Source of the DNA: Bacillota bacterium
GTDB taxonomy: Bacteria > Bacillota > Clostridia > Clostridiales > Clostridiaceae
Assembly (NCBI GenBank): GCA_021781655.1
Contig: JAJXWJ010000011.1
Location: 1-64,000, forward strand
Length of the DNA stretch: 64,000 nt
Direction of reading: 5' to 3'
The position numbers were made by a program, and so were the translations under genes. The notes beneath the pieces were generated by a model. That model did no database searches and was not told the origin of the DNA. It saw nothing but the letters and a program-made list of their open reading frames with translations. Shown here in pieces: positions 1-64,000 of the stretch (position 1 is the first letter of the stretch; every line of letters starts with the position of its first letter).

Positions 1-281
1 CCATAATATCCAATTTTATTTTCAACATTTTCTATGTTACTATTTCCAACTAATGCAATGAAACTTTTGGCACCTTTAATTAGTCCATATGTTGATTTAA
101 AATTATCAAATACTTTTTTTCCTTCTTCAATGAATTGAAGATTAAGTGATGCTTCATTATTAATTTCATTAATAAGTTTTTTTAACCCATCTATTTTATC
201 TTCTGATATATTATTTCCTTCATATGTTCTTCTGGAAGTTCTTTTATCAATAGCTTTATACCAATCCATTTTTATATCCAT
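1..281 (-). CDS. Nitroreductase-like protein, N-terminal part (runs off the window)
   Basis: The first 93 residues are visible, starting at an ATG with an AGGAG ribosome binding site about 7 nt upstream; the gene continues beyond the left edge. The N-terminus carries the sequence WYKAIDKRTSRRTYEG, which is typical of the FMN-dependent nitroreductase-like family (TM1586 type), where the Arg-rich stretch contributes to flavin phosphate binding. This is followed by a region on glutamate-rich helices and a strand reading GAKSFIALVG. A likely role is NAD(P)H-dependent reduction of an unknown substrate in the cytoplasm. The family call rests on the N-terminal motif only, since the flavin-binding C-terminal half lies outside the window. 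It is divergent from the dehydrogenase gene that follows. Confidence 0.6.
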   Translation of the reverse strand, partial: MDIKMDWYKAIDKRTSRRTYEGNNISEDKIDGLKKLINEINNEASLNLQFIEEGKKVFDNFKSTYGLIKGAKSFIALVGNSNIENVENKIGYY

Positions 282-382
282 ACTATCAGCTCCTTTTATA
301 TTTTATATAAAAATTATATTGCTTATAATTTATAATTTCAATTTTATTTGTTAATCGGCACATTTTTTTTCTAAATACTCTT

Positions 383-412
383 TTGAATTATTGTCTTTAA
401 TGATAATATTAT
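383..412 (+). promoter_or_regulatory. Possible sigma-A promoter of the 2-hydroxyacid dehydrogenase gene
   Basis: TTGAAT and TATTAT hexamers are separated by 18 nt, ending about 26 nt before the ATG at 439. The surrounding DNA is very AT-rich, so a chance match is quite possible. Confidence 0.3.
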
Positions 413-438
413 GTTATCAAAAATTATAGGAGAAGAAT

Positions 439-1404
439 ATGGAAATAAAATATGGAAAGCTAGTAATAATAGGAGCTGGAAACGTGGGCTCAGCAATTTT
501 AAATTCTATTTTGAGAATGAATGTAGTAAACGACATTGTAGTTATAAATCGAAACAAAGATAAAGCTTTAGGTGAAGTTTTAGATGCTAGTCATACAACA
601 GCCTTTGCATATAGTTCAAATGCTTCAATACGAGTAGGTGATTATGAAGACTGCAAAGATGCTCAAATAATTATTATGACTGCTGGACCTAGTATAAAAC
701 AAGGTGATGCTAGAGATAGAATGGTATTATTAGAAAAAAATATATCAATAATGTGTGATGCTATGGAAAAAATCACAAAATACACAAAAGATGCAATAAT
801 TATAAATGTATCTAACCCTTTAGATGTTTTAGTATATGTAGCACAAAAAAAATTTAATTATCCTAAAAATAAGATTATTGGTACAGGCACTCTTCTAGAT
901 ACTGCTCGCTTTAATAAAATCTTAGGGGATATTTGTGGGGTTGATGCAAAAAATGTTACTGGTTTTGTACTTGGAGAGCATGGAAAGACTGCTTTTATTC
1001 CTTGGAACACTGTTAATATAGTGGGAATTTCTTTTAAGGATTTTGAAAAACAATTTGAGCTGAAAAATAAGATTGACAAAGAAGCAATTTTGCAGGAAAT
1101 GAAAACTATAGGACTTGATATAGTTGGTTTAAAGGGGTATACAAATTCAGGAGTAGCCTTAAGTGCATGCAGACTCGTTGCAGCAATTATGAGAAATGAA
1201 AAATGTGTAGTGCCTGTATCTGTAGTACTTGACGGTCAATACGGAGTTTCTGATATAGCTTTAAGCCTTCCATGCATAATTTCTGAAAATGGAGTGGATA
1301 GGGTTTTAGAACTGCCTCTCGATGAGGATGGTTCTAAAGACTTCAAACACTGCGTAAGTCATTTAAAAGATATTTTAGAAAGTTCTAAGCATCTTTATTT
1401 GTAA
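439..1404 (+). CDS. L-lactate/2-hydroxyacid dehydrogenase family protein (LDH/MDH fold)
   Basis: A 321-aa NAD-dependent 2-hydroxyacid dehydrogenase of the LDH/MDH superfamily, starting at an ATG preceded by AGGAGA. Visible features are the Rossmann motif GAGNVGSA (about 12-19), NPLD (Asp129), the substrate-binding Arg157 in LLDTARF, and the catalytic His181 in GEHGKT. The specificity loop reads AGPSIKQGDARDR, where true LDHs have AGANQKPGETR; the Gln that selects pyruvate is replaced by Ile and the loop is about two residues longer. The loop length and the GDxRDR pattern recall L-2-hydroxyisocaproate dehydrogenases. The acidic residue that normally binds the NAD ribose after strand 2 is Asn37. 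The fold is certain; the substrate (branched-chain 2-oxo acid rather than pyruvate) is inference. The gene is monocistronic and followed by an inverted-repeat element. Confidence 0.85.
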   Translation: MEIKYGKLVIIGAGNVGSAILNSILRMNVVNDIVVINRNKDKALGEVLDASHTTAFAYSSNASIRVGDYEDCKDAQIIIMTAGPSIKQGDARDRMVLLEKNISIMCDAMEKITKYTKDAIIINVSNPLDVLVYVAQKKFNYPKNKIIGTGTLLDTARFNKILGDICGVDAKNVTGFVLGEHGKTAFIPWNTVNIVGISFKDFEKQFELKNKIDKEAILQEMKTIGLDIVGLKGYTNSGVALSACRLVAAIMRNEKCVVPVSVVLDGQYGVSDIALSLPCIISENGVDRVLELPLDEDGSKDFKHCVSHLKDILESSKHLYL

Positions 1405-1427
1405 AAGCCGATGAGTAACAATAGAAA

Positions 1428-1705
1428 AATATTACGCACTAAGTTACTTTTAAAATCGTTATAAAGAAAACCGCAGTAAAACTTAATTGACAGTTGACAA
1501 TGGACAATTGACAATGATGGTGGATTTTCCTACGCTACTCTACGGAAAATCTTTAAACAATTGTAATTGCCTAAAAATAATAATTTGTAGTTTTTCTGAC
1601 TGAAAGGAAGAAAAATGTCCTTCATTGTCAATTCTCAATTGTCAATTAAAAAATAATGCGTTTCACTTTTTAACAATTTAAGCTTAAGAGTTAGTGCGTA
1701 ATATT
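1428..1705. mobile_element. MITE-like element with nested inverted repeats
   Basis: A 278-bp non-coding element bounded by perfect 15-bp terminal inverted repeats (AATATTACGCACTAA at 1428-1442, its complement at 1691-1705). Nested inside is a second, imperfect pair built from TTGACAATTGACAATG-like units (about 1483-1520 and 1618-1650). Inside that is a further short hairpin, GATTTTCC at 1523-1530 with GGAAAATC at 1544-1551. No ORF or transposase is present, so movement would need an enzyme in trans. No clear target-site duplication was found. It fills the whole 316-bp gap between the dehydrogenase gene and the convergent Nudix gene, and may also serve as a terminator for one or both. Confidence 0.6.
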
Positions 1706-1720
1706 ATTTACATTTGTATG

Positions 1721-2542
1721 CTAATTCAAGCCATTTAGAAATTTTCTAATTAGCTTTCCTGCAATACTGAAGTTTTCTGGAATATCAGGAAGATCGTCCT
1801 TACTGTACCAATCAGCACACTCTATTTCTTTTCCGTCAACCTTTATTTCTTCAGCTTCATACTGTGCAAAAAAGCCAATCATCAAAGAATTTGGGAAGGA
1901 CCAAGAAGAACTGTTGTAATATTTTATATTTTTAACCTTAATCCCTACCTCTTCAAAAACCTCTCTTTTGACTGCGCTTTCTAAATCTTCACCAGCCTCA
2001 ACAAAACCTGCAATTACACTATATCTTCCACTTACAAAATTTTTATTATGTGCTAATAAAATTTTATCTCCTTTTGTAACTGCCACAATAATTGCTGGAC
2101 ATATTACTGGATACATTACATTGTTACAATGTGGGCATATTTTTGCTCTTTCATCCACTTTATTTTCTGTCTTAGTGCCGCATCTACCGCAAAATTTGTT
2201 TGTTTTATCCCAATGAATTATTTGTTTTGCTCTGCCTGCTATCGTAAATAGATTCTCATCAAGCAGTAATCCACATTCTCTTAATTTAACAAACTCAAAG
2301 CCTTCCTTTAATTGAAGTTCCCTAGACGTTTCTAGAGCAAAACAAGCCTTCCCATCAAGCTCTCCAATATAAAACTTATCTTCAAAAAAAGGATTAAAAC
2401 CTTCCACTTCAAATTTAGTTGGAATAAAAACTCCATTTTCAATAAATTTAATTAATATGCTATCCTTATAAAAAATGAAATACAAATCATCACATTTGCT
2501 TTCCTTTATTACCTCAGAAGTTATTTTAAAATTGTTTTCCAT
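1721..2542 (-). CDS. nudC: NudC-type NADH pyrophosphatase / Nudix hydrolase with zinc ribbon
   Basis: A 273-aa protein with the NudC architecture: a poorly conserved N-terminal half, a four-Cys zinc ribbon (CGRCG ... CPHC, about 117-140), and a Nudix domain. The Nudix box runs from GFVEAGEDLE to REVFEEVGI (about 181-203) with all metal-binding Glu residues present. NudC enzymes split NADH or NAD caps into NMN(H) and AMP. The family signature after the Nudix box, SQPWPFPxS, appears here as SSSWSFPNS, so the Gln and first Pro are lost; NAD(H) specificity is therefore likely but not certain. The ATG has an AAAGGAT site upstream. It is convergent with the dehydrogenase gene. Confidence 0.82.
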   Translation of the reverse strand: MENNFKITSEVIKESKCDDLYFIFYKDSILIKFIENGVFIPTKFEVEGFNPFFEDKFYIGELDGKACFALETSRELQLKEGFEFVKLRECGLLLDENLFTIAGRAKQIIHWDKTNKFCGRCGTKTENKVDERAKICPHCNNVMYPVICPAIIVAVTKGDKILLAHNKNFVSGRYSVIAGFVEAGEDLESAVKREVFEEVGIKVKNIKYYNSSSWSFPNSLMIGFFAQYEAEEIKVDGKEIECADWYSKDDLPDIPENFSIAGKLIRKFLNGLN

Positions 2543-2646
2543 AATGTTAATCCTTTCAGTTTATAACGTAATTTTTTAATATTAATGTAAAGAACATAGT
2601 TCATTATTAAGTTTTATAAGAAATTGTTTTGCTAGCTTTTTATCCT

Positions 2647-3837
2647 TTAGAGTACCAAAAGATTAATGCACAAAGTCAATTTATTATTAAATGTTGTAGC
2701 TGATATTTGGAAATATGGCTTTTTCTTTATTGAACCAGTCATAAATGCATCCAATACTTTTAGTCCATAAAAATTAATTTTTTCATTATCAATAATTCCA
2801 ATATTAGTCATTGCAATCAGTGGATTTTTAAAGTTCTTCATAACAATATACTTGGCAATTTTATAAGGGAAAATTTTAAAAATTATTTCCAGCATTAAAA
2901 TTGGTTTTAATGGACTATATTTGTTCTTTTCTTTATCCATTGTCTTTTTAACTTTTAATAATGTTTCATCAAAGTTCTCACCGATTTCTTCTCCTAAATC
3001 GCAAATTAGATTTGATGTAAAATTTGTTAAATGAAGCTTTTCATCCTTAACATATTTTCTTAAATTTAGAGCACAAGGAATAGGCACACCTTTAATATTT
3101 AAAAATTTATCTAAAACTCTTATATATGCTGCTACTATAATATCATTAACAGTAGCATTCATGGCCTTTGCATATTTTTTTATGGCTATAAAATTCCCTT
3201 TATCTATATCTTGCCTAACAATAAATGGTTTTTCTGTACCTTTATCAAAAACCATACTAACCTTACTGTTATATTTTGAAAGCTTAGAGGATGAGGACAG
3301 TATTTTAATTTTTTTAAAAATATTATAGTTATTAAAAACCGCCTCCAAATTTCTGCTTCCAATTTCAAACGCTTTAATATCCTCTCCAGCTTTAAAACTT
3401 GAATATATTGATGCAACAATAGCTATATAATCTTTAAAGCCTGCACCATCACAAAGCATATGATTAATAATAATACAAATTGAATCTTTAATTTCACTTC
3501 TAGCAATTAAAAGTAAAACTTGAGAGCCTATATTTTCATAGGTTCTACTAACGACAAAATTTTCTATTTCATTTTCTGGATACTTTGTTTCAATTATTTT
3601 CACAATATCATCAACATTAAAGTCACCTTCCTGCCAGTATGCTTTAAAAAAAGTTTCAACATAATTGGCACCAATTAGCGGAAATAATTGTTTTGATTTT
3701 TTTAATGACTTCTTTAAACACAGCTCATCTATATGGTTGTCAAAGTTTATTACACAATGAATTTGGTGATCATTAAAATCGCTAAAAATATATTGCATTG
3801 TATCCCAAATTTCTGCATTATATTTTTTCTTAATCAT
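2647..3837 (-). CDS. Condensation-domain-like acyltransferase
   Basis: A 396-aa protein of the chloramphenicol-acetyltransferase/condensation superfamily. The active-site motif HxxxDG is visible as NHMLCDGAGF in the middle of the chain, and the C-terminal half has the expected LTNFTSNLICDLG and ITNIGIID-type strands. Relatives include alcohol acetyltransferases, wax-ester-synthase-like proteins and free-standing condensation domains. No carrier-protein or adenylation domain is adjacent, so it probably acylates a small molecule or lipid; the substrate is unknown. The open frame extends 10 codons further upstream, but GGAGA sits 6 nt before the internal ATG used here. It follows, and may be cotranscribed with, the ABC exporter gene. 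Confidence 0.72.
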   Translation of the reverse strand: MIKKKYNAEIWDTMQYIFSDFNDHQIHCVINFDNHIDELCLKKSLKKSKQLFPLIGANYVETFFKAYWQEGDFNVDDIVKIIETKYPENEIENFVVSRTYENIGSQVLLLIARSEIKDSICIIINHMLCDGAGFKDYIAIVASIYSSFKAGEDIKAFEIGSRNLEAVFNNYNIFKKIKILSSSSKLSKYNSKVSMVFDKGTEKPFIVRQDIDKGNFIAIKKYAKAMNATVNDIIVAAYIRVLDKFLNIKGVPIPCALNLRKYVKDEKLHLTNFTSNLICDLGEEIGENFDETLLKVKKTMDKEKNKYSPLKPILMLEIIFKIFPYKIAKYIVMKNFKNPLIAMTNIGIIDNEKINFYGLKVLDAFMTGSIKKKPYFQISATTFNNKLTLCINLLVL

Positions 3838-3919
3838 ATACTTTCTCCAATCAATATAAGTAATCATATTTTATTTATAACTCAGTTATAAATATATGTA
3901 ATATTTACCATCTTAATTT

Positions 3920-5722
3920 CTATTTTTCCATACCTTTAAACTGTTTATCGTACAAATCTCTATAAATCCCATTAACCTTTAAAAGTTCTAAATGGGTACC
4001 CCTTTCAACAATTTCTCCATTCTTTACTACAAAAATTACATCTGCCGACATAATAGTTGATAACCTATGGGCAATCACAAGGCTTGTTCTTGATTTTAAA
4101 AGAGGCTCCACTGCTTTTTGTATTAAAACTTCAGAGTTAGAATCCAAAGCAGAGGTTGCTTCATCAAATATAACTATTTTAGGATTTTTAAGTAGTGTTC
4201 TCGCAATTGAAATTCTTTGCTTTTCACCACCGGAAAGCTTTATCCCCCTGTCTCCAACCACCGAATCATACCCCTCAGCTAAAGAAGCTATGAAGTCATG
4301 AATATTAGCAGTTTTGCACGCCTCAATCATCTGCTCTTCAGTAGCATTTGGGCAAGCAAAAAGAAGATTTTCCCTTATTGAAGAGTTAAATAAAAAAGTA
4401 TCTTGTGTAACCATTCCAATTTTACTTCTCAAAGAGTGAAGAGACAAATCTTTTATATTTATGTCATCTATTTTTATAATTCCATCTTTAGCATCGTATA
4501 GTCTTGGAACTAAATATGTAATTGTTGTTTTTCCTGCACCACTTGGACCAACAAAAGCTGCCATTTGCCCTGGCTTAATTTCAAAGCTAACATTTTTAAG
4601 TGTTTCCACCTTTTCCTTGTAGGAAAAATTAATATTTTCAAATTTAATTTCACCTTTTATTTGTTCTAATTCTTGGGCGTCTTTCTTTTCTACTATATCA
4701 CTTTTTAAATCAAAATATTGAAATATACGTTCAAAAAGAGCCATTGAGCGTACTATATCTACATGGATATTAGAAAAAGTATTTATCGGTCCGTAAAGCC
4801 TTCCCACTAGTGAAACAAACATAACGATTCCGCCTATTGTTAAAGTATGATATTTAATCAATATGATTCCACCAAAAAGATAAATTAACATAGGTCCAAT
4901 AGAAACAAAGGTTTGTATCGTCATAAAAAACCATCTGCCTACTACATTTTCACGAATTTGAAGTCTAGTAACTTCTTCATTAACTTTATCAAATTCCTTG
5001 CATTTTTCTTTTTCCATAGTAAATAGCTTTATAAGCATTGTGCCACTTACGTTTAAGGTTTCAGTAATTATGGTAGTAAGTTCCGCTAGCTTTCCTTGAG
5101 TTTCTGTTGCTATTGCCCACCTCGTCTTTCCTACCTTTTTAGTTGGGGCTAAAAATAAAGGAAGTGTTAAAAGACTTATTATAGCTAGCTGCCAATTTGT
5201 ATAAAATAGAGTAGCTGCTGTTGTTGTGAATACAAATATACCCTGCAATATTTGAATAAAGGTATTGGAAAAAACACTTTCTATTCCTCCTATGTCGTTA
5301 TTAATTCTAGAAGAAATTTCTCCAGCTTGAACATTAGAATAAAAATCTAACGACATATTTTGTAGGTGCTTATACATACTTCCTCTAATATCTCTTATTA
5401 TATTTTTTGACACGAAGGTATTTAAATAACTTTGTCCAACAGAAATCAAGCTTAAAGAAAGGGAAGTTACAAAAGAAAGTATAATATCCTCTGCTAGCAA
5501 TTTTTCATTTCCTTTTGGTAAAGCTGTATCGATTATGCTTTTAGTCAAAATTGATGGTATAATACCTAGTACCGAAGTAAGTAAAATAGTAAAAAATATA
5601 ACCGCCATCTGTTTCCAGTACGGTTTGAAATAATGTACTATTCTAAAAACGAGACTTTTTGTTATTTTAACCTTTTCATCTGTTTGCTTATAAAATCTTG
5701 ATCCTCTATATGGCATCTGCAT
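3920..5722 (-). CDS. ABC exporter half-transporter (fused permease and ATPase)
   Basis: A 600-aa type IV ABC exporter with an N-terminal six-helix transmembrane domain (about 30-325) and a C-terminal nucleotide-binding domain. Visible motifs are Walker A (GPSGAGKTT), Q-loop (VTQDTFLF), signature LSGGEKQR, Walker B (IVIFDEATSALD) and the H-loop (AHRLST). It would act as a homo- or heterodimer in the cytoplasmic membrane, exporting lipids, drugs or peptides. No second half-transporter adjoins it, which favours a homodimer. The start has AAGGGTGA upstream. The condensation-like gene follows on the same strand, suggesting export of an acylated product, but that is only inference. Confidence 0.9.
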   Translation of the reverse strand: MQMPYRGSRFYKQTDEKVKITKSLVFRIVHYFKPYWKQMAVIFFTILLTSVLGIIPSILTKSIIDTALPKGNEKLLAEDIILSFVTSLSLSLISVGQSYLNTFVSKNIIRDIRGSMYKHLQNMSLDFYSNVQAGEISSRINNDIGGIESVFSNTFIQILQGIFVFTTTAATLFYTNWQLAIISLLTLPLFLAPTKKVGKTRWAIATETQGKLAELTTIITETLNVSGTMLIKLFTMEKEKCKEFDKVNEEVTRLQIRENVVGRWFFMTIQTFVSIGPMLIYLFGGIILIKYHTLTIGGIVMFVSLVGRLYGPINTFSNIHVDIVRSMALFERIFQYFDLKSDIVEKKDAQELEQIKGEIKFENINFSYKEKVETLKNVSFEIKPGQMAAFVGPSGAGKTTITYLVPRLYDAKDGIIKIDDINIKDLSLHSLRSKIGMVTQDTFLFNSSIRENLLFACPNATEEQMIEACKTANIHDFIASLAEGYDSVVGDRGIKLSGGEKQRISIARTLLKNPKIVIFDEATSALDSNSEVLIQKAVEPLLKSRTSLVIAHRLSTIMSADVIFVVKNGEIVERGTHLELLKVNGIYRDLYDKQFKGMEK

Positions 5723-5842
5723 AAAATCACCCTTAACTATATAATATAATTATGGTAGCATGTATTTTCATGTTTGTAAATTTTTTTACTTTTTTATTCA
5801 TTATTTTTCTTTTTAATATATAAACTTAATCACCATTTCAAA

Positions 5843-5890
5843 AAAATCTACAATGTCAAACTTAAAAAAAGTTTATACATTGTAGATTTT
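5843..5890 (-). terminator. Rho-independent terminator of the AICAR transformylase gene
   Basis: A 14-bp perfect outer stem (AAAATCTACAATGT with its complement) is followed on the minus strand by a run of T. It begins 4 nt after the stop of the upstream gene, with a smaller stem nested inside. Confidence 0.85.
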
Positions 5891-5894
5891 TATT

Positions 5895-7070
5895 TTAATG
5901 ATGGAATAATCTTAATTTTGAATGTGCCATTACAATGCCATATTCATCACAAGCTTCAGTTACTATATCATCTCTGACAGAACCGCCTGGTTGAACAATA
6001 TATTTAACACCACTTTGTGCTGCCCTATCTATATTATCTCTAAATGGGAAAAAGGCATCGGAACCTAAGGATACTCCATTTAACTTAGAAATCCATTCAC
6101 TTTTTTCTTCAGCTGTCAACCTTTTTGGTATTTTTTCAAAAATATTTTCCCACTGCTTAAGTTCCATTTCAGTTACATCATCTCTAAGAAACTGGTCTAT
6201 TGCATTGTCCATATTAGCTCTTGCAACACCTTCCTTAAATTGCAAGCCTAGTACAACCGGATGTTGCCTCAAATACCATATATCCGCCTTTGAAGCTGCA
6301 AGTCTAGTACAGTGAATTCTCGATTGCTGACCTGCACCAACACCGATTGCTTGACCATCATAAGCAAAACAAACAGAATTGGATTGAGTATACTTAAGGG
6401 TAATCATTGAAAGTATTAAATCACGCTTAGAAGCTTCATCTATATCCTTATTTTTCGTTACTATATTTTCTAATAACTTTCTATCAATTTTAACATTATT
6501 TCTTCCTTGTTCAAAGGTAATTCCAAAAATTTCTCTTCTTTCAATTTCTTCTGGCTCGTAATTTGGATCCATTTGAATTATTAAATAACTTCCTTTCTTC
6601 TTTTGCATTAGCAATTCAAGTGCTTCTTTTGTATACCCAGGTGCTATTATTCCATCTGAAACAGATTTACTTAAAATCTTTGCTGTAGGTAAATCTACAA
6701 TATCGCTTATTGCAGCAAAATCTCCAAAGGATGACATCCTGTCTGCACCTCTTGCTCTCGCATATGCGTTTGCAACTGGTGATAACTCTATATCTTCAAC
6801 AAAACATGCTTTCTTGAGATTATCGTTAAGTGGAAGTCCTACAGCTACACCTGCTGGACTAACATGCTTAAAGGATGCAGCAGCAGGCAAATTAGTTGTA
6901 AGCTTTAATTCCTTTACAAGCTGCCAAGAATTAAAAGCATCCATGTAATTGATATACCCTGCTCTACCATTTAGCAGTTTAAAAGGCAAAGCACCTTTTT
7001 TAATATAAATTTTTGCTGGACTTTGATGTGGATTGCAGCCATATTTTAGCTGGATTTCTGAGTTTTCCAT
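5895..7070 (-). CDS. purH: Stand-alone AICAR transformylase (PurH C-terminal domain only)
   Basis: A 391-aa enzyme matching only the AICAR formyltransferase part of bifunctional PurH. It converts AICAR (ZMP) plus 10-formyl-THF to FAICAR, the penultimate step of IMP synthesis. Visible landmarks are the domain entry KYGCNPHQ (family RYGENPHQ), the catalytic Lys-His in SFKHVSPAG, the [12 protein letters not shown] strand, SDAFFPFRD, the PGGSVRD turn and the C-terminal RLFHH. The roughly 200-residue IMP cyclohydrolase domain is absent, and the start is a normal ATG with GGAGG, so this is a natural single-function protein and not a truncation. IMP cyclohydrolase must be encoded elsewhere. The gene lies directly behind a ZTP riboswitch, which fits its substrate. 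Confidence 0.9.
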
Positions 7071-7094
7071 TTCATTACCTCCTTAAATTAAACG

Positions 7095-7190
7095 CAAAAA
7101 AACCTGGATAAATAGACTTTTACCCAGGCGGTCGATATTAAACTTTAAATTATGCTCCCTATGGTTAATTCCATTTCCGCCAGTTACATA
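7095..7190 (-). promoter_or_regulatory. ZTP (pfl) riboswitch with overlapping terminator
   Basis: On the minus strand the leader contains the two conserved halves of the ZTP aptamer: AACTGGCGGAA with CCATAGGGAGC (about 7158-7187), then GACCGCCTGGG (about 7124-7134). The CCTGG of the second half can alternatively pair with CCAGG at 7103-7107 to form a terminator hairpin followed by seven T residues. ZTP/ZMP accumulates when 10-formyl-THF is short, so ligand binding would block the terminator and switch on the AICAR transformylase gene just downstream. Promoter and aptamer lie in the gap before the DUF3267 gene. Confidence 0.93.
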
Positions 7191-7260
7191 ACTTTTTTTA
7201 TTCTTTTCACTAGTAGTTTATCATATAATAATATGGGCTTCAAGTAAAAAATTTGTATGT

Positions 7261-7842
7261 TTATGACTGCTCTTCTTTAATAGCTTTAGCCATATACAAA
7301 GTGCAACCACATTCTTTTTCATCATCTATTACCAATGTTTTGCCTTTTTCTCTTATACATAAAAGTATTATAATAACATCTCCACCAGCACCTAAAATCA
7401 TCAGTAAACTTAAAAGCATTAAAATAAAATTTCCAAAATGCAAAGCTATTATATACGGAATAATGCCTGTAAAAATTAATGGCATCATAGTTCCTATTCT
7501 ATACTGAGAAAGAGTTATAGCCTCTTTACAGTGACAATAAATGGTGAGATATTCTGTTAATATGCCAAACTTTATACTCTTCCATTTTTCTATACAAAAA
7601 AAATGAAAAACAAAACCATGAATAAACTCATGAGAAATTGCTAAAAGGATTGCTCCTAAAATAAAAATTATACAATCTGACATAGATAAGTAAAATATTG
7701 TTTTCCAGTTATAGGCATATAATATAAATAAAATAATAACAGCTGGTCCCATAATTACAAATGAAAATACATTTGCTTTTCCCATTGAAACCGTTTTTTT
7801 GATTTGGGTAAAATTATCAATGTTATTTTGATTTAATATCAT
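7261..7842 (-). CDS. DUF3267 family membrane protein, putative zinc metalloprotease
   Basis: A 193-aa membrane protein with four or five hydrophobic segments. The HExxH-type motif HEFIHG lies at the end of the second segment (about residues 71-76 of the frame), as in DUF3267 proteins, which are thought to be site-2-protease-like zincins. The open frame begins four codons earlier at a TTG, but GAGGTG sits just upstream of the ATG used here. Substrate and role are unknown. Its stop lies about 70 nt upstream of the riboswitch region, so the downstream AICAR transformylase gene is separately regulated. Confidence 0.7.
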   Translation of the reverse strand: MILNQNNIDNFTQIKKTVSMGKANVFSFVIMGPAVIILFILYAYNWKTIFYLSMSDCIIFILGAILLAISHEFIHGFVFHFFCIEKWKSIKFGILTEYLTIYCHCKEAITLSQYRIGTMMPLIFTGIIPYIIALHFGNFILMLLSLLMILGAGGDVIIILLCIREKGKTLVIDDEKECGCTLYMAKAIKEEQS

Positions 7843-8055
7843 GTTGCACCTCAAAGTATTTTTCTAGTTGTTACATAAAATTATCGCATTTATGTATATT
7901 ATATTCCACTTTACTTAATTTTGTAAAGTTTATTTTAAATTTGAAATATTGTATATGTAAACGAATGAAAAATTACTATCACACTTGTTTTGATTTTAAT
8001 TTCCGTAAATTTATAAAAAAATTATTGTATATTTATTTCGTAACTGAACATAATA

Positions 8056-8553
8056 ACTATTGTAAGGGACATAACGGTTGAGCGAAGATTTATATAGGCT
8101 CCTAGCAGGGTTTATATAGGTCGACCAAAGACTGTATTGTGATTATTTATTTAGTTGTAATTCAATCGGAGGAAGATTAAATAAAGTGGGGAAAAGTTTT
8201 ATTTCGGTTGAGTGAAATCTATCGCTATGAGATTCCAACTTATTTTATTTAGTTGAGTTAAGATCATTCAGGGTGTTGATTGGATTTAATCCTTTGATCT
8301 TATATAGCCTTTCGGTTATATAAGGTTGATAAAATATTCTGCATGGTCGAGCAAACCATTAATATAGGTTGCCACTTGCTTTATTAATGTCGAAAGATAT
8401 TAATGAGGTGATAAACTATCTATATTAGTGCAAGTAAGATCGTTATATTCTTTAAATGCTGAAGCTTAATAAAGTTTTGGCACAAAAGAGGAAATAATTT
8501 AATGTAGTATGCAAAAATGCTAACTATAATTAAATTATTTCCTTATTTTTTTG
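8056..8553 (+). ncRNA. Candidate large structured non-coding RNA upstream of the agr-like genes
   Basis: The 904-nt gap between 7855 and 8758 has no credible coding frame. Within it, about 500 nt is less AT-rich and dense in stems on the plus strand. Examples are GGTTGA (8077) with TCGACC (8122); AATCT (8216) with AGATT (8231) extended by GGTTG with CCAAC; a 10-bp hairpin TTATATAGCC-TTTC-GGTTATATAA (about 8301-8324); TTAATGTC-GAAA-GATATTAA (about 8386-8405) with a GNRA tetraloop; and ACTTGC with GCAAGT enclosing that hairpin. The region ends in a strong terminator at 8491-8553. The direct repeat TTTATATAGG occurs at 8091 and 8112. The family is not recognised; it could be a divergent member of a known large RNA class such as ROOL or GOLLD. 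The 5' end is a guess based on a CATAAT hexamer at 8050. The remaining flanks are AT-rich and show nothing else clear. Confidence 0.6.
8491..8553 (+). terminator. Rho-independent terminator of the candidate large RNA
   Basis: A perfect 13-bp stem (GGAAATAATTTAA at 8491-8503, TTAAATTATTTCC at 8531-8543) is capped by a further TAGT/ACTA and GCA/TGC stem. TTATTTTTTT follows on the plus strand. The opposite strand lacks a comparable T run, which fixes the orientation. Confidence 0.88.
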
Positions 8554-8645
8554 ACTAAAAATCAGCTGATGCTTTTAAATGAAAAAATATTGTTTAACAT
8601 TTTTATTGATGTAAAAAAATGTAGTATTTTGGGGAATAATTTATG

Positions 8646-8674
8646 ATGACAAATTGTGTACGTAGTAGTACAAT
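8646..8674 (+). promoter_or_regulatory. Possible promoter of the agr-like operon with an overlapping imperfect palindrome
   Basis: ATGACA and TACAAT hexamers are separated by 17 nt, about 85 nt before the first gene of the cassette. The spacer and the -10 element contain the imperfect palindrome TTGTGTAC-GTA-GTAGTACAA, which could be an operator. There is no match to the staphylococcal AgrA box. This is a weak call in AT-rich DNA. Confidence 0.35.
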
Positions 8675-8758
8675 GAATTTATCGAATTAAGTAATATTAT
8701 GTATATTTTGCATATTTATTGAGTTATTAATAATTTTTTTAAAGAAAAGAGATATTTT

Positions 8759-9253
8759 ATGTTGAAATTACAGTTCATTCAAATTTTTCTTTTAGGATTT
8801 CCAGAAACTTTTCTTTGTTTTTGGGCTATTAATTATATAAATAATAATAAAATACAACTTAAAGTATTGTTTATAACTAGCTTTATAATAGATGTAATTA
8901 TATATTTCGTAAGATTGTTACCAATTTTATATGGAGCTCATACAATTATATCAATCGTGTTATTTATAATTTTTACATATAAGATTACTAATATATCTCT
9001 GGTAAGAACTATATCATCTTGCTTAATAATTATGATTCTAATGTCATTTTGTGAATTTTTCCCTATCTTTATAGTCGAATTTTTTAACTTTAATTTACAA
9101 AATGTATTCTCAAATCCTTTATTTGAAGTTATATTATTTTTTCCTTCACTTGTAATATTTGTTTTATTCATAATTTTATATAATCATCTTAATATTAAAT
9201 ATTTATTGAAAGGTAATGATTTAATTGTCACTAATAGAGAAAGCCTCAAATAA
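8759..9253 (+). CDS. Membrane protein of the agr-like cassette
   Basis: A 164-aa, almost entirely hydrophobic protein with about five predicted transmembrane segments and a short polar tail. The opening FIQIFLLGFPETFL and the later VRLLPILYGAHTI resemble the membrane sensor halves of clostridial AgrC-like/GHKL kinases and small proteins often placed just before agrB. No kinase domain follows; the frame stops after the last helix. It could be a peptide sensor or partner for the kinase two genes downstream, or an accessory factor for AgrB. The upstream ribosome binding site is weak. The stop overlaps the start of agrB by 29 nt, so the two are translationally coupled. Confidence 0.6.
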   Translation: MLKLQFIQIFLLGFPETFLCFWAINYINNNKIQLKVLFITSFIIDVIIYFVRLLPILYGAHTIISIVLFIIFTYKITNISLVRTISSCLIIMILMSFCEFFPIFIVEFFNFNLQNVFSNPLFEVILFFPSLVIFVLFIILYNHLNIKYLLKGNDLIVTNRESLK

Positions 9254-9869
9254 GATTGGTTGCACGTTAGCCGTGAATTTAAATTTAGATGAAGACAATA
9301 AAGAAGTATTAATTTACGGAGCTTTTTGCCTTTTACAAACTATTTTATGTTTATCATCAATAATAATCTTCGGTTATATTTTTAATGTTTTATTAGAGTC
9401 TTTGCTTGTAGCTATTTCTGCCAGTACCTTAAGAAAATATTCTGGTGGAGTACATTCAGCGTCTCCAAACAGATGCTTAATTATCAGTATATTAATAAGC
9501 GTAGGCTTTAGTTTAATTATAATATCTACTACAAAATATTTAACTTCATCTTTTTGTATTCTACTGGTTTTTATAGGAATAGTTTATAGCTATTATTTTT
9601 TATACAAATATGCTCCTGTGGATAGTGCTGCAAAGCCAATAAATAATATCAATAAACGTAAAGAATTAAAATTTAAATCTTTAATATGCTTAAGTATAAT
9701 GACTATTTTAATAATTCTACTTATATTAGCTTATATTTTTAAATTAAACATAAACATATTAATATATTGCGAATGCATTGCTGTTGGGGTGACTTGGCAA
9801 AGCTTTACATTAACAAATTTAGGACATAATTTTTTAACTAAAATAGATAATATTTTTATTAAAAATTAA
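9225..9869 (+). CDS. agrB: AgrB-like autoinducer-processing membrane peptidase
   Basis: A 214-aa AgrB family cysteine peptidase with the catalytic pair His77 (KYSGGVHSAS) and Cys84 (PNRC), the same positions as in Staphylococcus aureus AgrB. Several hydrophobic segments follow, with the conserved YAPVDSAAKPI motif between them. It cleaves the C-terminal tail of the AgrD precursor and forms the thiolactone ring at the membrane. The start is a TTG about 10 nt after AAAGGT; an ATG just upstream (9216) is followed at once by a stop. It overlaps the preceding gene, and the precursor gene follows after 12 nt. Confidence 0.93.
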   Translation: MSLIEKASNKIGCTLAVNLNLDEDNKEVLIYGAFCLLQTILCLSSIIIFGYIFNVLLESLLVAISASTLRKYSGGVHSASPNRCLIISILISVGFSLIIISTTKYLTSSFCILLVFIGIVYSYYFLYKYAPVDSAAKPINNINKRKELKFKSLICLSIMTILIILLILAYIFKLNINILIYCECIAVGVTWQSFTLTNLGHNFLTKIDNIFIKN

Positions 9870-9881
9870 GGAGGAGTACAT

Positions 9882-10007
9882 ATGAAAAAGAAGTTATTTG
9901 CTTTATCTGCAAGTATACTAACATTATTTGCTTTGTTTACTTCCGTTTCTGCTTGCTTTTATGTTTTATATCAACCAAAAGAACCAAAATGCTTAAATGA
10001 AAAATAA
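9882..10007 (+). CDS. agrD: AgrD-like cyclic autoinducer peptide precursor
   Basis: A 41-codon gene with a strong AAGGAGGAG site right after agrB. The product has a lysine-rich start, an amphipathic/hydrophobic leader (about 5-22) and a C-terminal part reading SACFYVLYQPKEPKCLNEK. By analogy with clostridial AgrD peptides, where the ring is Cys plus four residues ahead of a conserved QPxxP segment, the predicted thiolactone is C25-F-Y-V-L29, with YQPKEP and the acidic tail removed by AgrB. The second Cys at position 37, in the tail, is unusual. The exact N-terminal cut cannot be read from the sequence. Confidence 0.92.
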   Translation: MKKKLFALSASILTLFALFTSVSACFYVLYQPKEPKCLNEK

Positions 10008-10012
10008 TTTTT

Positions 10013-10034
10013 AAGGACCGTTTATTCGGTCCTT
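10013..10034 (+). other. Perfect hairpin between agrD and the histidine kinase gene
   Basis: AAGGACCG and CGGTCCTT form an 8-bp perfect stem with a 6-nt loop, starting 6 nt after the agrD stop. No T run follows on the plus strand. It is better seen as a partial attenuator, an RNA-stability or processing element that would lower kinase expression relative to agrD, than as a full terminator. Confidence 0.5.
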
Positions 10035-10071
10035 AAATCCGTAAATTATAATCAGATAGGTGGAAAAAACA

Positions 10072-11919
10072 GTGAATGAATTTGAAAAAAATAATTTAAC
10101 AAAAATTAACGATATTATATATACTGTAAAGCTAGCCTCATTATTATTTTCTTTATTGTTAATTTACAATCACTTTAGTTTTAATTATAAATTGGATATT
10201 AATAATTTTGGTACTAAATTCTTTTTTAATCAAGTTTCATTAATTTCACTTTGTATGATGTTAATATATTTGCTTTGGTTATTTACAACAAAAATCTTTG
10301 AAAAATTTTATTTTAATAAAATTATTATACATTTTGAAAATTATTTTTTTATATGCTTTTTTACTATTTTAATATGTATTTCCGGCACTGATACTTATCA
10401 ATACAAGTTATTATATATGTTTGTCATAATAACATCTACTTTGCAATGTGGAAAAAAACATGGTATTTTAGTTGCTTCCATATCTTCTATAGTAGTTTTA
10501 GTAATGGATTTATTCCTATTTCAAAAACAAAACATAAATATACATTTCGAAAACGATCTTATATTATGTGGAATATTTATTTTAATTGCATGGCCTCTAG
10601 GCCATTATGTTGAAATTGAGGAAGAAAGAATTAAGTATAAGACTGTTCAAGTAAACAAACTAAATTATAAATTAAAAAGTCAAAATGAAAAAAATCGAGA
10701 AATTGAAAGACAGTTATTAAAAAATGAATTTTGCTCTAGATTAATTTTTGAAAATTCAAAGGATGTTATTTTAATTCACGATTTAAAAAAAGTTAAATTC
10801 GCAAATAAAAATGCAGAAGAGCTTTTAGGCTTCAATTTTGAAGAGTTCGGCTCTATGTCTATATTTGATATATTAAGCAATAACTTAGGCTTCGTAAATA
10901 AAAACTTTGAGGATGAACTAAAGGGATTAAAAAACAATATTAAATTTGAAGCTAAACTTAACAATAAGTTTGGCAAAAAAATTGTTGCAGAAGTAATTTC
11001 TAATTATTTTTTGTTTGAAGGTAATCCGTCAATATTAAGTATTATTCATGATATTTCCTCTGAGAAACAAGTAGAAAAATTGAAAAAAGATGTTGAAAAA
11101 AATGTTGAACTTTTGCAGGAAACTCAAGAATTTGCTGATTCGATAATCGAATCCTTTGCAAACATTTCTCACGAATTAAAAACACCTTTAAACGTTATTT
11201 TTTCTACAGTTCAATTATTAGACTTGCACAAAAAAAATGTATCAAAAATTGAGGATAAATTCGAAGATTACTTAACATTAATTAAGCAAAACTGCTATAG
11301 ATTAATGAGACTTATTAATAACTTTTTAGATATTACAAAAATAGATTCTGGATTTTTAAAATTAAATGTTGTAAAATGTGACATCGTTAAGGTAGTTGAA
11401 GACATTACTCTATCTGTTGCACCATACCTTGAAGGCAATAACCTTAATTTAATATTTGACACAAATACAGAAGAAAAGATAATGTGTTTTGACCCTGATA
11501 AAATTGAAAGAATTATGCTAAATTTACTTTCTAATTCGGTTAAATATTCAAAAGGCTCTGGTGAGGTTTTTGTAAATTTAACCGATAATGATGATTCAAT
11601 TACAATTTCTGTTAAGGATACAGGTCTTGGTATTCCAAAAGAAAAGCATAGGTTAATTTTTGAAAAACTAGGACAAGTAGATAAAACCTTAAAAAGAATT
11701 AGTGAAGGTAGTGGAATCGGGCTTACTTTAGTAAAATCCTTTGTTGAGATGCACAATGGCTCTATTATACTTAAAAGTGAGCAAGGCAAAGGCAGCGAAT
11801 TTGAAATTACAATTCCTACAACCTTGAGTGCTCAAAATATAGATGAAGATATAAAAATATTTACTACTAATGAAGAGAAAATTAGCATTGAATTTTCAGA
11901 TATATATATTAAAAACTAG
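10072..11919 (+). CDS. Membrane PAS sensor histidine kinase of the agr-like cassette
   Basis: A 615-aa kinase. It has about six N-terminal transmembrane segments (30-190), a short coiled coil, a PAS domain (about 225-335), HisKA with the phospho-acceptor His367 in SHELKTP, and a HATPase with an N-box (NLLSNSVKYS), G1 (DTGLGIP) and G2 (GSGIGLTL). This is an orthodox HisKA kinase, not the AgrC/HPK10 type usually paired with AgrB/AgrD. No response regulator gene is adjacent, so it is an orphan kinase; such kinases feed the Spo0A phosphorelay in several clostridia, but that target is inference here. An earlier GTG at 10060 is in frame, yet AGGTGG lies 8 nt before the GTG chosen. It may sense the cyclic peptide. 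Confidence 0.88.
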   Translation: MNEFEKNNLTKINDIIYTVKLASLLFSLLLIYNHFSFNYKLDINNFGTKFFFNQVSLISLCMMLIYLLWLFTTKIFEKFYFNKIIIHFENYFFICFFTILICISGTDTYQYKLLYMFVIITSTLQCGKKHGILVASISSIVVLVMDLFLFQKQNINIHFENDLILCGIFILIAWPLGHYVEIEEERIKYKTVQVNKLNYKLKSQNEKNREIERQLLKNEFCSRLIFENSKDVILIHDLKKVKFANKNAEELLGFNFEEFGSMSIFDILSNNLGFVNKNFEDELKGLKNNIKFEAKLNNKFGKKIVAEVISNYFLFEGNPSILSIIHDISSEKQVEKLKKDVEKNVELLQETQEFADSIIESFANISHELKTPLNVIFSTVQLLDLHKKNVSKIEDKFEDYLTLIKQNCYRLMRLINNFLDITKIDSGFLKLNVVKCDIVKVVEDITLSVAPYLEGNNLNLIFDTNTEEKIMCFDPDKIERIMLNLLSNSVKYSKGSGEVFVNLTDNDDSITISVKDTGLGIPKEKHRLIFEKLGQVDKTLKRISEGSGIGLTLVKSFVEMHNGSIILKSEQGKGSEFEITIPTTLSAQNIDEDIKIFTTNEEKISIEFSDIYIKN

Positions 11920-11930
11920 GAGGCTTATTA

Positions 11931-12506
11931 ATGATAGAAACAATTGTTTTAGCAATTTTGGTTTCAAAATTAAAAAAGAATAAAATTTCAACTATATTTA
12001 AGTCTTGGACTATATATCCCCTTATATTAATGTGCCTATTATACCTTATATTAGAAATAATGATTTTTAAAGGCATATATTTCGAAATACAATTTACTAC
12101 TATTTTTAAAACACTGTTGTTTCTATCTGTATTTATTTTGGTCATTAAATACAAACTTTATGCCAGTTCAGCTATTGGCTCACTGTTTTTACTTGCTGGA
12201 AGCTTTCTTAACTTTTTAGCAATGAGTGCTAATAACGGTAAAATGCCAGTTTTTATAACTCTTTCAAAATTAACTGGCTATGCAAACAATAGTTGTTTCA
12301 GCAAAATTAATGATATTCATATTATGGGAAATTCGGCAGCTCATCTTAAAATACTTACAGATATATTTGATGTTGGCTACTGTGTTATGAGCATTGGAGA
12401 TATATTAATTAGAGCTTTCATATTTATAATCGTTTACAAAGCAATTGAAAAGGCTAACCTTGATAAGGTTACTTCCTTAGACACAAATATAAACTTAACC
12501 TTTTAA
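11931..12506 (+). CDS. DUF5317 family membrane protein
   Basis: A 191-aa protein with about five hydrophobic segments and the features of DUF5317 proteins: ANNGKMPVF in the middle loop and, later, HLKILTDIFDVGYCVMSIGD before the last helix. AGGAGG precedes the ATG, 11 nt after the kinase stop, so it is probably the last gene of the agr-like operon. The function of the family is unknown. Its position suggests a role in signal sensing or in modulating the kinase. Its last 4 nt overlap the end of a convergent gene. Confidence 0.68.
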   Translation: MIETIVLAILVSKLKKNKISTIFKSWTIYPLILMCLLYLILEIMIFKGIYFEIQFTTIFKTLLFLSVFILVIKYKLYASSAIGSLFLLAGSFLNFLAMSANNGKMPVFITLSKLTGYANNSCFSKINDIHIMGNSAAHLKILTDIFDVGYCVMSIGDILIRAFIFIIVYKAIEKANLDKVTSLDTNINLTF

Positions 12507-12829
12507 TATTTAGGAAATTTATTATTTATTAGAAATTGATGAAAGCTTTCAAAGATTTCTATTTTTTTTTCATATTTAACCTTTTCATCTTTTAATCTTT
12601 TTATTTTATTAAAAATCAATTGCTTTTCCTTTTTCAACCCCTTTTCCTCTTCTAATAATAACTTAATTTCCTCTTGCTTCTTTTTATATATTGGCTCATA
12701 CATTGCTCTAAGCATCTTTTGTTTTTTGTTTTCAAAAATAATATTTTCCCTTTTTGATTTCACAAAAGCATTTGTATGTCTTTTTATATCTGCTATAATA
12801 TTTAATATCCATTCTTTTAAAGCTTGCAT
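12503..12829 (-). CDS. Small coiled-coil protein, function unknown
   Basis: A 108-aa basic protein that is mostly charged alpha-helix (Lys/Glu-rich heptads from about residue 30 to 100), with no signal peptide or membrane segment. GAGGTG precedes the ATG. It lies on the minus strand between plus-strand genes, overlaps the DUF5317 stop by 4 nt and diverges from the next coiled-coil gene across only 39 nt. No family was recognised. Confidence 0.55.
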   Translation of the reverse strand: MQALKEWILNIIADIKRHTNAFVKSKRENIIFENKKQKMLRAMYEPIYKKKQEEIKLLLEEEKGLKKEKQLIFNKIKRLKDEKVKYEKKIEIFESFHQFLINNKFPKY

Positions 12830-12868
12830 TTAAAAATCACCTCAATATAAGTATGGAAGGAGCAAATA

Positions 12869-13336
12869 ATGATAAACTTTAAATTGTTTAACAACTTTTA
12901 TTTGAGCGGTAAAGAAAAAAAACTTAAAGCCCTAGATAAACAAATTGAGCACTTAAAGCTTTCTATAAAAAACGAAAAGGCTTCAATTGAAAATAACGAA
13001 AAAACCGCTACCGAGCTAGAAAAAATCAATTCTGATATAGGCAAAAAATACATTAGTACAGTTGAATTTTTTATAAATACTAGTAAAATCTTTTTTATTA
13101 AAAACAACAACTATAAGGTTTCTCCTTGGGATAAATTAAATTTAGTTTATCTTTCTAAAAGTTATGTGCTTAAAACAAAAAAAGGAGAAATAATTCATGT
13201 TTTTAAAGATTATTTAAATGATTTTTTTAAATATATTAATACATTTAACTATACAATTATAGTTTTATCCGTCGATAAAAACTATATTGAGCTTGAATTT
13301 AGAATGAAGGAAGCCAAGGTTGAGGATTTTTTATAA
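12869..13336 (+). CDS. Hypothetical protein with N-terminal coiled coil
   Basis: A 155-aa protein with a Lys/Glu-rich coiled coil at about 17-60 and a more globular, aromatic-rich C-terminal part (about 70-150). No membrane segment or known motif was seen. GGAAGGAG precedes the ATG. It is divergent from the other coiled-coil gene with a 39-nt gap holding both ribosome binding sites, so the two may share a regulatory region or interact. It is convergent with the orphan gene that follows. No family was recognised. Confidence 0.55.
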   Translation: MINFKLFNNFYLSGKEKKLKALDKQIEHLKLSIKNEKASIENNEKTATELEKINSDIGKKYISTVEFFINTSKIFFIKNNNYKVSPWDKLNLVYLSKSYVLKTKKGEIIHVFKDYLNDFFKYINTFNYTIIVLSVDKNYIELEFRMKEAKVEDFL

Positions 13337-13353
13337 AAAATGATACCGTAAAA

Positions 13354-13734
13354 TCATAATTCCTTTGCTGCAAAATCCATTAACCTTCCAATAAATTGAC
13401 CTTCATAGTAAGTATTAAGCTTATGATCCTTTATTTTAACTTTTGTGTTCCCATCTACTCCTCTGTCTAAACAGTGCTTTGCAAATAAACTAATTTGCTT
13501 CTTACCTTTGCCATACGGTCTTAAGGCAGGCTCACCTTCTAATGTATAAAAGCTTTCCCCTTCTAATTTAACAAACCTTAAGGCGTCATCATAATCTTCT
13601 GATGAAATTGCTTTAGAGGTTACTATGAAGCTATGATGATAATTGTTTTCCTTTGCTATTTCCCCATTATAGCTGTATAATTCTCCACTTTTTAGAACCA
13701 TTCCTATTATAGGCGTGATGTTATTTTGTTCCAT
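13354..13734 (-). CDS. Hypothetical protein, last gene of the HD-GYP signalling operon
   Basis: A 126-aa soluble protein with an AAGGGGGC site before its ATG, only 13 nt after the HD-GYP gene. It contains IIGMVLKSGELYSYNGEI and an LYTLEGEPALRPYGKGK-like middle part, is of mixed charge, and has no transmembrane segment or recognised motif. Operon position suggests a role in the same sensory pathway. No function can be assigned. Confidence 0.6.
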   Translation of the reverse strand: MEQNNITPIIGMVLKSGELYSYNGEIAKENNYHHSFIVTSKAISSEDYDDALRFVKLEGESFYTLEGEPALRPYGKGKKQISLFAKHCLDRGVDGNTKVKIKDHKLNTYYEGQFIGRLMDFAAKEL

Positions 13735-13747
13735 AATATTAGCCCCC

Positions 13748-15247
13748 TTATTTTGTCATATCGTCTTTTAACTGTTCATAAATTGCTTCAAACTGCTTAT
13801 TTATTTTTTTAAAGGCCTCTAATACCTTGGGATCGAAATGATAAGGCATAACCCTTTTATCACCTTTTGTAATAATGTTATAGGCTTCTTCATGGGTAAA
13901 ACTTTTTTTATAAGGTCTAATGCTTCTTAACGCATCATATACATCTGCTAAAGCAACAATTCTCGCCGATAAAGGTATATCTTCTCCACTTTTACCACAA
14001 GGATATCCTGAGCCGTCAAACTTTTCATGATGATTTTTAGCTATTTCTGCTGACATCTTCAAATATTTTGAATCTCCAATTATTTTTTCCCCATAAATAG
14101 TATGAAGCTTCATTTGCTCAAACTCTTCTTTTGTTAATGCAGAAGGTTTTTTAAGAATACTTCTATCAACATAAATTTTACCAACATCATGCATTTGAGC
14201 AGAAACAAATATTTTTTTTATAAATTCATTATCTAAGCCCATTTCTTCTGCAATTGCAAAAGAAAAATAATTGACCCTCTTTACATGCTTTCCCGTAACA
14301 TCATCACTGGCTTCAGCTGCCCTTGCTAGGGCATTGGTAGTATAATCAAAAGCTTCTTCTAGTTCATTCATTTTATATTTTATTTTATTTATCAAATCAA
14401 CATTAATGGTAAGTGCTCTAATTATGTCCACATCATAATTATTAACATAACTTTGATAATTAAATGCAATAAGTGTCATTTCATCTATAGAAAACCCTGC
14501 AAAATTATTAATAGGTGTAATCACTTGTCTTAATTTAGAAGGAAGTTGATTTTTCTTAAAATTAATGTCCGAAAGTTCGGATATATCATAATTTTTACTA
14601 AACCCATTTTCTCCATAAACATCAAATTTAAAAAAATCATCCTTACCTATATTTAAATCATATTTTTCTTTATAACTGTTATTTTGTTCAAGTTGAAGCA
14701 CCTTTGCTTTGTATTCTTCCTTTGAAGGTATAATTATACATACGATTTGAGGAATATTTTTTAAAAATAAATTCTTTGCATATAACAAATCTATTAATTC
14801 ATGAGTAATCGTCTTTGAATTTAAATATTTATTTAACGACATTTTAACCTCACTATTTAATAAATTAATAGCCTCATAACTTTCTGAAATACCTCTATAT
14901 CTCTCATTGAATATAGAAGCTTGTTTAAGCATAGGCACTAACATGAGTGGCAAATCAGTAAATTTTAAAACTATGCAGTTTTTTACAGCTTCAATGATAT
15001 TTTCAAAATTTTTATAAAAATAAATTACTGATAAATTTTCTATAGATGAAATATATTGAATAGTTTGAATAGCATTTTCTTCAAAACTGTCCAAATCAAC
15101 AATTAGCATTATCGGTTCTTTTTCATATAACTCAACCATTAAATCACTTTTGTTTATACAATATATTTCATAACTTCCTTGCATAATTTTCCTAATTTCA
15201 TTTTCATTTTCTGAGCTTGTAGTTAAAAGAAATACTTTAGACACCAT
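13748..15247 (-). CDS. HD-GYP domain protein with N-terminal receiver-like domain
   Basis: A 499-aa protein. The N-terminal ~120 residues look like a degenerate receiver domain (IMLIVDLDSF at the position of the phospho-acceptor strand). A middle region of unknown fold follows (about 130-300), then a C-terminal HD-GYP domain (about 310-485) with AQMHDVGKI and HHEKFDGSGYP. HD-GYP enzymes hydrolyse cyclic di-GMP or related dinucleotides. All HD and GYP signature residues are visible, so an active phosphodiesterase is likely. The start abuts the preceding receiver gene (4-nt gap). Together with the upstream kinase and receiver it forms a four-gene operon. Confidence 0.85.
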   Translation of the reverse strand: MVSKVFLLTTSSENENEIRKIMQGSYEIYCINKSDLMVELYEKEPIMLIVDLDSFEENAIQTIQYISSIENLSVIYFYKNFENIIEAVKNCIVLKFTDLPLMLVPMLKQASIFNERYRGISESYEAINLLNSEVKMSLNKYLNSKTITHELIDLLYAKNLFLKNIPQIVCIIIPSKEEYKAKVLQLEQNNSYKEKYDLNIGKDDFFKFDVYGENGFSKNYDISELSDINFKKNQLPSKLRQVITPINNFAGFSIDEMTLIAFNYQSYVNNYDVDIIRALTINVDLINKIKYKMNELEEAFDYTTNALARAAEASDDVTGKHVKRVNYFSFAIAEEMGLDNEFIKKIFVSAQMHDVGKIYVDRSILKKPSALTKEEFEQMKLHTIYGEKIIGDSKYLKMSAEIAKNHHEKFDGSGYPCGKSGEDIPLSARIVALADVYDALRSIRPYKKSFTHEEAYNIITKGDKRVMPYHFDPKVLEAFKKINKQFEAIYEQLKDDMTK

Positions 15248-15251
15248 ATTT

Positions 15252-15941
15252 TCACCCCCTTATTTCTTCAAGGGCGTTAATGATTTCACCACTATTTGCT
15301 TTTAGTTTTAACTCTCCTCCAGAATTTATAATTAGCTTTCCATTATTTAATAGTATTTGTGTTGATAGTTCTGAAAGCTTTTGTAAAGTTCCAAAATCAA
15401 ATACTATTTTAAGCGGTTTAATAAATAGCATTCCTTTAACTGCTGTATCTAATCCATTTTGATCCTTTAAACCAAAATGTTCATTAAATGCAATAATAAA
15501 ACTTCCATTTGCATTTTCAATATTAAACCCAGAAATGTTTTGTTCCTTTTCTTTAACCGTTGAAGCTTTTTCTTCATCATTAGCATTTAAAACTTCATTT
15601 ATTATAGCTGTAAATTTTTTTGAATCGATAGGTTTTATTACATAATTTTTTGCACCATTTTTTATTGCTTCGAACACCATTTGTTTTTGATTTAAGGCAC
15701 TAACCATAATAATTTTAGCATCTTTATGTTTTTTTATTATGGCTTCTACAGCATCAACACCATTCATATTTGGCATTGTAATATCCATTGTAACCAAATC
15801 TGGTTTTAATTCAGAATATAAAATTATAGCCTGTCTTCCATCTGCTGCTTCCCCAATTACTTTGTGGCCATTTTCTTCAAATATCATACAAAGGTTTTTT
15901 CTCATTACGCTTGAATCATCTACTACTAAAATGTTTGCCAT
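15252..15941 (-). CDS. Response regulator with a C-terminal STAS-like domain
   Basis: A 229-aa protein. The receiver domain (1-120) has the acidic pair in VVDDSS, the phospho-acceptor Asp in LVTMDITMP and the Lys in KPID. After a charged linker, the C-terminal ~95 residues (NGSFIIAFNEHFG onward) resemble a STAS-like or CheX-like alpha/beta fold. No DNA-binding domain is present, so it probably relays phosphate or regulates a partner protein. GGAGGTG precedes the ATG, which directly abuts the stop of the kinase gene, so the two are translated together. Confidence 0.82.
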   Translation of the reverse strand: MANILVVDDSSVMRKNLCMIFEENGHKVIGEAADGRQAIILYSELKPDLVTMDITMPNMNGVDAVEAIIKKHKDAKIIMVSALNQKQMVFEAIKNGAKNYVIKPIDSKKFTAIINEVLNANDEEKASTVKEKEQNISGFNIENANGSFIIAFNEHFGLKDQNGLDTAVKGMLFIKPLKIVFDFGTLQKLSELSTQILLNNGKLIINSGGELKLKANSGEIINALEEIRG

Positions 15942-18782
15942 TTATTCTTTCACCTCCGAAAAATCTATAAAAGTCTTATCATCCAAAAGAAGCAAACTTA
16001 TATCAAATTCACATTCGTTATTAGTTAATTTGCAACTTAAAATTTCTGATTGCATGTATTTCACATAAGCATCGCTATTAGAAAGCACCGCAGGTATACT
16101 TATATGAAAAAAATAACTGGTATTTTCATACTTACCAAAGCTATAACCAAGTATTGTGTTTGAGATTTCTCCTAAAACCCCTTCTATATAATTTATTATA
16201 TCATCTTCCTTAACTTTTTGAAGCATAAATCCTTCAACAAGTCTTCTACCCATAGCTTCATTTATGCTAATCATTACAATTGCATTTAGACTGCCTTTTA
16301 AAGTTAACAATGCTGTTATTTTGTTTAAAGTTATACTATTTCCTGCACTTATTTTGCTATCGATCATATCTATTCCAATTTGATTTTTAAGTATTTCTTT
16401 AGCCGTTAATGCTACATCCTTACAAAATTTTTCAGGTAGCAATGCGTAATTTTCATCTGCATCAAGCTTTGGCAAAGTAATCTCAAATCTTGTTCCAAAA
16501 TCTTTTTTACTGCTTATTTCTATTGTTCCACTAAGTTCATTTACCTTTTCTTTAACAACAGACATACCTACTCCTCTACCAGAAATAAAATTTGCACTTT
16601 CTTTTGTAGTTATGCCATGTTCAAAAATAAAACTCATTATTTCGTTTTCCGACATTTTGTTTAGTTCCTCTGCAGTATATAAACCATCTTTCAATACCTT
16701 TTCCTTTATTCTATCTAAATCTATTCCTCTTCCATCATCAGAAATAATAATTTTAAATTTATCATTATTATCTTTAATTTCACAAGAAATCGTTCCAAAA
16801 GATGACTTATTCTTCTCGATTCTTTCATCCTCAGTTTCTATTCCATGGTCTGCAGCATTTCTAAATATATGAACTATAGATTTAATGACATCATTATATA
16901 AAACCGTATCTAACATTATATCATCACCTACTATTTCAAAGGTATTAATATTTTTCTCTAACCTTTCAGCAAGCTTTTCCACATAATCAGTATATATTTT
17001 CAAAGCATCTTTAATCGACTTATACCTTAACCTTTGTATCATAGGCAATATAGCTTTGCATTCATTTGCAGGTAATGTTTTCTGAATTATTTTTTCTATT
17101 TCTATTAATTTGTCTTTGTTAATGTAACAAAAATCATTTTGCTTTGTAAAATCTTTACCGGCATATTTCTCAATTATTTCTATATCCTCTTGAAGCCAAG
17201 CTGTTAATTTTGAAAAATCAAAACTTGAAATACATTTTTCTTCATTATTTTCATATATTTTATTTTCAAGTTCATCTAAATGTTTAACTACATTTATTAA
17301 TTCATATTGACTGAAATTTCCCTTAAAGGTATGGAGCTGTCTTAAAACTTCATCATACTTCATTTCTACAATTTTTTTATTTATATCCACAAAAAACTTT
17401 TCGTAATCTGTAACTAGCTGCCTAAAATCATCGATATTTATTATTACTTTAACTACCATTTTAAGTATATTACTTTCTTCTTCTCTTTGTTTTTCTAGAG
17501 ATCTCTTTTCAGTAATATCAGTTATTTTAACCATAATTGTATCTATATTTTTTTCGTTTTTAACAATTTTATATGATAAGGTAACTATAAAATTATTAAT
17601 TCCAAGTTCTTCTGGTAGCAGCGTGAAAAATATATTTCTTTTGTATACTTCTTCATCAAATATTTTTTCAAACAACTCGTCCATAAATTTTCTTGAATTT
17701 TCATTTTGGCTAAAAATTAAATTTGATAGTTTTTGTCCACTTATATTTTTTCCAAAAAATCTTTCGCATTCTAAACTGTATTCATCATGAATTAATAAAT
17801 TTTTATTAAAGGTTAAAATACCTTGTTCTACATTGTCAAAAAGGTTTTTTAGCTTTAAATTTTTATTATCTAATTTATTATTTATGCTTTCTAGTTTTTT
17901 ACTTGCTTCGATTAAAGTTTCATTTTGTGCTTCTAATTCACTATTTTGATTTGCCATTGCACTTATATAATCATGCATTTTAGAAATAATAACATTTGTA
18001 TGATTAGCTAACCTCTCCACTTCTAAAATCGGTTTTCTAAATTTAATCTCGCTTTTCATTGCTGCTTCTATATTTCCGTTTGCTAACTCATTCATCCTTT
18101 TATCTAAATCGATAAGGGGCCAAGTTAATACATTAATTAGTACCCTTGCAATAAGCCTAGAAATAAGCATTGTTATTATAAATAAAAGCAAGAAGGTTGT
18201 AATCAAACCTAAATATCCATATATTATTATTAACGGATTTAATTTAACAAACATCTTAAAATGAATGTTTCCAGAATTATCTATAAGATTAGTAGAGTTA
18301 GTAACTTCTAATGCATTAATTATTTTTGAAATATATATATTTTTTAAAATAGGTATGTTTTCCGAATCGTAAACAACCTTCCCATTTTCCTCAATAGTAT
18401 ATTCAATTGTAAGCATCTGATCATTTATTGGACTGGAACCTTTTATGGGAATTCCTTTATTTATATCTTTTTTTTGAATTTCTGTTGGTAAAAAAACATA
18501 TGGAAAACCTAAGTTTTTAAAAATTTCATTATATTTTGACACATTTTCACTATATGTCCCTAAACTTTTATTACCTGCTGCCACTCTATTATATTGGTCT
18601 TCAAATTGATGGCTCATTCCATCTCCAGCATTATAGGAAATCATATCACCGAAACTTCTTAGTAATATTCCAAGTATAATTATAATAGCACTCATAACTA
18701 TGAGAAGACTATATGAATTGATTTTCATAGTAAGATGGTTCATTCGTTTCTTAAGACTAGGCTTTTTATTATCGTATGTCAT
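15942..18782 (-). CDS. Membrane sensor kinase with Hpt, CheA-type ATPase and CheX-like C-terminus
   Basis: A 946-aa protein. Two transmembrane segments (about 25-50 and 190-215) flank an extracellular sensor region. A HAMP-like segment, a coiled coil and a PAS-like domain follow, then an Hpt domain with the phospho-acceptor His in LHTFKGNFSQ. Next is a CheA-type HATPase (HIFRNAADHG, DDGRGIDL, SGRGVGMSVV), and the C-terminal ~150 residues include GEISNTILG, the E..N pattern of CheC/CheX phosphatases. There is no HisKA or CheW domain. Phosphate would move from the ATPase to the Hpt His and then to the adjacent receiver protein. The open frame starts five codons earlier, but GAGGTG lies 7 nt before the ATG used. 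CheX assignment is the weakest part. Confidence 0.83.
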   Translation of the reverse strand: MTYDNKKPSLKKRMNHLTMKINSYSLLIVMSAIIIILGILLRSFGDMISYNAGDGMSHQFEDQYNRVAAGNKSLGTYSENVSKYNEIFKNLGFPYVFLPTEIQKKDINKGIPIKGSSPINDQMLTIEYTIEENGKVVYDSENIPILKNIYISKIINALEVTNSTNLIDNSGNIHFKMFVKLNPLIIIYGYLGLITTFLLLFIITMLISRLIARVLINVLTWPLIDLDKRMNELANGNIEAAMKSEIKFRKPILEVERLANHTNVIISKMHDYISAMANQNSELEAQNETLIEASKKLESINNKLDNKNLKLKNLFDNVEQGILTFNKNLLIHDEYSLECERFFGKNISGQKLSNLIFSQNENSRKFMDELFEKIFDEEVYKRNIFFTLLPEELGINNFIVTLSYKIVKNEKNIDTIMVKITDITEKRSLEKQREEESNILKMVVKVIINIDDFRQLVTDYEKFFVDINKKIVEMKYDEVLRQLHTFKGNFSQYELINVVKHLDELENKIYENNEEKCISSFDFSKLTAWLQEDIEIIEKYAGKDFTKQNDFCYINKDKLIEIEKIIQKTLPANECKAILPMIQRLRYKSIKDALKIYTDYVEKLAERLEKNINTFEIVGDDIMLDTVLYNDVIKSIVHIFRNAADHGIETEDERIEKNKSSFGTISCEIKDNNDKFKIIISDDGRGIDLDRIKEKVLKDGLYTAEELNKMSENEIMSFIFEHGITTKESANFISGRGVGMSVVKEKVNELSGTIEISSKKDFGTRFEITLPKLDADENYALLPEKFCKDVALTAKEILKNQIGIDMIDSKISAGNSITLNKITALLTLKGSLNAIVMISINEAMGRRLVEGFMLQKVKEDDIINYIEGVLGEISNTILGYSFGKYENTSYFFHISIPAVLSNSDAYVKYMQSEILSCKLTNNECEFDISLLLLDDKTFIDFSEVKE

Positions 18783-18903
18783 AATTCTGCACCTCATAAT
18801 TAAAACTGTACTGGTAGAAATTGTCGTTTTTTATTTGTTTTTTAAATTTATATTACTATAATAGCATTATATATATGTTGTTTCAATTGATTATAAGTTT
18901 ATT

Positions 18904-19701
18904 TTAATAGTATTCCGTTACGCTTTTATATAGCTTCTTTGTTTCCTCCCACCTTCCTGTGCAATTTAGTACTACAAAAATAACATCATGACCTTTAATA
19001 TTAATTGAACTGACAAGGCACTTTCCAGCACCACCTGTAAAGCCAGTTTTAACTCCATTAGCTTCTGGAATAAGATACAATATTTTATTTATATTATTAT
19101 AACTTCTAGTAAAGCCTTCAGCTCTGCCATCAACAACCTTGCTTGCAACTATTTTGTTGAAAATAGCATTTTCTTTAGCTTTAGCTGTAATAATTGCTAA
19201 ATCGTATGCTGTGCAGTAATGATTTTGACTATCTAATCCATGGGGTGACTCAAAATGTGTATTAAAAGCTCCTATTACAAGGGCATATTCATTCATAAGC
19301 TTTAAAAAACTAGGAATATCTCCACTAATCCCTTCAGCTAATGCAATAGCAGCATCATTGCCAGACCTAAGCATAAGACCATATAATAGTTCTCTAATGG
19401 TTATATTTTCTCCAGCTCTATAACCTACTGTTGAGCCTCTAATACTTGTTGCTTTTTTTGAAATAGTAACTTTTTTGTCTAAATCACCATACTTTATGGC
19501 CACTAAGGCAGTCATAATTTTAGTTGTACTAGCAATAGGAATTAATTCTTCTGCATTTTTTTCATATAATACTTTTTTTGATTTTGAGTCCATAACGATT
19601 GCTGCTCTAGCATTAACTTTAACTTCTTGTGCGTAACAAATGGTAGAAAGCATATCAAAAATAATAATCATTGTAATTATTAATAATAGTGTTCTCTTCA
19701 T
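18904..19701 (-). CDS. dacF: D-alanyl-D-alanine carboxypeptidase (DacF/PBP5-like, single domain)
   Basis: A 265-aa exported penicillin-binding protein with a signal peptide (about 1-24, ending CYAQ). The three active-site motifs are present: STTK (SxxK), SGN in RSGNDAA, and KTG in VKTGFTGGAG. It trims the terminal D-Ala from peptidoglycan stem peptides outside the membrane. Unlike the second copy at 22.2 kb it lacks the C-terminal PBP5 domain and membrane anchor. It is divergent from ytfI-ytfJ, and a sporulation-related role (cortex modification) is plausible but not shown. Confidence 0.88.
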   Translation of the reverse strand: MKRTLLLIITMIIIFDMLSTICYAQEVKVNARAAIVMDSKSKKVLYEKNAEELIPIASTTKIMTALVAIKYGDLDKKVTISKKATSIRGSTVGYRAGENITIRELLYGLMLRSGNDAAIALAEGISGDIPSFLKLMNEYALVIGAFNTHFESPHGLDSQNHYCTAYDLAIITAKAKENAIFNKIVASKVVDGRAEGFTRSYNNINKILYLIPEANGVKTGFTGGAGKCLVSSINIKGHDVIFVVLNCTGRWEETKKLYKSVTEYY

Positions 19702-19821
19702 GGTATCACCCTTCTCATTTCTTATAACTTTATTATTTGTATATCAAAATTATTTATTCCGATTGATTATTTATAATAAAATTGTCAATAATGTAAATAT
19801 ACTTATTGGGGAGGTAATTTT

Positions 19822-20379
19822 GTGTTTTCTTTAATTTTAATTTTTATTATTTTATTTATTCCACTTCCAATATCTATAAAATTCATCTTTAATAACAATG
19901 CCTTTAGTTTTTATATTTACAATAAAAAAATAGATTATACTAGGCGAGTTTCTAAAAAAGCAAAGCATAAAATTAAAAGTGAAGATGTCATCACAAAATT
20001 AAAGCGCTATATTAATTTAGCAAAAAAAATCCGACGACATTTAAAAAATTGTATACTAAAACCTATTGCTTTTTTTACTTTTAATATAAATTATGGTTTT
20101 GAGGATGCTTTTCAAACTGGAATCCATTACGGAACCTTTAACCTTATACCTACATTAATTAAAGAAAATATAGACAGTTATATTAAATTATTTAAATTTC
20201 AATTTAATATAATTCCAGACTTTGAAAATAAAAAATTTGATTTTAATTCAAAATGCATATTATGGATAAGTTTAGCAAACACTATTTTCATTGCAGTAGT
20301 GATTTTTTATGAATATTTAATTCAATTGCAAAGATTAAAACATTTAGGAGATGACTATTATGGAAACACATCCAATTGA
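19822..20379 (+). CDS. ytfI: DUF2953 family protein (YtfI-like)
   Basis: A 185-aa protein with one N-terminal hydrophobic segment (about 1-20), a basic region and a C-terminal hydrophobic stretch, matching DUF2953/YtfI proteins. A GTG start follows GGGGAGG. The family is sporulation-associated and in Bacillus subtilis sits directly before ytfJ (gerW), the same order as here. The role is unknown. The stop overlaps the start of ytfJ by about 20 nt. Confidence 0.72.
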   Translation: MFSLILIFIILFIPLPISIKFIFNNNAFSFYIYNKKIDYTRRVSKKAKHKIKSEDVITKLKRYINLAKKIRRHLKNCILKPIAFFTFNINYGFEDAFQTGIHYGTFNLIPTLIKENIDSYIKLFKFQFNIIPDFENKKFDFNSKCILWISLANTIFIAVVIFYEYLIQLQRLKHLGDDYYGNTSN

Positions 20380-20779
20380 AAATTTAATGAAGCAAACCAT
20401 GGAAAATTTAAGAAATATGATAGATGTAAACACTATTGTGGGTACTACAATTCGAACTGATGATGGAACCATTATCATTCCTATATCTAAAGTATCTTTA
20501 GGTTTTGCTTCCGGTGGAAGTGAATTTGATGGAAGCAGCGAAAAGGAAAACCAAAACAAAAAATTCCCTTTTGGAGGCGGAACAGGTGCCGGCGTGTCAC
20601 TAAAACCAGCTGCATTTTTAGTGTTAAAACAAAATAACGTTAGACTTTTACCTATAGATTACCAAAACTCTTATGACAAGATGATAGATTCTATTCCTCA
20701 AATAATGGAGCTATTTAAAGATGGTCTTGGCAAACATGTTGAAAATAAAGAAGAAGAAAAGAAAGAAGAGCGTACATAA
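20360..20779 (+). CDS. ytfJ: Sporulation protein YtfJ (GerW family)
   Basis: A 139-aa soluble protein. It has the conserved N-terminus HPIENLMKQTMENLRNMIDV, the VGTTIRTDDGTIIIPISKVSLGFASGG-type core (about 28-60) and a glycine-rich FGGGTGAGVSLKP turn, followed by a Lys/Glu-rich tail. In B. subtilis the orthologue is made in the forespore and needed for germination with some nutrients. The frame opens three codons earlier at an ATG fused to the AGGAG; the ATG 9 nt after AGGAG is preferred. It is coupled to ytfI and convergent with scpB. Confidence 0.9.
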   Translation: METHPIENLMKQTMENLRNMIDVNTIVGTTIRTDDGTIIIPISKVSLGFASGGSEFDGSSEKENQNKKFPFGGGTGAGVSLKPAAFLVLKQNNVRLLPIDYQNSYDKMIDSIPQIMELFKDGLGKHVENKEEEKKEERT

Positions 20780-20788
20780 GTGCGCTCT
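20767..20788 (-). terminator. Weak hairpin between convergent ytfJ and scpB
   Basis: AGAGCG and CGCTCT form a 6-bp stem over the two stop codons. On the minus strand it is followed by TTCTTTCTTC, so it may terminate scpB. Confidence 0.3.
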
Positions 20789-21386
20789 AATCAAGTGAAG
20801 CTTCATCTAAAATCTCTTGTTGTATTTGCTCTTCAAAGTTTTCCAACGGAGGAAGTGAATCTAGGTTTGTTATGTCAAAATATCTTATAAACTCGTCTGT
20901 TGTCTTATATAAAATCGGCCTTCCTGGAGCTTCTAACCTTCCACATTCGGATATTAATTTTTTTTCTAGAAGTGTACTTATTGCTCTATCCGATTTAACT
21001 CCTCTTATCTCATCTATGTCGATTCTTGTTACTGGTTGTTTATAAGCTATTATGGACAAAGTCTCTAGTGCCGCTTGTGACAATGCCTGTCTTGAATTTG
21101 TTTTTAAAAGCTTTTGTATGTAATCATTGTTTTCTGATTTAGTTGCAAATTGGTATTCTTCATTTATACAAATGATTTTAATCCCTCTTTCCGAACTATT
21201 AAAATAGGAAATCATTTCCTCTAATATTTGTTTTGTTTCATTAATATCACATTCTATTATTGAAGAAATTTCTTTTAACTTAAGTGGTTCTCCGCTCACA
21301 AATAAAAGTGACTCTATTATGGAATAAAGCAAGTTTTTTTTTGAAACTTCCTTTATTTCAAGCTGTTCTAACTTATACTTCTTCAT
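20787..21386 (-). CDS. scpB: Segregation and condensation protein B
   Basis: About 199 aa with the two winged-helix domains of ScpB: the N-terminal ESLLFVSGEPLKLKEIS and the central QAALETLSIIAYKQPVTRIDIDEIRGV signature, then a Pro-rich LEAPGRPILYKTT hairpin. It binds ScpA and the Smc ATPase to form the condensin complex that compacts and segregates the chromosome. The open frame begins at a TTG within the ribosome binding site; of two ATGs the second has the better 9-nt spacing from AAAGGA. It overlaps the end of scpA by about 14 nt. Confidence 0.93.
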   Translation of the reverse strand: MKKYKLEQLEIKEVSKKNLLYSIIESLLFVSGEPLKLKEISSIIECDINETKQILEEMISYFNSSERGIKIICINEEYQFATKSENNDYIQKLLKTNSRQALSQAALETLSIIAYKQPVTRIDIDEIRGVKSDRAISTLLEKKLISECGRLEAPGRPILYKTTDEFIRYFDITNLDSLPPLENFEEQIQQEILDEASLD

Positions 21387-22131
21387 GTTCATGTATCCTT
21401 TCAATAAATATTTCTCTAAAGCTTGATTCTTGAATTATTTTGATATCTCTAAGTTTTATTAGTTCTAGTAGCGCTAAAAAGGTTACTACAACTTCTATTT
21501 TACTGCTACATTCACTTTTAATATTTGAAAATAAAATTCTATCCTCCAAATCAAATTTATGTAACAAGCTTTCCATTTTATCTTCAATTCTATATTTATC
21601 AACTGGTATTTCGCTGCTAATTCTATTTTCCGTGTTGATTTTACTCAAGTATGTACTCATTAATTTATCAAATAACTTATATAAATCAAGCATAGTAATA
21701 TTTTTGAATAAATCTTCACAAAGCTCGTCTTTTTCCTGAATATCGTTTATTATTTCCGGTTTTTTAGTATATATAACTCCAGTTTTTTCTTCCCGAACCT
21801 TTAAATAATCTGCTATCATTTTATATTTTTTATATTCAACAAGTTTAAATATGAGTGCCTTTGCGGGATCTTCCTCTTTTGAGTCCTCCTCATCTTCGTT
21901 AGTCTTGGGAAGCAATAGTTTAGATTTCATTTCTAAAAGACTAGCTGCTATTACTATGAATTCTGATGCGATTTCCAAATCCATTTCTTTCATAACCTTA
22001 AGATAATCTAAATATTGAGTAGTTATTTCATGCAACCTAACATTATATATATCCATTTCATTTTTTTTAATTAAATGCAATAGCAAATCAAAGGGACCTT
22101 CAAAGTTTTCAATCTTAATCGTAAGTGCCAT
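21373..22131 (-). CDS. scpA: Segregation and condensation protein A
   Basis: A 252-aa kleisin with the diagnostic N-terminus FEGPFDLLLHLIKKNEMDIYNV. A following helical region reads YLDYLKVMKEMDLEIASEFIVIAASLLEMKSKLLLP in two halves, and the C-terminal winged helix contains FLALLELIKLRDI. It bridges the heads of the Smc dimer and recruits ScpB. It heads the scpAB pair and follows dacF on the same strand after a hairpin. Confidence 0.95.
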   Translation of the reverse strand: MALTIKIENFEGPFDLLLHLIKKNEMDIYNVRLHEITTQYLDYLKVMKEMDLEIASEFIVIAASLLEMKSKLLLPKTNEDEEDSKEEDPAKALIFKLVEYKKYKMIADYLKVREEKTGVIYTKKPEIINDIQEKDELCEDLFKNITMLDLYKLFDKLMSTYLSKINTENRISSEIPVDKYRIEDKMESLLHKFDLEDRILFSNIKSECSSKIEVVVTFLALLELIKLRDIKIIQESSFREIFIERIHEHEEV

Positions 22132-22151
22132 AATATCTCCTTTTTTAATAC

Positions 22152-22191
22152 AAATAGCCTAAGTATATTTTAACATATCTTTAGGCTATTT
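22152..22191 (-). terminator. Hairpin between dacF and scpA
   Basis: An 11-bp perfect stem (AAATAGCCTAA and its complement) with an 18-nt loop lies just after the dacF stop. The T run that follows on the minus strand is short, so termination may be partial. Confidence 0.55.
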
Positions 22192-22207
22192 TTATATATA
22201 ATTTTAT

Positions 22208-23398
22208 CTATATAGCATTGTCAAAGACTCTGCTCAAATTGAATTTAAAATTATCAAATATTCCACCTTTTTTTACATCTCTATCGCAATATATATTTAC
22301 CTTTGCAAATGGCTTTCCATCTTGGTAATATTCACAATAACCAATTATACTATTCTTTTTATACCCTTTATCACTTTTATTATAAAAACATTTAAAATCT
22401 ATTTTCTTATCTGTTCCTTTTTCTACAACTAAACTTAAATCTTCACTAGCCTTTGCTAAGAAAAATTTATCACCTTTTTTATTTAAATTAACCTTTTCAA
22501 TAACTCCATCTTTAGTTGCTATCTTTTTTGCTTCAAATTTTGAAAATCCATAAGTCATAAGCATTGCTGCATCTCTATTCCTTACCTTATAAGTTGGTGC
22601 ACCCATAATTACTGCTAAAACTCTAACTCCATCTTTAACTGCCGTAGCAGATATGCAGTATTTAGCCTCATCAGTAAAACCAGTTTTTAGTCCATCACAG
22701 CCTTTATAAAATCTAACTAATTTATTATGATTAACAAGGCCAATAGGAGTTTTTCTTCCTTCTGTGATTGTTTCCATATAAGTACCTGAATATTTTAAAA
22801 TATCTTTATGCTTTAATAGTTCCTGAGACATTAAAGCAATATCATAGGCACTGCTAAAATGACCTTCTGCACTAAGTCCAGTACAATTTTTAAAAGCTGT
22901 ATCTTTCATGTTTAGTGCTACTGCTTTTTCATTCATCATTTTAACAAAAGCTTCCTCACTGCCAGCAACATACTCTGCCATTGCCACTGCTGCATCATTT
23001 CCTGATGCAATGGCTATTCCCTTTAAAAGTTCTTCTACAGTTCTAACCTCTCCATTGTCTAATATCATGGAACTTCCACCCATTTTTTTTGCATTTTCAC
23101 TTACTGTAACCTTATCTCCATAATTCATCTTACCACTATCTATTTTTTCCATAATTAATAGCATAGTCATTATTTTTGTAACAGATGCAGGGGCAAATTT
23201 TTCGTGACTATTTTTTTCGAATATTACTTTTCCTGTAGTGGGCTCTACTAAAATTGCAGACCTTGCATCCACATTCATTGCACTACTATTAGAATCATTT
23301 TTTTCTTCCTCCACGGCATAGGCAACATTTGCAAAATTAAGATTTATTAATATAACAGCACAAGACAAGCTAACAAGTAACTTGTTCCATTTTTTCAT
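22208..23398 (-). CDS. dacF: D-alanyl-D-alanine carboxypeptidase with PBP5 C-terminal domain
   Basis: A 396-aa exported serine carboxypeptidase with a signal peptide (about 1-28, YAVEEE). Motifs are SxxK (ASVTKIMT), SGN (ASGNDAAVAMAEY) and KTG (GLKTGFTDEAKY). The last ~110 residues form the PBP5-type beta domain, and the chain ends in an amphipathic stretch (NFKFNLSRVFDNAI) that could attach it to the membrane. It removes the terminal D-Ala of stem pentapeptides and so limits cross-linking. Position next to scpAB, xerD and spoIIM is the usual clostridial arrangement. Confidence 0.93.
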   Translation of the reverse strand: MKKWNKLLVSLSCAVILINLNFANVAYAVEEEKNDSNSSAMNVDARSAILVEPTTGKVIFEKNSHEKFAPASVTKIMTMLLIMEKIDSGKMNYGDKVTVSENAKKMGGSSMILDNGEVRTVEELLKGIAIASGNDAAVAMAEYVAGSEEAFVKMMNEKAVALNMKDTAFKNCTGLSAEGHFSSAYDIALMSQELLKHKDILKYSGTYMETITEGRKTPIGLVNHNKLVRFYKGCDGLKTGFTDEAKYCISATAVKDGVRVLAVIMGAPTYKVRNRDAAMLMTYGFSKFEAKKIATKDGVIEKVNLNKKGDKFFLAKASEDLSLVVEKGTDKKIDFKCFYNKSDKGYKKNSIIGYCEYYQDGKPFAKVNIYCDRDVKKGGIFDNFKFNLSRVFDNAI

Positions 23399-23511
23399 TT
23401 TTATTTCACCCTTTCATAAAATGTATTATGAAATTATTTTCCCCATTTATCAAAAAAATATCGCAATTTATCAAAAAAAGAAAAATGGTGCTGTTTATAA
23501 ATTTTAAAATT

Positions 23512-24387
23512 TTACGCTCTTGGATGAGTACTTCTATATATTTCTGCTATCTTGCTTTTTTTTGAAATACTTGCATAAATTTGCGTGGTAGCTAATGCTC
23601 CGTGTCCTAAAAGTTCTTGAATAGTTTTAATATCCGCTCCATTTTGTAACAAATGAACTGCAAAAGAATGTCTTAATGTGTAACAATTTATCTTTTTCTT
23701 TATATTTGCTTCCTTTGCATAATGTTTGACTATTTTCCAAAAACCTTGTCTAGTCATTTTGTAGCCTTGTAAATTAAAAAACAAATAGTCTAAACCTTGT
23801 ACATTATATTCGTTTCTAATTTTTATGTATTTCTCTAGACATTTTACTGAAATAGAACCAATTGGAATTATTCTTTCAGAAGCCTTTGCATCAAGACATT
23901 TTATATAATTGAGCTTTAAATTAATATCATCCACTTTTAGATTTAAAAGTTCAGATACTTTTATTCCTGCAGCATACATTAATTCTAACATTGCCTTATC
24001 CCGAATTCCTTTATTTCCCCCTATATCTGGTGCTTCTAAAAGTATATCTACCTCTTCAACCGTCAATATTTCAGGTAAAAAACGTTTGATTTTAGGTGCT
24101 TCATATTGAGAAACCGGATTTTTTTTTATAATTTCTTTATTATAAAGATATTTATAAAAGTTTCTAAGCACAACAATATTTCTAGTTATCGATGATACTG
24201 CTTTTTTCTCTTCTTTTAAAAAATGAACATATTCTAATATGGTTATGGGCTCTATTGTTAATATATTTTCATTTTTTTCACTCAAAAAATCAACAAATCT
24301 AGTCAAATCTCTTAAATAAGCTTCCACTGTGTTAGAAGCAGCTTTAGTTTTTAAAACTTGTATGTAACTTAAAACAAATTCATCCAT
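23512..24387 (-). CDS. XerD-like tyrosine recombinase with substituted active-site residues
   Basis: A 291-aa protein with the full Xer layout: an N-terminal SAM-like DNA-binding domain (1-90) and a C-terminal catalytic domain. The nucleophile Tyr271 (TTQIYAS), Arg239 (TLRHSF) and His262 (LLGHG) are present. However, the first catalytic Arg, normally in GLRVSEL, is Lys143 (GIKVSEL). The His of HxLRH is Tyr236, and the beta-hairpin GKG Lys aligns with Ala167 (DAKASER), though Lys168 is next to it. The frame is intact, with AGGAGA before the ATG and the conserved dacF/spoIIM neighbourhood, so it is not an obvious pseudogene. It may be impaired, altered in chemistry, or dependent on a partner. 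The dif recombinase role is uncertain. Confidence 0.82.
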
Positions 24388-24423
24388 AATATTCTCCTGT
24401 TTTATAATATGTTATATAAAATA

Positions 24424-24642
24424 TCAACTCATCAATAGCTTCATTAAATAAAGAAAATTATTTATGATTTTTTCATCTGCACTTAAAACATTATATACCA
24501 AAATGCTATTTGAATAAATTTTTTCCTTGCAAATAAAAAAATATAAAATGAAATCTATAGTTCTCGGTAAAAGTGCTCCAAAAATCAAAAGCACAATAAA
24601 GCATTTTAGAAATGTAATAATTCCAATGAAATTATATTTCAA
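24424..24642 (-). CDS. Small membrane protein following spoIIM
   Basis: About 72 aa with two hydrophobic segments (about 4-25 and 27-42) and a polar tail. A TTG start 8 nt after AGGAAG is preferred to the GTG three codons earlier. It overlaps the end of spoIIM by 11 nt, indicating translational coupling and perhaps joint function. No family was recognised. Confidence 0.5.
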   Translation of the reverse strand: MKYNFIGIITFLKCFIVLLIFGALLPRTIDFILYFFICKEKIYSNSILVYNVLSADEKIINNFLYLMKLLMS

Positions 24643-25279
24643 TAATACCACTTCCTAAAATATAAGAAAATAGCTTTACTGCTTTTGGTGAAAGAAATGC
24701 TTCAAAGGAGAAGCCTATAAACATTATAAAAAAAATAAGTATAAATGTACAAGAGTATACTAATAAATTTTTTAAAAGACTAGTTGTCCATTGGTTTTTG
24801 CCATAGTTATGCATAAGCATAATGGAAAACTTCATTGAAATTACAGAAGCTACAATTATACAAGGTATATAAATTATATTTTGAGGCAATAACGATAATA
24901 AGGATAGCCATATACCTTTGACTCCCATTCCATTTATAAAAAATGCAATAGTAAACCCAAGGGAAAATCCTTTAACTAAATCCATTAGCAATATTATAGG
25001 TAGTCCAATCATAGTTAAACCTAATACCCAAACTATTATTATAGTTAACACATTATTTTTAATGGCTTGAAATAAAATTTGAATATTATCTTGTGAGCTT
25101 GCTCTTGTAATATTAGAAACATAGGAGAGTAAAATGCTTTTTTGTCCAGAATCCATATATTTGACAGCATATACACCAAAAACAATTCCTGTACAAAGGC
25201 AAATTGAGCTAAATATATATAGCCAAACATTAACTTGAAAATGCTTGTATACTAAATTTTCTTTTAAAATCACATTCAT
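24632..25279 (-). CDS. spoIIM: Stage II sporulation protein M
   Basis: A 215-aa polytopic membrane protein with about five transmembrane segments, and the family features of an N-terminal cytoplasmic stretch (KENLVYKHFQVN), FQAIKNNVLTI and LVKGFSLGFTIAFFINGMGVKG. SpoIIM works with SpoIID and SpoIIP to dissolve septal peptidoglycan during engulfment of the forespore, with SpoIIM as the membrane anchor. It leads a coupled pair with the small membrane gene and lies upstream of the xerD-like gene, as in other clostridia. Confidence 0.92.
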   Translation of the reverse strand: MNVILKENLVYKHFQVNVWLYIFSSICLCTGIVFGVYAVKYMDSGQKSILLSYVSNITRASSQDNIQILFQAIKNNVLTIIIVWVLGLTMIGLPIILLMDLVKGFSLGFTIAFFINGMGVKGIWLSLLSLLPQNIIYIPCIIVASVISMKFSIMLMHNYGKNQWTTSLLKNLLVYSCTFILIFFIMFIGFSFEAFLSPKAVKLFSYILGSGIIEI

Positions 25280-25479
25280 AATGCTCCCCCTATATAATCA
25301 CATATATAAATATTTATGATTATATTTAATAAAATATACTGTATGTGAATTTAAAAGTTAGTTTTTAATTTAGTACTCTAATTATATAAATATATAGTGA
25401 CGCATGCACATCAGTATTTACTATTTTCCTTATCATGCCGTCAACTTCACAAATCAAATTATCTAAATTTCACTGTAAT

Positions 25480-26112
25480 TTATCTACCAAATATATTTAA
25501 TACTCCATGTAACAATATTGTTGAATAACTATTTTTCGTTTTAAGTCTAACGGCACCTAAAATAATTCCAAAGCATAATCCTGTTATTACTTTCCATACC
25601 ATAACCATAGCAAGTCCATTTTGCACCCTAAAAGCAATAGAACTAATGTATCCTATATGCCAAAATGCAAATAGTGCCGTAGTAACAATATATGTCTCCC
25701 ATTCTCTTGAAAATATATTATTAAGCTTGTTCCAAACATAACTTCTAAATATTATTTCTTCAAAAATTGGTGTTACCATACTGCTGAAAAAAAGAAGGAT
25801 TATTGCTTGAAAACCTCCAGTAAAATTTGACGGTGTTGCTGTGAAAAGCAATATCGCTACAATTGTTGCAATTATATAAACAGCACTCAATTTTTTAGGA
25901 AATATTGAAAGTGAAATTTTCTTTTTCCTCATAAAAATTATAAGAAAAACTGTTATTATTATCATTGCAAACATGGTTGCCATGCTATCTACAAAATTTG
26001 TTCTTTTTATAAACAGAAAAATACAGTGTGTCATGCTTAATAATAACAATTGAAGAAATATTAATAATAAAATAATTTTACTAATAATATGTACTCTGCT
26101 TTTAATATTCAT
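25480..26112 (-). CDS. CPBP family intramembrane metalloprotease
   Basis: A 210-aa membrane protein with about six segments and the three CPBP/Abi motifs: EEIIFR (in TPIFEEIIFRSYVW), the His of FAFWHIGY and the C-terminal LLHGVLN. Relatives cleave prenylated proteins or membrane anchors, or act as immunity and regulatory proteases. The target is unknown. Of two closely spaced ATGs the second has better spacing from GGTGG. It lies between spoIIM and spo0A but has its own flanking gaps, with no sign of an operon. The 300-nt gap on its upstream side holds only the spo0A terminator. Confidence 0.83.
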   Translation of the reverse strand: MNIKSRVHIISKIILLLIFLQLLLLSMTHCIFLFIKRTNFVDSMATMFAMIIITVFLIIFMRKKKISLSIFPKKLSAVYIIATIVAILLFTATPSNFTGGFQAIILLFFSSMVTPIFEEIIFRSYVWNKLNNIFSREWETYIVTTALFAFWHIGYISSIAFRVQNGLAMVMVWKVITGLCFGIILGAVRLKTKNSYSTILLHGVLNIFGR

Positions 26113-26282
26113 ACTCATTATCCACCTACATATATTATATTTTTTACCAACTAATACAAATCTATATTATCATAATAAAATAATAAATTATATAATTTTT
26201 TTATTTAAATAATTTTTTTGTTACTAAAATGCTCATTATTCTTCGATTGTGTAACTCAAATCAGTAATTTTTGACAACAAAA

Positions 26283-26332
26283 AAACACGTTCTATTTTCT
26301 TTAATAAATAATTAAGAAAATAGAACGTGTTT
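26283..26332 (-). terminator. Strong terminator of spo0A
   Basis: A stem of about 22 bp (AAACACGTTCTATTTTCTT and its complement, with one bulged T) is followed on the minus strand by a TTTTTTT tract. It lies about 100 nt after the spo0A stop. The rest of the 26113-26430 gap is AT-rich DNA with nothing else recognisable. Confidence 0.88.
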
Positions 26333-26430
26333 ACTTTTTCATGTCTCAAAATATTTATTGGTAATCATATCAACAAATTTATTATTTATAGTAATATCAA
26401 ATCTAACTACAAATAACTACATTAAGCCCA

Positions 26431-27243
26431 TTAAGATACCTTATTTTTAAGTCTTAACTTATCAGCAATCATAGCAATAAATTCGGAATTCGTTGGTTTT
26501 CCCTTTGTGTTATGTATTGTATATCCAAATAATTTGTTTATCGCATCAACTTGTCCTCTAGCCCATGCAACTTCTATTGCATGTCTAATTGCTCTTTCTA
26601 CTCTGCTAGCTGTAGTGTTGTATTTTTTTGCAATTGAAGGATATAGTTCTTTTGTAACAGCTGATAAAAGCTCCATATTTTCTACAACCATACCAATTGC
26701 TTCTCTTAAGTACATATAACCTTTAATATGTGCTGGAACTCCGATTTCATGAATAATATGTGTAATTTCTGCTTCTAAGTCTAAAGGTTTTTGAGAAGAT
26801 TTTTGCGTTGACGCTTCTTTTTCTTCTGTTTGATGAGCTGGTTTTTCATCACTTGAAATCGTACTATTAAACATTTCTCTAATTCTTTTTGTAAAAACAT
26901 CCATATCAAAAGGTTTTACAACATAATAATCTGCACCTAAAGAAATCGCTCTTTGAGTTATTTTGTCCTGTCCAACAGCTGATAAAACTATAATCCTTGG
27001 TGGATTTATCAAATTCATCCCATTTAATCTTTCTAAAACACCAAGTCCATCGAGATGAGGCATTATGATGTCTAAAACAACCAAATCTGGGGTTTTTTCT
27101 TGAATAAACTTTAAAGCTTCAAGACCATCCTTTGCTATACCAACTACATCAATATCGCTTTGATTTAATAAATAATCGTTTAAGATATTGCAAAATTCCT
27201 TATTATCATCAGCAATTAACACATTAATTTTTGTACCATCCAT
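26431..27243 (-). CDS. spo0A: Sporulation master response regulator Spo0A
   Basis: A 270-aa regulator. The receiver domain (1-125) has the acidic pair (IADDNKEF), the phospho-acceptor Asp in [12 protein letters not shown] and the Lys in VVKPFD. After a variable linker, the Spo0A effector domain includes the recognition helix [19 protein letters not shown] and the end [15 protein letters not shown]. Phosphorylated Spo0A binds 0A boxes (TGTCGAA) to start sporulation and, in clostridia, also controls solvent or toxin programmes. It follows spoIVB on the same strand, the standard order. Its own promoter carries a 0A box overlapping a sigma-H promoter. Confidence 0.98.
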
Positions 27244-27295
27244 CCTTTAACTCTCCTTTAATATTTTTATATATTTTACATATTTTCCCTTTATT

Positions 27296-27324
27296 GTATT
27301 CGACATTGTTTCTAAAAATCCTTT
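27296..27324 (-). promoter_or_regulatory. Sigma-H promoter of spo0A overlapping a 0A box
   Basis: On the minus strand AAAGGATTT (27324-27316), an 11-nt spacer and GTCGAATAC (27304-27296) match the sigma-H consensus (RNAGGAWWW, 11-12 nt, RNNGAATWW). The perfect 0A box TGTCGAA (27305-27299) overlaps the -10 element, about 55 nt before the start codon. This predicts sigma-H-driven expression with direct control by Spo0A itself. Confidence 0.82.
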
Positions 27325-27520
27325 TTTTAGCAATGATTTATTTTATTATTTTTACATTTGCTTTTAATTACCATTATTTATACATATATATTTTATAACT
27401 TATTTAATTAAAAAGCAAGGAAATGTGAATATTTTCTCTATGTTTTACAAGTATATTTAATTATTGGTATTTATACAAATCTACGGATGTATTTAAAGTA
27501 TAGGTCTGTCACTAATAAGA

Positions 27521-27554
27521 AGGCTGACGCACTTTCTTTCATGTGCGTCAGCCT
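27521..27554 (-). terminator. Terminator of spoIVB
   Basis: A perfect 12-bp GC-rich stem (AGGCTGACGCAC and complement, loop of 10 nt) lies 10 nt after the spoIVB stop. TTCTTATT follows. The remainder of the spoIVB-spo0A gap holds the spo0A promoter. Confidence 0.82.
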
Positions 27555-27564
27555 CATATCATTC

Positions 27565-28656
27565 TTACATCAATCCTGAATCTTTTAGCATCCATTCAAT
27601 ATAAATTCCATATCCAACATCTGGTCTATTGATTAGAACATGGGTAACTGCTCCAACAATTTTATTGTTTTGTATAATTGGACTTCCACTCATACCCTGT
27701 ACAATACCACCAGTTTTCTGAAGAAGCACAGGATCAGTAACCTTTATTATCATGCTTTTAGGCCCAGGACTATTTTGCTCTAAAAGTTTTTCGATATTTA
27801 TATCGTAAAGCTGTGGTTTTTCACCATTAATTGTAGTTAATATTTGAGCTTTACCAAGTTTTATTTCATGCCTAAAAGCAACTGGCAACTCTTTTTTTAA
27901 TAAATTTTTCTTTCCAGAAAAATTACTGCCATATATTCCGCAAATAGTATTTTTTTCAATACTTCCAATTGAGGTATCTTCATCAACAAATATTCCTCTA
28001 ACTTCACCCGGATATCCTGCCAAACCTTTTTTTATTGATATTATCGTAGAGTCAACTATATTTCCTTTTTTAACCTTTAACAACGTACCTGTATCAACAT
28101 CCGTTATCGGATGACCAAGAGCTGCAAACTTACCAGTTTTATTATCATAATAAGTTAAGGTTCCAACTCCAGCGGCTCTATCTCTAATCCAAATCCCAAG
28201 CTTATAGTTTTCATCGTCAGCTGATTTTACAGGTAATACATCCTTTATCACTTCTTCACCATTTCTATTGATGGTAACTTTAATTTTTTCAGCATTGTGC
28301 TTGTTAATTAATACAGACATATCTTTAGAACTAGAGATTTTTTCATCATTAATTTTAGTAATTATATCTCCAATTTGTACACCAGAAAGCGCCGCTGGAC
28401 TATTCTCCTTACCTACATTTGTAATTATATCTGATAATCCAACAACTAATACTCCATCTGTATTTAACTTGATACCAATTGGCTCTCCACCCACATTAAC
28501 ATATATTCTGTGTGGATTACTGTAACTCATTATTTTCACTGCTTTTAATTCTTGTGAATTAAATATTTTATTGTAATTAAAACTATAAATATAAGATGTA
28601 AAAAATAATATAGGAGCTAAAACCGATAAAACAATTATTTTATTTTTATTCTTCAT
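27565..28656 (-). CDS. spoIVB: SpoIVB signalling serine peptidase
   Basis: A 363-aa protein with an N-terminal transmembrane anchor, a PDZ domain (about 90-160) and a C-terminal S55 peptidase domain. The nucleophile Ser lies in GMSGSP, and His in AALGHPITD. SpoIVB is secreted from the forespore into the intermembrane space and cleaves SpoIVFA-type proteins to trigger pro-sigma-K processing. The open frame begins five codons upstream inside the ribosome binding site; GGGAGG lies 7 nt before the ATG chosen. The order recN-spoIVB-spo0A is conserved in spore formers. Confidence 0.94.
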   Translation of the reverse strand: MKNKNKIIVLSVLAPILFFTSYIYSFNYNKIFNSQELKAVKIMSYSNPHRIYVNVGGEPIGIKLNTDGVLVVGLSDIITNVGKENSPAALSGVQIGDIITKINDEKISSSKDMSVLINKHNAEKIKVTINRNGEEVIKDVLPVKSADDENYKLGIWIRDRAAGVGTLTYYDNKTGKFAALGHPITDVDTGTLLKVKKGNIVDSTIISIKKGLAGYPGEVRGIFVDEDTSIGSIEKNTICGIYGSNFSGKKNLLKKELPVAFRHEIKLGKAQILTTINGEKPQLYDINIEKLLEQNSPGPKSMIIKVTDPVLLQKTGGIVQGMSGSPIIQNNKIVGAVTHVLINRPDVGYGIYIEWMLKDSGLM

Positions 28657-28773
28657 TTTTTTACCTCCCATTTTTATTTATATCTTATAACTATAATTTC
28701 TCCTGATTTAATGCTATTTATTCTATTTTAATTTTGTTTTATAAGTTAATTAAAACCTTAATAATAACAAAAA

Positions 28774-28796
28774 AATCCATAATAAAATTATGGATT
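28774..28796 (-). terminator. Terminator overlapping the recN stop
   Basis: A 10-bp perfect stem (AATCCATAAT and complement, loop of 3 nt) is followed by a TTTTTTT run on the minus strand. The recN stop codon lies inside the stem. Confidence 0.82.
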
Positions 28797-30494
28797 TTTT
28801 TGCAAAACTTTCTTTTTTTCATTTGCTATATCTATCATTTCCCTAGCATGCTCGTAAGTGAGTTTTGTAACTTCACTTCCTCCCAGCATAATTGCAATTG
28901 CCTTCTCTTTTTCCAAATTTGATAATCTAGCTACCGTTGTACATGTTTTATCGTCAGCTGACTGCTTGGAAACTAAATAATGCACATCTGACATACTTGC
29001 AATTTGAGGCAAATGTGTCACGCAAAAAACTTGATGTTTTTTGGATATTACATACATTTTTTCTGCTACTGCTTGAGCAATCCTTCCACTAATTCCTGTA
29101 TCAATTTCATCAAAAATAACGGAAGGTATATTATCTTTATGTACAAAAACTGTTTTGATAGCAAGCATTATTCTAGATAATTCTCCTCCAGATACTATCT
29201 TTATTAGAGGTTTAATAGGTTCACCTGGATTTGTTGATATAAGAAATTGAATAATATCTGCACCATTTTCATTTATTTTATCTTCATCATATTGAACATC
29301 AATTTTAAATAAACTTTTCTCTAGTCCAATATATTTTAATTCTTCGTTAATTTCCTTTTCCAAAACCTTTGCTATTTCTTTTCTAATGTTATATAATTTT
29401 TGAGATAACTCAATTACTTTTATATGTAATTTTTCTTTTTGTTCTTGCAAGCTATTCAAGGTGTCAGTATATTCTACAAGTTCGTTATATTCCTTTAAGC
29501 TTTTATCTCTATATTGTAAAATTTGCTCAATCTCTTTGCCATATTTTTTCTTTAAGGAATTTATCAAGTAAATTCTTTCGTTTATTTGTTCAAGTTCTCT
29601 TTCGTCAAAATCGATACTGTCCTTCATGTCTCTTATAGAATAAATATTTTGTTCTAAATTATAATATATTTCTTCTAAAGAATCGCATATATTTTTAATT
29701 TTTTCAGAGTGCTTTTCGATAGTTCTCATTTCCTTTATTATTATACTAAAACTATCAAAAATAGAAGTTACTCCTTCATTACCATTATAAAGCTTTTCAT
29801 AACTTTCACTTAATATCTTTTTTATAGTTTCGCTGTTAGAAACTAAAATATACTTTTCTTCAAGTTCCGTATCTTCACCCTTTGAAAGCTTTGCTTTATC
29901 AATTTCATCAATTTGATACTTTAAAAAGTCAATATTTCTTTCTCTATCTTTACTTTTTTTAATTAATTCATCTATCTTTTCTGTAAGATTTTTCAATTTT
30001 AAGTATTCATCTAAATACTGATTTTTTAAATTTCTTAATTTATGTTCTCCATAATTATCCAGAACACTTCTATGATTTTCCCAATTCATTAAGCTTTGAT
30101 TTTCATGTTGACCATGAATATCGATTAATGCTGAGCTAAGTTCCTTTAAATGAGTCAAAAGCACTGTCTTTCCGTTAATTTTCGCAATGCTTTTACCCGA
30201 TAAAAAGGCTTCTCTATTTATTATTATTATATCATCAAATTCGATTTCTAAACTTTTTAAAATTTCTTTCGTTGCATCATTTTCAATAGAAAAAACTGCT
30301 TCAACATTCGTCTTATTTTCACCAGTTCGAATAAAATTTTTGCTAAACTTTACACCAAGCACGTAATTTATAGCATCGATTAGTATAGATTTTCCTGCAC
30401 CTGTTTCTCCTGAAAGTATGTTTAAACCACTTTCAAAAGAAATACTTAAAGATTCAATTAAAGCAAAATTATTGATGTTTAATTGAAGAAGCAT
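28788..30494 (-). CDS. recN: DNA repair protein RecN
   Basis: A 568-aa SMC-like ATPase with Walker A (LSGETGAGKS, about 28-37) near the N-terminus, a long central coiled coil (about 155-380), the signature VSGGELSR and Walker B (PSVIFDEIDTGISG). The HGQHENQSL motif of RecN is present at about 130. RecN gathers broken DNA ends early in double-strand break repair. AGGTGGGG precedes the ATG. It belongs to the argR-recN end of the large conserved block. Confidence 0.96.
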   Translation of the reverse strand: MLLQLNINNFALIESLSISFESGLNILSGETGAGKSILIDAINYVLGVKFSKNFIRTGENKTNVEAVFSIENDATKEILKSLEIEFDDIIIINREAFLSGKSIAKINGKTVLLTHLKELSSALIDIHGQHENQSLMNWENHRSVLDNYGEHKLRNLKNQYLDEYLKLKNLTEKIDELIKKSKDRERNIDFLKYQIDEIDKAKLSKGEDTELEEKYILVSNSETIKKILSESYEKLYNGNEGVTSIFDSFSIIIKEMRTIEKHSEKIKNICDSLEEIYYNLEQNIYSIRDMKDSIDFDERELEQINERIYLINSLKKKYGKEIEQILQYRDKSLKEYNELVEYTDTLNSLQEQKEKLHIKVIELSQKLYNIRKEIAKVLEKEINEELKYIGLEKSLFKIDVQYDEDKINENGADIIQFLISTNPGEPIKPLIKIVSGGELSRIMLAIKTVFVHKDNIPSVIFDEIDTGISGRIAQAVAEKMYVISKKHQVFCVTHLPQIASMSDVHYLVSKQSADDKTCTTVARLSNLEKEKAIAIMLGGSEVTKLTYEHAREMIDIANEKKKVLQKNP

Positions 30495-30505
30495 TAATAC
30501 CCCAC

Positions 30506-30958
30506 CTATTCATTAAGCATTTTTTTAATCTTTTGAACTATTTCGAAAGCCTTTTCTTCACTTCTACATAATATAAAAATAGTATTATCACCTGCTATTG
30601 TACCAGCAATTCCGTCAAAATTCAATAAATCTACTGCTTCTGCTGCACCTGGAGCTGAACCTGATATTGTTTTTATTACAACAAAATTTCCAACCTGTTC
30701 TGTATTTAGAACGGTTTGAGTAAAAACAGCTACCAGTTTATTAGATAAAAAATTTTCTGTTGGCGAGATTGAAGCATATTTATATTTACCACCAATGGAT
30801 AAAACTTTTATTAGTTTAAGTTCTTTTATATCTCTAGAAACTGTTGCCTGTGTTACTTCAATTTGCTGCTTTCTAAGCTCATCTGCTAATTCCTCTTGAG
30901 TCTCAATTTCCATAGAATTAATAATTTCCAGTATTTTGGCATGTCTTGCTATCTTCAT
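30506..30958 (-). CDS. argR: Arginine repressor ArgR/AhrC
   Basis: A 150-aa regulator with an N-terminal winged helix-turn-helix (TQATVSRDIKELKLIKV, about 34-50) and a C-terminal arginine-binding trimerisation domain with GSAPGAAEAVD and GTIAGDNTIFILC. As a hexamer with arginine it represses biosynthetic and activates catabolic arginine genes. The frame opens three codons earlier at a GTG, but the third Met has an 8-nt spacing from AAAGGG and gives the usual family length. It slightly follows nadK, whose stop it nearly abuts. Confidence 0.95.
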   Translation of the reverse strand: MKIARHAKILEIINSMEIETQEELADELRKQQIEVTQATVSRDIKELKLIKVLSIGGKYKYASISPTENFLSNKLVAVFTQTVLNTEQVGNFVVIKTISGSAPGAAEAVDLLNFDGIAGTIAGDNTIFILCRSEEKAFEIVQKIKKMLNE

Positions 30959-30963
30959 TTGCA

Positions 30964-31809
30964 TCACCCTTTACACTCTTTTGTTCTTAATATTATTTTT
31001 TTTCTTAATACTTCAAAATAGTCATATCCTTTTATTCTAATTAGCTTACATGTCATGTCAGCTTTTGTCACACTAATATTATCATCATTTTTAAGTTCCA
31101 ATGCAATTTGACCATCTAAGGACAAGTATGCAGGTTGTTGCTTTTTCTTTATATCTATATGTATTTTGCTGCTGCTCTTTAACACCATAGTTCGAATTCC
31201 TAAGGAAAGTGGGCATATGGGAGTAATAGAAACCGTGTCTAATGTTGGATACATAATCGGACCTCCTGCTGATAAAGAATACGCTGTGGAACCGGTAGGA
31301 GTGGAAATAATTATACCATCCGCAATAAAGTTTGTATAAAATTTTTCATCGATTTTAATACTGTATTCCAGAACACGAGACAATGTTCCTTTAGAAATTA
31401 CAACATCATTTAAAGTATAATACTTTTTTGAAATATTATTTATGTTTGCTGTGCATTCAAGCATTAGCCTATCTTCAATTTCATATTCACCATTTAATAC
31501 ATTTATAACACATTTTTTTAATTCATGATACTCTCCACTAGATAAAAAGCCTAAGTTACCAAGATTCATTCCAAGTATAGGTATATTATACTTAGAAACT
31601 TCTCTGGCTGTATTTAAAATTGTGCCATCTCCACCAAAAGAAATAACGAATTCTAAATTTTCAATTTCTGCTTCATTAAAGGTTTTTGGAGTTTTTACTA
31701 TTACTAACTGTATATCTTTAACTAATTCCTTTAATAAGCTAATAATAAATTGCTCAGCCTTTCCATCCGTATCTTTAGTACTATTAATTACAATTCCTAC
31801 CTTTCTCAT
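30964..31809 (-). CDS. nadK: NAD kinase
   Basis: A 281-aa kinase that phosphorylates NAD to NADP with ATP or polyphosphate. The catalytic GGDGT motif lies in SFGGDGTILNTA (about 55-66), with the NE/D-type strand LGNLGFLS and the glycine-rich DGIIISTPTGSTAYSLSAGGP region. The open frame extends 11 codons further into tlyA, but AGGAG sits 7 nt before the ATG used. It lies in the standard tlyA-nadK-argR-recN order. Confidence 0.95.
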   Translation of the reverse strand: MRKVGIVINSTKDTDGKAEQFIISLLKELVKDIQLVIVKTPKTFNEAEIENLEFVISFGGDGTILNTAREVSKYNIPILGMNLGNLGFLSSGEYHELKKCVINVLNGEYEIEDRLMLECTANINNISKKYYTLNDVVISKGTLSRVLEYSIKIDEKFYTNFIADGIIISTPTGSTAYSLSAGGPIMYPTLDTVSITPICPLSLGIRTMVLKSSSKIHIDIKKKQQPAYLSLDGQIALELKNDDNISVTKADMTCKLIRIKGYDYFEVLRKKIILRTKECKG

Positions 31810-31822
31810 ACGACCGCTCCTA

Positions 31823-32629
31823 TTATAATTCACTATGTGCATTATTTACAAGATTTTTAATAATGTTTAAATCAAACGTGTCACTACACTTTTCTTTATT
31901 GAAATAAACTAAGTATTCTATATTGCCTTCCGGTCCTTTAATTGGAGAATAATCTATTCCAATTATGTTTTGGCCTTCTTTTAATAAAAACTGAACAATG
32001 CCTTCAATAACCTCCTGATGAACAGCAGGGTCTCTTACCACACCTTTTTTACCAACCTTTTCTCGACCGGCCTCAAATTGTGGCTTTATTAATGCAACTA
32101 CCTCTCCACAGGATGATAAAAGAGGAAGCACAGCTGGAATAACCTTTTTTAAAGAAATAAAGGATACGTCTATGCTTGCAAAATCTGCTACCTCACCTAT
32201 ATCTTCATTCTTTACATATCTAATATTTGTTCTTTCCATGCAAACTACTCTTTCATCGGTTCTCAATTTCCAAGCAAATTGACCATAACCCACATCTATT
32301 GCAAACACTTTAGAAGCCCCATTTTGTAACATACAATCTGTAAAGCCACCAGTAGACGCTCCAATATCCATGCATGTCTTTCCATCTAAAGCAATAGAAA
32401 ACTTCTTTATTGCTTTTTCTAGCTTAAAGCCACCTCTGCTTACATATGGCATAGGCTCACCTTTAATTTCAATATTTGCGGTTTCTTTTACCTTTTCACC
32501 ACACTTATCAAATCTAATATTATCAATAAACACCTTACCTGCCATAATACTTGCTTTAGCTTTCTCTCTAGTTTCAAAATAACCTTTTTTCACAAGCAAT
32601 AAATCTAATCGCTCTTTTGACTCTGCCAT
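31823..32629 (-). CDS. tlyA: TlyA-type rRNA methyltransferase
   Basis: A 268-aa protein with an N-terminal S4 RNA-binding domain (RLDLLLVKKGYFETREKAKA) and a C-terminal FtsJ/RrmJ-like SAM methyltransferase domain (MDIGASTGGFTDCML, then DVSFISLKK and ALIKPQFEAG). TlyA enzymes 2'-O-methylate cytidines of 16S/23S rRNA; in some species they were described as haemolysins. GAGGAG precedes the ATG. It lies between dxs and nadK in the same operon. Confidence 0.94.
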   Translation of the reverse strand: MAESKERLDLLLVKKGYFETREKAKASIMAGKVFIDNIRFDKCGEKVKETANIEIKGEPMPYVSRGGFKLEKAIKKFSIALDGKTCMDIGASTGGFTDCMLQNGASKVFAIDVGYGQFAWKLRTDERVVCMERTNIRYVKNEDIGEVADFASIDVSFISLKKVIPAVLPLLSSCGEVVALIKPQFEAGREKVGKKGVVRDPAVHQEVIEGIVQFLLKEGQNIIGIDYSPIKGPEGNIEYLVYFNKEKCSDTFDLNIIKNLVNNAHSEL

Positions 32630-32650
32630 AATATACTCCTCTATTTATAT

Positions 32651-34510
32651 TTACATAAAACTAACAATACTTGCAAATATACCTTCCACATCAAGGCCAT
32701 ATTTTTTATATAAAATATCTACGCTACCATGAGTTATAAATTCATCTTTAAAACCTAAGTTAAGAACACTTACGTTATTATCTATAGAATTTACAAATTG
32801 TAAAACCTCTGCACCAAATCCCCCGGTAATTACGTTGTCTTCTAAGGTTACTATTTTACATTTATCTTTTACTAACTTTTTAAGAAGCTCTGTATCTATA
32901 GGTTTTATAAAATTTGCATTTATTACAGTTATATCAATCCCTACATTTAGAAATTTTTCTCTAACTAAAACTGCATTTTGAACCATTTTTCCAACAGCAA
33001 TTATTGCTAGTTTTCCACCTTCCATTAAAATTTCCCATTTACCTTTTTGAAAATTTTTCTTTCCGCTTAAAATAACATTATTACTGTCTTTTCCTTTTGG
33101 ATATCTTATTGCTATCGGATAATTTTGCTTAAGTGCCCAATCTAACATATATTTTAATTCGTCAGTACATTTTGGACTCATAATTGTCATGTTTGGGATA
33201 TGGGTTAAATAAGATAAATCAAACACACCTTGATGAGTTTCACCATCTTCTCCAACAATTCCAGCTCTATCAATTGCAAAAACAACTGGCAAATTTTGCA
33301 GGCAAACATCATGCAAAATCTGATCGTACGCTCTTTGAAGAAAGGTTGAATATACAGCAAAAACCGGTCTATACCCTTCTACAGCAAACCCAGCTGCCAT
33401 AGTAACAGCATGCTGTTCTGCAATTCCAACATCAAAAAACCTATTAGGAAACTGTTTTGAAAAATCTATAAGTCCTGTACCGTCGGGCATTGCAGCTGTT
33501 ATACCGACAATTTTATCATTTTCCTTTGCTAATTTTATCATTTGTTTTGCAAAAACCTTTGAATATGTTTTATCGCAGTCTACTTTAATCATACCATCAC
33601 TATGATTAAAGGGTCCGATACCGTGAAACTTATTTGGATTTTTTTCGGCAAAATTATAGCCTTTTCCCTTTGTAGTCAAAACATGAATTAGAACTGGTCC
33701 TGTCAAATTTTTAGCCATCTTAAGTGTCTCCGTAACCTCTTCTATATCATGGCCATCAATTGGTCCAAGATATTTAAGTCCCATATCCTCAAAAAACTTT
33801 CCTGGTATAAATATTTGTTTTACTCCATCCTTAATTTTTTGTAAAGAATTTGCAACTCCTGCTCCTACATTTGTTCTTCTTAGATTATTTTTAACTTCTT
33901 CTTTAAATTTATTGTAGGTAGGATCAATTCGTATTTTATTTAAGTATTTTGACATTCCTCCAACATTTTTAGAGATGGACATTTGATTGTCATTTAAAAT
34001 TATAATAACCTTTGTCTTATTGTATCCAATATCATTTAACGCCTCAAAGGCCATACCTCCAGTACAAGCTCCATCTCCAATTATTGATATAACATTAAAC
34101 TTTTTACCACCTAAATCTCTGGCTCTAGCTATACCAAGCGCTGCTGAAATAGAAGTACTGCTATGTCCTGTATTAAAAATATCATATTCACTTTCTTCCC
34201 TTTTAGGAAAACCACTTAAACCATTATATTTTCTAAGAGTATCAAATTTATTTTTTCTTCCAGTTAATATTTTATGTATATAAGCCTGATGCCCTACATC
34301 CCAAATAAGTTTGTCTTCTTTCATATCAAAAACTTTATATAAACTTAAAGTTAATTCTACTACTCCTAAATTAGATGCTAAATGCCCACCTGTTTTAGAA
34401 ACTGAATAAATTAAAAATTCCCTTATTTCTTTTGCTAATTTATTTAATTGATTTTTATCCATTTCCTTTAGTTCATCAATGCTTTTTAAATTATCAAGTA
34501 TTTCAGTCAT
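32651..34510 (-). CDS. dxs: 1-deoxy-D-xylulose-5-phosphate synthase
   Basis: About 619 aa, full length for the family. The thiamine-diphosphate motif [15 protein letters not shown]...LNDNQMSI is visible in the first third, with [14 protein letters not shown] upstream. The central transketolase pyrimidine domain has [15 protein letters not shown], and the C-terminal transketolase domain is intact. It condenses pyruvate and glyceraldehyde-3-phosphate in the first step of the MEP isoprenoid pathway. Two ATGs compete; the second has 9-nt spacing from AAAGGA. The first would overlap the oapA stop by ATGA. Together with ispA it supplies polyprenyl precursors. Confidence 0.97.
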
Positions 34511-34512
34511 AC

Positions 34513-35070
34513 TCATCTATCCTTTACTATTACATACAAAATTCTCGATACTCTTCTTACTATATTATAACTGTTCTTAATTGCATAACTTTTACCTGTT
34601 GATTTAAAGGAAATTGTAGCTGATGCTATTAAAGTTCCCACAACGACTCCCATTACAGCAGAATTTAAGCTTTGAAATCGATCAAGTAATTTTACTACTA
34701 TAATTGCTCCTGCAGATCCACTTACAATTCCGCAAACATCACCTATAACATCATTGCAAAAGCTTGAAACCTTATCAGCATTTCTAATAAGCTTTATAGC
34801 TGTTTTTGCTCCTTTAATTTTTTTCGATGCCATAGCATGAAAAGGTGTTTCATCAGCTGCTGTAAATGCAATGCCAATTATATCAAAAATCACCCCAATT
34901 ATTATAATTAGAGCTAAGACAATACATGCTATTATAATATTTACTCCTTTTAATACCACATTAGATATTAAGGAAATACTGCTACTTATAACTATGGACC
35001 AAAATAGGATAGTAAAAATCCACTTTTTCCTACCATTTGATTGGATCCTTTTAGAACTCTTTTTAGCCAA
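34513..35070 (-). CDS. oapA: OLE-associated membrane protein OapA
   Basis: A 185-aa basic membrane protein with about four hydrophobic segments, directly downstream of the OLE RNA and upstream of dxs, exactly where OapA lies in Bacillus halodurans and other OLE-bearing Firmicutes. OapA binds OLE RNA and carries it to the membrane. The start is a TTG ([10 protein letters not shown]...) 8 nt after GGAGG; the longer open frame reading back to 35148 would run into the OLE sequence and is not credible. The Lys/Arg-rich N-terminus and the loop between helices are likely RNA contacts (inference). Confidence 0.85.
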
Positions 35071-35088
35071 AACTTCATCCTCCAAAAT

Positions 35089-35692
35089 TAGCAAAAGTGG
35101 CAATACACCAAGTAAATCTTGCGGCATAGGTCCAGTAGGGTTTCCCATAAAACAACCAAAGTGTCACCATTTTGGCAGTTTCCCTTTAATGTTTTATCTA
35201 ATTTGTTACCAAAATTAGGACTAGACTACCACTAAGTCCGCACTGCAATCCCTAATGTATTTCATTTTGAACAGTCTAGGAGTTTTCCTCAACAGTTAAG
35301 CTTTTCTTTAGCCTCTTTTGCAGCATAGGTTTCAGAAGACTTTTGGTAAAAGTATTTTGGCCTATTAACTTTTACTTTTCTTACCTCTCCCTATCCCACT
35401 CAAGGCAGGCTACACTGCACATAGCTTTTGTACCACAATACAGGTTTAATCCATTGCCGTAAAAAAGGTATCTAATCTTAATCACGCACAATGGTCTCCA
35501 CGAGGGTAGGGTCAGTTGCGCATGCCATTGCGGCTGCCCCATCCCCCTTACTCCCAGCACAAACCCAAAACTGGGCGTTATAGGCAAGCACAAGGAACTT
35601 CATCGATATGCCCTTTAACGGATTTTTAGCCCCGCCCTCAAAAAAAGCTGCTCTGACTAGAAATACTGCACCACTTTTTGCTATTATAACAA
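35089..35692 (-). ncRNA. ole: OLE RNA (ornate, large, extremophilic)
   Basis: A ~600-nt gene-free segment between ispA and oapA, clearly richer in G+C than its surroundings and full of stems on the minus strand. The ends pair: TAGCAAAAAGTGG at 35684-35672 with CCACTTTTGCTA at 35100-35089 (12 bp, one bulged A), closing the whole RNA. Size, closing stem, the ispA-OLE-oapA-dxs order and the OapA neighbour are those described for OLE RNAs. OLE with OapA forms a membrane ribonucleoprotein linked to ethanol, cold and metal-ion stress tolerance in B. halodurans. It has its own promoter. The exact 5' end is inferred from that promoter. Two small ORFs read through it are artefacts. Confidence 0.92.
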
Positions 35693-35698
35693 GAGAAA

Positions 35699-35727
35699 TT
35701 ATATCACAACATAAATAAAAACACAAA
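35699..35727 (-). promoter_or_regulatory. Promoter of the OLE RNA
   Basis: TTGTGT (35727-35722), a 17-nt spacer and a perfect TATAAT (35704-35699) lie just after the ispA stop. The predicted start, about 7 nt later, is a few bases before the closing stem of the RNA. Confidence 0.75.
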
Positions 35728-35757
35728 ATTGTTTGCAATATTAATTTCAAATTCAGT

Positions 35758-36618
35758 TTAACTTTTTCTAACTAAAAGGCTAGTTGTAAGATTTTCTAAC
35801 TGTTCTGTTCTTTTATTTAAGGATTTCAAAAGTTCTAGGCAATCTTCAGTCAATTTCTTGCATTTCTTTTCACATTCTAAAAGTCCAAAGGTTGTTATAA
35901 AATTAGTTTTATTTTTATTTGCATCACTATTTGCTGCTTTTCCCATTTGCTCTTCTATTCCTGTAACATCTAAAATATCATCTTTTATTTGAAAAGCAAG
36001 GCCAAGTTTTTCTCCAAACTCTTCTAATATATAAATATCTTCATCTTGTGCTCCTGCCAAAATAGCTCCTGATATAATAGATGCTTTAATTAAAGCTCCA
36101 GTTTTCATTTTATGCATATAGCTAAGCGTTTCAAAATCTATTGCCTTTCCTTCGCTTAAAATATCAACTACCTGACCACCTATCATACCATCTGCACCAG
36201 CACTGTTAGATATAATTTGGCAAGCCGCCAATTCCTTCTCACCCTTACCTACACAAAACTCAAACATAATATTCATAGCTTCATTTAAAAGTCCATCACC
36301 AGCAAGTACAGCTATTGCTTCTCCAAACACCTTATGATTAGTAGGATAACCTCTTCTTAAGTCATCATCGTCCATACATGGGAGGTCATCATGGATTAAT
36401 GAATACGTATGTATCATCTCAATAGCCATTGCAATTGGAAAAACTTCTTCTATATTATTTTTATAAAGGTTATAGGTCATAATTAAAAGCATTGGTCTTA
36501 CTCTTTTTCCACCTATCTCCAAGCTATAATTCATTGCCTTATAAATTTCTTTATTAACGGTTCCTTTTCCTTGAAAGTATTTCTTTAGTTTTTGTTCGAT
36601 TTGTAATTTTATATCCAT
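35758..36618 (-). CDS. ispA: Farnesyl/geranyl diphosphate synthase (polyprenyl synthetase)
   Basis: A 286-aa all-helical prenyltransferase. The first Asp-rich motif is in IHDDLPCMDDDDLRRG (about 83-98), and the second is QIKDDILD (about 214-221). GGKRVRPML near the N-terminus binds the diphosphate. It builds C15 (or C10) diphosphates from IPP and DMAPP in the cytoplasm for undecaprenol and other lipids. Its ATG overlaps the xseB stop, indicating coupling. The OLE RNA gene follows. Confidence 0.94.
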   Translation of the reverse strand: MDIKLQIEQKLKKYFQGKGTVNKEIYKAMNYSLEIGGKRVRPMLLIMTYNLYKNNIEEVFPIAMAIEMIHTYSLIHDDLPCMDDDDLRRGYPTNHKVFGEAIAVLAGDGLLNEAMNIMFEFCVGKGEKELAACQIISNSAGADGMIGGQVVDILSEGKAIDFETLSYMHKMKTGALIKASIISGAILAGAQDEDIYILEEFGEKLGLAFQIKDDILDVTGIEEQMGKAANSDANKNKTNFITTFGLLECEKKCKKLTEDCLELLKSLNKRTEQLENLTTSLLVRKS

Positions 36619-36842
36619 TACTTTTCCTCATCTTCTAAAAAATCTTTTAGGGTTCCTTCTTCTAAAATCTTAATTTTACCTTCTGCTTCATTAAGATACT
36701 TATAAAGTTTATTGCATAAAGAAACACCGTCTTCATAATTTTTCATAGTTTCATCAAGCGTAAGTTCTTTGTTTTCCATATCTGAAACTATACTGTTTAG
36801 AGCTTTAAGCATAGTTTCATAATTTTCTTTTTTAGCAGCCAT
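36618..36842 (-). CDS. xseB: Exodeoxyribonuclease VII small subunit
   Basis: A 74-aa helical protein with the family pattern YETMLKALNSIVSDMENKELTLDETMKNYEDG. Several XseB subunits bind the coiled coil of XseA to form exonuclease VII, which degrades single-stranded DNA. It is 8 nt after xseA and overlaps ispA by one nucleotide. Confidence 0.94.
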   Translation of the reverse strand: MAAKKENYETMLKALNSIVSDMENKELTLDETMKNYEDGVSLCNKLYKYLNEAEGKIKILEEGTLKDFLEDEEK

Positions 36843-36850
36843 TTTTTTTC

Positions 36851-38047
36851 CTACTTTTCATATTTTATTTTAAACCTTCCACTGCCATCCTTTAAAGTTA
36901 TTTTTACTTCCTCTTTAGCCTTAAGCTTCTCAAGCTTATAAATAACCCCTTCATCACCTTCAATTATTGAATAGCCTTTATTTAAAACATTAAGCGGATT
37001 ATGAGCATTTAAAAGTGAACTTAATCTAACTAAAGTTTCCTTTTCCATTTGTATCTTTCTCAAAGTATAACCCTTTAGTTCTTTTTTTAATCCGTCCAAT
37101 TCGGAATAAGCATTTGCTATATATGCCATTGGACTATTGAGTAAAACGATTTTTTTCAAGTGCATTAAATTGTCTTTTTCACCTTTTATGTAGTTAAAAA
37201 GACCTCTATTTAATTGCTTATTTATATTCTTCAATTTATCCTTTTCCATTACGGTAGAAAAGGACAGAAGCTCTGCACCTGCTGAAGGAGTAGGTGCTCT
37301 AAGGTCGCTTACAAAATCTGATATAGTAAAATCTGTTTCATGACCAACTGCGCTTACTGTAGGTATTTTACTATTAAAAATAGCATAAGCTAAAGCTTCA
37401 TCATTAAAGCTCCATAGTTCCTCAATTGAGCCTCCGCCTCTAGCTATTAAGATAACATCCACATTCTTAGCTTTATTAAAATAATTTATTCCTTCAATAA
37501 CGCTACTTGCAGAGTTAATCCCTTGTACAAGTGCTGGATAAATAACAATATTTATTCCATTGTTTCTTCTTCTCGTTACATTTATAATATCCTTTATTGC
37601 AGCTCCTGTAGGAGACGTAATAACACCTATGTTATTGGGATACTCCGGAATTTGTTTTTTATGCTTTACATCAAAAAGCCCTTCCTTGTTAAGCTTAGCT
37701 TTCATTTTTTCAAATGCAGCACTTAAGGTTCCAATTCCTTCTAATTTCATTTCTTCGCAATAAAGCTGGTACGCACCATCCTTTGGGTAAACCGAAACCT
37801 TACCTTTAATTACTACTTCCATTCCATTTTCCGGTTTAAAGCTAAGTGCTTCTGCTTTCATTTTAAACATGATACAATTTATTTTTCCAAAGTCATCCTT
37901 TAAAGAAAAATACAAATGTCCACTGCTGTGTGCTTTGAAATTTGATATTTCACCTTTTATATTTGCATTACTTAAAATAAAATCGCTATCCATTACTTTT
38001 TTTATATAATTATTAAGTTCAGAAACTGTTATTATTTTAATATACAT
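36851..38047 (-). CDS. xseA: Exodeoxyribonuclease VII large subunit
   Basis: A 398-aa subunit with an N-terminal OB-fold (TVSELNNYIKKVMDSDFIL, then KGEISNFKAHSSGHLYFSLKD) and a catalytic domain with GVITSPTGAAIKDI, RGGGSIEELWSFND and AVGHETDFTISDFVSD. A coiled-coil arm (about 285-345) binds XseB. The ATG lies very close to AAAGGA and overlaps the folD stop by 11 nt, but the N-terminus matches the family exactly. Confidence 0.95.
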   Translation of the reverse strand: MYIKIITVSELNNYIKKVMDSDFILSNANIKGEISNFKAHSSGHLYFSLKDDFGKINCIMFKMKAEALSFKPENGMEVVIKGKVSVYPKDGAYQLYCEEMKLEGIGTLSAAFEKMKAKLNKEGLFDVKHKKQIPEYPNNIGVITSPTGAAIKDIINVTRRRNNGINIVIYPALVQGINSASSVIEGINYFNKAKNVDVILIARGGGSIEELWSFNDEALAYAIFNSKIPTVSAVGHETDFTISDFVSDLRAPTPSAGAELLSFSTVMEKDKLKNINKQLNRGLFNYIKGEKDNLMHLKKIVLLNSPMAYIANAYSELDGLKKELKGYTLRKIQMEKETLVRLSSLLNAHNPLNVLNKGYSIIEGDEGVIYKLEKLKAKEEVKITLKDGSGRFKIKYEK

Positions 38048-38885
38048 TTCCTTTTAACGCCTCACAAGTATTTTTTAACAGCATAGTTGTTGTCATTGCC
38101 CCAACTCCTCCTGGTACTGGAGTTACAAAAGAAGCTTTTTCAATAACCTCCTCAAAGATTACATCACCTTTAAGCTTTCCCTCTACCATTGTAGTTCCAA
38201 CATCTATAACTATTGCACCTTCTTTAACAAACTCTTTATTTACAAAATTTGGTCTTCCAATAGCTGAAATTAAAATATCTGCTTCTGAGCAAACTTTTTT
38301 TAAATCTTTAGTTTTTGAATGACAAATTGTGACCGTAGCATTTTCATTTAACAAAAGCTGGGCTACTGGTTTCCCAACTATATTGCTTCTACCTATAACA
38401 ACTGCCCTTTTGCCAGCAATATCTAACCCCGTGCTTTTTATAAGTTCAATTATTCCTTTTGGTGTACAAGGAACATATGACTTTTCACCACTAAAAAAAC
38501 GTCCAATATTAGTATGTGTCAAGCCATCGACATCTTTTTTATAATCAATTTTTGAAATGATTTTTCCTTCATTGAACTTTTGGGGCAATGGTATTTGAAG
38601 CATTATTCCATTAACTTCTTTATCTAAATTTAATTTTTCAATCAAATCAATTACACTATCTTCAGAAGCATCTTCCTTAATAATATGCACATCACATTCA
38701 ACACCTAGACTATTAGCTAGTTTTTGGGTGTTTTTTACATAATATAAAGAACCACCATCATTTCCAATGAAAATTACAGAAAGCTTAGGACTACTTTTTC
38801 CTTCTTCTTTTTGAGCCAAAACAAAAGCTTTTATTTCTTCTCTAAATTTCTCCGCTATTAATTTACCATCTATTTTAGTACCCAT
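38037..38885 (-). CDS. folD: Methylenetetrahydrofolate dehydrogenase/cyclohydrolase FolD
   Basis: A 282-aa bifunctional enzyme of one-carbon metabolism that converts 5,10-methylene-THF to 10-formyl-THF. Visible landmarks are the catalytic Lys in YVKNTQKLA, the substrate motif QIPLPQKFNE, the Rossmann segment VVIGRSNIVGKPVAQLLL and the C-terminal TPVPGGVGAMTTTMLL. It supplies the 10-formyl-THF used by the AICAR transformylase at 5.9 kb. AAGGGG precedes the ATG. Confidence 0.96.
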   Translation of the reverse strand: MGTKIDGKLIAEKFREEIKAFVLAQKEEGKSSPKLSVIFIGNDGGSLYYVKNTQKLANSLGVECDVHIIKEDASEDSVIDLIEKLNLDKEVNGIMLQIPLPQKFNEGKIISKIDYKKDVDGLTHTNIGRFFSGEKSYVPCTPKGIIELIKSTGLDIAGKRAVVIGRSNIVGKPVAQLLLNENATVTICHSKTKDLKKVCSEADILISAIGRPNFVNKEFVKEGAIVIDVGTTMVEGKLKGDVIFEEVIEKASFVTPVPGGVGAMTTTMLLKNTCEALKGNVY

Positions 38886-38902
38886 TTAAAGACCCCTTTT
38901 AT

Positions 38903-39316
38903 TTACTGACTTTGTTCTTTTTTTCGAATTATATTTCCTAATACACCATTTATAAATGAAGGTGCTTTTTCATCTGAATATTTTTTAGATAATTCTATAG
39001 CTTCGTTTATGGAAACTTTATCTGGAATATCTTCGTCAAAGTACATTTCATATATTGCTATTTTTATAATAGCAATATTTATCTTTGAAATTCTGTTATA
39101 TTTCCAGTTTGTTAAATTTTTCTCAATAGTTTCCTTCAAGAATTCCTCCTTTAAAAAAGTTCCTTCTACAGTTCTTTTTATATAATCAAAATCAAGATCA
39201 TCTTCAACCACGTTATTTTCTTTATAATCTTCTATCGCTTCTTCTATAGATTTGCTGTTAACTGACATTTCAAATAGCAGCTTCATAGCAAGTTCTCTAC
39301 TTTTTCTTCTATTCAC
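38903..39316 (-). CDS. nusB: Transcription antitermination factor NusB
   Basis: A 137-aa all-helical protein with the NusB N-terminus RRKSRELAMKLLFEM and the C-terminal VSINEAIELSKKYSDEKAPSFINGVLG signature. It binds BoxA RNA with NusE (S10) to promote antitermination of rRNA operons. A GTG start follows GGAGGTAATAAA. It begins the nusB-folD-xseAB-ispA run, downstream of the asp23 terminator. Confidence 0.95.
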   Translation of the reverse strand: MNRRKSRELAMKLLFEMSVNSKSIEEAIEDYKENNVVEDDLDFDYIKRTVEGTFLKEEFLKETIEKNLTNWKYNRISKINIAIIKIAIYEMYFDEDIPDKVSINEAIELSKKYSDEKAPSFINGVLGNIIRKKEQSQ

Positions 39317-39397
39317 TTTATTACCTCCAAAAAATATCGATATGTACTGAATAATATTACTATAAAATCGTATAAACTTCTATAGCTTTTGAAAAAA

Positions 39398-39430
39398 AAT
39401 AAACACCCCCACACAAAGAGGGTGTTTATT
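39398..39430 (-). terminator. Terminator of the asp23 gene (end of the spoIIIA side)
   Basis: An 11-bp perfect stem (AATAAACACCC and complement, 11-nt loop) is followed on the minus strand by TTTTTTT. It begins immediately after the asp23 stop and separates spoIIIA/asp23 from nusB. Confidence 0.88.
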
Positions 39431-39431
39431 T

Positions 39432-39818
39432 TTATTCTTCTTCTGAAATTGTATCTTCTTTAACTAATGAAATATTTTGTACATAGATATTTACAGCAGA
39501 AACCTTAAGACCTGTCATAGACTCTACTGCTTTTATTACATTTTCCTGAATAAGTAAAGAAAGTTCCGGTATTTTTACACCATACTCAACAACAATAAAC
39601 AAATCTATTGATGCATTATCTTCGCCTACATTAACCTTTACGCCTTTAGATAGATTTTTCTTTCCACTTAGTATTTGAGAAATTCCATTAACAATTCCAG
39701 CACTCATGCCAACTACGCCCTTAATTTCCGATGCAGCAATACCTGCAATCACCTCTACTACCTCGTCAGAAATTTTAACAATACCTCTATCCATTTCTTC
39801 TTTGATTTGTTCATCCAT
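39432..39818 (-). CDS. Asp23/Gls24 family envelope stress protein (YqhY-like)
   Basis: A 128-aa protein with the Asp23 pattern: VKISDEVVEVIAGIAASEIKGVVGMSAG, then KGVKVNVGEDNASIDLFIVVEYG and a C-terminal amphipathic region. Asp23/YqhY proteins bind at the membrane and are tied to envelope homeostasis and lipid synthesis. Its position between spoIIIAH and nusB is the normal location of yqhY. It has an AGGAGG site and a terminator right after the stop. Confidence 0.9.
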   Translation of the reverse strand: MDEQIKEEMDRGIVKISDEVVEVIAGIAASEIKGVVGMSAGIVNGISQILSGKKNLSKGVKVNVGEDNASIDLFIVVEYGVKIPELSLLIQENVIKAVESMTGLKVSAVNIYVQNISLVKEDTISEEE

Positions 39819-39902
39819 TTTATAGACCTCCTTGCACCCTTAGCTTTAATAGCAATTTAATCATATGTACATTATAACAAATCAAAACTGATTTTACAAA
39901 TA

Positions 39903-40463
39903 TTAATCATTAACTGGCGGACCAATTTCAATATTTCTTAATTTAGTTACACTTATAACTACATCTTTAATTTCTCTAAGTTGCTTGTCTGTTAATTTAT
40001 CCGTATTACATTTTACTACTACAGTAACTTTATCATTTTCGATTGTACACAAAGCATCCTTATACCCTTTACCCTTTAACAAGTTTTCTACCTTTGTATC
40101 ATTGGTACTATCAGTTGTTATAGCAATTGATTCCTGTGTAGCCGTGGTCCTATCTTGAGCCGTTGTATTTTTGTCATCAATAATACTTTTTAATTCTTGT
40201 AAGGTTTTTTGATCCGTTTGAATTCTGCTTAATCTAGAATCTGCAAAATAGTTTGACTTAGAAATTGTATCAGTGGAGTTAGAAGTTTTATTACTAGCTG
40301 TATTATTTACTGTACTATTTCCACTATCTAATCCGGAAGTATCGTTAGTATTGAAATTACTGTCATTAACATAAAGAGGACTATTAACTTTTGCAGCCAA
40401 TACACCTGCACAAACAATAAGTACGAGCAGCGTTACAATTATTACTGCCTGATTTTTATTCAT
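39903..40463 (-). CDS. spoIIIAH: Stage III sporulation protein AH
   Basis: A 186-aa protein with one N-terminal transmembrane segment (about 5-25), a Ser/Thr/Asn-rich linker and a C-terminal YscJ/FliF-like domain (about 90-186, KVTVVVKCNTDKLTDKQL). In the mother-cell membrane it binds SpoIIQ across the intermembrane space, forming the channel that keeps the engulfed forespore active. It is the last gene of the spoIIIA operon. Confidence 0.92.
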   Translation of the reverse strand: MNKNQAVIIVTLLVLIVCAGVLAAKVNSPLYVNDSNFNTNDTSGLDSGNSTVNNTASNKTSNSTDTISKSNYFADSRLSRIQTDQKTLQELKSIIDDKNTTAQDRTTATQESIAITTDSTNDTKVENLLKGKGYKDALCTIENDKVTVVVKCNTDKLTDKQLREIKDVVISVTKLRNIEIGPPVND

Positions 40464-40511
40464 TTTATTACCTCCATATTCCTTTATAACAAATTTATAT
40501 GCTTTGATAAC

Positions 40512-41144
40512 TTATTTTATGTTGCTATCTTTCATAGGTAAAACATTGACTTTATCTACTGATATATCGAAAAGCTCCGAAACAGCAATTGTAATATTAA
40601 GTTTTAAGTTTGAATCCTCTGCTCCTTGTGCCATAATAACAACGCCAGTAATTTTAGGATTATATTTTTTCACGATATACGGTTTTGTAGTACCATTATC
40701 GTTAGTTACAACTACAGTATTTCCAGAGCTATTTTGAACTGTTGTCCTTTTTCCACCAGAATTGTCCACCTCATTTGTAATAGAGGTGGTAGAAGTTTCA
40801 TTATAAGCTGGTACCTCTTCTACACTATTATCATAGCTTATCATTACTTTAACCTTTCCTACCCCATCCATATTTTCAAGCAGTGAAGTCAATTTATCTT
40901 CCTGATCGCTTTCATATTTTAATTCATTGCTATCTTTCGTATTTGTGCTGTTATTTTCTGTTTTATTCGAAACTGGATTGTTTGTGTTGTTTCCTATTGT
41001 AGGAATAATATCATTTGTTCCTTTAAAGAAGCTTGTAGCTATTAAGAGCATAACTCCAATTAGACAAACCACGATAATATTAGTTACTTTATTATTTTTT
41101 TCATCATTTTTTAGCTGTTCTAAAAGCTTTTTTAAATCAAACAT
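40512..41144 (-). CDS. spoIIIAG: Stage III sporulation protein AG
   Basis: About 210 aa with a transmembrane segment at about 20-45, a disordered Asn/Thr-rich linker and a C-terminal ring-forming domain (VKVMISYDNSVEEVPAY, KITGVVIMAQGAEDSN). SpoIIIAG oligomerises into a large ring in the feeding channel. GAGGTG lies 6 nt before the ATG chosen; the frame opens three codons earlier at a GTG. It is in the spoIIIA operon. Confidence 0.92.
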   Translation of the reverse strand: MFDLKKLLEQLKNDEKNNKVTNIIVVCLIGVMLLIATSFFKGTNDIIPTIGNNTNNPVSNKTENNSTNTKDSNELKYESDQEDKLTSLLENMDGVGKVKVMISYDNSVEEVPAYNETSTTSITNEVDNSGGKRTTVQNSSGNTVVVTNDNGTTKPYIVKKYNPKITGVVIMAQGAEDSNLKLNITIAVSELFDISVDKVNVLPMKDSNIK

Positions 41145-41155
41145 ATATAACACCT

Positions 41156-41737
41156 CTAATTTAGTTTGTAAACCCTTATATTTTCCTTTGAAATTTTAAG
41201 TTCATTATTTAAATAATTTTTAATTTGAATACTTAAGGCATCATTTAAATCATTATTGCTATTTTCCTTTGAACTACTATTAATTTGTACCTTTTCAATT
41301 TTAGTATAGTTTTGAATGCCTACCTCTAATTTTGAAACCGTTAAAGCTTTAGTGTTGTCATCATAATTAATTGAAGCAGTAACTTTGAAGTCATTTCCTT
41401 TAAACTGCTTTTTAAGAATATCATTGCAGGAATTTTCCATATTGGATTTAAAATTAATTATCGTGTTTTCTTTATCCGATTGCTTATACTTTTCAAGGTC
41501 TTTATTAAAATCGTTATTATTAATATATTTAGTTGCATTATCAATATAACTTGTAATATCTTTATTTGAATTTATTATTTTAATTATTGGATTCAAAATA
41601 ACAGAAATTAATATAAGACCTAACACAAACTGAACATATTTTTTATATTTATAGGAAGGTATAATTAGCTCCACTGCTGTAATAAAAATCACAGCAGCAC
41701 AAATTGTAATTGCCCAGCTTTTTATCCATTCAACCAT
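41156..41737 (-). CDS. spoIIIAF: Stage III sporulation protein AF
   Basis: A 193-aa membrane protein with two N-terminal transmembrane segments (about 6-28 and 35-52) and a soluble C-terminal ring-building-motif-like domain (FKVTASINYDDNTKALTV). It belongs to the mother-cell side of the SpoIIIA-SpoIIQ channel. AAAGGAAG precedes the ATG. Confidence 0.9.
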   Translation of the reverse strand: MVEWIKSWAITICAAVIFITAVELIIPSYKYKKYVQFVLGLILISVILNPIIKIINSNKDITSYIDNATKYINNNDFNKDLEKYKQSDKENTIINFKSNMENSCNDILKKQFKGNDFKVTASINYDDNTKALTVSKLEVGIQNYTKIEKVQINSSSKENSNNDLNDALSIQIKNYLNNELKISKENIRVYKLN

Positions 41738-41759
41738 ATTATCTTCCTTTCAACGAAAA

Positions 41760-42899
41760 TTAATTAACAGCAGTAGTAGACGCAATAATAGATATTATTA
41801 TAAAAAACATTACTGACAAGGAAATCAAACAAGAGCCTAAAATAATCAAAGTATCTCCTGCTGCAGTAACACAATTAACTATTCTTTTATCACTTATTGG
41901 TTGTACCAAGGCTGCTGTAATTTTATGCATAAAGCCTAAGAGCATAACTTTGATTATCGGAAAAATTACTATAGCAATTAAAAATATTAAGCCGAGAGTG
42001 CTTACAGCATTTTTTAACAAAACCGAATAGCCTACCACTGTTGAAATTGCATCAGAAAGACTTTTACCTACAATGGGAATAAAGGAATCCACAGCAAACT
42101 TTGCAGTTTTTGCAGTAACTTCGTCTAATGCCTTAGTGCTTACACCTCTTATAGTAACAATAGCAATAAATACAGTCATAGTAATTCCTTGAATCCACAT
42201 TACAAGTTGGAATATTAGTTTAGCAAGCTTGTCTATCTTATATTCCTCCGAAATATTATTGACTAGCTGCAAAATAAAATTCACTAAAATAAGAGGTATT
42301 ATTACATTAATATATAACACTGCAGCTATATTTATTGCAGAAATTATTATAGGGTCTAAAGCGGCAGATTCAATTAACCTTCCTCCACTTGCCATAAGAA
42401 TTAATAAAACAGGCATAAGAGCACCCATAAAATTTATTGTACCTTGAATGGTATTTTTCACTTCACTTACACCTATATAAAAACTTTTGCTAACTAATAT
42501 TATTATTACTGCATAGCAGGCAAAATATGCTATATTAGATAAATTATCTTTACTAAAGGCCCTCTGTAAGTTTGTTAAAAGTGCACAAATTACACTTATT
42601 ATAATTATTGAAACTAAAATTTTAATACATGCTTGCACTTCTGAAAAAGCGTAACTTACGATAGCTTTGGATATAGTGGAAAACGATATGTTGCCACCGC
42701 CAGTTTTGATACATTCTTTTATATAATCTTTTATATCAATGTCTTTTGTTATTTCATATTTGTCCTTAATGGTTGTCATATAATCATATAAGCTTTCTGC
42801 TTCTGTATAATTGACATTATTGCTGCCAGAATCAGCCATAACTAATTCCGGACTAAAAACCACAAATACCATAACCATAATCAATATTAATTTTTTCAT
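41760..42899 (-). CDS. spoIIIAE: Stage III sporulation protein AE
   Basis: A 379-aa polytopic membrane protein with a signal peptide (about 1-22, VMADSG) and about seven further transmembrane segments. Family features include the conserved FMGALMPVLLILMASGG-type stretch and VDSFIPIVGKSLSDA. In the SpoIIIA system it is proposed to form part of the export conduit in the mother-cell membrane. It sits between AD and AF as in all spoIIIA operons. Confidence 0.93.
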   Translation of the reverse strand: MKKLILIMVMVFVVFSPELVMADSGSNNVNYTEAESLYDYMTTIKDKYEITKDIDIKDYIKECIKTGGGNISFSTISKAIVSYAFSEVQACIKILVSIIIISVICALLTNLQRAFSKDNLSNIAYFACYAVIIILVSKSFYIGVSEVKNTIQGTINFMGALMPVLLILMASGGRLIESAALDPIIISAINIAAVLYINVIIPLILVNFILQLVNNISEEYKIDKLAKLIFQLVMWIQGITMTVFIAIVTIRGVSTKALDEVTAKTAKFAVDSFIPIVGKSLSDAISTVVGYSVLLKNAVSTLGLIFLIAIVIFPIIKVMLLGFMHKITAALVQPISDKRIVNCVTAAGDTLIILGSCLISLSVMFFIIISIIASTTAVN

Positions 42900-42901
42900 A
42901 T

Positions 42902-43291
42902 TTACCCCTGAACTATTTTAAGAATAGAATCCAGTACCCCTAAAAGTATTGGAATAGCCAACACTAAAATTAATATTTTTCCTGCAAATTCAACCTTTGA
43001 TGCCAAATTGCTCTCACCAGCATCTATGCATACTTCGCTACAAAAGGATGCCAAATATGCAATACCTAAAATTTTTAGCACAGTGCTTAAATATATGAAA
43101 TCAATATTTGCTTTTAATGCAAGCTGCTGTAAAAGTTCAATTACTACCGTTATCTTACTTATCATAAATAAAAAAATTAAAATTCCAGCAATTATAGAAA
43201 CTTGTACAGCCAACTCCTCTTTTTTTCCCCTAAGAATTAACAGTATAAATAGAGTTATAAAAGCAAAAGAAACGATTTTAACTATATCCAT
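42902..43291 (-). CDS. spoIIIAD: Stage III sporulation protein AD
   Basis: A 129-aa membrane protein with about four hydrophobic segments and the family motif IDFIYLSTVLKILGIAYLASFCSEVCIDAGESNLASKVE in two pieces. It may be a core membrane component of the SpoIIIA complex, related to FliQ-like proteins. AGGTGAG precedes the ATG, and the stop lies 2 nt from the AE start. Confidence 0.92.
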   Translation of the reverse strand: MDIVKIVSFAFITLFILLILRGKKEELAVQVSIIAGILIFLFMISKITVVIELLQQLALKANIDFIYLSTVLKILGIAYLASFCSEVCIDAGESNLASKVEFAGKILILVLAIPILLGVLDSILKIVQG

Positions 43292-43299
43292 ATTCTCAC

Positions 43300-43497
43300 C
43301 TACAATTGAAACATAGTTCTTACCGAATCAAAGAGCTTACTAATAAGGGTAATCACCATCATTAAAACAATTACGATTCCAGCTAAATTTACCATGACAG
43401 CAAAATCATCCTTACCACTCGACTTTAGTATTTTATCTATTATTATTATTAGTATTCCAATTGCTGCTATTTTGAATATCAAACTTACATCCAGCAA
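43300..43497 (-). CDS. spoIIIAC: Stage III sporulation protein AC
   Basis: A 65-aa protein with two transmembrane segments and the highly conserved ILIIIIDKILKSSGKDDFA loop. Part of the SpoIIIA-SpoIIQ channel. The TTG start is supported by AGGAGGTG at the right distance. It is followed after 8 nt by AD. Confidence 0.92.
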   Translation of the reverse strand: MLDVSLIFKIAAIGILIIIIDKILKSSGKDDFAVMVNLAGIVIVLMMVITLISKLFDSVRTMFQL

Positions 43498-43508
43498 AAA
43501 AACACCTC

Positions 43509-44027
43509 CTAAATCAGTAAAATAACTATCATTGCTCCAAAAGAAAAACCAAGGTATCTATACATTTTTACATTTTTTTTCATTGCTACTTCCGCTTCAT
43601 CTATTCTCTTTTTTAAATTAATTAAGGTTAAAGAGAACATTTTAACTTGTCCATTTATATCTGATTCTCCTAAAGATCTTGTAAAATCTAAAACTTCTGT
43701 TATATCTTCATCTTTCAAGTTAATTTTGTCTTTCATATGTTTGAATACATAAAAAAAAGCATCATAAATACTATCATAATTGTTGCTCATAAGTTCTTCT
43801 GATACCTTTAATAGAATTTCACTGATAGGCTTAATTCCTTTTTTAGATATTATTTTTAAAGCTTCAGGGATTGGTGTGTGGGTATATAATATTTCATTTT
43901 GAAGCTGGTATATGGTTCTTTCTAATTCCCTGAGCTCCTTTACTCTTTTTTTTAAGTTTTCCGAAAGAATAAAACCTAATATAGTAGTGCCACTTATAAT
44001 CAATAAAGAGCCAATAATTTTTATCAT
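43509..44027 (-). CDS. spoIIIAB: Stage III sporulation protein AB
   Basis: A 172-aa protein resembling a type II secretion GspF half. It has an N-terminal transmembrane helix, the RELRELERTIYQLQNEILYTHTPIPEAL signature in two parts, a helical cytoplasmic domain and a C-terminal membrane segment. It probably anchors or couples the SpoIIIAA ATPase. The start overlaps the end of AA by 4 nt. Confidence 0.92.
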   Translation of the reverse strand: MIKIIGSLLIISGTTILGFILSENLKKRVKELRELERTIYQLQNEILYTHTPIPEALKIISKKGIKPISEILLKVSEELMSNNYDSIYDAFFYVFKHMKDKINLKDEDITEVLDFTRSLGESDINGQVKMFSLTLINLKKRIDEAEVAMKKNVKMYRYLGFSFGAMIVILLI

Positions 44028-44947
44028 TTTATACCTCTCATTTTTTCCTTTGAAATAAAGTCATATATATACTCTACTGTTCCTACACCTCTTTTTACAC
44101 TTAAAACTACAGCTCTTTGGAAAACATTATTTATAACTATATTTTCATAAAGCTTTCTGTTATATATATCTTCAATGCCGAAGCCATGAATAGTTGTAAT
44201 CATGTTTATTCCACAACTTAAAGCAATCATGATGCTTTTAATATCTTCTATGCTTCCTATCTCATCACAAGCAATAACATCTGGAGCCATGCTTCTAATA
44301 GCCATCATAATGCCTTCACTTTTAGGGCAAGCATCCATTACATCAGTTCTTATACCTACATTTAGTTGTGGGATACCTTCATATGAGGAACAAATTTCGC
44401 TTCTTTCATCTATTACACATACTTTTTTACCGCTACTTTTCGTTCCATCAAGGCCATCAGAAATAGTTCTAACTATATCTCTTACCAAAGTGGTCTTGCC
44501 GCATTTTGGGGGAGAAATAATTATTGTATTAAGTATCTGTCCCTTAGAAATTATATAAGGAATTACTTTTGAAGAACAGCCAATAACTTCTCTACATATC
44601 CTTATATTTATTGAAGAAACATTTTTTATGGTTCTAATTTTATTTCCTTCTAAAACGCAATTCCCACAAATTCCAACCCTATGTCCACCTTTTAAAGTTA
44701 CATATCCCTGTTTTATTTCATCTTCTATTGAATAAATTGAATAATTACTTATTCTTTTCATTATGATAGACATATCTTCCCTTGAAACTAAATAGCTATT
44801 AACTATTTCTTTTTCTCCAACAAAAAGTATAAGTGGCTTATTTATTTTGATTCTAATTTCCTGCAACAATTGAATATTATTAACTTTGCCTACAATATCT
44901 TTTATTTCCAAAGGTAGTAAATCTAAAACTTCTTTATTGTTTACCAT
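44024..44947 (-). CDS. spoIIIAA: Stage III sporulation protein AA (secretion-type ATPase)
   Basis: A 307-aa cytoplasmic ATPase of the secretion superfamily. Visible are Walker A (SPPKCGKTTLVRDI), the acidic VCVIDERSEI strand, Walker B (DVIACDEIGSIEDI) and IHGFG near the C-terminus. It likely powers the SpoIIIA-SpoIIQ complex, and its ATPase activity is needed for sigma-G activity. GAGAGGAGG before the ATG marks the start of the operon. Confidence 0.94.
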   Translation of the reverse strand: MVNNKEVLDLLPLEIKDIVGKVNNIQLLQEIRIKINKPLILFVGEKEIVNSYLVSREDMSIIMKRISNYSIYSIEDEIKQGYVTLKGGHRVGICGNCVLEGNKIRTIKNVSSINIRICREVIGCSSKVIPYIISKGQILNTIIISPPKCGKTTLVRDIVRTISDGLDGTKSSGKKVCVIDERSEICSSYEGIPQLNVGIRTDVMDACPKSEGIMMAIRSMAPDVIACDEIGSIEDIKSIMIALSCGINMITTIHGFGIEDIYNRKLYENIVINNVFQRAVVLSVKRGVGTVEYIYDFISKEKMRGIK

Positions 44948-45012
44948 GTTTATCCTCCTCTCTTAATTCATTCATATTTATTTAGAGAGTAGATTATTAC
45001 AAAAAATAAAAA

Positions 45013-45040
45013 AACTACTAAATAATTAAATTTAGTAGTT
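45013..45040 (-). terminator. Terminator of efp
   Basis: A 10-bp stem (AACTACTAAA and complement, loop of 8 nt) is followed by TTTTTT on the minus strand, right after the efp stop. It separates efp from the spoIIIA operon. Confidence 0.85.
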
Positions 45041-45049
45041 TTTTTATAA

Positions 45050-45610
45050 CTATTTAACTCTTTCCATGTATTCGCCATTTCTAGTATCAATTCTTATTAC
45101 TTCACCTTCATTAACGAATAGAGGTACTTGAATTACTGCTCCAGTTTCTACTGTTGCAGGCTTTAATGTATTTGTAGCTGTATTACCCTTAAAACCTGGA
45201 TCTGTTGTAGTAATTTGAAGTTCAACAAAGTTTGGAGGTTCAACAGAGAACGCTTCTCCCTTGTAAAACTTAATAACTGCAAACATATTTTCCTTTAAAT
45301 ATTTAATTGCTTCTTCTACCTTATCTAATGAAAGAGGAATTTGTTCGTAAGTTTCCTGATCCATAAAGTAATAAAATGTTCCATCAGAATATAAGTATTG
45401 CATCTCTTTTCTTTCTATTGTAACATCTTGTAATTTAGCTGTAGGGTTGAAAGTTGTTTCTGTAACACCTCCAGAAATTACATTCCTTAATTTTGTTCTA
45501 ACAAAGGCTGCTCCTTTACCTGGCTTTACATGTAAAAATTCAATTACTGTAAAAACTTGTCCATCAAGTTCAAAGGTAGTACCTTTTCTTATTTCTCCTG
45601 CTGAAATCAT
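45050..45610 (-). CDS. efp: Elongation factor P
   Basis: A 186-aa translation factor. The modification loop Lys lies in [10 protein letters not shown], followed by [18 protein letters not shown], with the three beta-barrel domains and a C-terminal [16 protein letters not shown] rescues ribosomes stalled at polyproline stretches. The chain is of normal length. The position directly upstream of spoIIIAA and downstream of the aminopeptidase gene is conserved in Firmicutes. Confidence 0.97.
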
Positions 45611-45672
45611 ATGGTTATCCCTCCAAAATATTAAAAAATTATATATTATTTATATTAAAATTAATACCAAAA

Positions 45673-46743
45673 TTAATTTATGCAAATTAGGTTCTTTGGT
45701 GATTTTGAAAGCACCTCTCTGCCATCCTTTGTAACTAAAATTAAATCTTCAATTCTAACTCCACCAAAATCTTCAATATAGATACCTGGCTCATCAGTTA
45801 CAATCATGCCTTCTTGCAAAACAGCACTTGTAGTTGGATTAAGTCTAGGAGCCTCATGTATTTCTCTTCCAACACCATGACCTAAACCATGACCAAAATA
45901 TTTACCATAACCTTTGGATTCAATAAAATCTCTAGCAATCTTGTCAATATCTCTAGCCAAAACACCAGCCTTTATTTCCTTTAATGCCATTTCTTGAGCT
46001 GTCAATACAGTTTCATAAACCTCTGTCATTTTTTCGTTTGCTTCTCCAATTACGACGGTTCTTGTCATATCTGAGCAGTAATCCTCGTATATACACCCAA
46101 AATCAAGAGTTAAAAAATCACCTTTTTCCAACTTCTTATCGGTAGCTGCACCATGAGGAAGAGATGATCTTTTCCCACTTGCAACAATAGTTGTAAAAGA
46201 TACATCCTTTGCTCCAAGTTTTTTCATAGTATATTCTAATTCAAGACCTATTTCTCTTTCTGTCATACCTTCTTTAATAAACTTCAGCATATGAAGAAAT
46301 GCATTATCTGCAATAGCAGCCGCTTTTCTTATCGATTCAATTTCAGCTGTATCTTTAATTATTCTTAAATTTTCAACCATTCCTTTAAGTGGTACAAGCT
46401 CTATATTTAACTTATTACTTAATTCATTATAAAGAGAAACCGTAACGACATCCTCTTCAAAACCAAGGCTACCTATACTTTTTCCTTTTAAAAAATCAGC
46501 TAAAAAATCAGGAAATTTACCTTTATATTCTACTATTTCATAATCTTCAACTTCTTTTTTTGCCTGTTCCGTATATCTTGAATCAGTTATAAAAAAAGCT
46601 TCTTTTAAAGTTATTAACGAAAAACTTTCATCATTTTTAAATCCGCTTAAATAATTTCTATTTGGATTTCCTATAATTAATGCTCCATCTAGATTTTTAT
46701 CTTTCATTTGTTCTCTTAATTTCTCAATTCTATTTTTATACAT
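45673..46743 (-). CDS. M24 family aminopeptidase (Xaa-Pro peptidase type)
   Basis: A 356-aa metallopeptidase. An N-terminal creatinase-like domain (RIEKLREQMKDKNLDGALI) is followed by a pita-bread catalytic domain. Metal ligands are visible in LTLDFGCIYEDYCSDMTRT, in the His of GHGLGHGVGREIHEAP and in TDEPGIYIEDFGGVRIED. It removes N-terminal residues preceding proline. The frame opens three codons earlier, but the ATG 8 nt after AAAGGA is preferred. It is the YqhT-type gene that usually neighbours efp. Confidence 0.93.
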   Translation of the reverse strand: MYKNRIEKLREQMKDKNLDGALIIGNPNRNYLSGFKNDESFSLITLKEAFFITDSRYTEQAKKEVEDYEIVEYKGKFPDFLADFLKGKSIGSLGFEEDVVTVSLYNELSNKLNIELVPLKGMVENLRIIKDTAEIESIRKAAAIADNAFLHMLKFIKEGMTEREIGLELEYTMKKLGAKDVSFTTIVASGKRSSLPHGAATDKKLEKGDFLTLDFGCIYEDYCSDMTRTVVIGEANEKMTEVYETVLTAQEMALKEIKAGVLARDIDKIARDFIESKGYGKYFGHGLGHGVGREIHEAPRLNPTTSAVLQEGMIVTDEPGIYIEDFGGVRIEDLILVTKDGREVLSKSPKNLICIN

Positions 46744-46855
46744 AATCATCATCCTTTATATTAATAAAACTCATTTTGATGAAAAAAAAAGCATAACATA
46801 TCAATATTTTATCAAATGAGCTCATTATTTGCAAACATATTTTTTGTGATGAATA

Positions 46856-47270
46856 TTAAATTTCAAATTGTATATCTATGTCTAATGAATACATATCATC
46901 TTTTTGCTCATTTTCAATGTCGATTCTAGTTATTTTATATATACCCTCTTCATTTTTAGTATTATCAAAAAATTTTTTAATATTATCGTAATTTGATTTT
47001 ATCGTAATATTAGCATCTATTTTACTGCTATTTTTATCGGCAATATTTATTTCCTTTATTTCTCCATTATAATTGCTTACAAATTGAATAAGTTCACTTA
47101 TTGGCGTTTTTTTTTTCAATTTTTTTTGCTTTTCTGCTGTTAATATTTTTAACTTTATTATTATTGCCTATTGAGTTAACTTCTTTATTTGCATTATATT
47201 CCAATACAATAATTGCAAGATTAAATATTAAAGTTGCAACCGCAATAATAATATATACTTTTAATCTCAT
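46856..47270 (-). pseudogene. PilO-like pilus gene split by a +1 frameshift at an A10 run
   Basis: Two overlapping frames together make a PilO-like protein. The first runs from ATG 47270, coupled to the previous gene as TAATG, encodes a basic start, one transmembrane helix (about 7-27) and a linker, and stops at 47094 after 58 codons. The second covers the C-terminal ferredoxin-like part (ISELIQFVSNYNGEIKEINI ... YSLDIDIQFEI), ending at 46856. The frames meet at a run of ten A residues (47107-47116); nine A's would join them into one ~137-aa protein. It could be an inactivating mutation, a phase-variable switch, transcriptional slippage, or a sequencing error. PilO pairs with PilN to link the pilus motor to the envelope. 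Confidence 0.65.
47107..47116 (-). repeat. Homopolymer A10 tract at the PilO-like frame break
   Basis: Ten consecutive A residues on the coding (minus) strand, flanked by ATTG and CGCC. A change of one base moves the downstream frame. Such tracts slip readily during replication and transcription. Confidence 0.8.
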
Positions 47271-47731
47271 TAATTTTTCACTCCCATTATTATTTGAAAC
47301 TTTAACTTTCCTTCTCCAGTATTTATTGGAGATGATAATTTTTGAATCTTTATATTATCATTTTTCTCAATTTCCTTTACATCATCATTAAAATTTTCAA
47401 TATTATTTACAGAAATCGTTGCTTCAACTAAGTTATCCTGTATTTTTACACTATTCCAATCATCGCTATTACTAAATATATTTTTAAATTTATCTAAGCA
47501 ATCTAAAGAAGATAAATCTTTCTTTTCTGTACTTTTCTTATTATTATCATTAAAACTGCTAATACTAGTATTTAAGGTTTTCCCCTTACTTAAGGTATTT
47601 AACCCAGAAATTAAATTAAGCAAATTATAACTTCCAATAAAAATTGATATTACTATTAATATTATTATCTTCTTTATTTTTTTCTTACTTTTCTTTTCCT
47701 TATACCATAGCGGTAAAAAATTAAACTGCAT
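47270..47731 (-). CDS. PilN-like type IV pilus assembly protein
   Basis: A 153-aa bitopic protein with a short cytoplasmic, Lys-rich N-terminus (LPLWYKEKKSKKKIKK), one transmembrane helix (about 24-44) and a C-terminal domain with the PilN pattern (VEATISVNNIENFNDDVKEIEKNDNI). It would bind a PilM-like protein in the cytoplasm and PilO outside. AGGAGA lies 6 nt before the ATG used; the frame opens seven codons earlier at a TTG. Its stop overlaps the next start as TAATG. Confidence 0.7.
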   Translation of the reverse strand: MQFNFLPLWYKEKKSKKKIKKIIILIVISIFIGSYNLLNLISGLNTLSKGKTLNTSISSFNDNNKKSTEKKDLSSLDCLDKFKNIFSNSDDWNSVKIQDNLVEATISVNNIENFNDDVKEIEKNDNIKIQKLSSPINTGEGKLKFQIIMGVKN

Positions 47732-47756
47732 AAATTCTCCTCTTCTTATCAATTCT

Positions 47757-48455
47757 TTATTTTAACCAATTTATAATCTTACTTTCAGCTACATCTTCAA
47801 TTATTTGCAAATCACATTGTAAATTGATGCTATCGATTTGCTCCTTTTGTAAGCCCATAAAAAATACTTTATTTAAATTTTCAATTCTATTCATATTAAT
47901 AAACTTATTAATTTCTTTATCTATAGAAATATTTTTTGTGGTAACACTATTTTTTGAAATACTTCCCTTTTCGCTATAAATAAAATAAAAATTTTCATTA
48001 TATTTAGCACATATAACTACATTTTCCAATGTAATTTGTCTTACTATATCGTTAAAAATAAATTGGACTAAATATATAGCTTCCACAAATTCATTATTAT
48101 TTAAAATACTTCTTTGAAAAATTTCCTCTTTTATAAAATACACTTTAACTTTTATCTTTTCCTCATCCTTTTCTAAAACTTCAAAAGAAAAGATTATATC
48201 TTTCTTAATGCTAAAATAATTTTTAAGTTCATCTCTTATAATTACATCAAGTTTATCAATTTTAATCTTAGGAAAAATAAAAATTTTTATATATATTTGT
48301 TCTCCACATATTAATATTTTAATATGTTTTAATCTATTTAATTTTTGTTTACTTAGAAGATCTAATTTTTTTTCAGTCACACTATTATTATTGATTTCAA
48401 ATACCTTTAGCTTATCTTTGCTGCAAAATTCAATAATCCTATTAGAAAAAAGCAT
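47757..48455 (-). CDS. PilM-like type IV pilus assembly protein
   Basis: A 232-aa soluble protein, short for PilM, placed where pilM normally precedes pilN and pilO. Segments resembling PilM/FtsA-like proteins are VIIRDELKNYFSIKKDIIFSFEVL and VFFMGLQKEQIDSINLQCDL, but the ATP-binding motifs of the actin fold are not obvious. It probably forms the cytoplasmic part of the alignment complex. AAAGGTG precedes the ATG. The call rests mainly on order and weak similarity. Confidence 0.6.
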   Translation of the reverse strand: MLFSNRIIEFCSKDKLKVFEINNNSVTEKKLDLLSKQKLNRLKHIKILICGEQIYIKIFIFPKIKIDKLDVIIRDELKNYFSIKKDIIFSFEVLEKDEEKIKVKVYFIKEEIFQRSILNNNEFVEAIYLVQFIFNDIVRQITLENVVICAKYNENFYFIYSEKGSISKNSVTTKNISIDKEINKFINMNRIENLNKVFFMGLQKEQIDSINLQCDLQIIEDVAESKIINWLK

Positions 48456-48457
48456 AA

Positions 48458-48910
48458 CTAATCACCTTTGCTATAATATGAATATAGAAATATATAATTT
48501 AACTTCTTGCCTGTAAAATTGTAATCATAATATTCACTTTTAATAATTTTATCTGAACATCTTTCTTTCACAATAAACTTATCTACTGAGTTGCAATAAA
48601 AAATACAATAGTCAGAAACACCTATTTTATTACCATCCAAATTATGAGAAAATAATCTTTGAACTTCTAATTTATCAAAGCTAGTTAAATTTTTATTAAC
48701 GAATGCATTCATCTCACTAAATAAAAATTGGGTTGTTTCTGAGTTATAACTACAATTCAATTCACTTTCTTTATATTTTAATATGTTTATCCTTCTCTTT
48801 TCTTCCAATATAAATCCATTACAAGCTATCGATAATATTATCAAACCAAGTATTAAGGTATATATTAATACATATCCTTTTTTCAATAAAAATTTTTTAC
48901 TGCAATACAT
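48458..48910 (-). CDS. Pilus-operon protein with a prepilin-like N-terminus (PilX/GspK-like)
   Basis: A 150-aa protein with KKGYVLIYTLILGLIILSIA at its start, a hydrophobic helix like that of prepilins but with GYVLIY in place of GFTLIE and no Glu at position +5. The rest is polar with several Cys. That pattern recalls PilX/GspK-type minor pilins. Start is ambiguous: the ATG at 48910 has AGGAGG about 13 nt upstream, whereas a TTG at 48886 (MKKGYVL) is more typical. It overlaps the upstream gene by up to 28 nt. Confidence 0.6.
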   Translation of the reverse strand: MYCSKKFLLKKGYVLIYTLILGLIILSIACNGFILEEKRRINILKYKESELNCSYNSETTQFLFSEMNAFVNKNLTSFDKLEVQRLFSHNLDGNKIGVSDYCIFYCNSVDKFIVKERCSDKIIKSEYYDYNFTGKKLNYIFLYSYYSKGD

Positions 48911-49335
48911 CTGTCTATTTTTTGACCTCCTATAGAAGTTATGGAAATATATAAAACATAATTTTTCTTTACTACAGTCATATCCGATATATTAGAGCAA
49001 ACTATATTTGTATCTTTGCTAAAATTGCTACCACAATCATAATAATCTACTAAAATCTTTTTACTATTACTATTGAACCGTATTGTCTTTTTACTGTTAT
49101 CTTTACAAGTCAAAAAAATAAAATTATCTTTTATTTCTACTTCCTTAAAGTCATTTAATATTAGCTTTTCAATTATAATTGCTCCTTCTGTTAAATAACC
49201 TTCTTCTCTACTTTTTACATTGTTTATTACATTCATATTACAATACTTTATTAAAACTATGCACTGGAACGAAAGAATGGAAGCAGCTATAGCCATTGCA
49301 ACAATACATTCGATTAATGTAAAACCTTTTTTCAT
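48883..49335 (-). CDS. Minor prepilin (type IV pilin-like)
   Basis: A 150-aa protein with the canonical cleavage motif MKKGFTLIECIVAMAIA: the peptidase cuts after the Gly, Phe is methylated, and Glu +5 is present. A hydrophobic helix of about 20 residues follows, then a polar C-terminal domain. AAGGAT precedes the ATG. It is one of four or five pilin-like genes between pilC and pilM, probably a minor pilin priming assembly. Confidence 0.78.
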   Translation of the reverse strand: MKKGFTLIECIVAMAIAASILSFQCIVLIKYCNMNVINNVKSREEGYLTEGAIIIEKLILNDFKEVEIKDNFIFLTCKDNSKKTIRFNSNSKKILVDYYDCGSNFSKDTNIVCSNISDMTVVKKNYVLYISITSIGGQKIDRCIAVKNFY

Positions 49336-49337
49336 AG

Positions 49338-49772
49338 CTATCCTTTATAAAAATCAAAATTATATATTATTTTTTTGTCCAAAAAGCTGAAACTTACTTT
49401 AACAAAAATATGTTGCAATACGTCATCTATAGCATTTATTTCAGCATATGCATCCTCTTGATTTACAAAATCAGTAAATAAGTTGATAACATTTTCATTT
49501 TTAAAATCATTTTCATTGATTGTACTAAGATTTATATATTTCTTATTTGATTTAATAAGCTTTACTATATCTTCACGGGATGCATTAACTAATAAATCAT
49601 TTTTTATTTCCGTGCAATAATAAGTATATTTCGTTAAAATGTTGTTATAATTTTCAACCTTTTTTGTACATAATTTTATTGTAAATGCCGAAATAAAAAT
49701 TATAGAAAAAACTGCTATGCTACACATTACTTCAACTAATGTAAAGCCTGATTTTTTATTTAATATTAACAT
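49338..49772 (-). CDS. Minor prepilin (type IV pilin-like)
   Basis: About 144 aa starting MLILNKKSGFTLVEVMCSIA, with the prepilin signature (Gly-Phe-Thr-Leu-Val-Glu) followed by a hydrophobic helix and a polar domain. The frame opens six codons earlier at a TTG, but the Met used gives a normal-length leader. It overlaps the upstream pilin gene by 17 nt. A role in pilus initiation is likely; the specific subunit cannot be named. Confidence 0.75.
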   Translation of the reverse strand: MLILNKKSGFTLVEVMCSIAVFSIIFISAFTIKLCTKKVENYNNILTKYTYYCTEIKNDLLVNASREDIVKLIKSNKKYINLSTINENDFKNENVINLFTDFVNQEDAYAEINAIDDVLQHIFVKVSFSFLDKKIIYNFDFYKG

Positions 49773-50214
49773 AGTTTGTTCCAACTCCAATTGTTATTGT
49801 TTGAGGCTTACCTTCTCTATCTATATATTGTAAGCTACAAGATGTTGTAATTGCTCCAGCTTCGTCAATATATATAAGTCCATCAGTTGTATTTACTGTA
49901 TTTTTACTCGCCTTAAACCCATAAGGTAATGTTAATTTGCTTATTAATTGACCTTTTTCATACAATCCGATTTCATTATCTGATACCGAAAATAAAATTT
50001 GACTTGAACTTTCATTGCTCTTACTTTCAAGTCTAGCGAAATTTGTAAAACTTAAAAATTCATCATTAAAATTATTAACATCTATTTCATTTAAAAAGTT
50101 ATTATAATTTTTTATTTCATATAATGCTATTGAAGAAACTGTAATTATAATAGTAAGTACAACTAATAACTCAATAATTGTAAAGCCTTTTTTATTAATT
50201 ATTAAACCTCTCAA
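49756..50214 (-). CDS. Minor prepilin (GspH/FimT-like)
   Basis: About 152 aa with INKKGFTIIELLVVLTIIITVSSIA and a C-terminal domain with a Cys (TTSCSLQYIDREGKPQTITIGVG), typical of GspH/FimT minor pilins. The open frame begins 13 codons upstream inside the preceding gene; a TTG two nt after that gene's stop (MRGLIINKKG...) gives a normal leader and is preferred, although its ribosome binding site is weak. Confidence 0.72.
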   Translation of the reverse strand: MRGLIINKKGFTIIELLVVLTIIITVSSIALYEIKNYNNFLNEIDVNNFNDEFLSFTNFARLESKSNESSSQILFSVSDNEIGLYEKGQLISKLTLPYGFKASKNTVNTTDGLIYIDEAGAITTSCSLQYIDREGKPQTITIGVGTNYVNIK

Positions 50215-50215
50215 G

Positions 50216-50587
50216 CTAAATACCAATTTCCGAATAACAACTGGCGACACCATTTATGCTTATAGCATAATTATTACTATTATCGCTAATATTTATAACT
50301 ATGTTTTTCCCATCTAAAGAAGGTGAATTTGCATTTATACTAATTTTATTCATACTTATGTCTTCTTCAATAGCTTTTTGTACATCACTCTTAACAAAGC
50401 CGTTATCTTCAAAATATGATCTCATTGAAGCTGTAAAAACCATTCTTTCAATTTGCTCTTTTTTTGCACTATTTGCTCTAGTAATATAACTCAAGTAATT
50501 GGGAAGCAACATAGAGCCCAAAATAGTTATAATTGCAAATACTACAATCAATTCTATCAAAGTAAAACCTTCCTTTTTTATTGTCAC
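50216..50587 (-). CDS. Major-type prepilin (PilA/ComGC-like)
   Basis: A 123-aa protein with MTIKKEGFTLIELIVVFAIITILGSMLLPNYLSYI, a textbook class-A prepilin start with Glu +5 and Pro +22. It has the smallest soluble domain of the set. The GTG start follows GGAGGC. The compact size and position next to pilC suggest the main fibre subunit or a ComGC-like pseudopilin. Confidence 0.8.
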   Translation of the reverse strand: MTIKKEGFTLIELIVVFAIITILGSMLLPNYLSYITRANSAKKEQIERMVFTASMRSYFEDNGFVKSDVQKAIEEDISMNKISINANSPSLDGKNIVINISDNSNNYAISINGVASCYSEIGI

Positions 50588-51784
50588 TTATATAGCCTCC
50601 ATCATTTTGAGCATAGGAATTAATATTGAAATAATAATCCCACCTACTAACAGAGATAAAACCATTATCATTACTGGTTCAATAAAACTTATAGCTCTAT
50701 TTATACTATCATCTATCTCATCATCATATAAATCAGCCGCCATAATTAACATTTCATCCAAGTTTCCGCCATTTTCTCCAAGTGAAATCATTGATATTAT
50801 AAAACTAGGGAATATATTCAATTTATTTAAGGTTACTGCAACACTATTGCCTTTATTTATATAATTTAATACACTTAATATTTCCTTTTCAAAATATGAA
50901 TTATTAGTAACCTTGCTACATAGTTCTAAAGAGCGTACCAAATCCATTCCACTTCTTTGAGATATACTTAAACATCTTGCAAACCTAGCACCTAACATTT
51001 TTATTTTAAACTTTCCTATAACAGGAAGCTTTAATATTTTTTTATCAAATTTTTCTTTTATAATACCGCTTTTAATAAAAAATATAATTATTAAAGGCAC
51101 AATCATAATAAAAGAAATAAAAATAGAAAAATTGTTTTTTAAACAACTACTAAAATTTATCATAAGTTTAGAGTAAGCCGGCATCGATGTTCCTAAACTA
51201 TTAAAAGTATCGCTAAAAGAGGGTACTATATTAAGCTCAATATAAAACAAAACAGATATTGTAGTTATTAAAATAAGAGCCGGATAAATCATGGCACATA
51301 TTATTTTTCTTTTTGCTTTATATTCCTTTATAAAATAAGTTGAAAGGCTTTCCAAAACATTATCTAAATTTCCTGTTTCCTCTGCAATATTTATCATTTC
51401 AGCATAAAACTTAGGAAAAGTACCTTCATACAAACAAATGCTTTTATATAAACTATTACCCTTCTCTACCTCTTCTTGGATTTCTTTGATAGCTGACTTG
51501 AAGTTTTTTTTATAAGTTTGCTCGTAAACTATTTTTAATGCTTCAGAAATATTAAATCCTGCTAAAATTAGAGAAGCCAATTGTTTTGAAAATATAGAAA
51601 TATCTTTATCATTTGCAATAGGCAAAAGTTTTTCAAGATTTATAGCTTTTATTTTTTTTCTATAAATTACAAAGCAATCTTTTTTTCTAAAAAATCTTAC
51701 AAGCTGATCTTCATTTTCAAAATACGCTTTACCTTTAGTTTCTTTACCTCGTTTATCTACAGTTTTATAACTATAATAACTCAT
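50588..51784 (-). CDS. pilC: Type IV pilus inner-membrane platform protein PilC (GspF)
   Basis: A 398-aa protein with an N-terminal linker (YKTVDKRGKETKGKAYF) and two GspF domains (about 55-175 and 255-375), each with the GspF pattern (FSKQLASLILAGFNISEAL; FARCLSISQRSGMDLVRSLE), and three transmembrane helices. It anchors the PilB motor. The open frame starts 15 codons earlier inside pilB, but the Met used matches the family and makes an overlap of only 14 nt with pilB, so the two are coupled. Confidence 0.9.
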   Translation of the reverse strand: MSYYSYKTVDKRGKETKGKAYFENEDQLVRFFRKKDCFVIYRKKIKAINLEKLLPIANDKDISIFSKQLASLILAGFNISEALKIVYEQTYKKNFKSAIKEIQEEVEKGNSLYKSICLYEGTFPKFYAEMINIAEETGNLDNVLESLSTYFIKEYKAKRKIICAMIYPALILITTISVLFYIELNIVPSFSDTFNSLGTSMPAYSKLMINFSSCLKNNFSIFISFIMIVPLIIIFFIKSGIIKEKFDKKILKLPVIGKFKIKMLGARFARCLSISQRSGMDLVRSLELCSKVTNNSYFEKEILSVLNYINKGNSVAVTLNKLNIFPSFIISMISLGENGGNLDEMLIMAADLYDDEIDDSINRAISFIEPVMIMVLSLLVGGIIISILIPMLKMMEAI

Positions 51785-53276
51785 CACATACTTCTTCACT
51801 AGAATACACTGTTTTGACATACTCATCAAAAGTTGTTATTCCTTTTTTAACTAAATCTAACGTGCTCATTTTTAAAGTTTTCATATTTTTAACCGCTGCA
51901 TGTTTTCTAATTTCCTCTAACCCTTTTCCTTCATAGATAAACTTCTTAACAATTTCATCAACCTTCATTATTTCAAATACTGCCGTTCTACCTAAATAAC
52001 CAGTTCCATTACACTTAGGACAACTCATTCCTTTATAAATATAGTACTCACTATCTATATTTAATATTTTCCTCTCAATTTCCGAAGGTTTATAGCTTAC
52101 TTTACAATATGGACAAATTACTCTTACAAGCCTTTGTGCTATAGCGGCTACCAGTGCCTGAGATACTAAGTACGGTTTAACTCCCATGTCAACTAGTCTT
52201 AATATGGAGCTTACAGCATCATTTGTATGCAGTGTTGAAATCACTAAATGTCCAGTTATAGCAGCTCTTATTGCAACTTTTGCTGTTTCTTCATCCCTAA
52301 TCTCTCCAACAAAAATAATGTCTGGATCTTGCCGCAAAAGACTTCTAAGTCCCGAAGCAAAAGTTAATCCAACCTTATTGTTAACATTTATTTGATTTAC
52401 ATTTCCAATAGTAAATTCTACTGGATCTTCGATAGTAAAAATGTTTTTTTCTTTATTGTTAAGTTCATTAAGCATAGAATACATTGTAGTTGATTTTCCG
52501 CTTCCAGTAGGTCCTGTTACAAGAATTATTCCATACGGATATTTTAATATTTCTCTAAAAATTTCAGCCTCTTTTCCACCTAACTTATCTATAGATATAT
52601 TGCTAAGGGACTTATAAAGAATTCTTATTACGATTTTTTCTCCATATATAGTTGGTATAGAAGAAACTCTAAAATCATAGTTTTCACCATCCTTTTCGTA
52701 ACTAATTTTACCGTCTTGTGGAAGCTTTTTTATTATAATGTTCATTTTAGCCATAATTTTAATCCTGATTACAATGGTGTTATATGCATTTATAGGTAAT
52801 TTCATTAGTTCCTTTAATAACCCATCTTTTCTTATTCTTATTTTAATGAAGCTTTTAAAGGGCTCTATATGTATATCACTAGCTTTTTGATTTAAGGCTT
52901 GAAGTAAAATAGAATCTACAAGCCTCACAGAAGGTGCATTACTTAATTGTTTTGACTCATTAAGGCTAATATCTTCTTTAACCGCTACTAATTCCTTTTT
53001 CATGTCTTCAACAGCATTATTTCCATCACTTATTTCATAGTAAAGTTTAATGTATTCGAGTATTTGCATTTTATTTCCTTTAAAAGGCTCGATTTCTTTT
53101 TTTGAAACAAAGCTCAAATCGTTGATAACATCAAAGTTTTCTGTATTTTCCATTACGACTTTTATTTTGTTTTCATCTTCTTCAAAGGGAAATACACAAT
53201 GCTTGTATGCCATTTCCTTATTTATTTTTTTAATAGTTGAATTAGATATTTTATAATTATCTAAATCTATGAGCAT
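51771..53276 (-). CDS. pilB: Type IV pilus extension ATPase PilB (GspE)
   Basis: A 501-aa hexameric ATPase. The N-terminal MshEN-like domain (1-120) is a possible c-di-GMP binding region. The catalytic domain has Walker A (GPTGSGKSTTMYSML), the Asp box, Walker B (ILRQDPDIIFVGEIRDEET) and the His box (STLHTND). A four-Cys zinc motif (CPYC, CPKCNGTG) lies near 400-430. It powers pilus extension from the cytoplasm. No pilT-type retraction ATPase is in the operon. It is the first gene of the pilus operon, with GGAGGTG upstream. Confidence 0.93.
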   Translation of the reverse strand: MLIDLDNYKISNSTIKKINKEMAYKHCVFPFEEDENKIKVVMENTENFDVINDLSFVSKKEIEPFKGNKMQILEYIKLYYEISDGNNAVEDMKKELVAVKEDISLNESKQLSNAPSVRLVDSILLQALNQKASDIHIEPFKSFIKIRIRKDGLLKELMKLPINAYNTIVIRIKIMAKMNIIIKKLPQDGKISYEKDGENYDFRVSSIPTIYGEKIVIRILYKSLSNISIDKLGGKEAEIFREILKYPYGIILVTGPTGSGKSTTMYSMLNELNNKEKNIFTIEDPVEFTIGNVNQINVNNKVGLTFASGLRSLLRQDPDIIFVGEIRDEETAKVAIRAAITGHLVISTLHTNDAVSSILRLVDMGVKPYLVSQALVAAIAQRLVRVICPYCKVSYKPSEIERKILNIDSEYYIYKGMSCPKCNGTGYLGRTAVFEIMKVDEIVKKFIYEGKGLEEIRKHAAVKNMKTLKMSTLDLVKKGITTFDEYVKTVYSSEEVCDELL

Positions 53277-53334
53277 TTTTAATAATTCACCTCCAATATT
53301 ATCACTTATTTGTATTATTTACCATAAGAAAAAT

Positions 53335-53382
53335 AAATATACACCTTAAAAAATATTTAAATATTTTTTAAGGTGTATATTT
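53335..53382 (-). terminator. 48-bp perfect palindrome terminating the dapF-lipoprotein operon
   Basis: AAATATACACCTTAAAAAAT and its exact complement form a stem of about 21-24 bp with a tiny AT loop. The stop of the lipoprotein gene lies about 28 nt before it on the minus strand, and the pil operon starts just beyond. Confidence 0.75.
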
Positions 53383-53410
53383 GAAATTACAAGTTATGCT
53401 CAATAATTTT

Positions 53411-54505
53411 TTATGTTCCAGACCTAAATTGCCAATTTGTCAAAATATGATACTGACCTGGTGTAGTTGTTATTAAATTTGTTGAATTAGTGCTATGATC
53501 ATACATAAATATTGAGTTATTCCCGGAGTTATCCATAAAACCACAAAAATATACTTGTCCTAAGGAATTAATAGCCATCCCTCCATTTTTATCTGCAGTA
53601 ACAGGAAAATCATATGTTAATCTACCAAGCTTTAAGGTAGTCAAATTAATACTGTAAAGCTGAACGCTACCAGTGCTGCTATCATCGCCTAATAAATACA
53701 TAATGTTATTTTTTTCATCTACAACGTAACTATATATATCAGATAAATTTGATGATATTTGACTAACACTATTATTACTTTTGTTGTAATAATTTAAAAC
53801 TTCTCCTGAGTCATTTTGTTCAATAAATATTAGATTACCGTTTTCAAGTGCTGAAAAAAATGTGCAGTAACCATTAAATTTATCATATATTACTGTTTTC
53901 TTATTAGTTTTAAAGTTATAATCAAATATTTTTCCATAATCATTTTCACCATTAGTAACTCCATAATATAAAATATTGTCGTCATCTAAAAATGTATATA
54001 GATTTCCTGAAATAAGCACATCACTATCAAATTTTAACTTACTGTCATTTACTGTGCTATATATGCTTACTCCTTCAGCTGAAGACAAATTATCCGATGA
54101 AAAGCTTCTAAATGCAATTTTAGTTCCTTTTGGCGATAAAATCACATCTGAATATGAAAAGGACTTGTTAAGTGTAATTTCTTTGTTTCCATTATAAATC
54201 TGCAAATTAGTTTTAGTTAAATTGCTTCCATTTGAAACAAAATTTCTTATAACAGATGTATTATTATTAAGGTTATAGTCAACATTTATTATTTTTGAAA
54301 CATTGATTTTATTTGAAAGTGAATTTCCAACCTCATATAGCTTTTCTCCATCCCCTTCGGACGATAATGTCATAATATCGTAAAATTTATTTATTTGACT
54401 TTTGTCTTTTGTTTTCACATTTGTATTCAAATTGCTACAAGCAGACATTGAAAACAAAATTATAATTAGTAACGATACGCATGTTGTCATTTTTTCTTTT
54501 TTCAT
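53411..54505 (-). CDS. Lipoprotein with a beta-propeller-like sensor domain
   Basis: A 364-aa exported protein. The signal peptide ends in a lipobox (SMSAC, about residues 19-23), so the mature Cys is lipid-anchored on the outer face of the membrane. The rest consists of repeated four-stranded units with Asn/Asp-rich turns (KIAFRSF, NIMYLLGDD, GQVYFCGF), resembling TolB/WD40-like propellers. No enzymatic motif was seen. The start overlaps the dapF stop (TAATG), so they are coupled; functional linkage to dapF is unknown. Confidence 0.68.
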   Translation of the reverse strand: MKKEKMTTCVSLLIIILFSMSACSNLNTNVKTKDKSQINKFYDIMTLSSEGDGEKLYEVGNSLSNKINVSKIINVDYNLNNNTSVIRNFVSNGSNLTKTNLQIYNGNKEITLNKSFSYSDVILSPKGTKIAFRSFSSDNLSSAEGVSIYSTVNDSKLKFDSDVLISGNLYTFLDDDNILYYGVTNGENDYGKIFDYNFKTNKKTVIYDKFNGYCTFFSALENGNLIFIEQNDSGEVLNYYNKSNNSVSQISSNLSDIYSYVVDEKNNIMYLLGDDSSTGSVQLYSINLTTLKLGRLTYDFPVTADKNGGMAINSLGQVYFCGFMDNSGNNSIFMYDHSTNSTNLITTTPGQYHILTNWQFRSGT

Positions 54506-55329
54506 TATACATCTGCATCTCCACTGAAAGTAGTCTTAGCCTCTCCTGTCATATATACAAAAGTTTCAGTTATATCTATATGCAAAGATCCACCAGGAAC
54601 CTCTACATCCACGTTGGCTGAGGTTAATCCTAATTTATTGCAGGCCACTGCTGCAGCACAACATCCGGTTCCGCAAGCAAGGGTAGCACCAGCTCCTCTT
54701 TCCCAAGTTTTAACCTTAATGTAACTACCATTAACCACTTCACAAAAATTTACATTTGTACCCCTTGGAAAAATCTCTTTACTTTTTTCTATCGCTCTGC
54801 CTTCTTCAATGGCAAATTCATCTAACTTTCCAATTACAACTGTATGAGGCACTCCCATAAGCATTGAAGTAATTTTATAATTCCTATCTTCAACTTTTAA
54901 ATCGTAATCTATTATTTCTTCATCAATTAAAGCAGGAATTTTGCTAGTTTCAAAGCTTGGCATACCCATATTAATTTTTATATTTTGTGCTTTCCCATTA
55001 TTTTCGGTTATTTCAGCTATCTTTATTCCATCACCAGTTTGAATGCTTATTTTTAACTTATGTACTATTTTTTCATCATAAATATATTTGGCAAAACATC
55101 TTATTCCATTGCCGCACATTTCAGCGTATGAACCGTCTGCATTAAATATTACCATTTCGATATCCGCTTTATTACTATTTCTAACTAATAAAATACCATC
55201 GCCACCTACAGAAAAACGTCTATCACAAATTTTTTTAGCTAAACCCTCTTCCTTACCTAAAAATAAGTTATTTCTATCATCTATAACAACAAAGTCATTT
55301 CCTGTACCTTGCATTTTAACAAATTTCAT
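54505..55329 (-). CDS. dapF: Diaminopimelate epimerase
   Basis: A 274-aa cofactor-independent racemase converting LL-DAP to meso-DAP for lysine and peptidoglycan. The two catalytic Cys lie in YAEMCGNGIRC and TLACGTGCCAAA, one in each half of the pseudo-symmetric fold. The N-terminus MKFVKMQGTGNDFVVID is the family signature. It is the first gene of a two-gene unit, divergent from rqcH. Confidence 0.97.
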   Translation of the reverse strand: MKFVKMQGTGNDFVVIDDRNNLFLGKEEGLAKKICDRRFSVGGDGILLVRNSNKADIEMVIFNADGSYAEMCGNGIRCFAKYIYDEKIVHKLKISIQTGDGIKIAEITENNGKAQNIKINMGMPSFETSKIPALIDEEIIDYDLKVEDRNYKITSMLMGVPHTVVIGKLDEFAIEEGRAIEKSKEIFPRGTNVNFCEVVNGSYIKVKTWERGAGATLACGTGCCAAAVACNKLGLTSANVDVEVPGGSLHIDITETFVYMTGEAKTTFSGDADV

Positions 55330-55505
55330 TTTATCACTCTTTCCATTTGATTTGTATTTACGCCTAAACTTTATTTTAAATTATAAACATGTTATAATCA
55401 TTTTGTTTCTATAACAATATCATAATAAAAATAAACGTTAATGTATACTATTTTTACAAAAAGTTCAATTAAAATTTAGCATAAACTTCGAAGGGAATGA
55501 TAGAT

Positions 55506-57206
55506 TTGGCTTTAGACGGAATTTATATGTACAGCATCGTATGTGAATTAAAAGAAAAAATCAATGGTGGAAAAATTAGTAAAATAAATCAACCTGAAAA
55601 GGATGAGATTTCTCTTACTATACGAAGTAAAGACAATATAAACTACAAGTTATTAATAAGTGCTAGTTCCAGTTATCCAAAAATTCATTTAACTGAAAAT
55701 AATAAAGTTAACCCTCTAAAAGCGCCAATGTTTTGTATGATTTTGAGAAAATACTTGCAAAACTCCAGAATAATCGATATCAAACAAGTTTCTACAGATA
55801 GAATAATAATTATCGATGTGCAAAGTTCTGATGAAATGGGCTTTAACAGCGTTTATTCGTTAATTGTAGAAGTTATGGGCAGGCACAGCAACATAACTTT
55901 AGTTAGACAAAGAGACAACCTTATAATGGATTCAATAAAACATATTACTCCTGAGGTAAACAGATATAGATCTATATACCCAGGTATACCTTATATATTT
56001 CCACCTAAAAGTGAAAAATTAAGCCCTTTTGAATTTAGCAAACTAGAATTTAACAATAAAATTGAAACAGACCTTGTATCTGTTGACGATAAAATGTTTT
56101 TCAAACTTTTTACAGGCGTAAGTAAACCGTTATCTAAAGAAATCTATTTTAGATATAGCATTGAAAATGATAAAGATTTATATGCCTTTACTAAAAACTT
56201 TTTTGATAAAATCTTAAATGCTCATTTTAATTTTGCAGCTTACTATTTGGAAGGTGATGCTAAAGAATTTTATTGTGTAAATCTTAAGCATCTTGAAAAT
56301 TATTCAGAAAAGACGTTTAAAAATGCTTCTAGTCTAATAGAATACTTTTATTTTGAAAAAGATAAAAACGATAGATTAAACAATCATAGTGTTGACCTTC
56401 AAAGGATAGTTCATACAAATATAGATAGATGTAACAAGAAAGAAGAAATATTAAATAATAATCTTAAAGCATGTGAAGATAAAGAACAATATAAATTATT
56501 TGGAGAGCTTATTACCGCTAATATTTTTGCAGTTACAAAAGGACTTGATAAAATCGAGCTTCAAAATTATTATAGCGAAAATTTAGATATGGTTTCTATA
56601 AAGCTTAATCCTAATAAAAGTGCTTCATTAAATGCTCAAAGTTACTACAAAAAATACGTAAAACTAAAAAAGACAGAAGAAATGTCCCTTTTACAGCTAG
56701 AAAGCAACAATGAAGAAATAAACTATCTACAATCTGTACTCACAAATATAATTAATTGTGAAACTTATGAAGAAATAGAAGAAATAAAGAAGGAACTTAT
56801 TGAGACAGGCTACATTAAATTTAATAAAAAAAATAAAGATAAGAAAGCAAAGGTTTCAAAACCACACCACTTTATTTCTAGCGATGGTATTGATATTTAT
56901 GTAGGAAAAAACAACTTTCAAAATGACTATTTAACTTTAAAATTTGCAGATAAAAGGGATATTTGGATGCATACAAAAAATATACCTGGTTCTCATGTTA
57001 TTATAAAAAACAATGGAAATATACCAGATAAAACTTTAGAAGAAGCTGCTGGACTTGCCGCCTATTACAGCAAGGCAAAACATTCTATCAATGTTCCTGT
57101 AGACTATACGGAAGTCAAAAATATTAAGAAGCCTTCTGGAGGCAAACCAGGAATGGTCATTTATTATACTAATAAAACCATTAATATTATACCAAAAAAG
57201 CTGTAA
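55506..57206 (+). CDS. rqcH: Ribosome quality-control factor RqcH (NFACT protein)
   Basis: About 566 aa with NFACT-N (1-190, SLIVEVMGRHSNITLV), a long helical coiled coil (about 270-430) and NFACT-R (FISSDGIDIYVGKNNFQND and WMHTKNIPGSHVII). RqcH binds 50S subunits blocked by peptidyl-tRNA and adds Ala tails. An ATG three codons earlier (55497) is directly fused to AAGGGA, while the TTG here has a 10-nt spacing and yields the family start MALDGIYMYS. Older annotations call it fibronectin-binding protein. It is divergent from dapF. Confidence 0.93.
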   Translation: MALDGIYMYSIVCELKEKINGGKISKINQPEKDEISLTIRSKDNINYKLLISASSSYPKIHLTENNKVNPLKAPMFCMILRKYLQNSRIIDIKQVSTDRIIIIDVQSSDEMGFNSVYSLIVEVMGRHSNITLVRQRDNLIMDSIKHITPEVNRYRSIYPGIPYIFPPKSEKLSPFEFSKLEFNNKIETDLVSVDDKMFFKLFTGVSKPLSKEIYFRYSIENDKDLYAFTKNFFDKILNAHFNFAAYYLEGDAKEFYCVNLKHLENYSEKTFKNASSLIEYFYFEKDKNDRLNNHSVDLQRIVHTNIDRCNKKEEILNNNLKACEDKEQYKLFGELITANIFAVTKGLDKIELQNYYSENLDMVSIKLNPNKSASLNAQSYYKKYVKLKKTEEMSLLQLESNNEEINYLQSVLTNIINCETYEEIEEIKKELIETGYIKFNKKNKDKKAKVSKPHHFISSDGIDIYVGKNNFQNDYLTLKFADKRDIWMHTKNIPGSHVIIKNNGNIPDKTLEEAAGLAAYYSKAKHSINVPVDYTEVKNIKKPSGGKPGMVIYYTNKTINIIPKKL

Positions 57207-57234
57207 AAAAATTGCTATGCAATTTTTTACAGCT
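57199..57234. terminator. Bidirectional terminator between rqcH and pyrR
   Basis: AGCTGTAAAAAAATTG and CAATTTTTTACAGCT form a 15-bp stem over a CTATG loop, with A/T tracts built in. Both convergent genes end within or beside it. Confidence 0.75.
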
Positions 57235-57763
57235 CATATATGCTTACTGAATCATTTTCATCTATTTCAGAAACCTTTACCAAAATAAGTTCCTCTTTTG
57301 AGGTTGGTACATTCTTCCCTACGAAATCTGCACGTATTGGTATTTCTCTATGACCTCTATCTACTATTACTGCAAGTTGAATCATCTTAGGTCTTCCAAA
57401 ATCTATTAGAGCATCTATTGCTGCTCTTACAGTTCTACCTGTATATAAAACATCATCTACTAGTATTACTTTTTTATCGCTAATGTCTATATCTAGTACC
57501 ATTTCAGCCTTTGGCATTTCTTTATTAGACATAACTATATCATCTCTATATGGAGCTATATCTACGCTTCCAACTGTAACTTGAACGCCTTCAATGCTTT
57601 CTATTTGTTTAGCTATTCTTTTAGCAAGAGGAACCCCTCTTCTTTTAATTCCCACCATTACTATATCTTCTGTTCCTTTATTTCTTTCAATTATTTCATG
57701 AGTAATTCTTTTTAAGGTTCTTTGAAGCGCTTTTTCATCTAACAATATGGCCTTTAATTCCAT
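57227..57763 (-). CDS. pyrR: Pyrimidine operon regulator / uracil phosphoribosyltransferase PyrR
   Basis: A 178-aa protein with the PRPP loop [18 protein letters not shown] and the [12 protein letters not shown] basic segment. PyrR binds pyr leader RNA with UMP to cause attenuation and has weak UPRTase activity. The frame opens five codons earlier; GAGGGGTG lies about 6 nt before the ATG used. No pyr genes are in the window. It overlaps the end of rluD by 29 nt. Confidence 0.94.
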
Positions 57764-58682
57764 TACTACACCCCTCATTTTTTAATAAAAAGTAAATCTT
57801 TTTAAAATAATCTGGCATATCACTTTCAAATTCCATATATTCACCTTTAGTAGGGTGAATAAAACCAAGTTTCTTTGCATGAAGAAGCTGACCAGATAAA
57901 TTAAATCGCTGTTTTTTATATCCATAAACAGGGTCTCCTACAAGTGGATGTCCAATATGAGCCATGTGCACTCTAATTTGGTGTGTCCTCCCTGTTTCCA
58001 GTCTGCACTCAATAAAAGTGTTTGCCTTAAATCTTTCTAAAACTTTATAATGAGTCACTGCATTTCTCCCAGTTTTTAAAACTGAAATTTTTATTCTATC
58101 TACTGGGTGTCTTCCTAAAGGAAAATCTAAAGTATCTTCCTCTTTTTTTAAGACTCCCTCCACTATAGCATTATATACTCTTGTCATAGAATGATTTTTA
58201 AGCTGCTCTGCAAGAGCGTTATGAGCAAAATCATTTTTTGCTACTACCAATACACCTGCTGTGTCTTTATCTATCCTATGAACAATTCCTGGTCTATTTA
58301 CACCATTTATTCCCGATAAATCTTTACAATGAAAAAGAAGTGCATTCACAAGAGTCCCTGTATAATTGCCAGGAGCAGGATGCACCACCATTCCCTGAGG
58401 TTTATTTATTACTATAATATCTTTATCTTCGTAAAGTATATCTAGCTTTATATCTTCTGGTTTTAAATCTAGCTCAACATTTTGTGGAACTTGTAAGAGT
58501 AAATTATCTTTATATTTTAACTTATAATTACTCTTCTTAACTTTTCCATTTACAAAAGCATTACCGTTTTGTATAATTTCTTGGATATGACTTCTTGATT
58601 TTCCTTCCAACATCTTTGCAAGGTATACATCTAGTCTAACATTTTCATCTTCTTTATCGATCTCATATTGAATTTTTTCCAT
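57735..58682 (-). CDS. rluD: Pseudouridine synthase of the RluA/RluD family
   Basis: A 315-aa RNA-modifying enzyme with an N-terminal S4 domain ([19 protein letters not shown]) and a catalytic domain with the active-site Asp in [15 protein letters not shown], plus [13 protein letters not shown] and [26 protein letters not shown]. It pseudouridylates 23S rRNA. Of two ATGs, the one 9 nt after AAGGA is used. It overlaps the end of lspA by about 20 nt, making a lspA-rluD-pyrR unit. Confidence 0.94.
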
Positions 58683-59127
58683 CTTTTTCATTCCTTAAAA
58701 TATATATAGCAAGTAGAAAGGTTCCAACAACTACACTCATATCTGCAACATTAAAGGTAGGAAAGCTGTAAACATTGTTGTAGTGAAAATAAATAAAATC
58801 TATAACAAATTTATTAAAGACTCTATCATACATGTTTCCAAGCGCTCCACCTATAATTAAACTTAAACTCAATCTTAACATTAGGCTTTTAGGTCTATAT
58901 TTTATATAAAATCCTACTATTCCCAATATAATTATTAAACTAATTACTACTAAAAATATAGTTTGATTTTGTAATATTCCCCAAGCAGCACCTCTGTTTT
59001 CAAGATATGATAACTCAAAAAAACCTTTAATTATTACTATATTGTTATTCATATACAAATGATTAAATGCCCAAATTTTTGTAAATCTATCTAGGGCAAT
59101 TACTAATAATATAAATACTAATTCCAT
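58663..59127 (-). CDS. lspA: Lipoprotein signal peptidase II
   Basis: A 154-aa aspartic membrane protease with four transmembrane segments. The two catalytic Asp are in GNMYDR and TFNVADMSVV, and the ENRGAAWGIL motif is present. It removes signal peptides from prolipoproteins such as the one encoded at 53.4 kb. GGAGG precedes the ATG. Confidence 0.95.
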   Translation of the reverse strand: MELVFILLVIALDRFTKIWAFNHLYMNNNIVIIKGFFELSYLENRGAAWGILQNQTIFLVVISLIIILGIVGFYIKYRPKSLMLRLSLSLIIGGALGNMYDRVFNKFVIDFIYFHYNNVYSFPTFNVADMSVVVGTFLLAIYILRNEKDGKNSI

Positions 59128-59200
59128 TAATTAACTTCCTCCACCTAATCCAATTCACTTTATAAATATAAGGTAAATGAAAAAAACAAATAAGTCAATA

Positions 59201-59812
59201 TTAATCTGGAAGCTGATTTTTATATTGCTCATTGCTTATTCTTTCAATTGGATCTACATAATCGTTATCTCTCTCATCTTCATAAAATTCTTCAATATTG
59301 GGACGTTCATTAAACATCTCCACTCTTTGATAGCTATCCTCTCCATCAAATTGTACGCTACCTTTATAATTATGCTCATTTTTGTTATATATATTTGTAA
59401 TAACATCCTCTTCTGATGGTCTGTCGTGCTTTTCTCTAGGCCTAATTTGATTTTTTTCATTTTGACATTTAGTGCAACACTCAGCATAAGGAATAAATTC
59501 AAGCCTATTTTCATTTATCACTTTACCACAACATTTACAAATACCATAGCTTCCTTTTTCAATAGCTTCTAATGCATTATCTATTTTACTTATAATGGAT
59601 AATTCATTATTTCTTAATGCCATACCTCTTTCTATATCCGATATTTCTGTAGCTAAATCTGCCGGATGATTATCATAAAATGATAGTTCACTTGCCATTT
59701 CGCTCTTAGAATCAATTGTTTCATTTTTAATCATTAAATTCATTAAGTTCACTATCTTTTTCTTTTCATCTATTAGCTTTCTTTTATAATGTAAAAGTTT
59801 TCCATCTTCCAT
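59201..59812 (-). CDS. TraR/DksA-type zinc-finger protein (YteA-like)
   Basis: A 203-aa protein with a coiled-coil N-terminal half (ISKIDNALEAIEKGSYGIC) and a four-Cys zinc finger (CKCCGK ... CCTKC, about 95-120), followed by an acidic, disordered tail. DksA-type proteins bind RNA polymerase in the secondary channel; YteA-like members are common in spore formers. AGGAG lies 9 nt before the ATG used, and the frame opens three codons earlier at a GTG. Confidence 0.85.
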   Translation of the reverse strand: MEDGKLLHYKRKLIDEKKKIVNLMNLMIKNETIDSKSEMASELSFYDNHPADLATEISDIERGMALRNNELSIISKIDNALEAIEKGSYGICKCCGKVINENRLEFIPYAECCTKCQNEKNQIRPREKHDRPSEEDVITNIYNKNEHNYKGSVQFDGEDSYQRVEMFNERPNIEEFYEDERDNDYVDPIERISNEQYKNQLPD

Positions 59813-59891
59813 AGTAATCACTCCTATTGCAATAAGTTCTATATAGTTATTTTATCTAAATAGGAGTAATTTATTACAAAAGAAAGTCACT

Positions 59892-60584
59892 TTACATTAG
59901 ATTTATCATATTCTCTAATATTACAGTTGAGTTGTTAACTGCTATTGGAACATACTTTTGGAAATCAATATGAGAGCCATTATTAGCATTGTCAGATATT
60001 GATCTTATTACAACAAAAGGAATGTTACTTAAGTAACAAACATGAGCAATGCTAGCACCTTCCATTTCACAGGCTATGGCACCAAACTCATCGTAAAGCC
60101 ACTTTATCTTTTCTACACTATTTATAAACTGATCTCCTGTTACTATACGTCCCGTAAAGCAATTATGGTCAGTTAATTTCTCTGCTGCCTTCTTTGCAAT
60201 TGTTACAAGTTGTTCTGAACATTTAAAATCAAATGTATCCATTCTTGGAATTTGTCCAACCTTATCACCAAAAGCTGAAGTATCCATATCATGCTCTACT
60301 AGATTATCTGCAATCACTACATCACCTGGATATATTTCTATTCCTATTCCGCCTGCAGTTCCTACGTTAATAACACAGTCTACATGAAAATCATCAATTA
60401 AAATTTGTGTGCATATAGCTGCATTAACTTTACCTATTCCGGATCTTACTATAACAACTTTTTTATTTAAAAATTCACCAAAAACAAATTTCATTTTTGC
60501 TTTATCTACTGTCATTTGAACATCTACTTTTTTTAATATTAGTTCTACTTCTTCATCCATTGCACCAATTATGCCAATAATCAT
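59892..60584 (-). CDS. mtnN: 5'-methylthioadenosine/S-adenosylhomocysteine nucleosidase
   Basis: A 230-aa nucleosidase that cleaves MTA and SAH to adenine in methionine salvage and S-adenosylmethionine recycling; the SAH branch also leads to autoinducer-2. The N-terminus MIIGIIGAMDEEVELI, the NVGTAGGI strand, EMEGASIAHVCYL and the catalytic Asp in SISDNAN are visible. GAGGAG precedes the ATG. Confidence 0.95.
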   Translation of the reverse strand: MIIGIIGAMDEEVELILKKVDVQMTVDKAKMKFVFGEFLNKKVVIVRSGIGKVNAAICTQILIDDFHVDCVINVGTAGGIGIEIYPGDVVIADNLVEHDMDTSAFGDKVGQIPRMDTFDFKCSEQLVTIAKKAAEKLTDHNCFTGRIVTGDQFINSVEKIKWLYDEFGAIACEMEGASIAHVCYLSNIPFVVIRSISDNANNGSHIDFQKYVPIAVNNSTVILENMINLM

Positions 60585-60611
60585 TATATCACTCCTCTTT
60601 TACATAAAAAA

Positions 60612-60630
60612 TCTCACTACATGAGTGAGA
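60612..60630 (-). terminator. Terminator of divIVA
   Basis: A 7-bp stem (TCTCACT and complement, 5-nt loop) is followed on the minus strand by TTTTTT, about 10 nt after the divIVA stop. Confidence 0.7.
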
Positions 60631-60639
60631 AATTCCATC

Positions 60640-61239
60640 CTATTCTTTAACAAAGAAACTTTTTATTTCATCCAAATCATTATTGAAGCTTTCTTCTTCA
60701 ACTTCTAAATCTGGCAATAAATCCTTTTCTTTTTCTTCAATATTTTTTTCTTTTAGACTCTCTGATCTTGAAATATTGTAATTTTTTTCAAAGTCATTTT
60801 CTAAATCATTGAACATGTCCAACTGAGTATTCATGAAGTTTCTATATTTAGCTCTAAATTTTGAAAATTCCTGCCTAAGGGAATTATAGTCTTCATTAAT
60901 TTTCATTACATCATTATTTGCCTTGTCAATAATTTTTTGTGCAGTTTCATTTGCATTTTTTATTAGTAATTCTGCTTCTTTTTGTGCTGAATTTTTAGCT
61001 TGCTCGGCTGCATTTTGAGCAAGTACTAAAGTGTTTTGTATAGTTTCCTCGATTTTTGAATAGTGGTCTATTCTTTCATTCAATACACTAATCTTTTCTT
61101 TTAAAGTAGAATTTTCCTTGTAAATCTCCTCATAGTTTTCAGAGATACCATCTAAAAATTCATCTACTTCATCTTGGTCATAACCTCTAAGTACTTTTCT
61201 AAATTCTTTATTATTTATATCCATCGAAGTTAATCTCAT
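60640..61239 (-). CDS. divIVA: DivIVA family cell-pole/division protein
   Basis: A 199-aa coiled-coil protein with the membrane-binding N-terminus MRLTSMDINNKEFRKVLRGYD and QDEVDEFLD, followed by long coiled coils (about 30-65 and 70-140) and an acidic tail. DivIVA senses negatively curved membrane at poles and septa and recruits division and sporulation factors. It lies in the conserved sepF-ylmH-divIVA order. GGGGTGG precedes the ATG. Confidence 0.93.
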   Translation of the reverse strand: MRLTSMDINNKEFRKVLRGYDQDEVDEFLDGISENYEEIYKENSTLKEKISVLNERIDHYSKIEETIQNTLVLAQNAAEQAKNSAQKEAELLIKNANETAQKIIDKANNDVMKINEDYNSLRQEFSKFRAKYRNFMNTQLDMFNDLENDFEKNYNISRSESLKEKNIEEKEKDLLPDLEVEEESFNNDLDEIKSFFVKE

Positions 61240-61255
61240 TCAATTACCACCCCAG

Positions 61256-62023
61256 TTAAACAAATTTTTTCACTAATAATTTTACTCTATCCTTATTAGT
61301 ATTTCCTAAACTTTTAATTAATTTATACTTACCATAGCCTCTAATAGAAATCGTATTTCCAAAATAAAGGTTAAATGACTTGTCATTTTTTACATTATAA
61401 TCCACATATACTTTAGAAGCATTAATGAGTTCCAATGCATTATTTCTTGAAATCTTACAAATTGCACTAACTATGCAATCCAATCTTAAAGATGTTGCAA
61501 TTAGATTTATATCTTCAAAATCTATTTTAGGGATAGCTTCACCTAAATCTTCTTCAGTAATTTTACATGGACATCTTCCAATTTCAAAAACATTTTGCAA
61601 AATATAGTCTGCGACATCATTGCAAACCGCTAAAAAAGCAGTATCACCCTTTGTAACTAAGTCTCCAAATTTACTTCTATCTAACCCAATAGACGAAACA
61701 GCACCTAAGAAATCTCTATGGCTAACAGAATTATACTTTGTATTTGCTTTAATCTTCAAAAGTTTAACAGGAAAATTCAAAGTATCATAACAAGAAAAAC
61801 CAAGCATTCGTCTCTCACATTGTTCAAAAACGCCATAAGCTTCTATATTGATTCCAAAGCTATCTGCCATTTTTATTACCTTACTCCAAATATTTGGAGT
61901 GTAAAATTCGTCACTAAACATTACTCTTCCTGTATTATAAGTTAACCTTATTTTATCAAAGATATTTGAAGCTGCTATTTTTTCTTCTAAGTCAAATGCA
62001 TTAATAAAATTATTTTTTTCCAA
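61256..62023 (-). CDS. ylmH: YlmH family RNA-binding protein (S4 domain)
   Basis: A 255-aa protein with an N-terminal domain containing the conserved SHRDFLGAVSSIGLDRSKFGDLV segment and a C-terminal S4 domain (about 180-250). YlmH homologues bind stalled 50S subunits and assist ribosome-associated quality control together with RqcH. It sits between sepF and divIVA as in other Firmicutes. Confidence 0.92.
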   Translation of the reverse strand: MEKNNFINAFDLEEKIAASNIFDKIRLTYNTGRVMFSDEFYTPNIWSKVIKMADSFGINIEAYGVFEQCERRMLGFSCYDTLNFPVKLLKIKANTKYNSVSHRDFLGAVSSIGLDRSKFGDLVTKGDTAFLAVCNDVADYILQNVFEIGRCPCKITEEDLGEAIPKIDFEDINLIATSLRLDCIVSAICKISRNNALELINASKVYVDYNVKNDKSFNLYFGNTISIRGYGKYKLIKSLGNTNKDRVKLLVKKFV

Positions 62024-62043
62024 TTTTAATTCATCCTATAAAA

Positions 62044-62484
62044 CTATTTTGCCCAAAAAAGTCCTCTTCCAGTCAATTCACTTTTTAAATCACTAGAAAC
62101 ATCAACATTAGAAGGAGATAGTAAATAAACGTGCTTTTCTATTTCCTGAAGCTGACCGTTTAACACGTAGCTAGCACCACCCATAAAATCTAATAGCCTT
62201 TGTGCCACCTTTTGATCTAATTCTGTAACATTTACAAGTACAATTTTTCTATTCCTTAAATTGTCGCAAATTACTGTTACTTCATCAAAATCTCTAGGTT
62301 TAATAATAACAACCTTTACAGCATTATTAGTGTGGATATTAACTACTTTACTATTCTTTTTGTTTGATAAAAGTACTTCTTCTTCCTCTTCGTTTTCAAC
62401 TTCTTCTTCTAATTCGATGTCATCCTCAAAATCACTGTCATCTAGTCCTAAAATTCCCATCACTTTGTTTAACACGTTTGCCAT
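62044..62484 (-). CDS. sepF: Cell division protein SepF
   Basis: A 146-aa protein with an N-terminal amphipathic membrane helix ([13 protein letters not shown]), an acidic linker and the SepF core ([28 protein letters not shown]). SepF bundles FtsZ filaments and tethers them to the membrane. GGGGG precedes the ATG. Confidence 0.95.
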
Positions 62485-62496
62485 TGTTTTAACCCC

Positions 62497-63165
62497 CTAA
62501 ATATTATAATTCCTTTTTCCAAAAATACCTTCACCGATTCTAATTAAATTCGAACCCTCTAAAATAGCTAATTTGTAGTCATTAGTCATTCCCATAGATA
62601 AATACTCCATTGTAATATTTTCAAACTGTCTTTCTCGTAATGAATCCCAAATTTTTTTCATCTCTTTGAAATAAAATTTATTTTCCATATCTGAGCCTTT
62701 AGGAATAACTGCCATTAAGCCTTTTACCTTTACATTACTACATTTTTCAATCCTAGACAACAGTTCTTCTAAATTTTCTTTAAAAATTCCTGTTTTTGAT
62801 TGTTCTCTTCCAATGTTGATTTGAATAAGAACGTTTGCTATTAAATTAGCATCTTTGTATCTTTTTTCAATTTCCTCAAGCAACTTGATGCTATCTAAAG
62901 AATGAATTAAGAAAACCTTTCCTACTATATATTTTACCTTATTTGTTTGCAAATGTCCAATAAGATGCCATCTTATAGTTGTGTCAAAGCTTTCAAATTT
63001 ATCCACTAGCTCTTGAACCTTATTTTCTCCAAAATCTCTTTGTCCTGCTTCAAAGGCTTCTTTGATTTCATCTATGCTTCTTGTTTTGGAAACTGCAAGA
63101 AGCTTAACACCTTCAGGTATAGACTCTGTAAAATCTTGTATATTTTTTGCAATAGTCAAAATCAT
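62497..63165 (-). CDS. PLP-binding homeostasis protein YggS
   Basis: A 222-aa TIM-barrel protein. The PLP-linking Lys lies in KLLAVSKTRSIDEI, with IRWHLIGHLQTNKVK and LSMGMTNDYKLAI following. It controls free pyridoxal phosphate. The open frame is 16 codons longer, but GGGG 3-4 nt before the ATG used fits the family start. It is the usual neighbour upstream of sepF. Confidence 0.93.
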   Translation of the reverse strand: MILTIAKNIQDFTESIPEGVKLLAVSKTRSIDEIKEAFEAGQRDFGENKVQELVDKFESFDTTIRWHLIGHLQTNKVKYIVGKVFLIHSLDSIKLLEEIEKRYKDANLIANVLIQINIGREQSKTGIFKENLEELLSRIEKCSNVKVKGLMAVIPKGSDMENKFYFKEMKKIWDSLRERQFENITMEYLSMGMTNDYKLAILEGSNLIRIGEGIFGKRNYNI

Positions 63166-63231
63166 CGTCCCCTTTAACATAATAAACATTTTATATATTC
63201 TACATTCATGCAAAAAATCCTCTATTTTTTA

Positions 63232-63960
63232 TCATTTTTGATTTATATAATTTTCATTAATTGTTTTAGATAACTTTTTTATAACAATATCATTTCTTGT
63301 ACTTATTTTTACACTTATTCCTCTGATTTTAGATAAGGTAAATAAAATATTATGATTGCTGCTTTCATATTCTTTTAATTTGTCTTTATTCCCAATGGCA
63401 AGTATTGTATACGGGGAAGGTACTTCTGTCCCATTAATCTGCAAAAATGCACTTGAACAGTAAATTTCCGTCGTATTAACTACCCTCTCACCATTTATAG
63501 AAATTGCCTCTGCACCTGCATATCTTAAGTCATCTACTACTTGAAGTACATCCGAATAATGAATTAATTTTGAAATATCATTATTTGTATTAACTTGTGT
63601 TTTGCCCAGTACGTTAGTACCATCATCAAGATTAATTATAATTCCTGGTCCTTCTACATCAGTAACACCTGCTACTATCCTTGCATTATATAATTCCTTG
63701 TTAATTTCCGCTTCTATATCCGAATCACTTTTTGAACTTTTCTCAAATTGAGCCGTTTGGTTTAACAAATCTAAATATTTATTTCTTAATGCACCCACTT
63801 CACTTACTAGTATATTTCTGTAGTTATAATCATCTTGATATTGTTTAGCACTTAAAAACATTGTAAGAGAACTTCTATTAAAATTAAAATTTACAGTTAT
63901 CAATATTCCAATTATTATGGAGGCAATAAAAATAAATACAGTTGCTTCATTATTTTTCAT
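63232..63960 (-). CDS. DUF881 family membrane-anchored protein
   Basis: A 242-aa protein with an N-terminal transmembrane helix (about 8-25), a coiled coil (about 38-85) and the DUF881 domain (VTDVEGPGIIINLDD, DDLRYAGAEAISINGERVV). DUF881 proteins are found beside division genes and may take part in septum formation. GAGGTGG precedes the ATG. Confidence 0.87.
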   Translation of the reverse strand: MKNNEATVFIFIASIIIGILITVNFNFNRSSLTMFLSAKQYQDDYNYRNILVSEVGALRNKYLDLLNQTAQFEKSSKSDSDIEAEINKELYNARIVAGVTDVEGPGIIINLDDGTNVLGKTQVNTNNDISKLIHYSDVLQVVDDLRYAGAEAISINGERVVNTTEIYCSSAFLQINGTEVPSPYTILAIGNKDKLKEYESSNHNILFTLSKIRGISVKISTRNDIVIKKLSKTINENYINQK

Positions 63961-63972
63961 TTAACCACCTCA

Positions 63973-64000
63973 TTAGTGCGGTCTTGCTTTCTCTATAAGT
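63973..64000 (-). CDS. Last codons of an upstream gene (fragment at window edge)
   Basis: On the minus strand one frame reads LIEKARPH and then TAA, ending 12 nt before the DUF881 start. That fits the C-terminus of an adjacent gene in the same operon. It is too short to identify. Confidence 0.35.

Follow-up and report, generated by a model that had tools for sequence, protein, structure and literature searches.

The 64,000-nt stretch of clostridial DNA analysed here (the window) carries a gene for a large structured RNA that almost certainly belongs to a new class; from CsfG and Bvs196/S357 it is set apart by the published descriptions of these two. The assignment follows from the lack of a meaningful Rfam match, the many homologues and the strong covariation of paired positions. 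The novelty lies in the RNA class and its architecture, there being precedents for large structured RNAs of unknown function. On balance we think it fairly likely that this free-standing gene would give rise, in the forespore, to a trans-acting non-coding RNA of the new class; its likeliest role would be that of a structural or scaffold RNA in the spore.

The preliminary description of this DNA had placed a large structured RNA of unknown class at positions 8056–8553, within a gene-free region of about 900 nt whose base composition differs from that of the AT-rich flanks. All of this was borne out. The plus strand of 8056–8553 folds with −158.3 kcal/mol compared with −102.4 ± 6.0 for shuffled sequences (z = −9.3; 0/100 shuffles as good), no credible gene lies between 7855 and 8758 (the longest ORF has 46 aa), and GC content is 0.30–0.325 within the RNA region vs ~0.20–0.24 in the flanks, with a strong skew of G over C. 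The extent has to be revised: the RNA is indeed present there, but its conserved core, which matches positions 2–405 of the 406 in the alignment profile, is 8065–8454 (+), ~390 nt, and the remaining 8455–8553 form a non-conserved 3′ tail with a terminator. The match to the profile itself extends over 8066–8453. The genome from which the window comes has one copy of the RNA. The locus is arranged as follows:

7261–7854 (−), zincin-like DUF3267 gene, bounding the gene-free region on one side
8027–8031 (+), −35 element GTATA of the sigma-G/sigma-F type, a perfect match to GHATR
8049–8055 (+), −10 element CATAATA (sigma-G consensus CATWHTA), N17 from the −35 element and 9 nt before the core
8489–8553 (+), A+T-rich 14–15-bp stem-loop and T-tract, probable terminator (inverted repeat 8489–8543; fold; TTATTTTTTT)
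8646–8674, sigma-A-like promoter candidate that could serve the agr operon separately
9225–9869 (+), AgrB gene of the agr-like operon
9882–10007 (+), gene for a 41-aa AgrD-like peptide
10060–11919 (+), PAS/HisKA histidine kinase gene of the agr-like operon

When the region and nine homologous loci were compared with Rfam 15, no family reached its gathering score and only chance matches appeared at E ≤ 10; the families covered include OLE, raiA, ROOL, GOLLD, ARRPOF, HEARO, 6S and group I/II introns. Literature searches, with subscription papers mostly outside their coverage, returned no description of this RNA; a prior report beyond that coverage, or kinship with csfG, could exist. A coding function was considered and rejected: the longest ORF within the core in the window has 19 codons, homologues have a median of 53 codons over ~400 nt, and indels are many. 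No conserved reading frame was seen on inspection of the homologue alignments. In the entire window, Rfam 15 finds two RNAs only. One is a full-length OLE RNA at 35081–35690 (−), scoring 505 bits and already noticed in the preliminary description, which brings the number of large structured RNAs in the window to two. The other is a ZTP (pfl) riboswitch at 7115–7197 (−), which lies immediately upstream of a gene with AICARFT/IMPCHase domains (5895–7070 (−)), its classical context.

When 58 related genomes were searched with the region by BLASTN, several families proved to have strong matches of nearly full length, with two copies 4–7 kb apart in some genomes. Covariation was analysed in 57 non-redundant full-length members (mean identity 65%), using APC-corrected G statistics against alignments simulated on the tree and an RNAalifold consensus. 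The fold is a six-way junction with arms P1–P6, each of which has covariation support. At E<0.05, 38 column pairs are significant; 34 of them fall within the 132 consensus pairs and are spread across all arms. Of the four others, three resemble further standard pairs, and the fourth (8084–8124) joins two junction strands. Independently, among 24 diverse members 96.5% of pair cells are standard and 92/131 pairs have changed on both sides; when the structure is slid by 1–3 columns on these 24 members, only 26–37 pairs show double changes and 38–42% are paired. Thus, the secondary structure of the RNA is proven by covariation. Its parts in the window are:

8065–8079 (+), 5′ strand of P1, 15 bp with 8438–8452; double changes in 9/15 pairs
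8080–8086 (+), junction strand J1/2, GAGCGAA in GTT-GAGCGAA-GAT; motif GTYGAGCNAAGAT in 56/57 homologues
8087–8122 (+), arm P2, a hairpin; double changes in 13/16 pairs
8123–8129 (+), junction strand J2/3, GTC-GACCAAA-GAC; motif GTYGAGCNAAGAT in 54/57; the pair 8084–8124 covaries with J1/2
8130–8167 (+), arm P3, a hairpin; double changes in 12/14 pairs
8168–8174 (+), junction strand J3/4, ATC-GGAGGAA-GAT in the window, consensus GTC-GGAGGGAA-GAT
8175–8254 (+), arm P4 with internal loop GGT..GAAA/CCAACTTATC; double changes in 20/27 pairs
8255–8261 (+), junction strand J4/5, GTT-GAGTTAA-GAT; motif GTYGAGCNAAGAT in 57/57
8262–8348 (+), arm P5, tip loop 8310–8313; double changes in 19/29 pairs
8349–8356 (+), junction strand J5/6, GTC-GAGCAAAC-CAT; per-position conservation 77–100%
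8357–8430 (+), arm P6, tip loop 8392–8395; double changes in 19/28 pairs; covered by covariance model R1
8431–8437 (+), junction strand J6/1, GTG-CAAGTAA-GAT; per-position conservation 81–100%
8438–8452 (+), 3′ strand of P1, partner of 8065–8079

Two long-range pairings put forward in the preliminary description, GGTTGA with TCGACC and ACTTGC with GCAAGT, are not the conserved ones and find no support in the consensus. The first two strings lie in joining strands, and GGTT is part of P1, with its covarying partner at 8438–8452. The GNRA- and UUUC-type loops noted there are real: the P6 tip is GAAA in the window (8392–8395) and GNRA in 54/57 homologues, and the P5 tip is TTTC in the window and GNRA in 48/57. 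Conserved G·U pairs are unusually numerous: G·U is the commonest pair at 31/131 positions, 16 of which are G·U in at least 20/24 members, and U·G recurs as the third pair from the junction in several arms. The GGAGG of J3/4 in the window resembles a Shine-Dalgarno sequence; this reading was discarded, since homologues have GGCGGG and other sequences at the same place.

The joining strands include three near-identical repeats of GTYGAGCNAAGAT, the third, fifth and sixth strands being variants of it. Scored at ≥9/12 positions, the motif occurs in joining strands 1, 2 and 4 in 54–57 of the 57 members, against 0.35 chance matches per sequence. The bases of the arms are likewise alike, each beginning with pairs of the G-Y, A-U, U·G type. 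P4 and P6, related in sequence and structure, are duplicates of one another, since in many members P4 is also detected by the covariance model built on P6 (e.g. 2.5e-8), including the window, where the match spans 8164–8278. The unpaired letters that are conserved belong to the junction strands and internal loops rather than to open hairpin tips, which are GNRA or variable. This arrangement bears on how the RNA might act. Base-pairing sRNAs normally present a conserved single-stranded seed. An antisense sRNA comparable to Bvs196, with which the RNA has the type of promoter and a stable fold in common, seems unlikely to us: the placement of the conserved unpaired letters does not suit a regulator with an exposed seed, and the structure is conserved to a greater degree than an antisense regulator needs. 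We regard a ribozyme or otherwise catalytic RNA as distinctly improbable on what the sequence offers. Compact, tertiary-folded RNAs typically have such a size, a multi-way junction, near-invariant joining strands and GNRA loops, and catalysis has long been suspected for OLE; against this, the RNA shows no recognisable catalytic core or cleavage site of a known type, and it matches none of the ribozymes in Rfam. A scaffold-type action, rather than antisense pairing or catalysis, is what we tentatively prefer, with a little less than even confidence. In favour of a hub with several like sites are the position of the conserved letters in the junction and internal loops, the GNRA or variable tips, and the repetition of arm bases and joining strands.

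The sequence just upstream of the core, overlooked in the preliminary description, carries a forespore-type promoter. In B. subtilis the sigma-G consensus is GHATR-N17/18-CATWHTA and that of sigma-F is GYWTA-N15-GGNNANANTW. The window promoter, GTATA-N17-CATAATA, agrees with the former at 12/12 positions. Across 81 non-redundant loci, 59% score ≥11/12 against the B. subtilis sigma-G consensus, compared with 4.8% of dinucleotide shuffles and with 1–3% of control segments, which were the 60 nt lying further upstream, 60 nt downstream, and the reverse strand; 21% reach 12/12, compared with 0.2% of shuffles. Sigma-F sites are enriched upstream of the RNA at these loci too. No enrichment was found there for sigma-A or sigma-H sites, sigma-A being at shuffle level. 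Forespore-type promoters precede nearly all copies and end 7–11 nt upstream of the core (14 nt in some Caloramator-type copies), with weak −35 elements in some homologues; loci fetched after the promoter had been noticed are mostly in agreement. Under the same scoring, the four SASP promoters of the same genome include one clear look-alike (GAATA-N17-AATACTA), the others being weak or ambiguous. The promoter sequence, together with co-occurrence with spore genes, suggests that the RNA is very probably transcribed in the forespore. Both sigma factors may recognise one and the same site, which would fit the overlap of sigma-F and sigma-G documented in C. difficile (PMC7438776).

The strong terminator described earlier corresponds to the long stem and T-tract at ~8489–8553. 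Its sequence is not conserved among homologues, and owing to its A+T-rich stem it was missed by a generic terminator scan. At the 3′ ends of homologues, a T-run follows straight after P1 in 27/57, and a separate hairpin with a T-run occurs within 110 nt in 31/57. No neighbouring gene family recurs at more than 4 of 57 non-redundant loci, and the orientation of the downstream gene is random (27 opposite vs 26 on the same strand). A conserved downstream gene on the same strand, as expected of a cis-acting leader or riboswitch, was not found at the homologous loci. Since neighbours are not conserved, orientations are random, a T-run or terminator follows P1 and the window copy has its own terminator, the RNA gene is an independent unit.

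These contexts also bear on the link to the agr-like cassette hinted at earlier. In S. aureus, RNAIII lies beside agr, and here the RNA shares its strand with the AgrB/AgrD cassette and precedes it by 200–300 nt, so a cis-acting leader (riboswitch or attenuator) of this operon or an RNAIII-like partner could be imagined. We consider such a role extremely improbable, and the contexts of homologues largely refute it: AgrB-type genes were not seen at other loci, linkage to agr of the kind expected for an RNAIII analogue is not conserved among homologous loci, and in 27/53 cases the downstream gene is read from the opposite strand. In the window, moreover, the RNA has its own terminator and the agr operon its own promoter candidate (8646–8674). 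Because neighbouring genes are not conserved, the agr cassette beside the RNA is incidental at this locus. The cassette (8759–11919 (+)) also includes a 164-aa protein with no Pfam match, and its kinase is of the PAS/HisKA type instead of the usual AgrC type.

The distribution of the RNA was estimated with R1, a covariance model of the 3′ arm P6 only, which divergent or truncated members may escape, so the figures are lower bounds. R1 matches occur in at least 45/398 sampled genomes of the window's phylum (~11%; 38/267 genera) and in at least 11/349 sampled genomes of the class Bacilli (~3%). A degenerate pattern applied to one genome per species yielded 58 loci, and R1 confirmed all 58. In all, homologues are known from dozens of genera of Clostridia and Bacilli. 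On the Clostridia side, carriers belong to Clostridium, Caloramator, Thermobrachium, Desulfosporosinus, Desulforamulus, Tepidibacter, Natronincola, Anaerovirgula, Petroclostridium and Caldicoprobacter; Bacilli carriers are Ectobacillus, Peribacillus and a Paenibacillus-labelled strain. Genomes have 1–2 copies, three being the maximum seen. The patchy distribution and the several genomes with two nearby copies might recall a mobile-element or phage RNA like ROOL or GOLLD. This origin is very improbable in our view: the pattern found no match in IMG/VR viral contigs, phage records and plasmids likewise gave none, no transposase, integrase or tRNA recurs as a neighbour, and copy numbers are low.

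The RNA and spore genes tend to occur together. SASP genes are present in all RNA-bearing genomes of the phylum sample (45/45; 345/398 genomes are SASP-positive overall) and in 13/13 Bacilli-side carriers, and the RNA is found in 0/53 SASP-free genomes of the phylum sample. Taken alone, this co-occurrence has p ~ 0.001, uncorrected for phylogeny. Genes adjoining the RNA encode SpoIIP twice and a spore germination permease twice. Both the co-occurrence and the spore-gene neighbours are supporting evidence, not decisive because phylogeny is uncontrolled. The absence of the RNA from most spore formers rules it out as a universal part of the spore. In Peribacillus cavernae a SASP gene precedes the RNA by ~210 nt and has the same orientation (locus L081, G454:C31:40254–41059 (−)).

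We know of few non-coding RNAs of late sporulation, and of none with a fold this elaborate. CsfG was reportedly presented by Marchais et al. in 2011 as a forespore sRNA of endospore formers. It is forespore-restricted and under sigma-F and sigma-G (PMC9147052). The RNA described here has the type of promoter in common with CsfG; they differ in that CsfG is described as a small RNA and that no Rfam family matches our RNA, a comparison made by description only. Bvs196, of 294 nt, is controlled by sigma-F/sigma-G, and its loss alters spore resistance (PMC9147052). Like our RNA, Bvs196/S357 of Bacillus has its own gene, preceded by a forespore promoter and followed by a terminator, and its fold is conserved (PMC9147052). 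However, it is described from one conserved place between hinT and ecsA in Bacillus genomes, whereas the present RNA, ~390 nt long, occurs in Clostridia and Bacilli at no fixed locus. The hinT/ecsA neighbourhood was not seen at the Bacilli loci examined (L067, L099, L102, L114).

Among other large RNAs, OLE (RF01071) is similar as a large ornate non-coding RNA with a complex conserved fold, found mainly in anaerobic Bacillota; it differs in length (~600 nt) and has no covariance-model similarity to our RNA. OLE forms a dimer, and OapA mediates its association with the membrane (PMC12286853). The raiA motif, or ModT, is a further widespread structured RNA of Bacillota, but its Rfam family has no match here, and size and fold differ. 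ModT reportedly affects C. difficile growth and virulence (PMC11706538). ROOL and GOLLD are large, elaborately folded RNAs that form multi-copy RNA assemblies (PMC12286853). They are largely linked to phages or prophages, unlike the RNA described here, which was not found in phages or plasmids and has no sequence or model match to them.

For the spore scaffold that we favour, the following course can be proposed. Transcription would start at ~8062–8065 from the sigma-G (probably also sigma-F) promoter and stop at ~8553. The RNA would be made solely in the forespore and may be carried into the dormant spore. As a compact hub docking its arms, it would bind a protein in several copies, or further copies of the RNA, and in this way influence spore maturation, dormancy or outgrowth. 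No protein partner of the RNA was found in this analysis. A more specific and rather doubtful version is that this forespore RNA, with its pseudo-sixfold repetition of joining strands and arm bases that would have arisen in part from arm duplication (P4/P6), would form a hub and assemble, by itself or together with a repeated or ring-shaped protein, into a particle built into the spore. Large structured RNAs are uncommon in bacteria, and a field has grown out of each. In the present case the promoter indicates one particular cell and stage, the forespore, which makes the function directly testable by deletion in a tractable spore former.

Several members of the family deserve separate mention. 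The copies paired at 4–7 kb (L038, L046, L047 and L049, in Clostridium drakei, Caloramator and Thermobrachium type genomes) each have their own promoter, and a TwoAYGGAY RNA motif (L038:5253–5397 (+)) is located ~2 kb upstream of one RNA copy. A contig labelled 'Calditrichales bacterium MX18-03' (L115, JAJGRE010000001.1) bears a typical member; either the name is wrong or the RNA was transferred, probably. A divergent subfamily (L170–L176, in genomes f27, f42, f46, f50, f80 and f139) scores only 55–65 bits with R1; several of its members begin with a GGGTTCRTAAYRGCCGAG-like sequence, and they mostly have forespore-type promoters.
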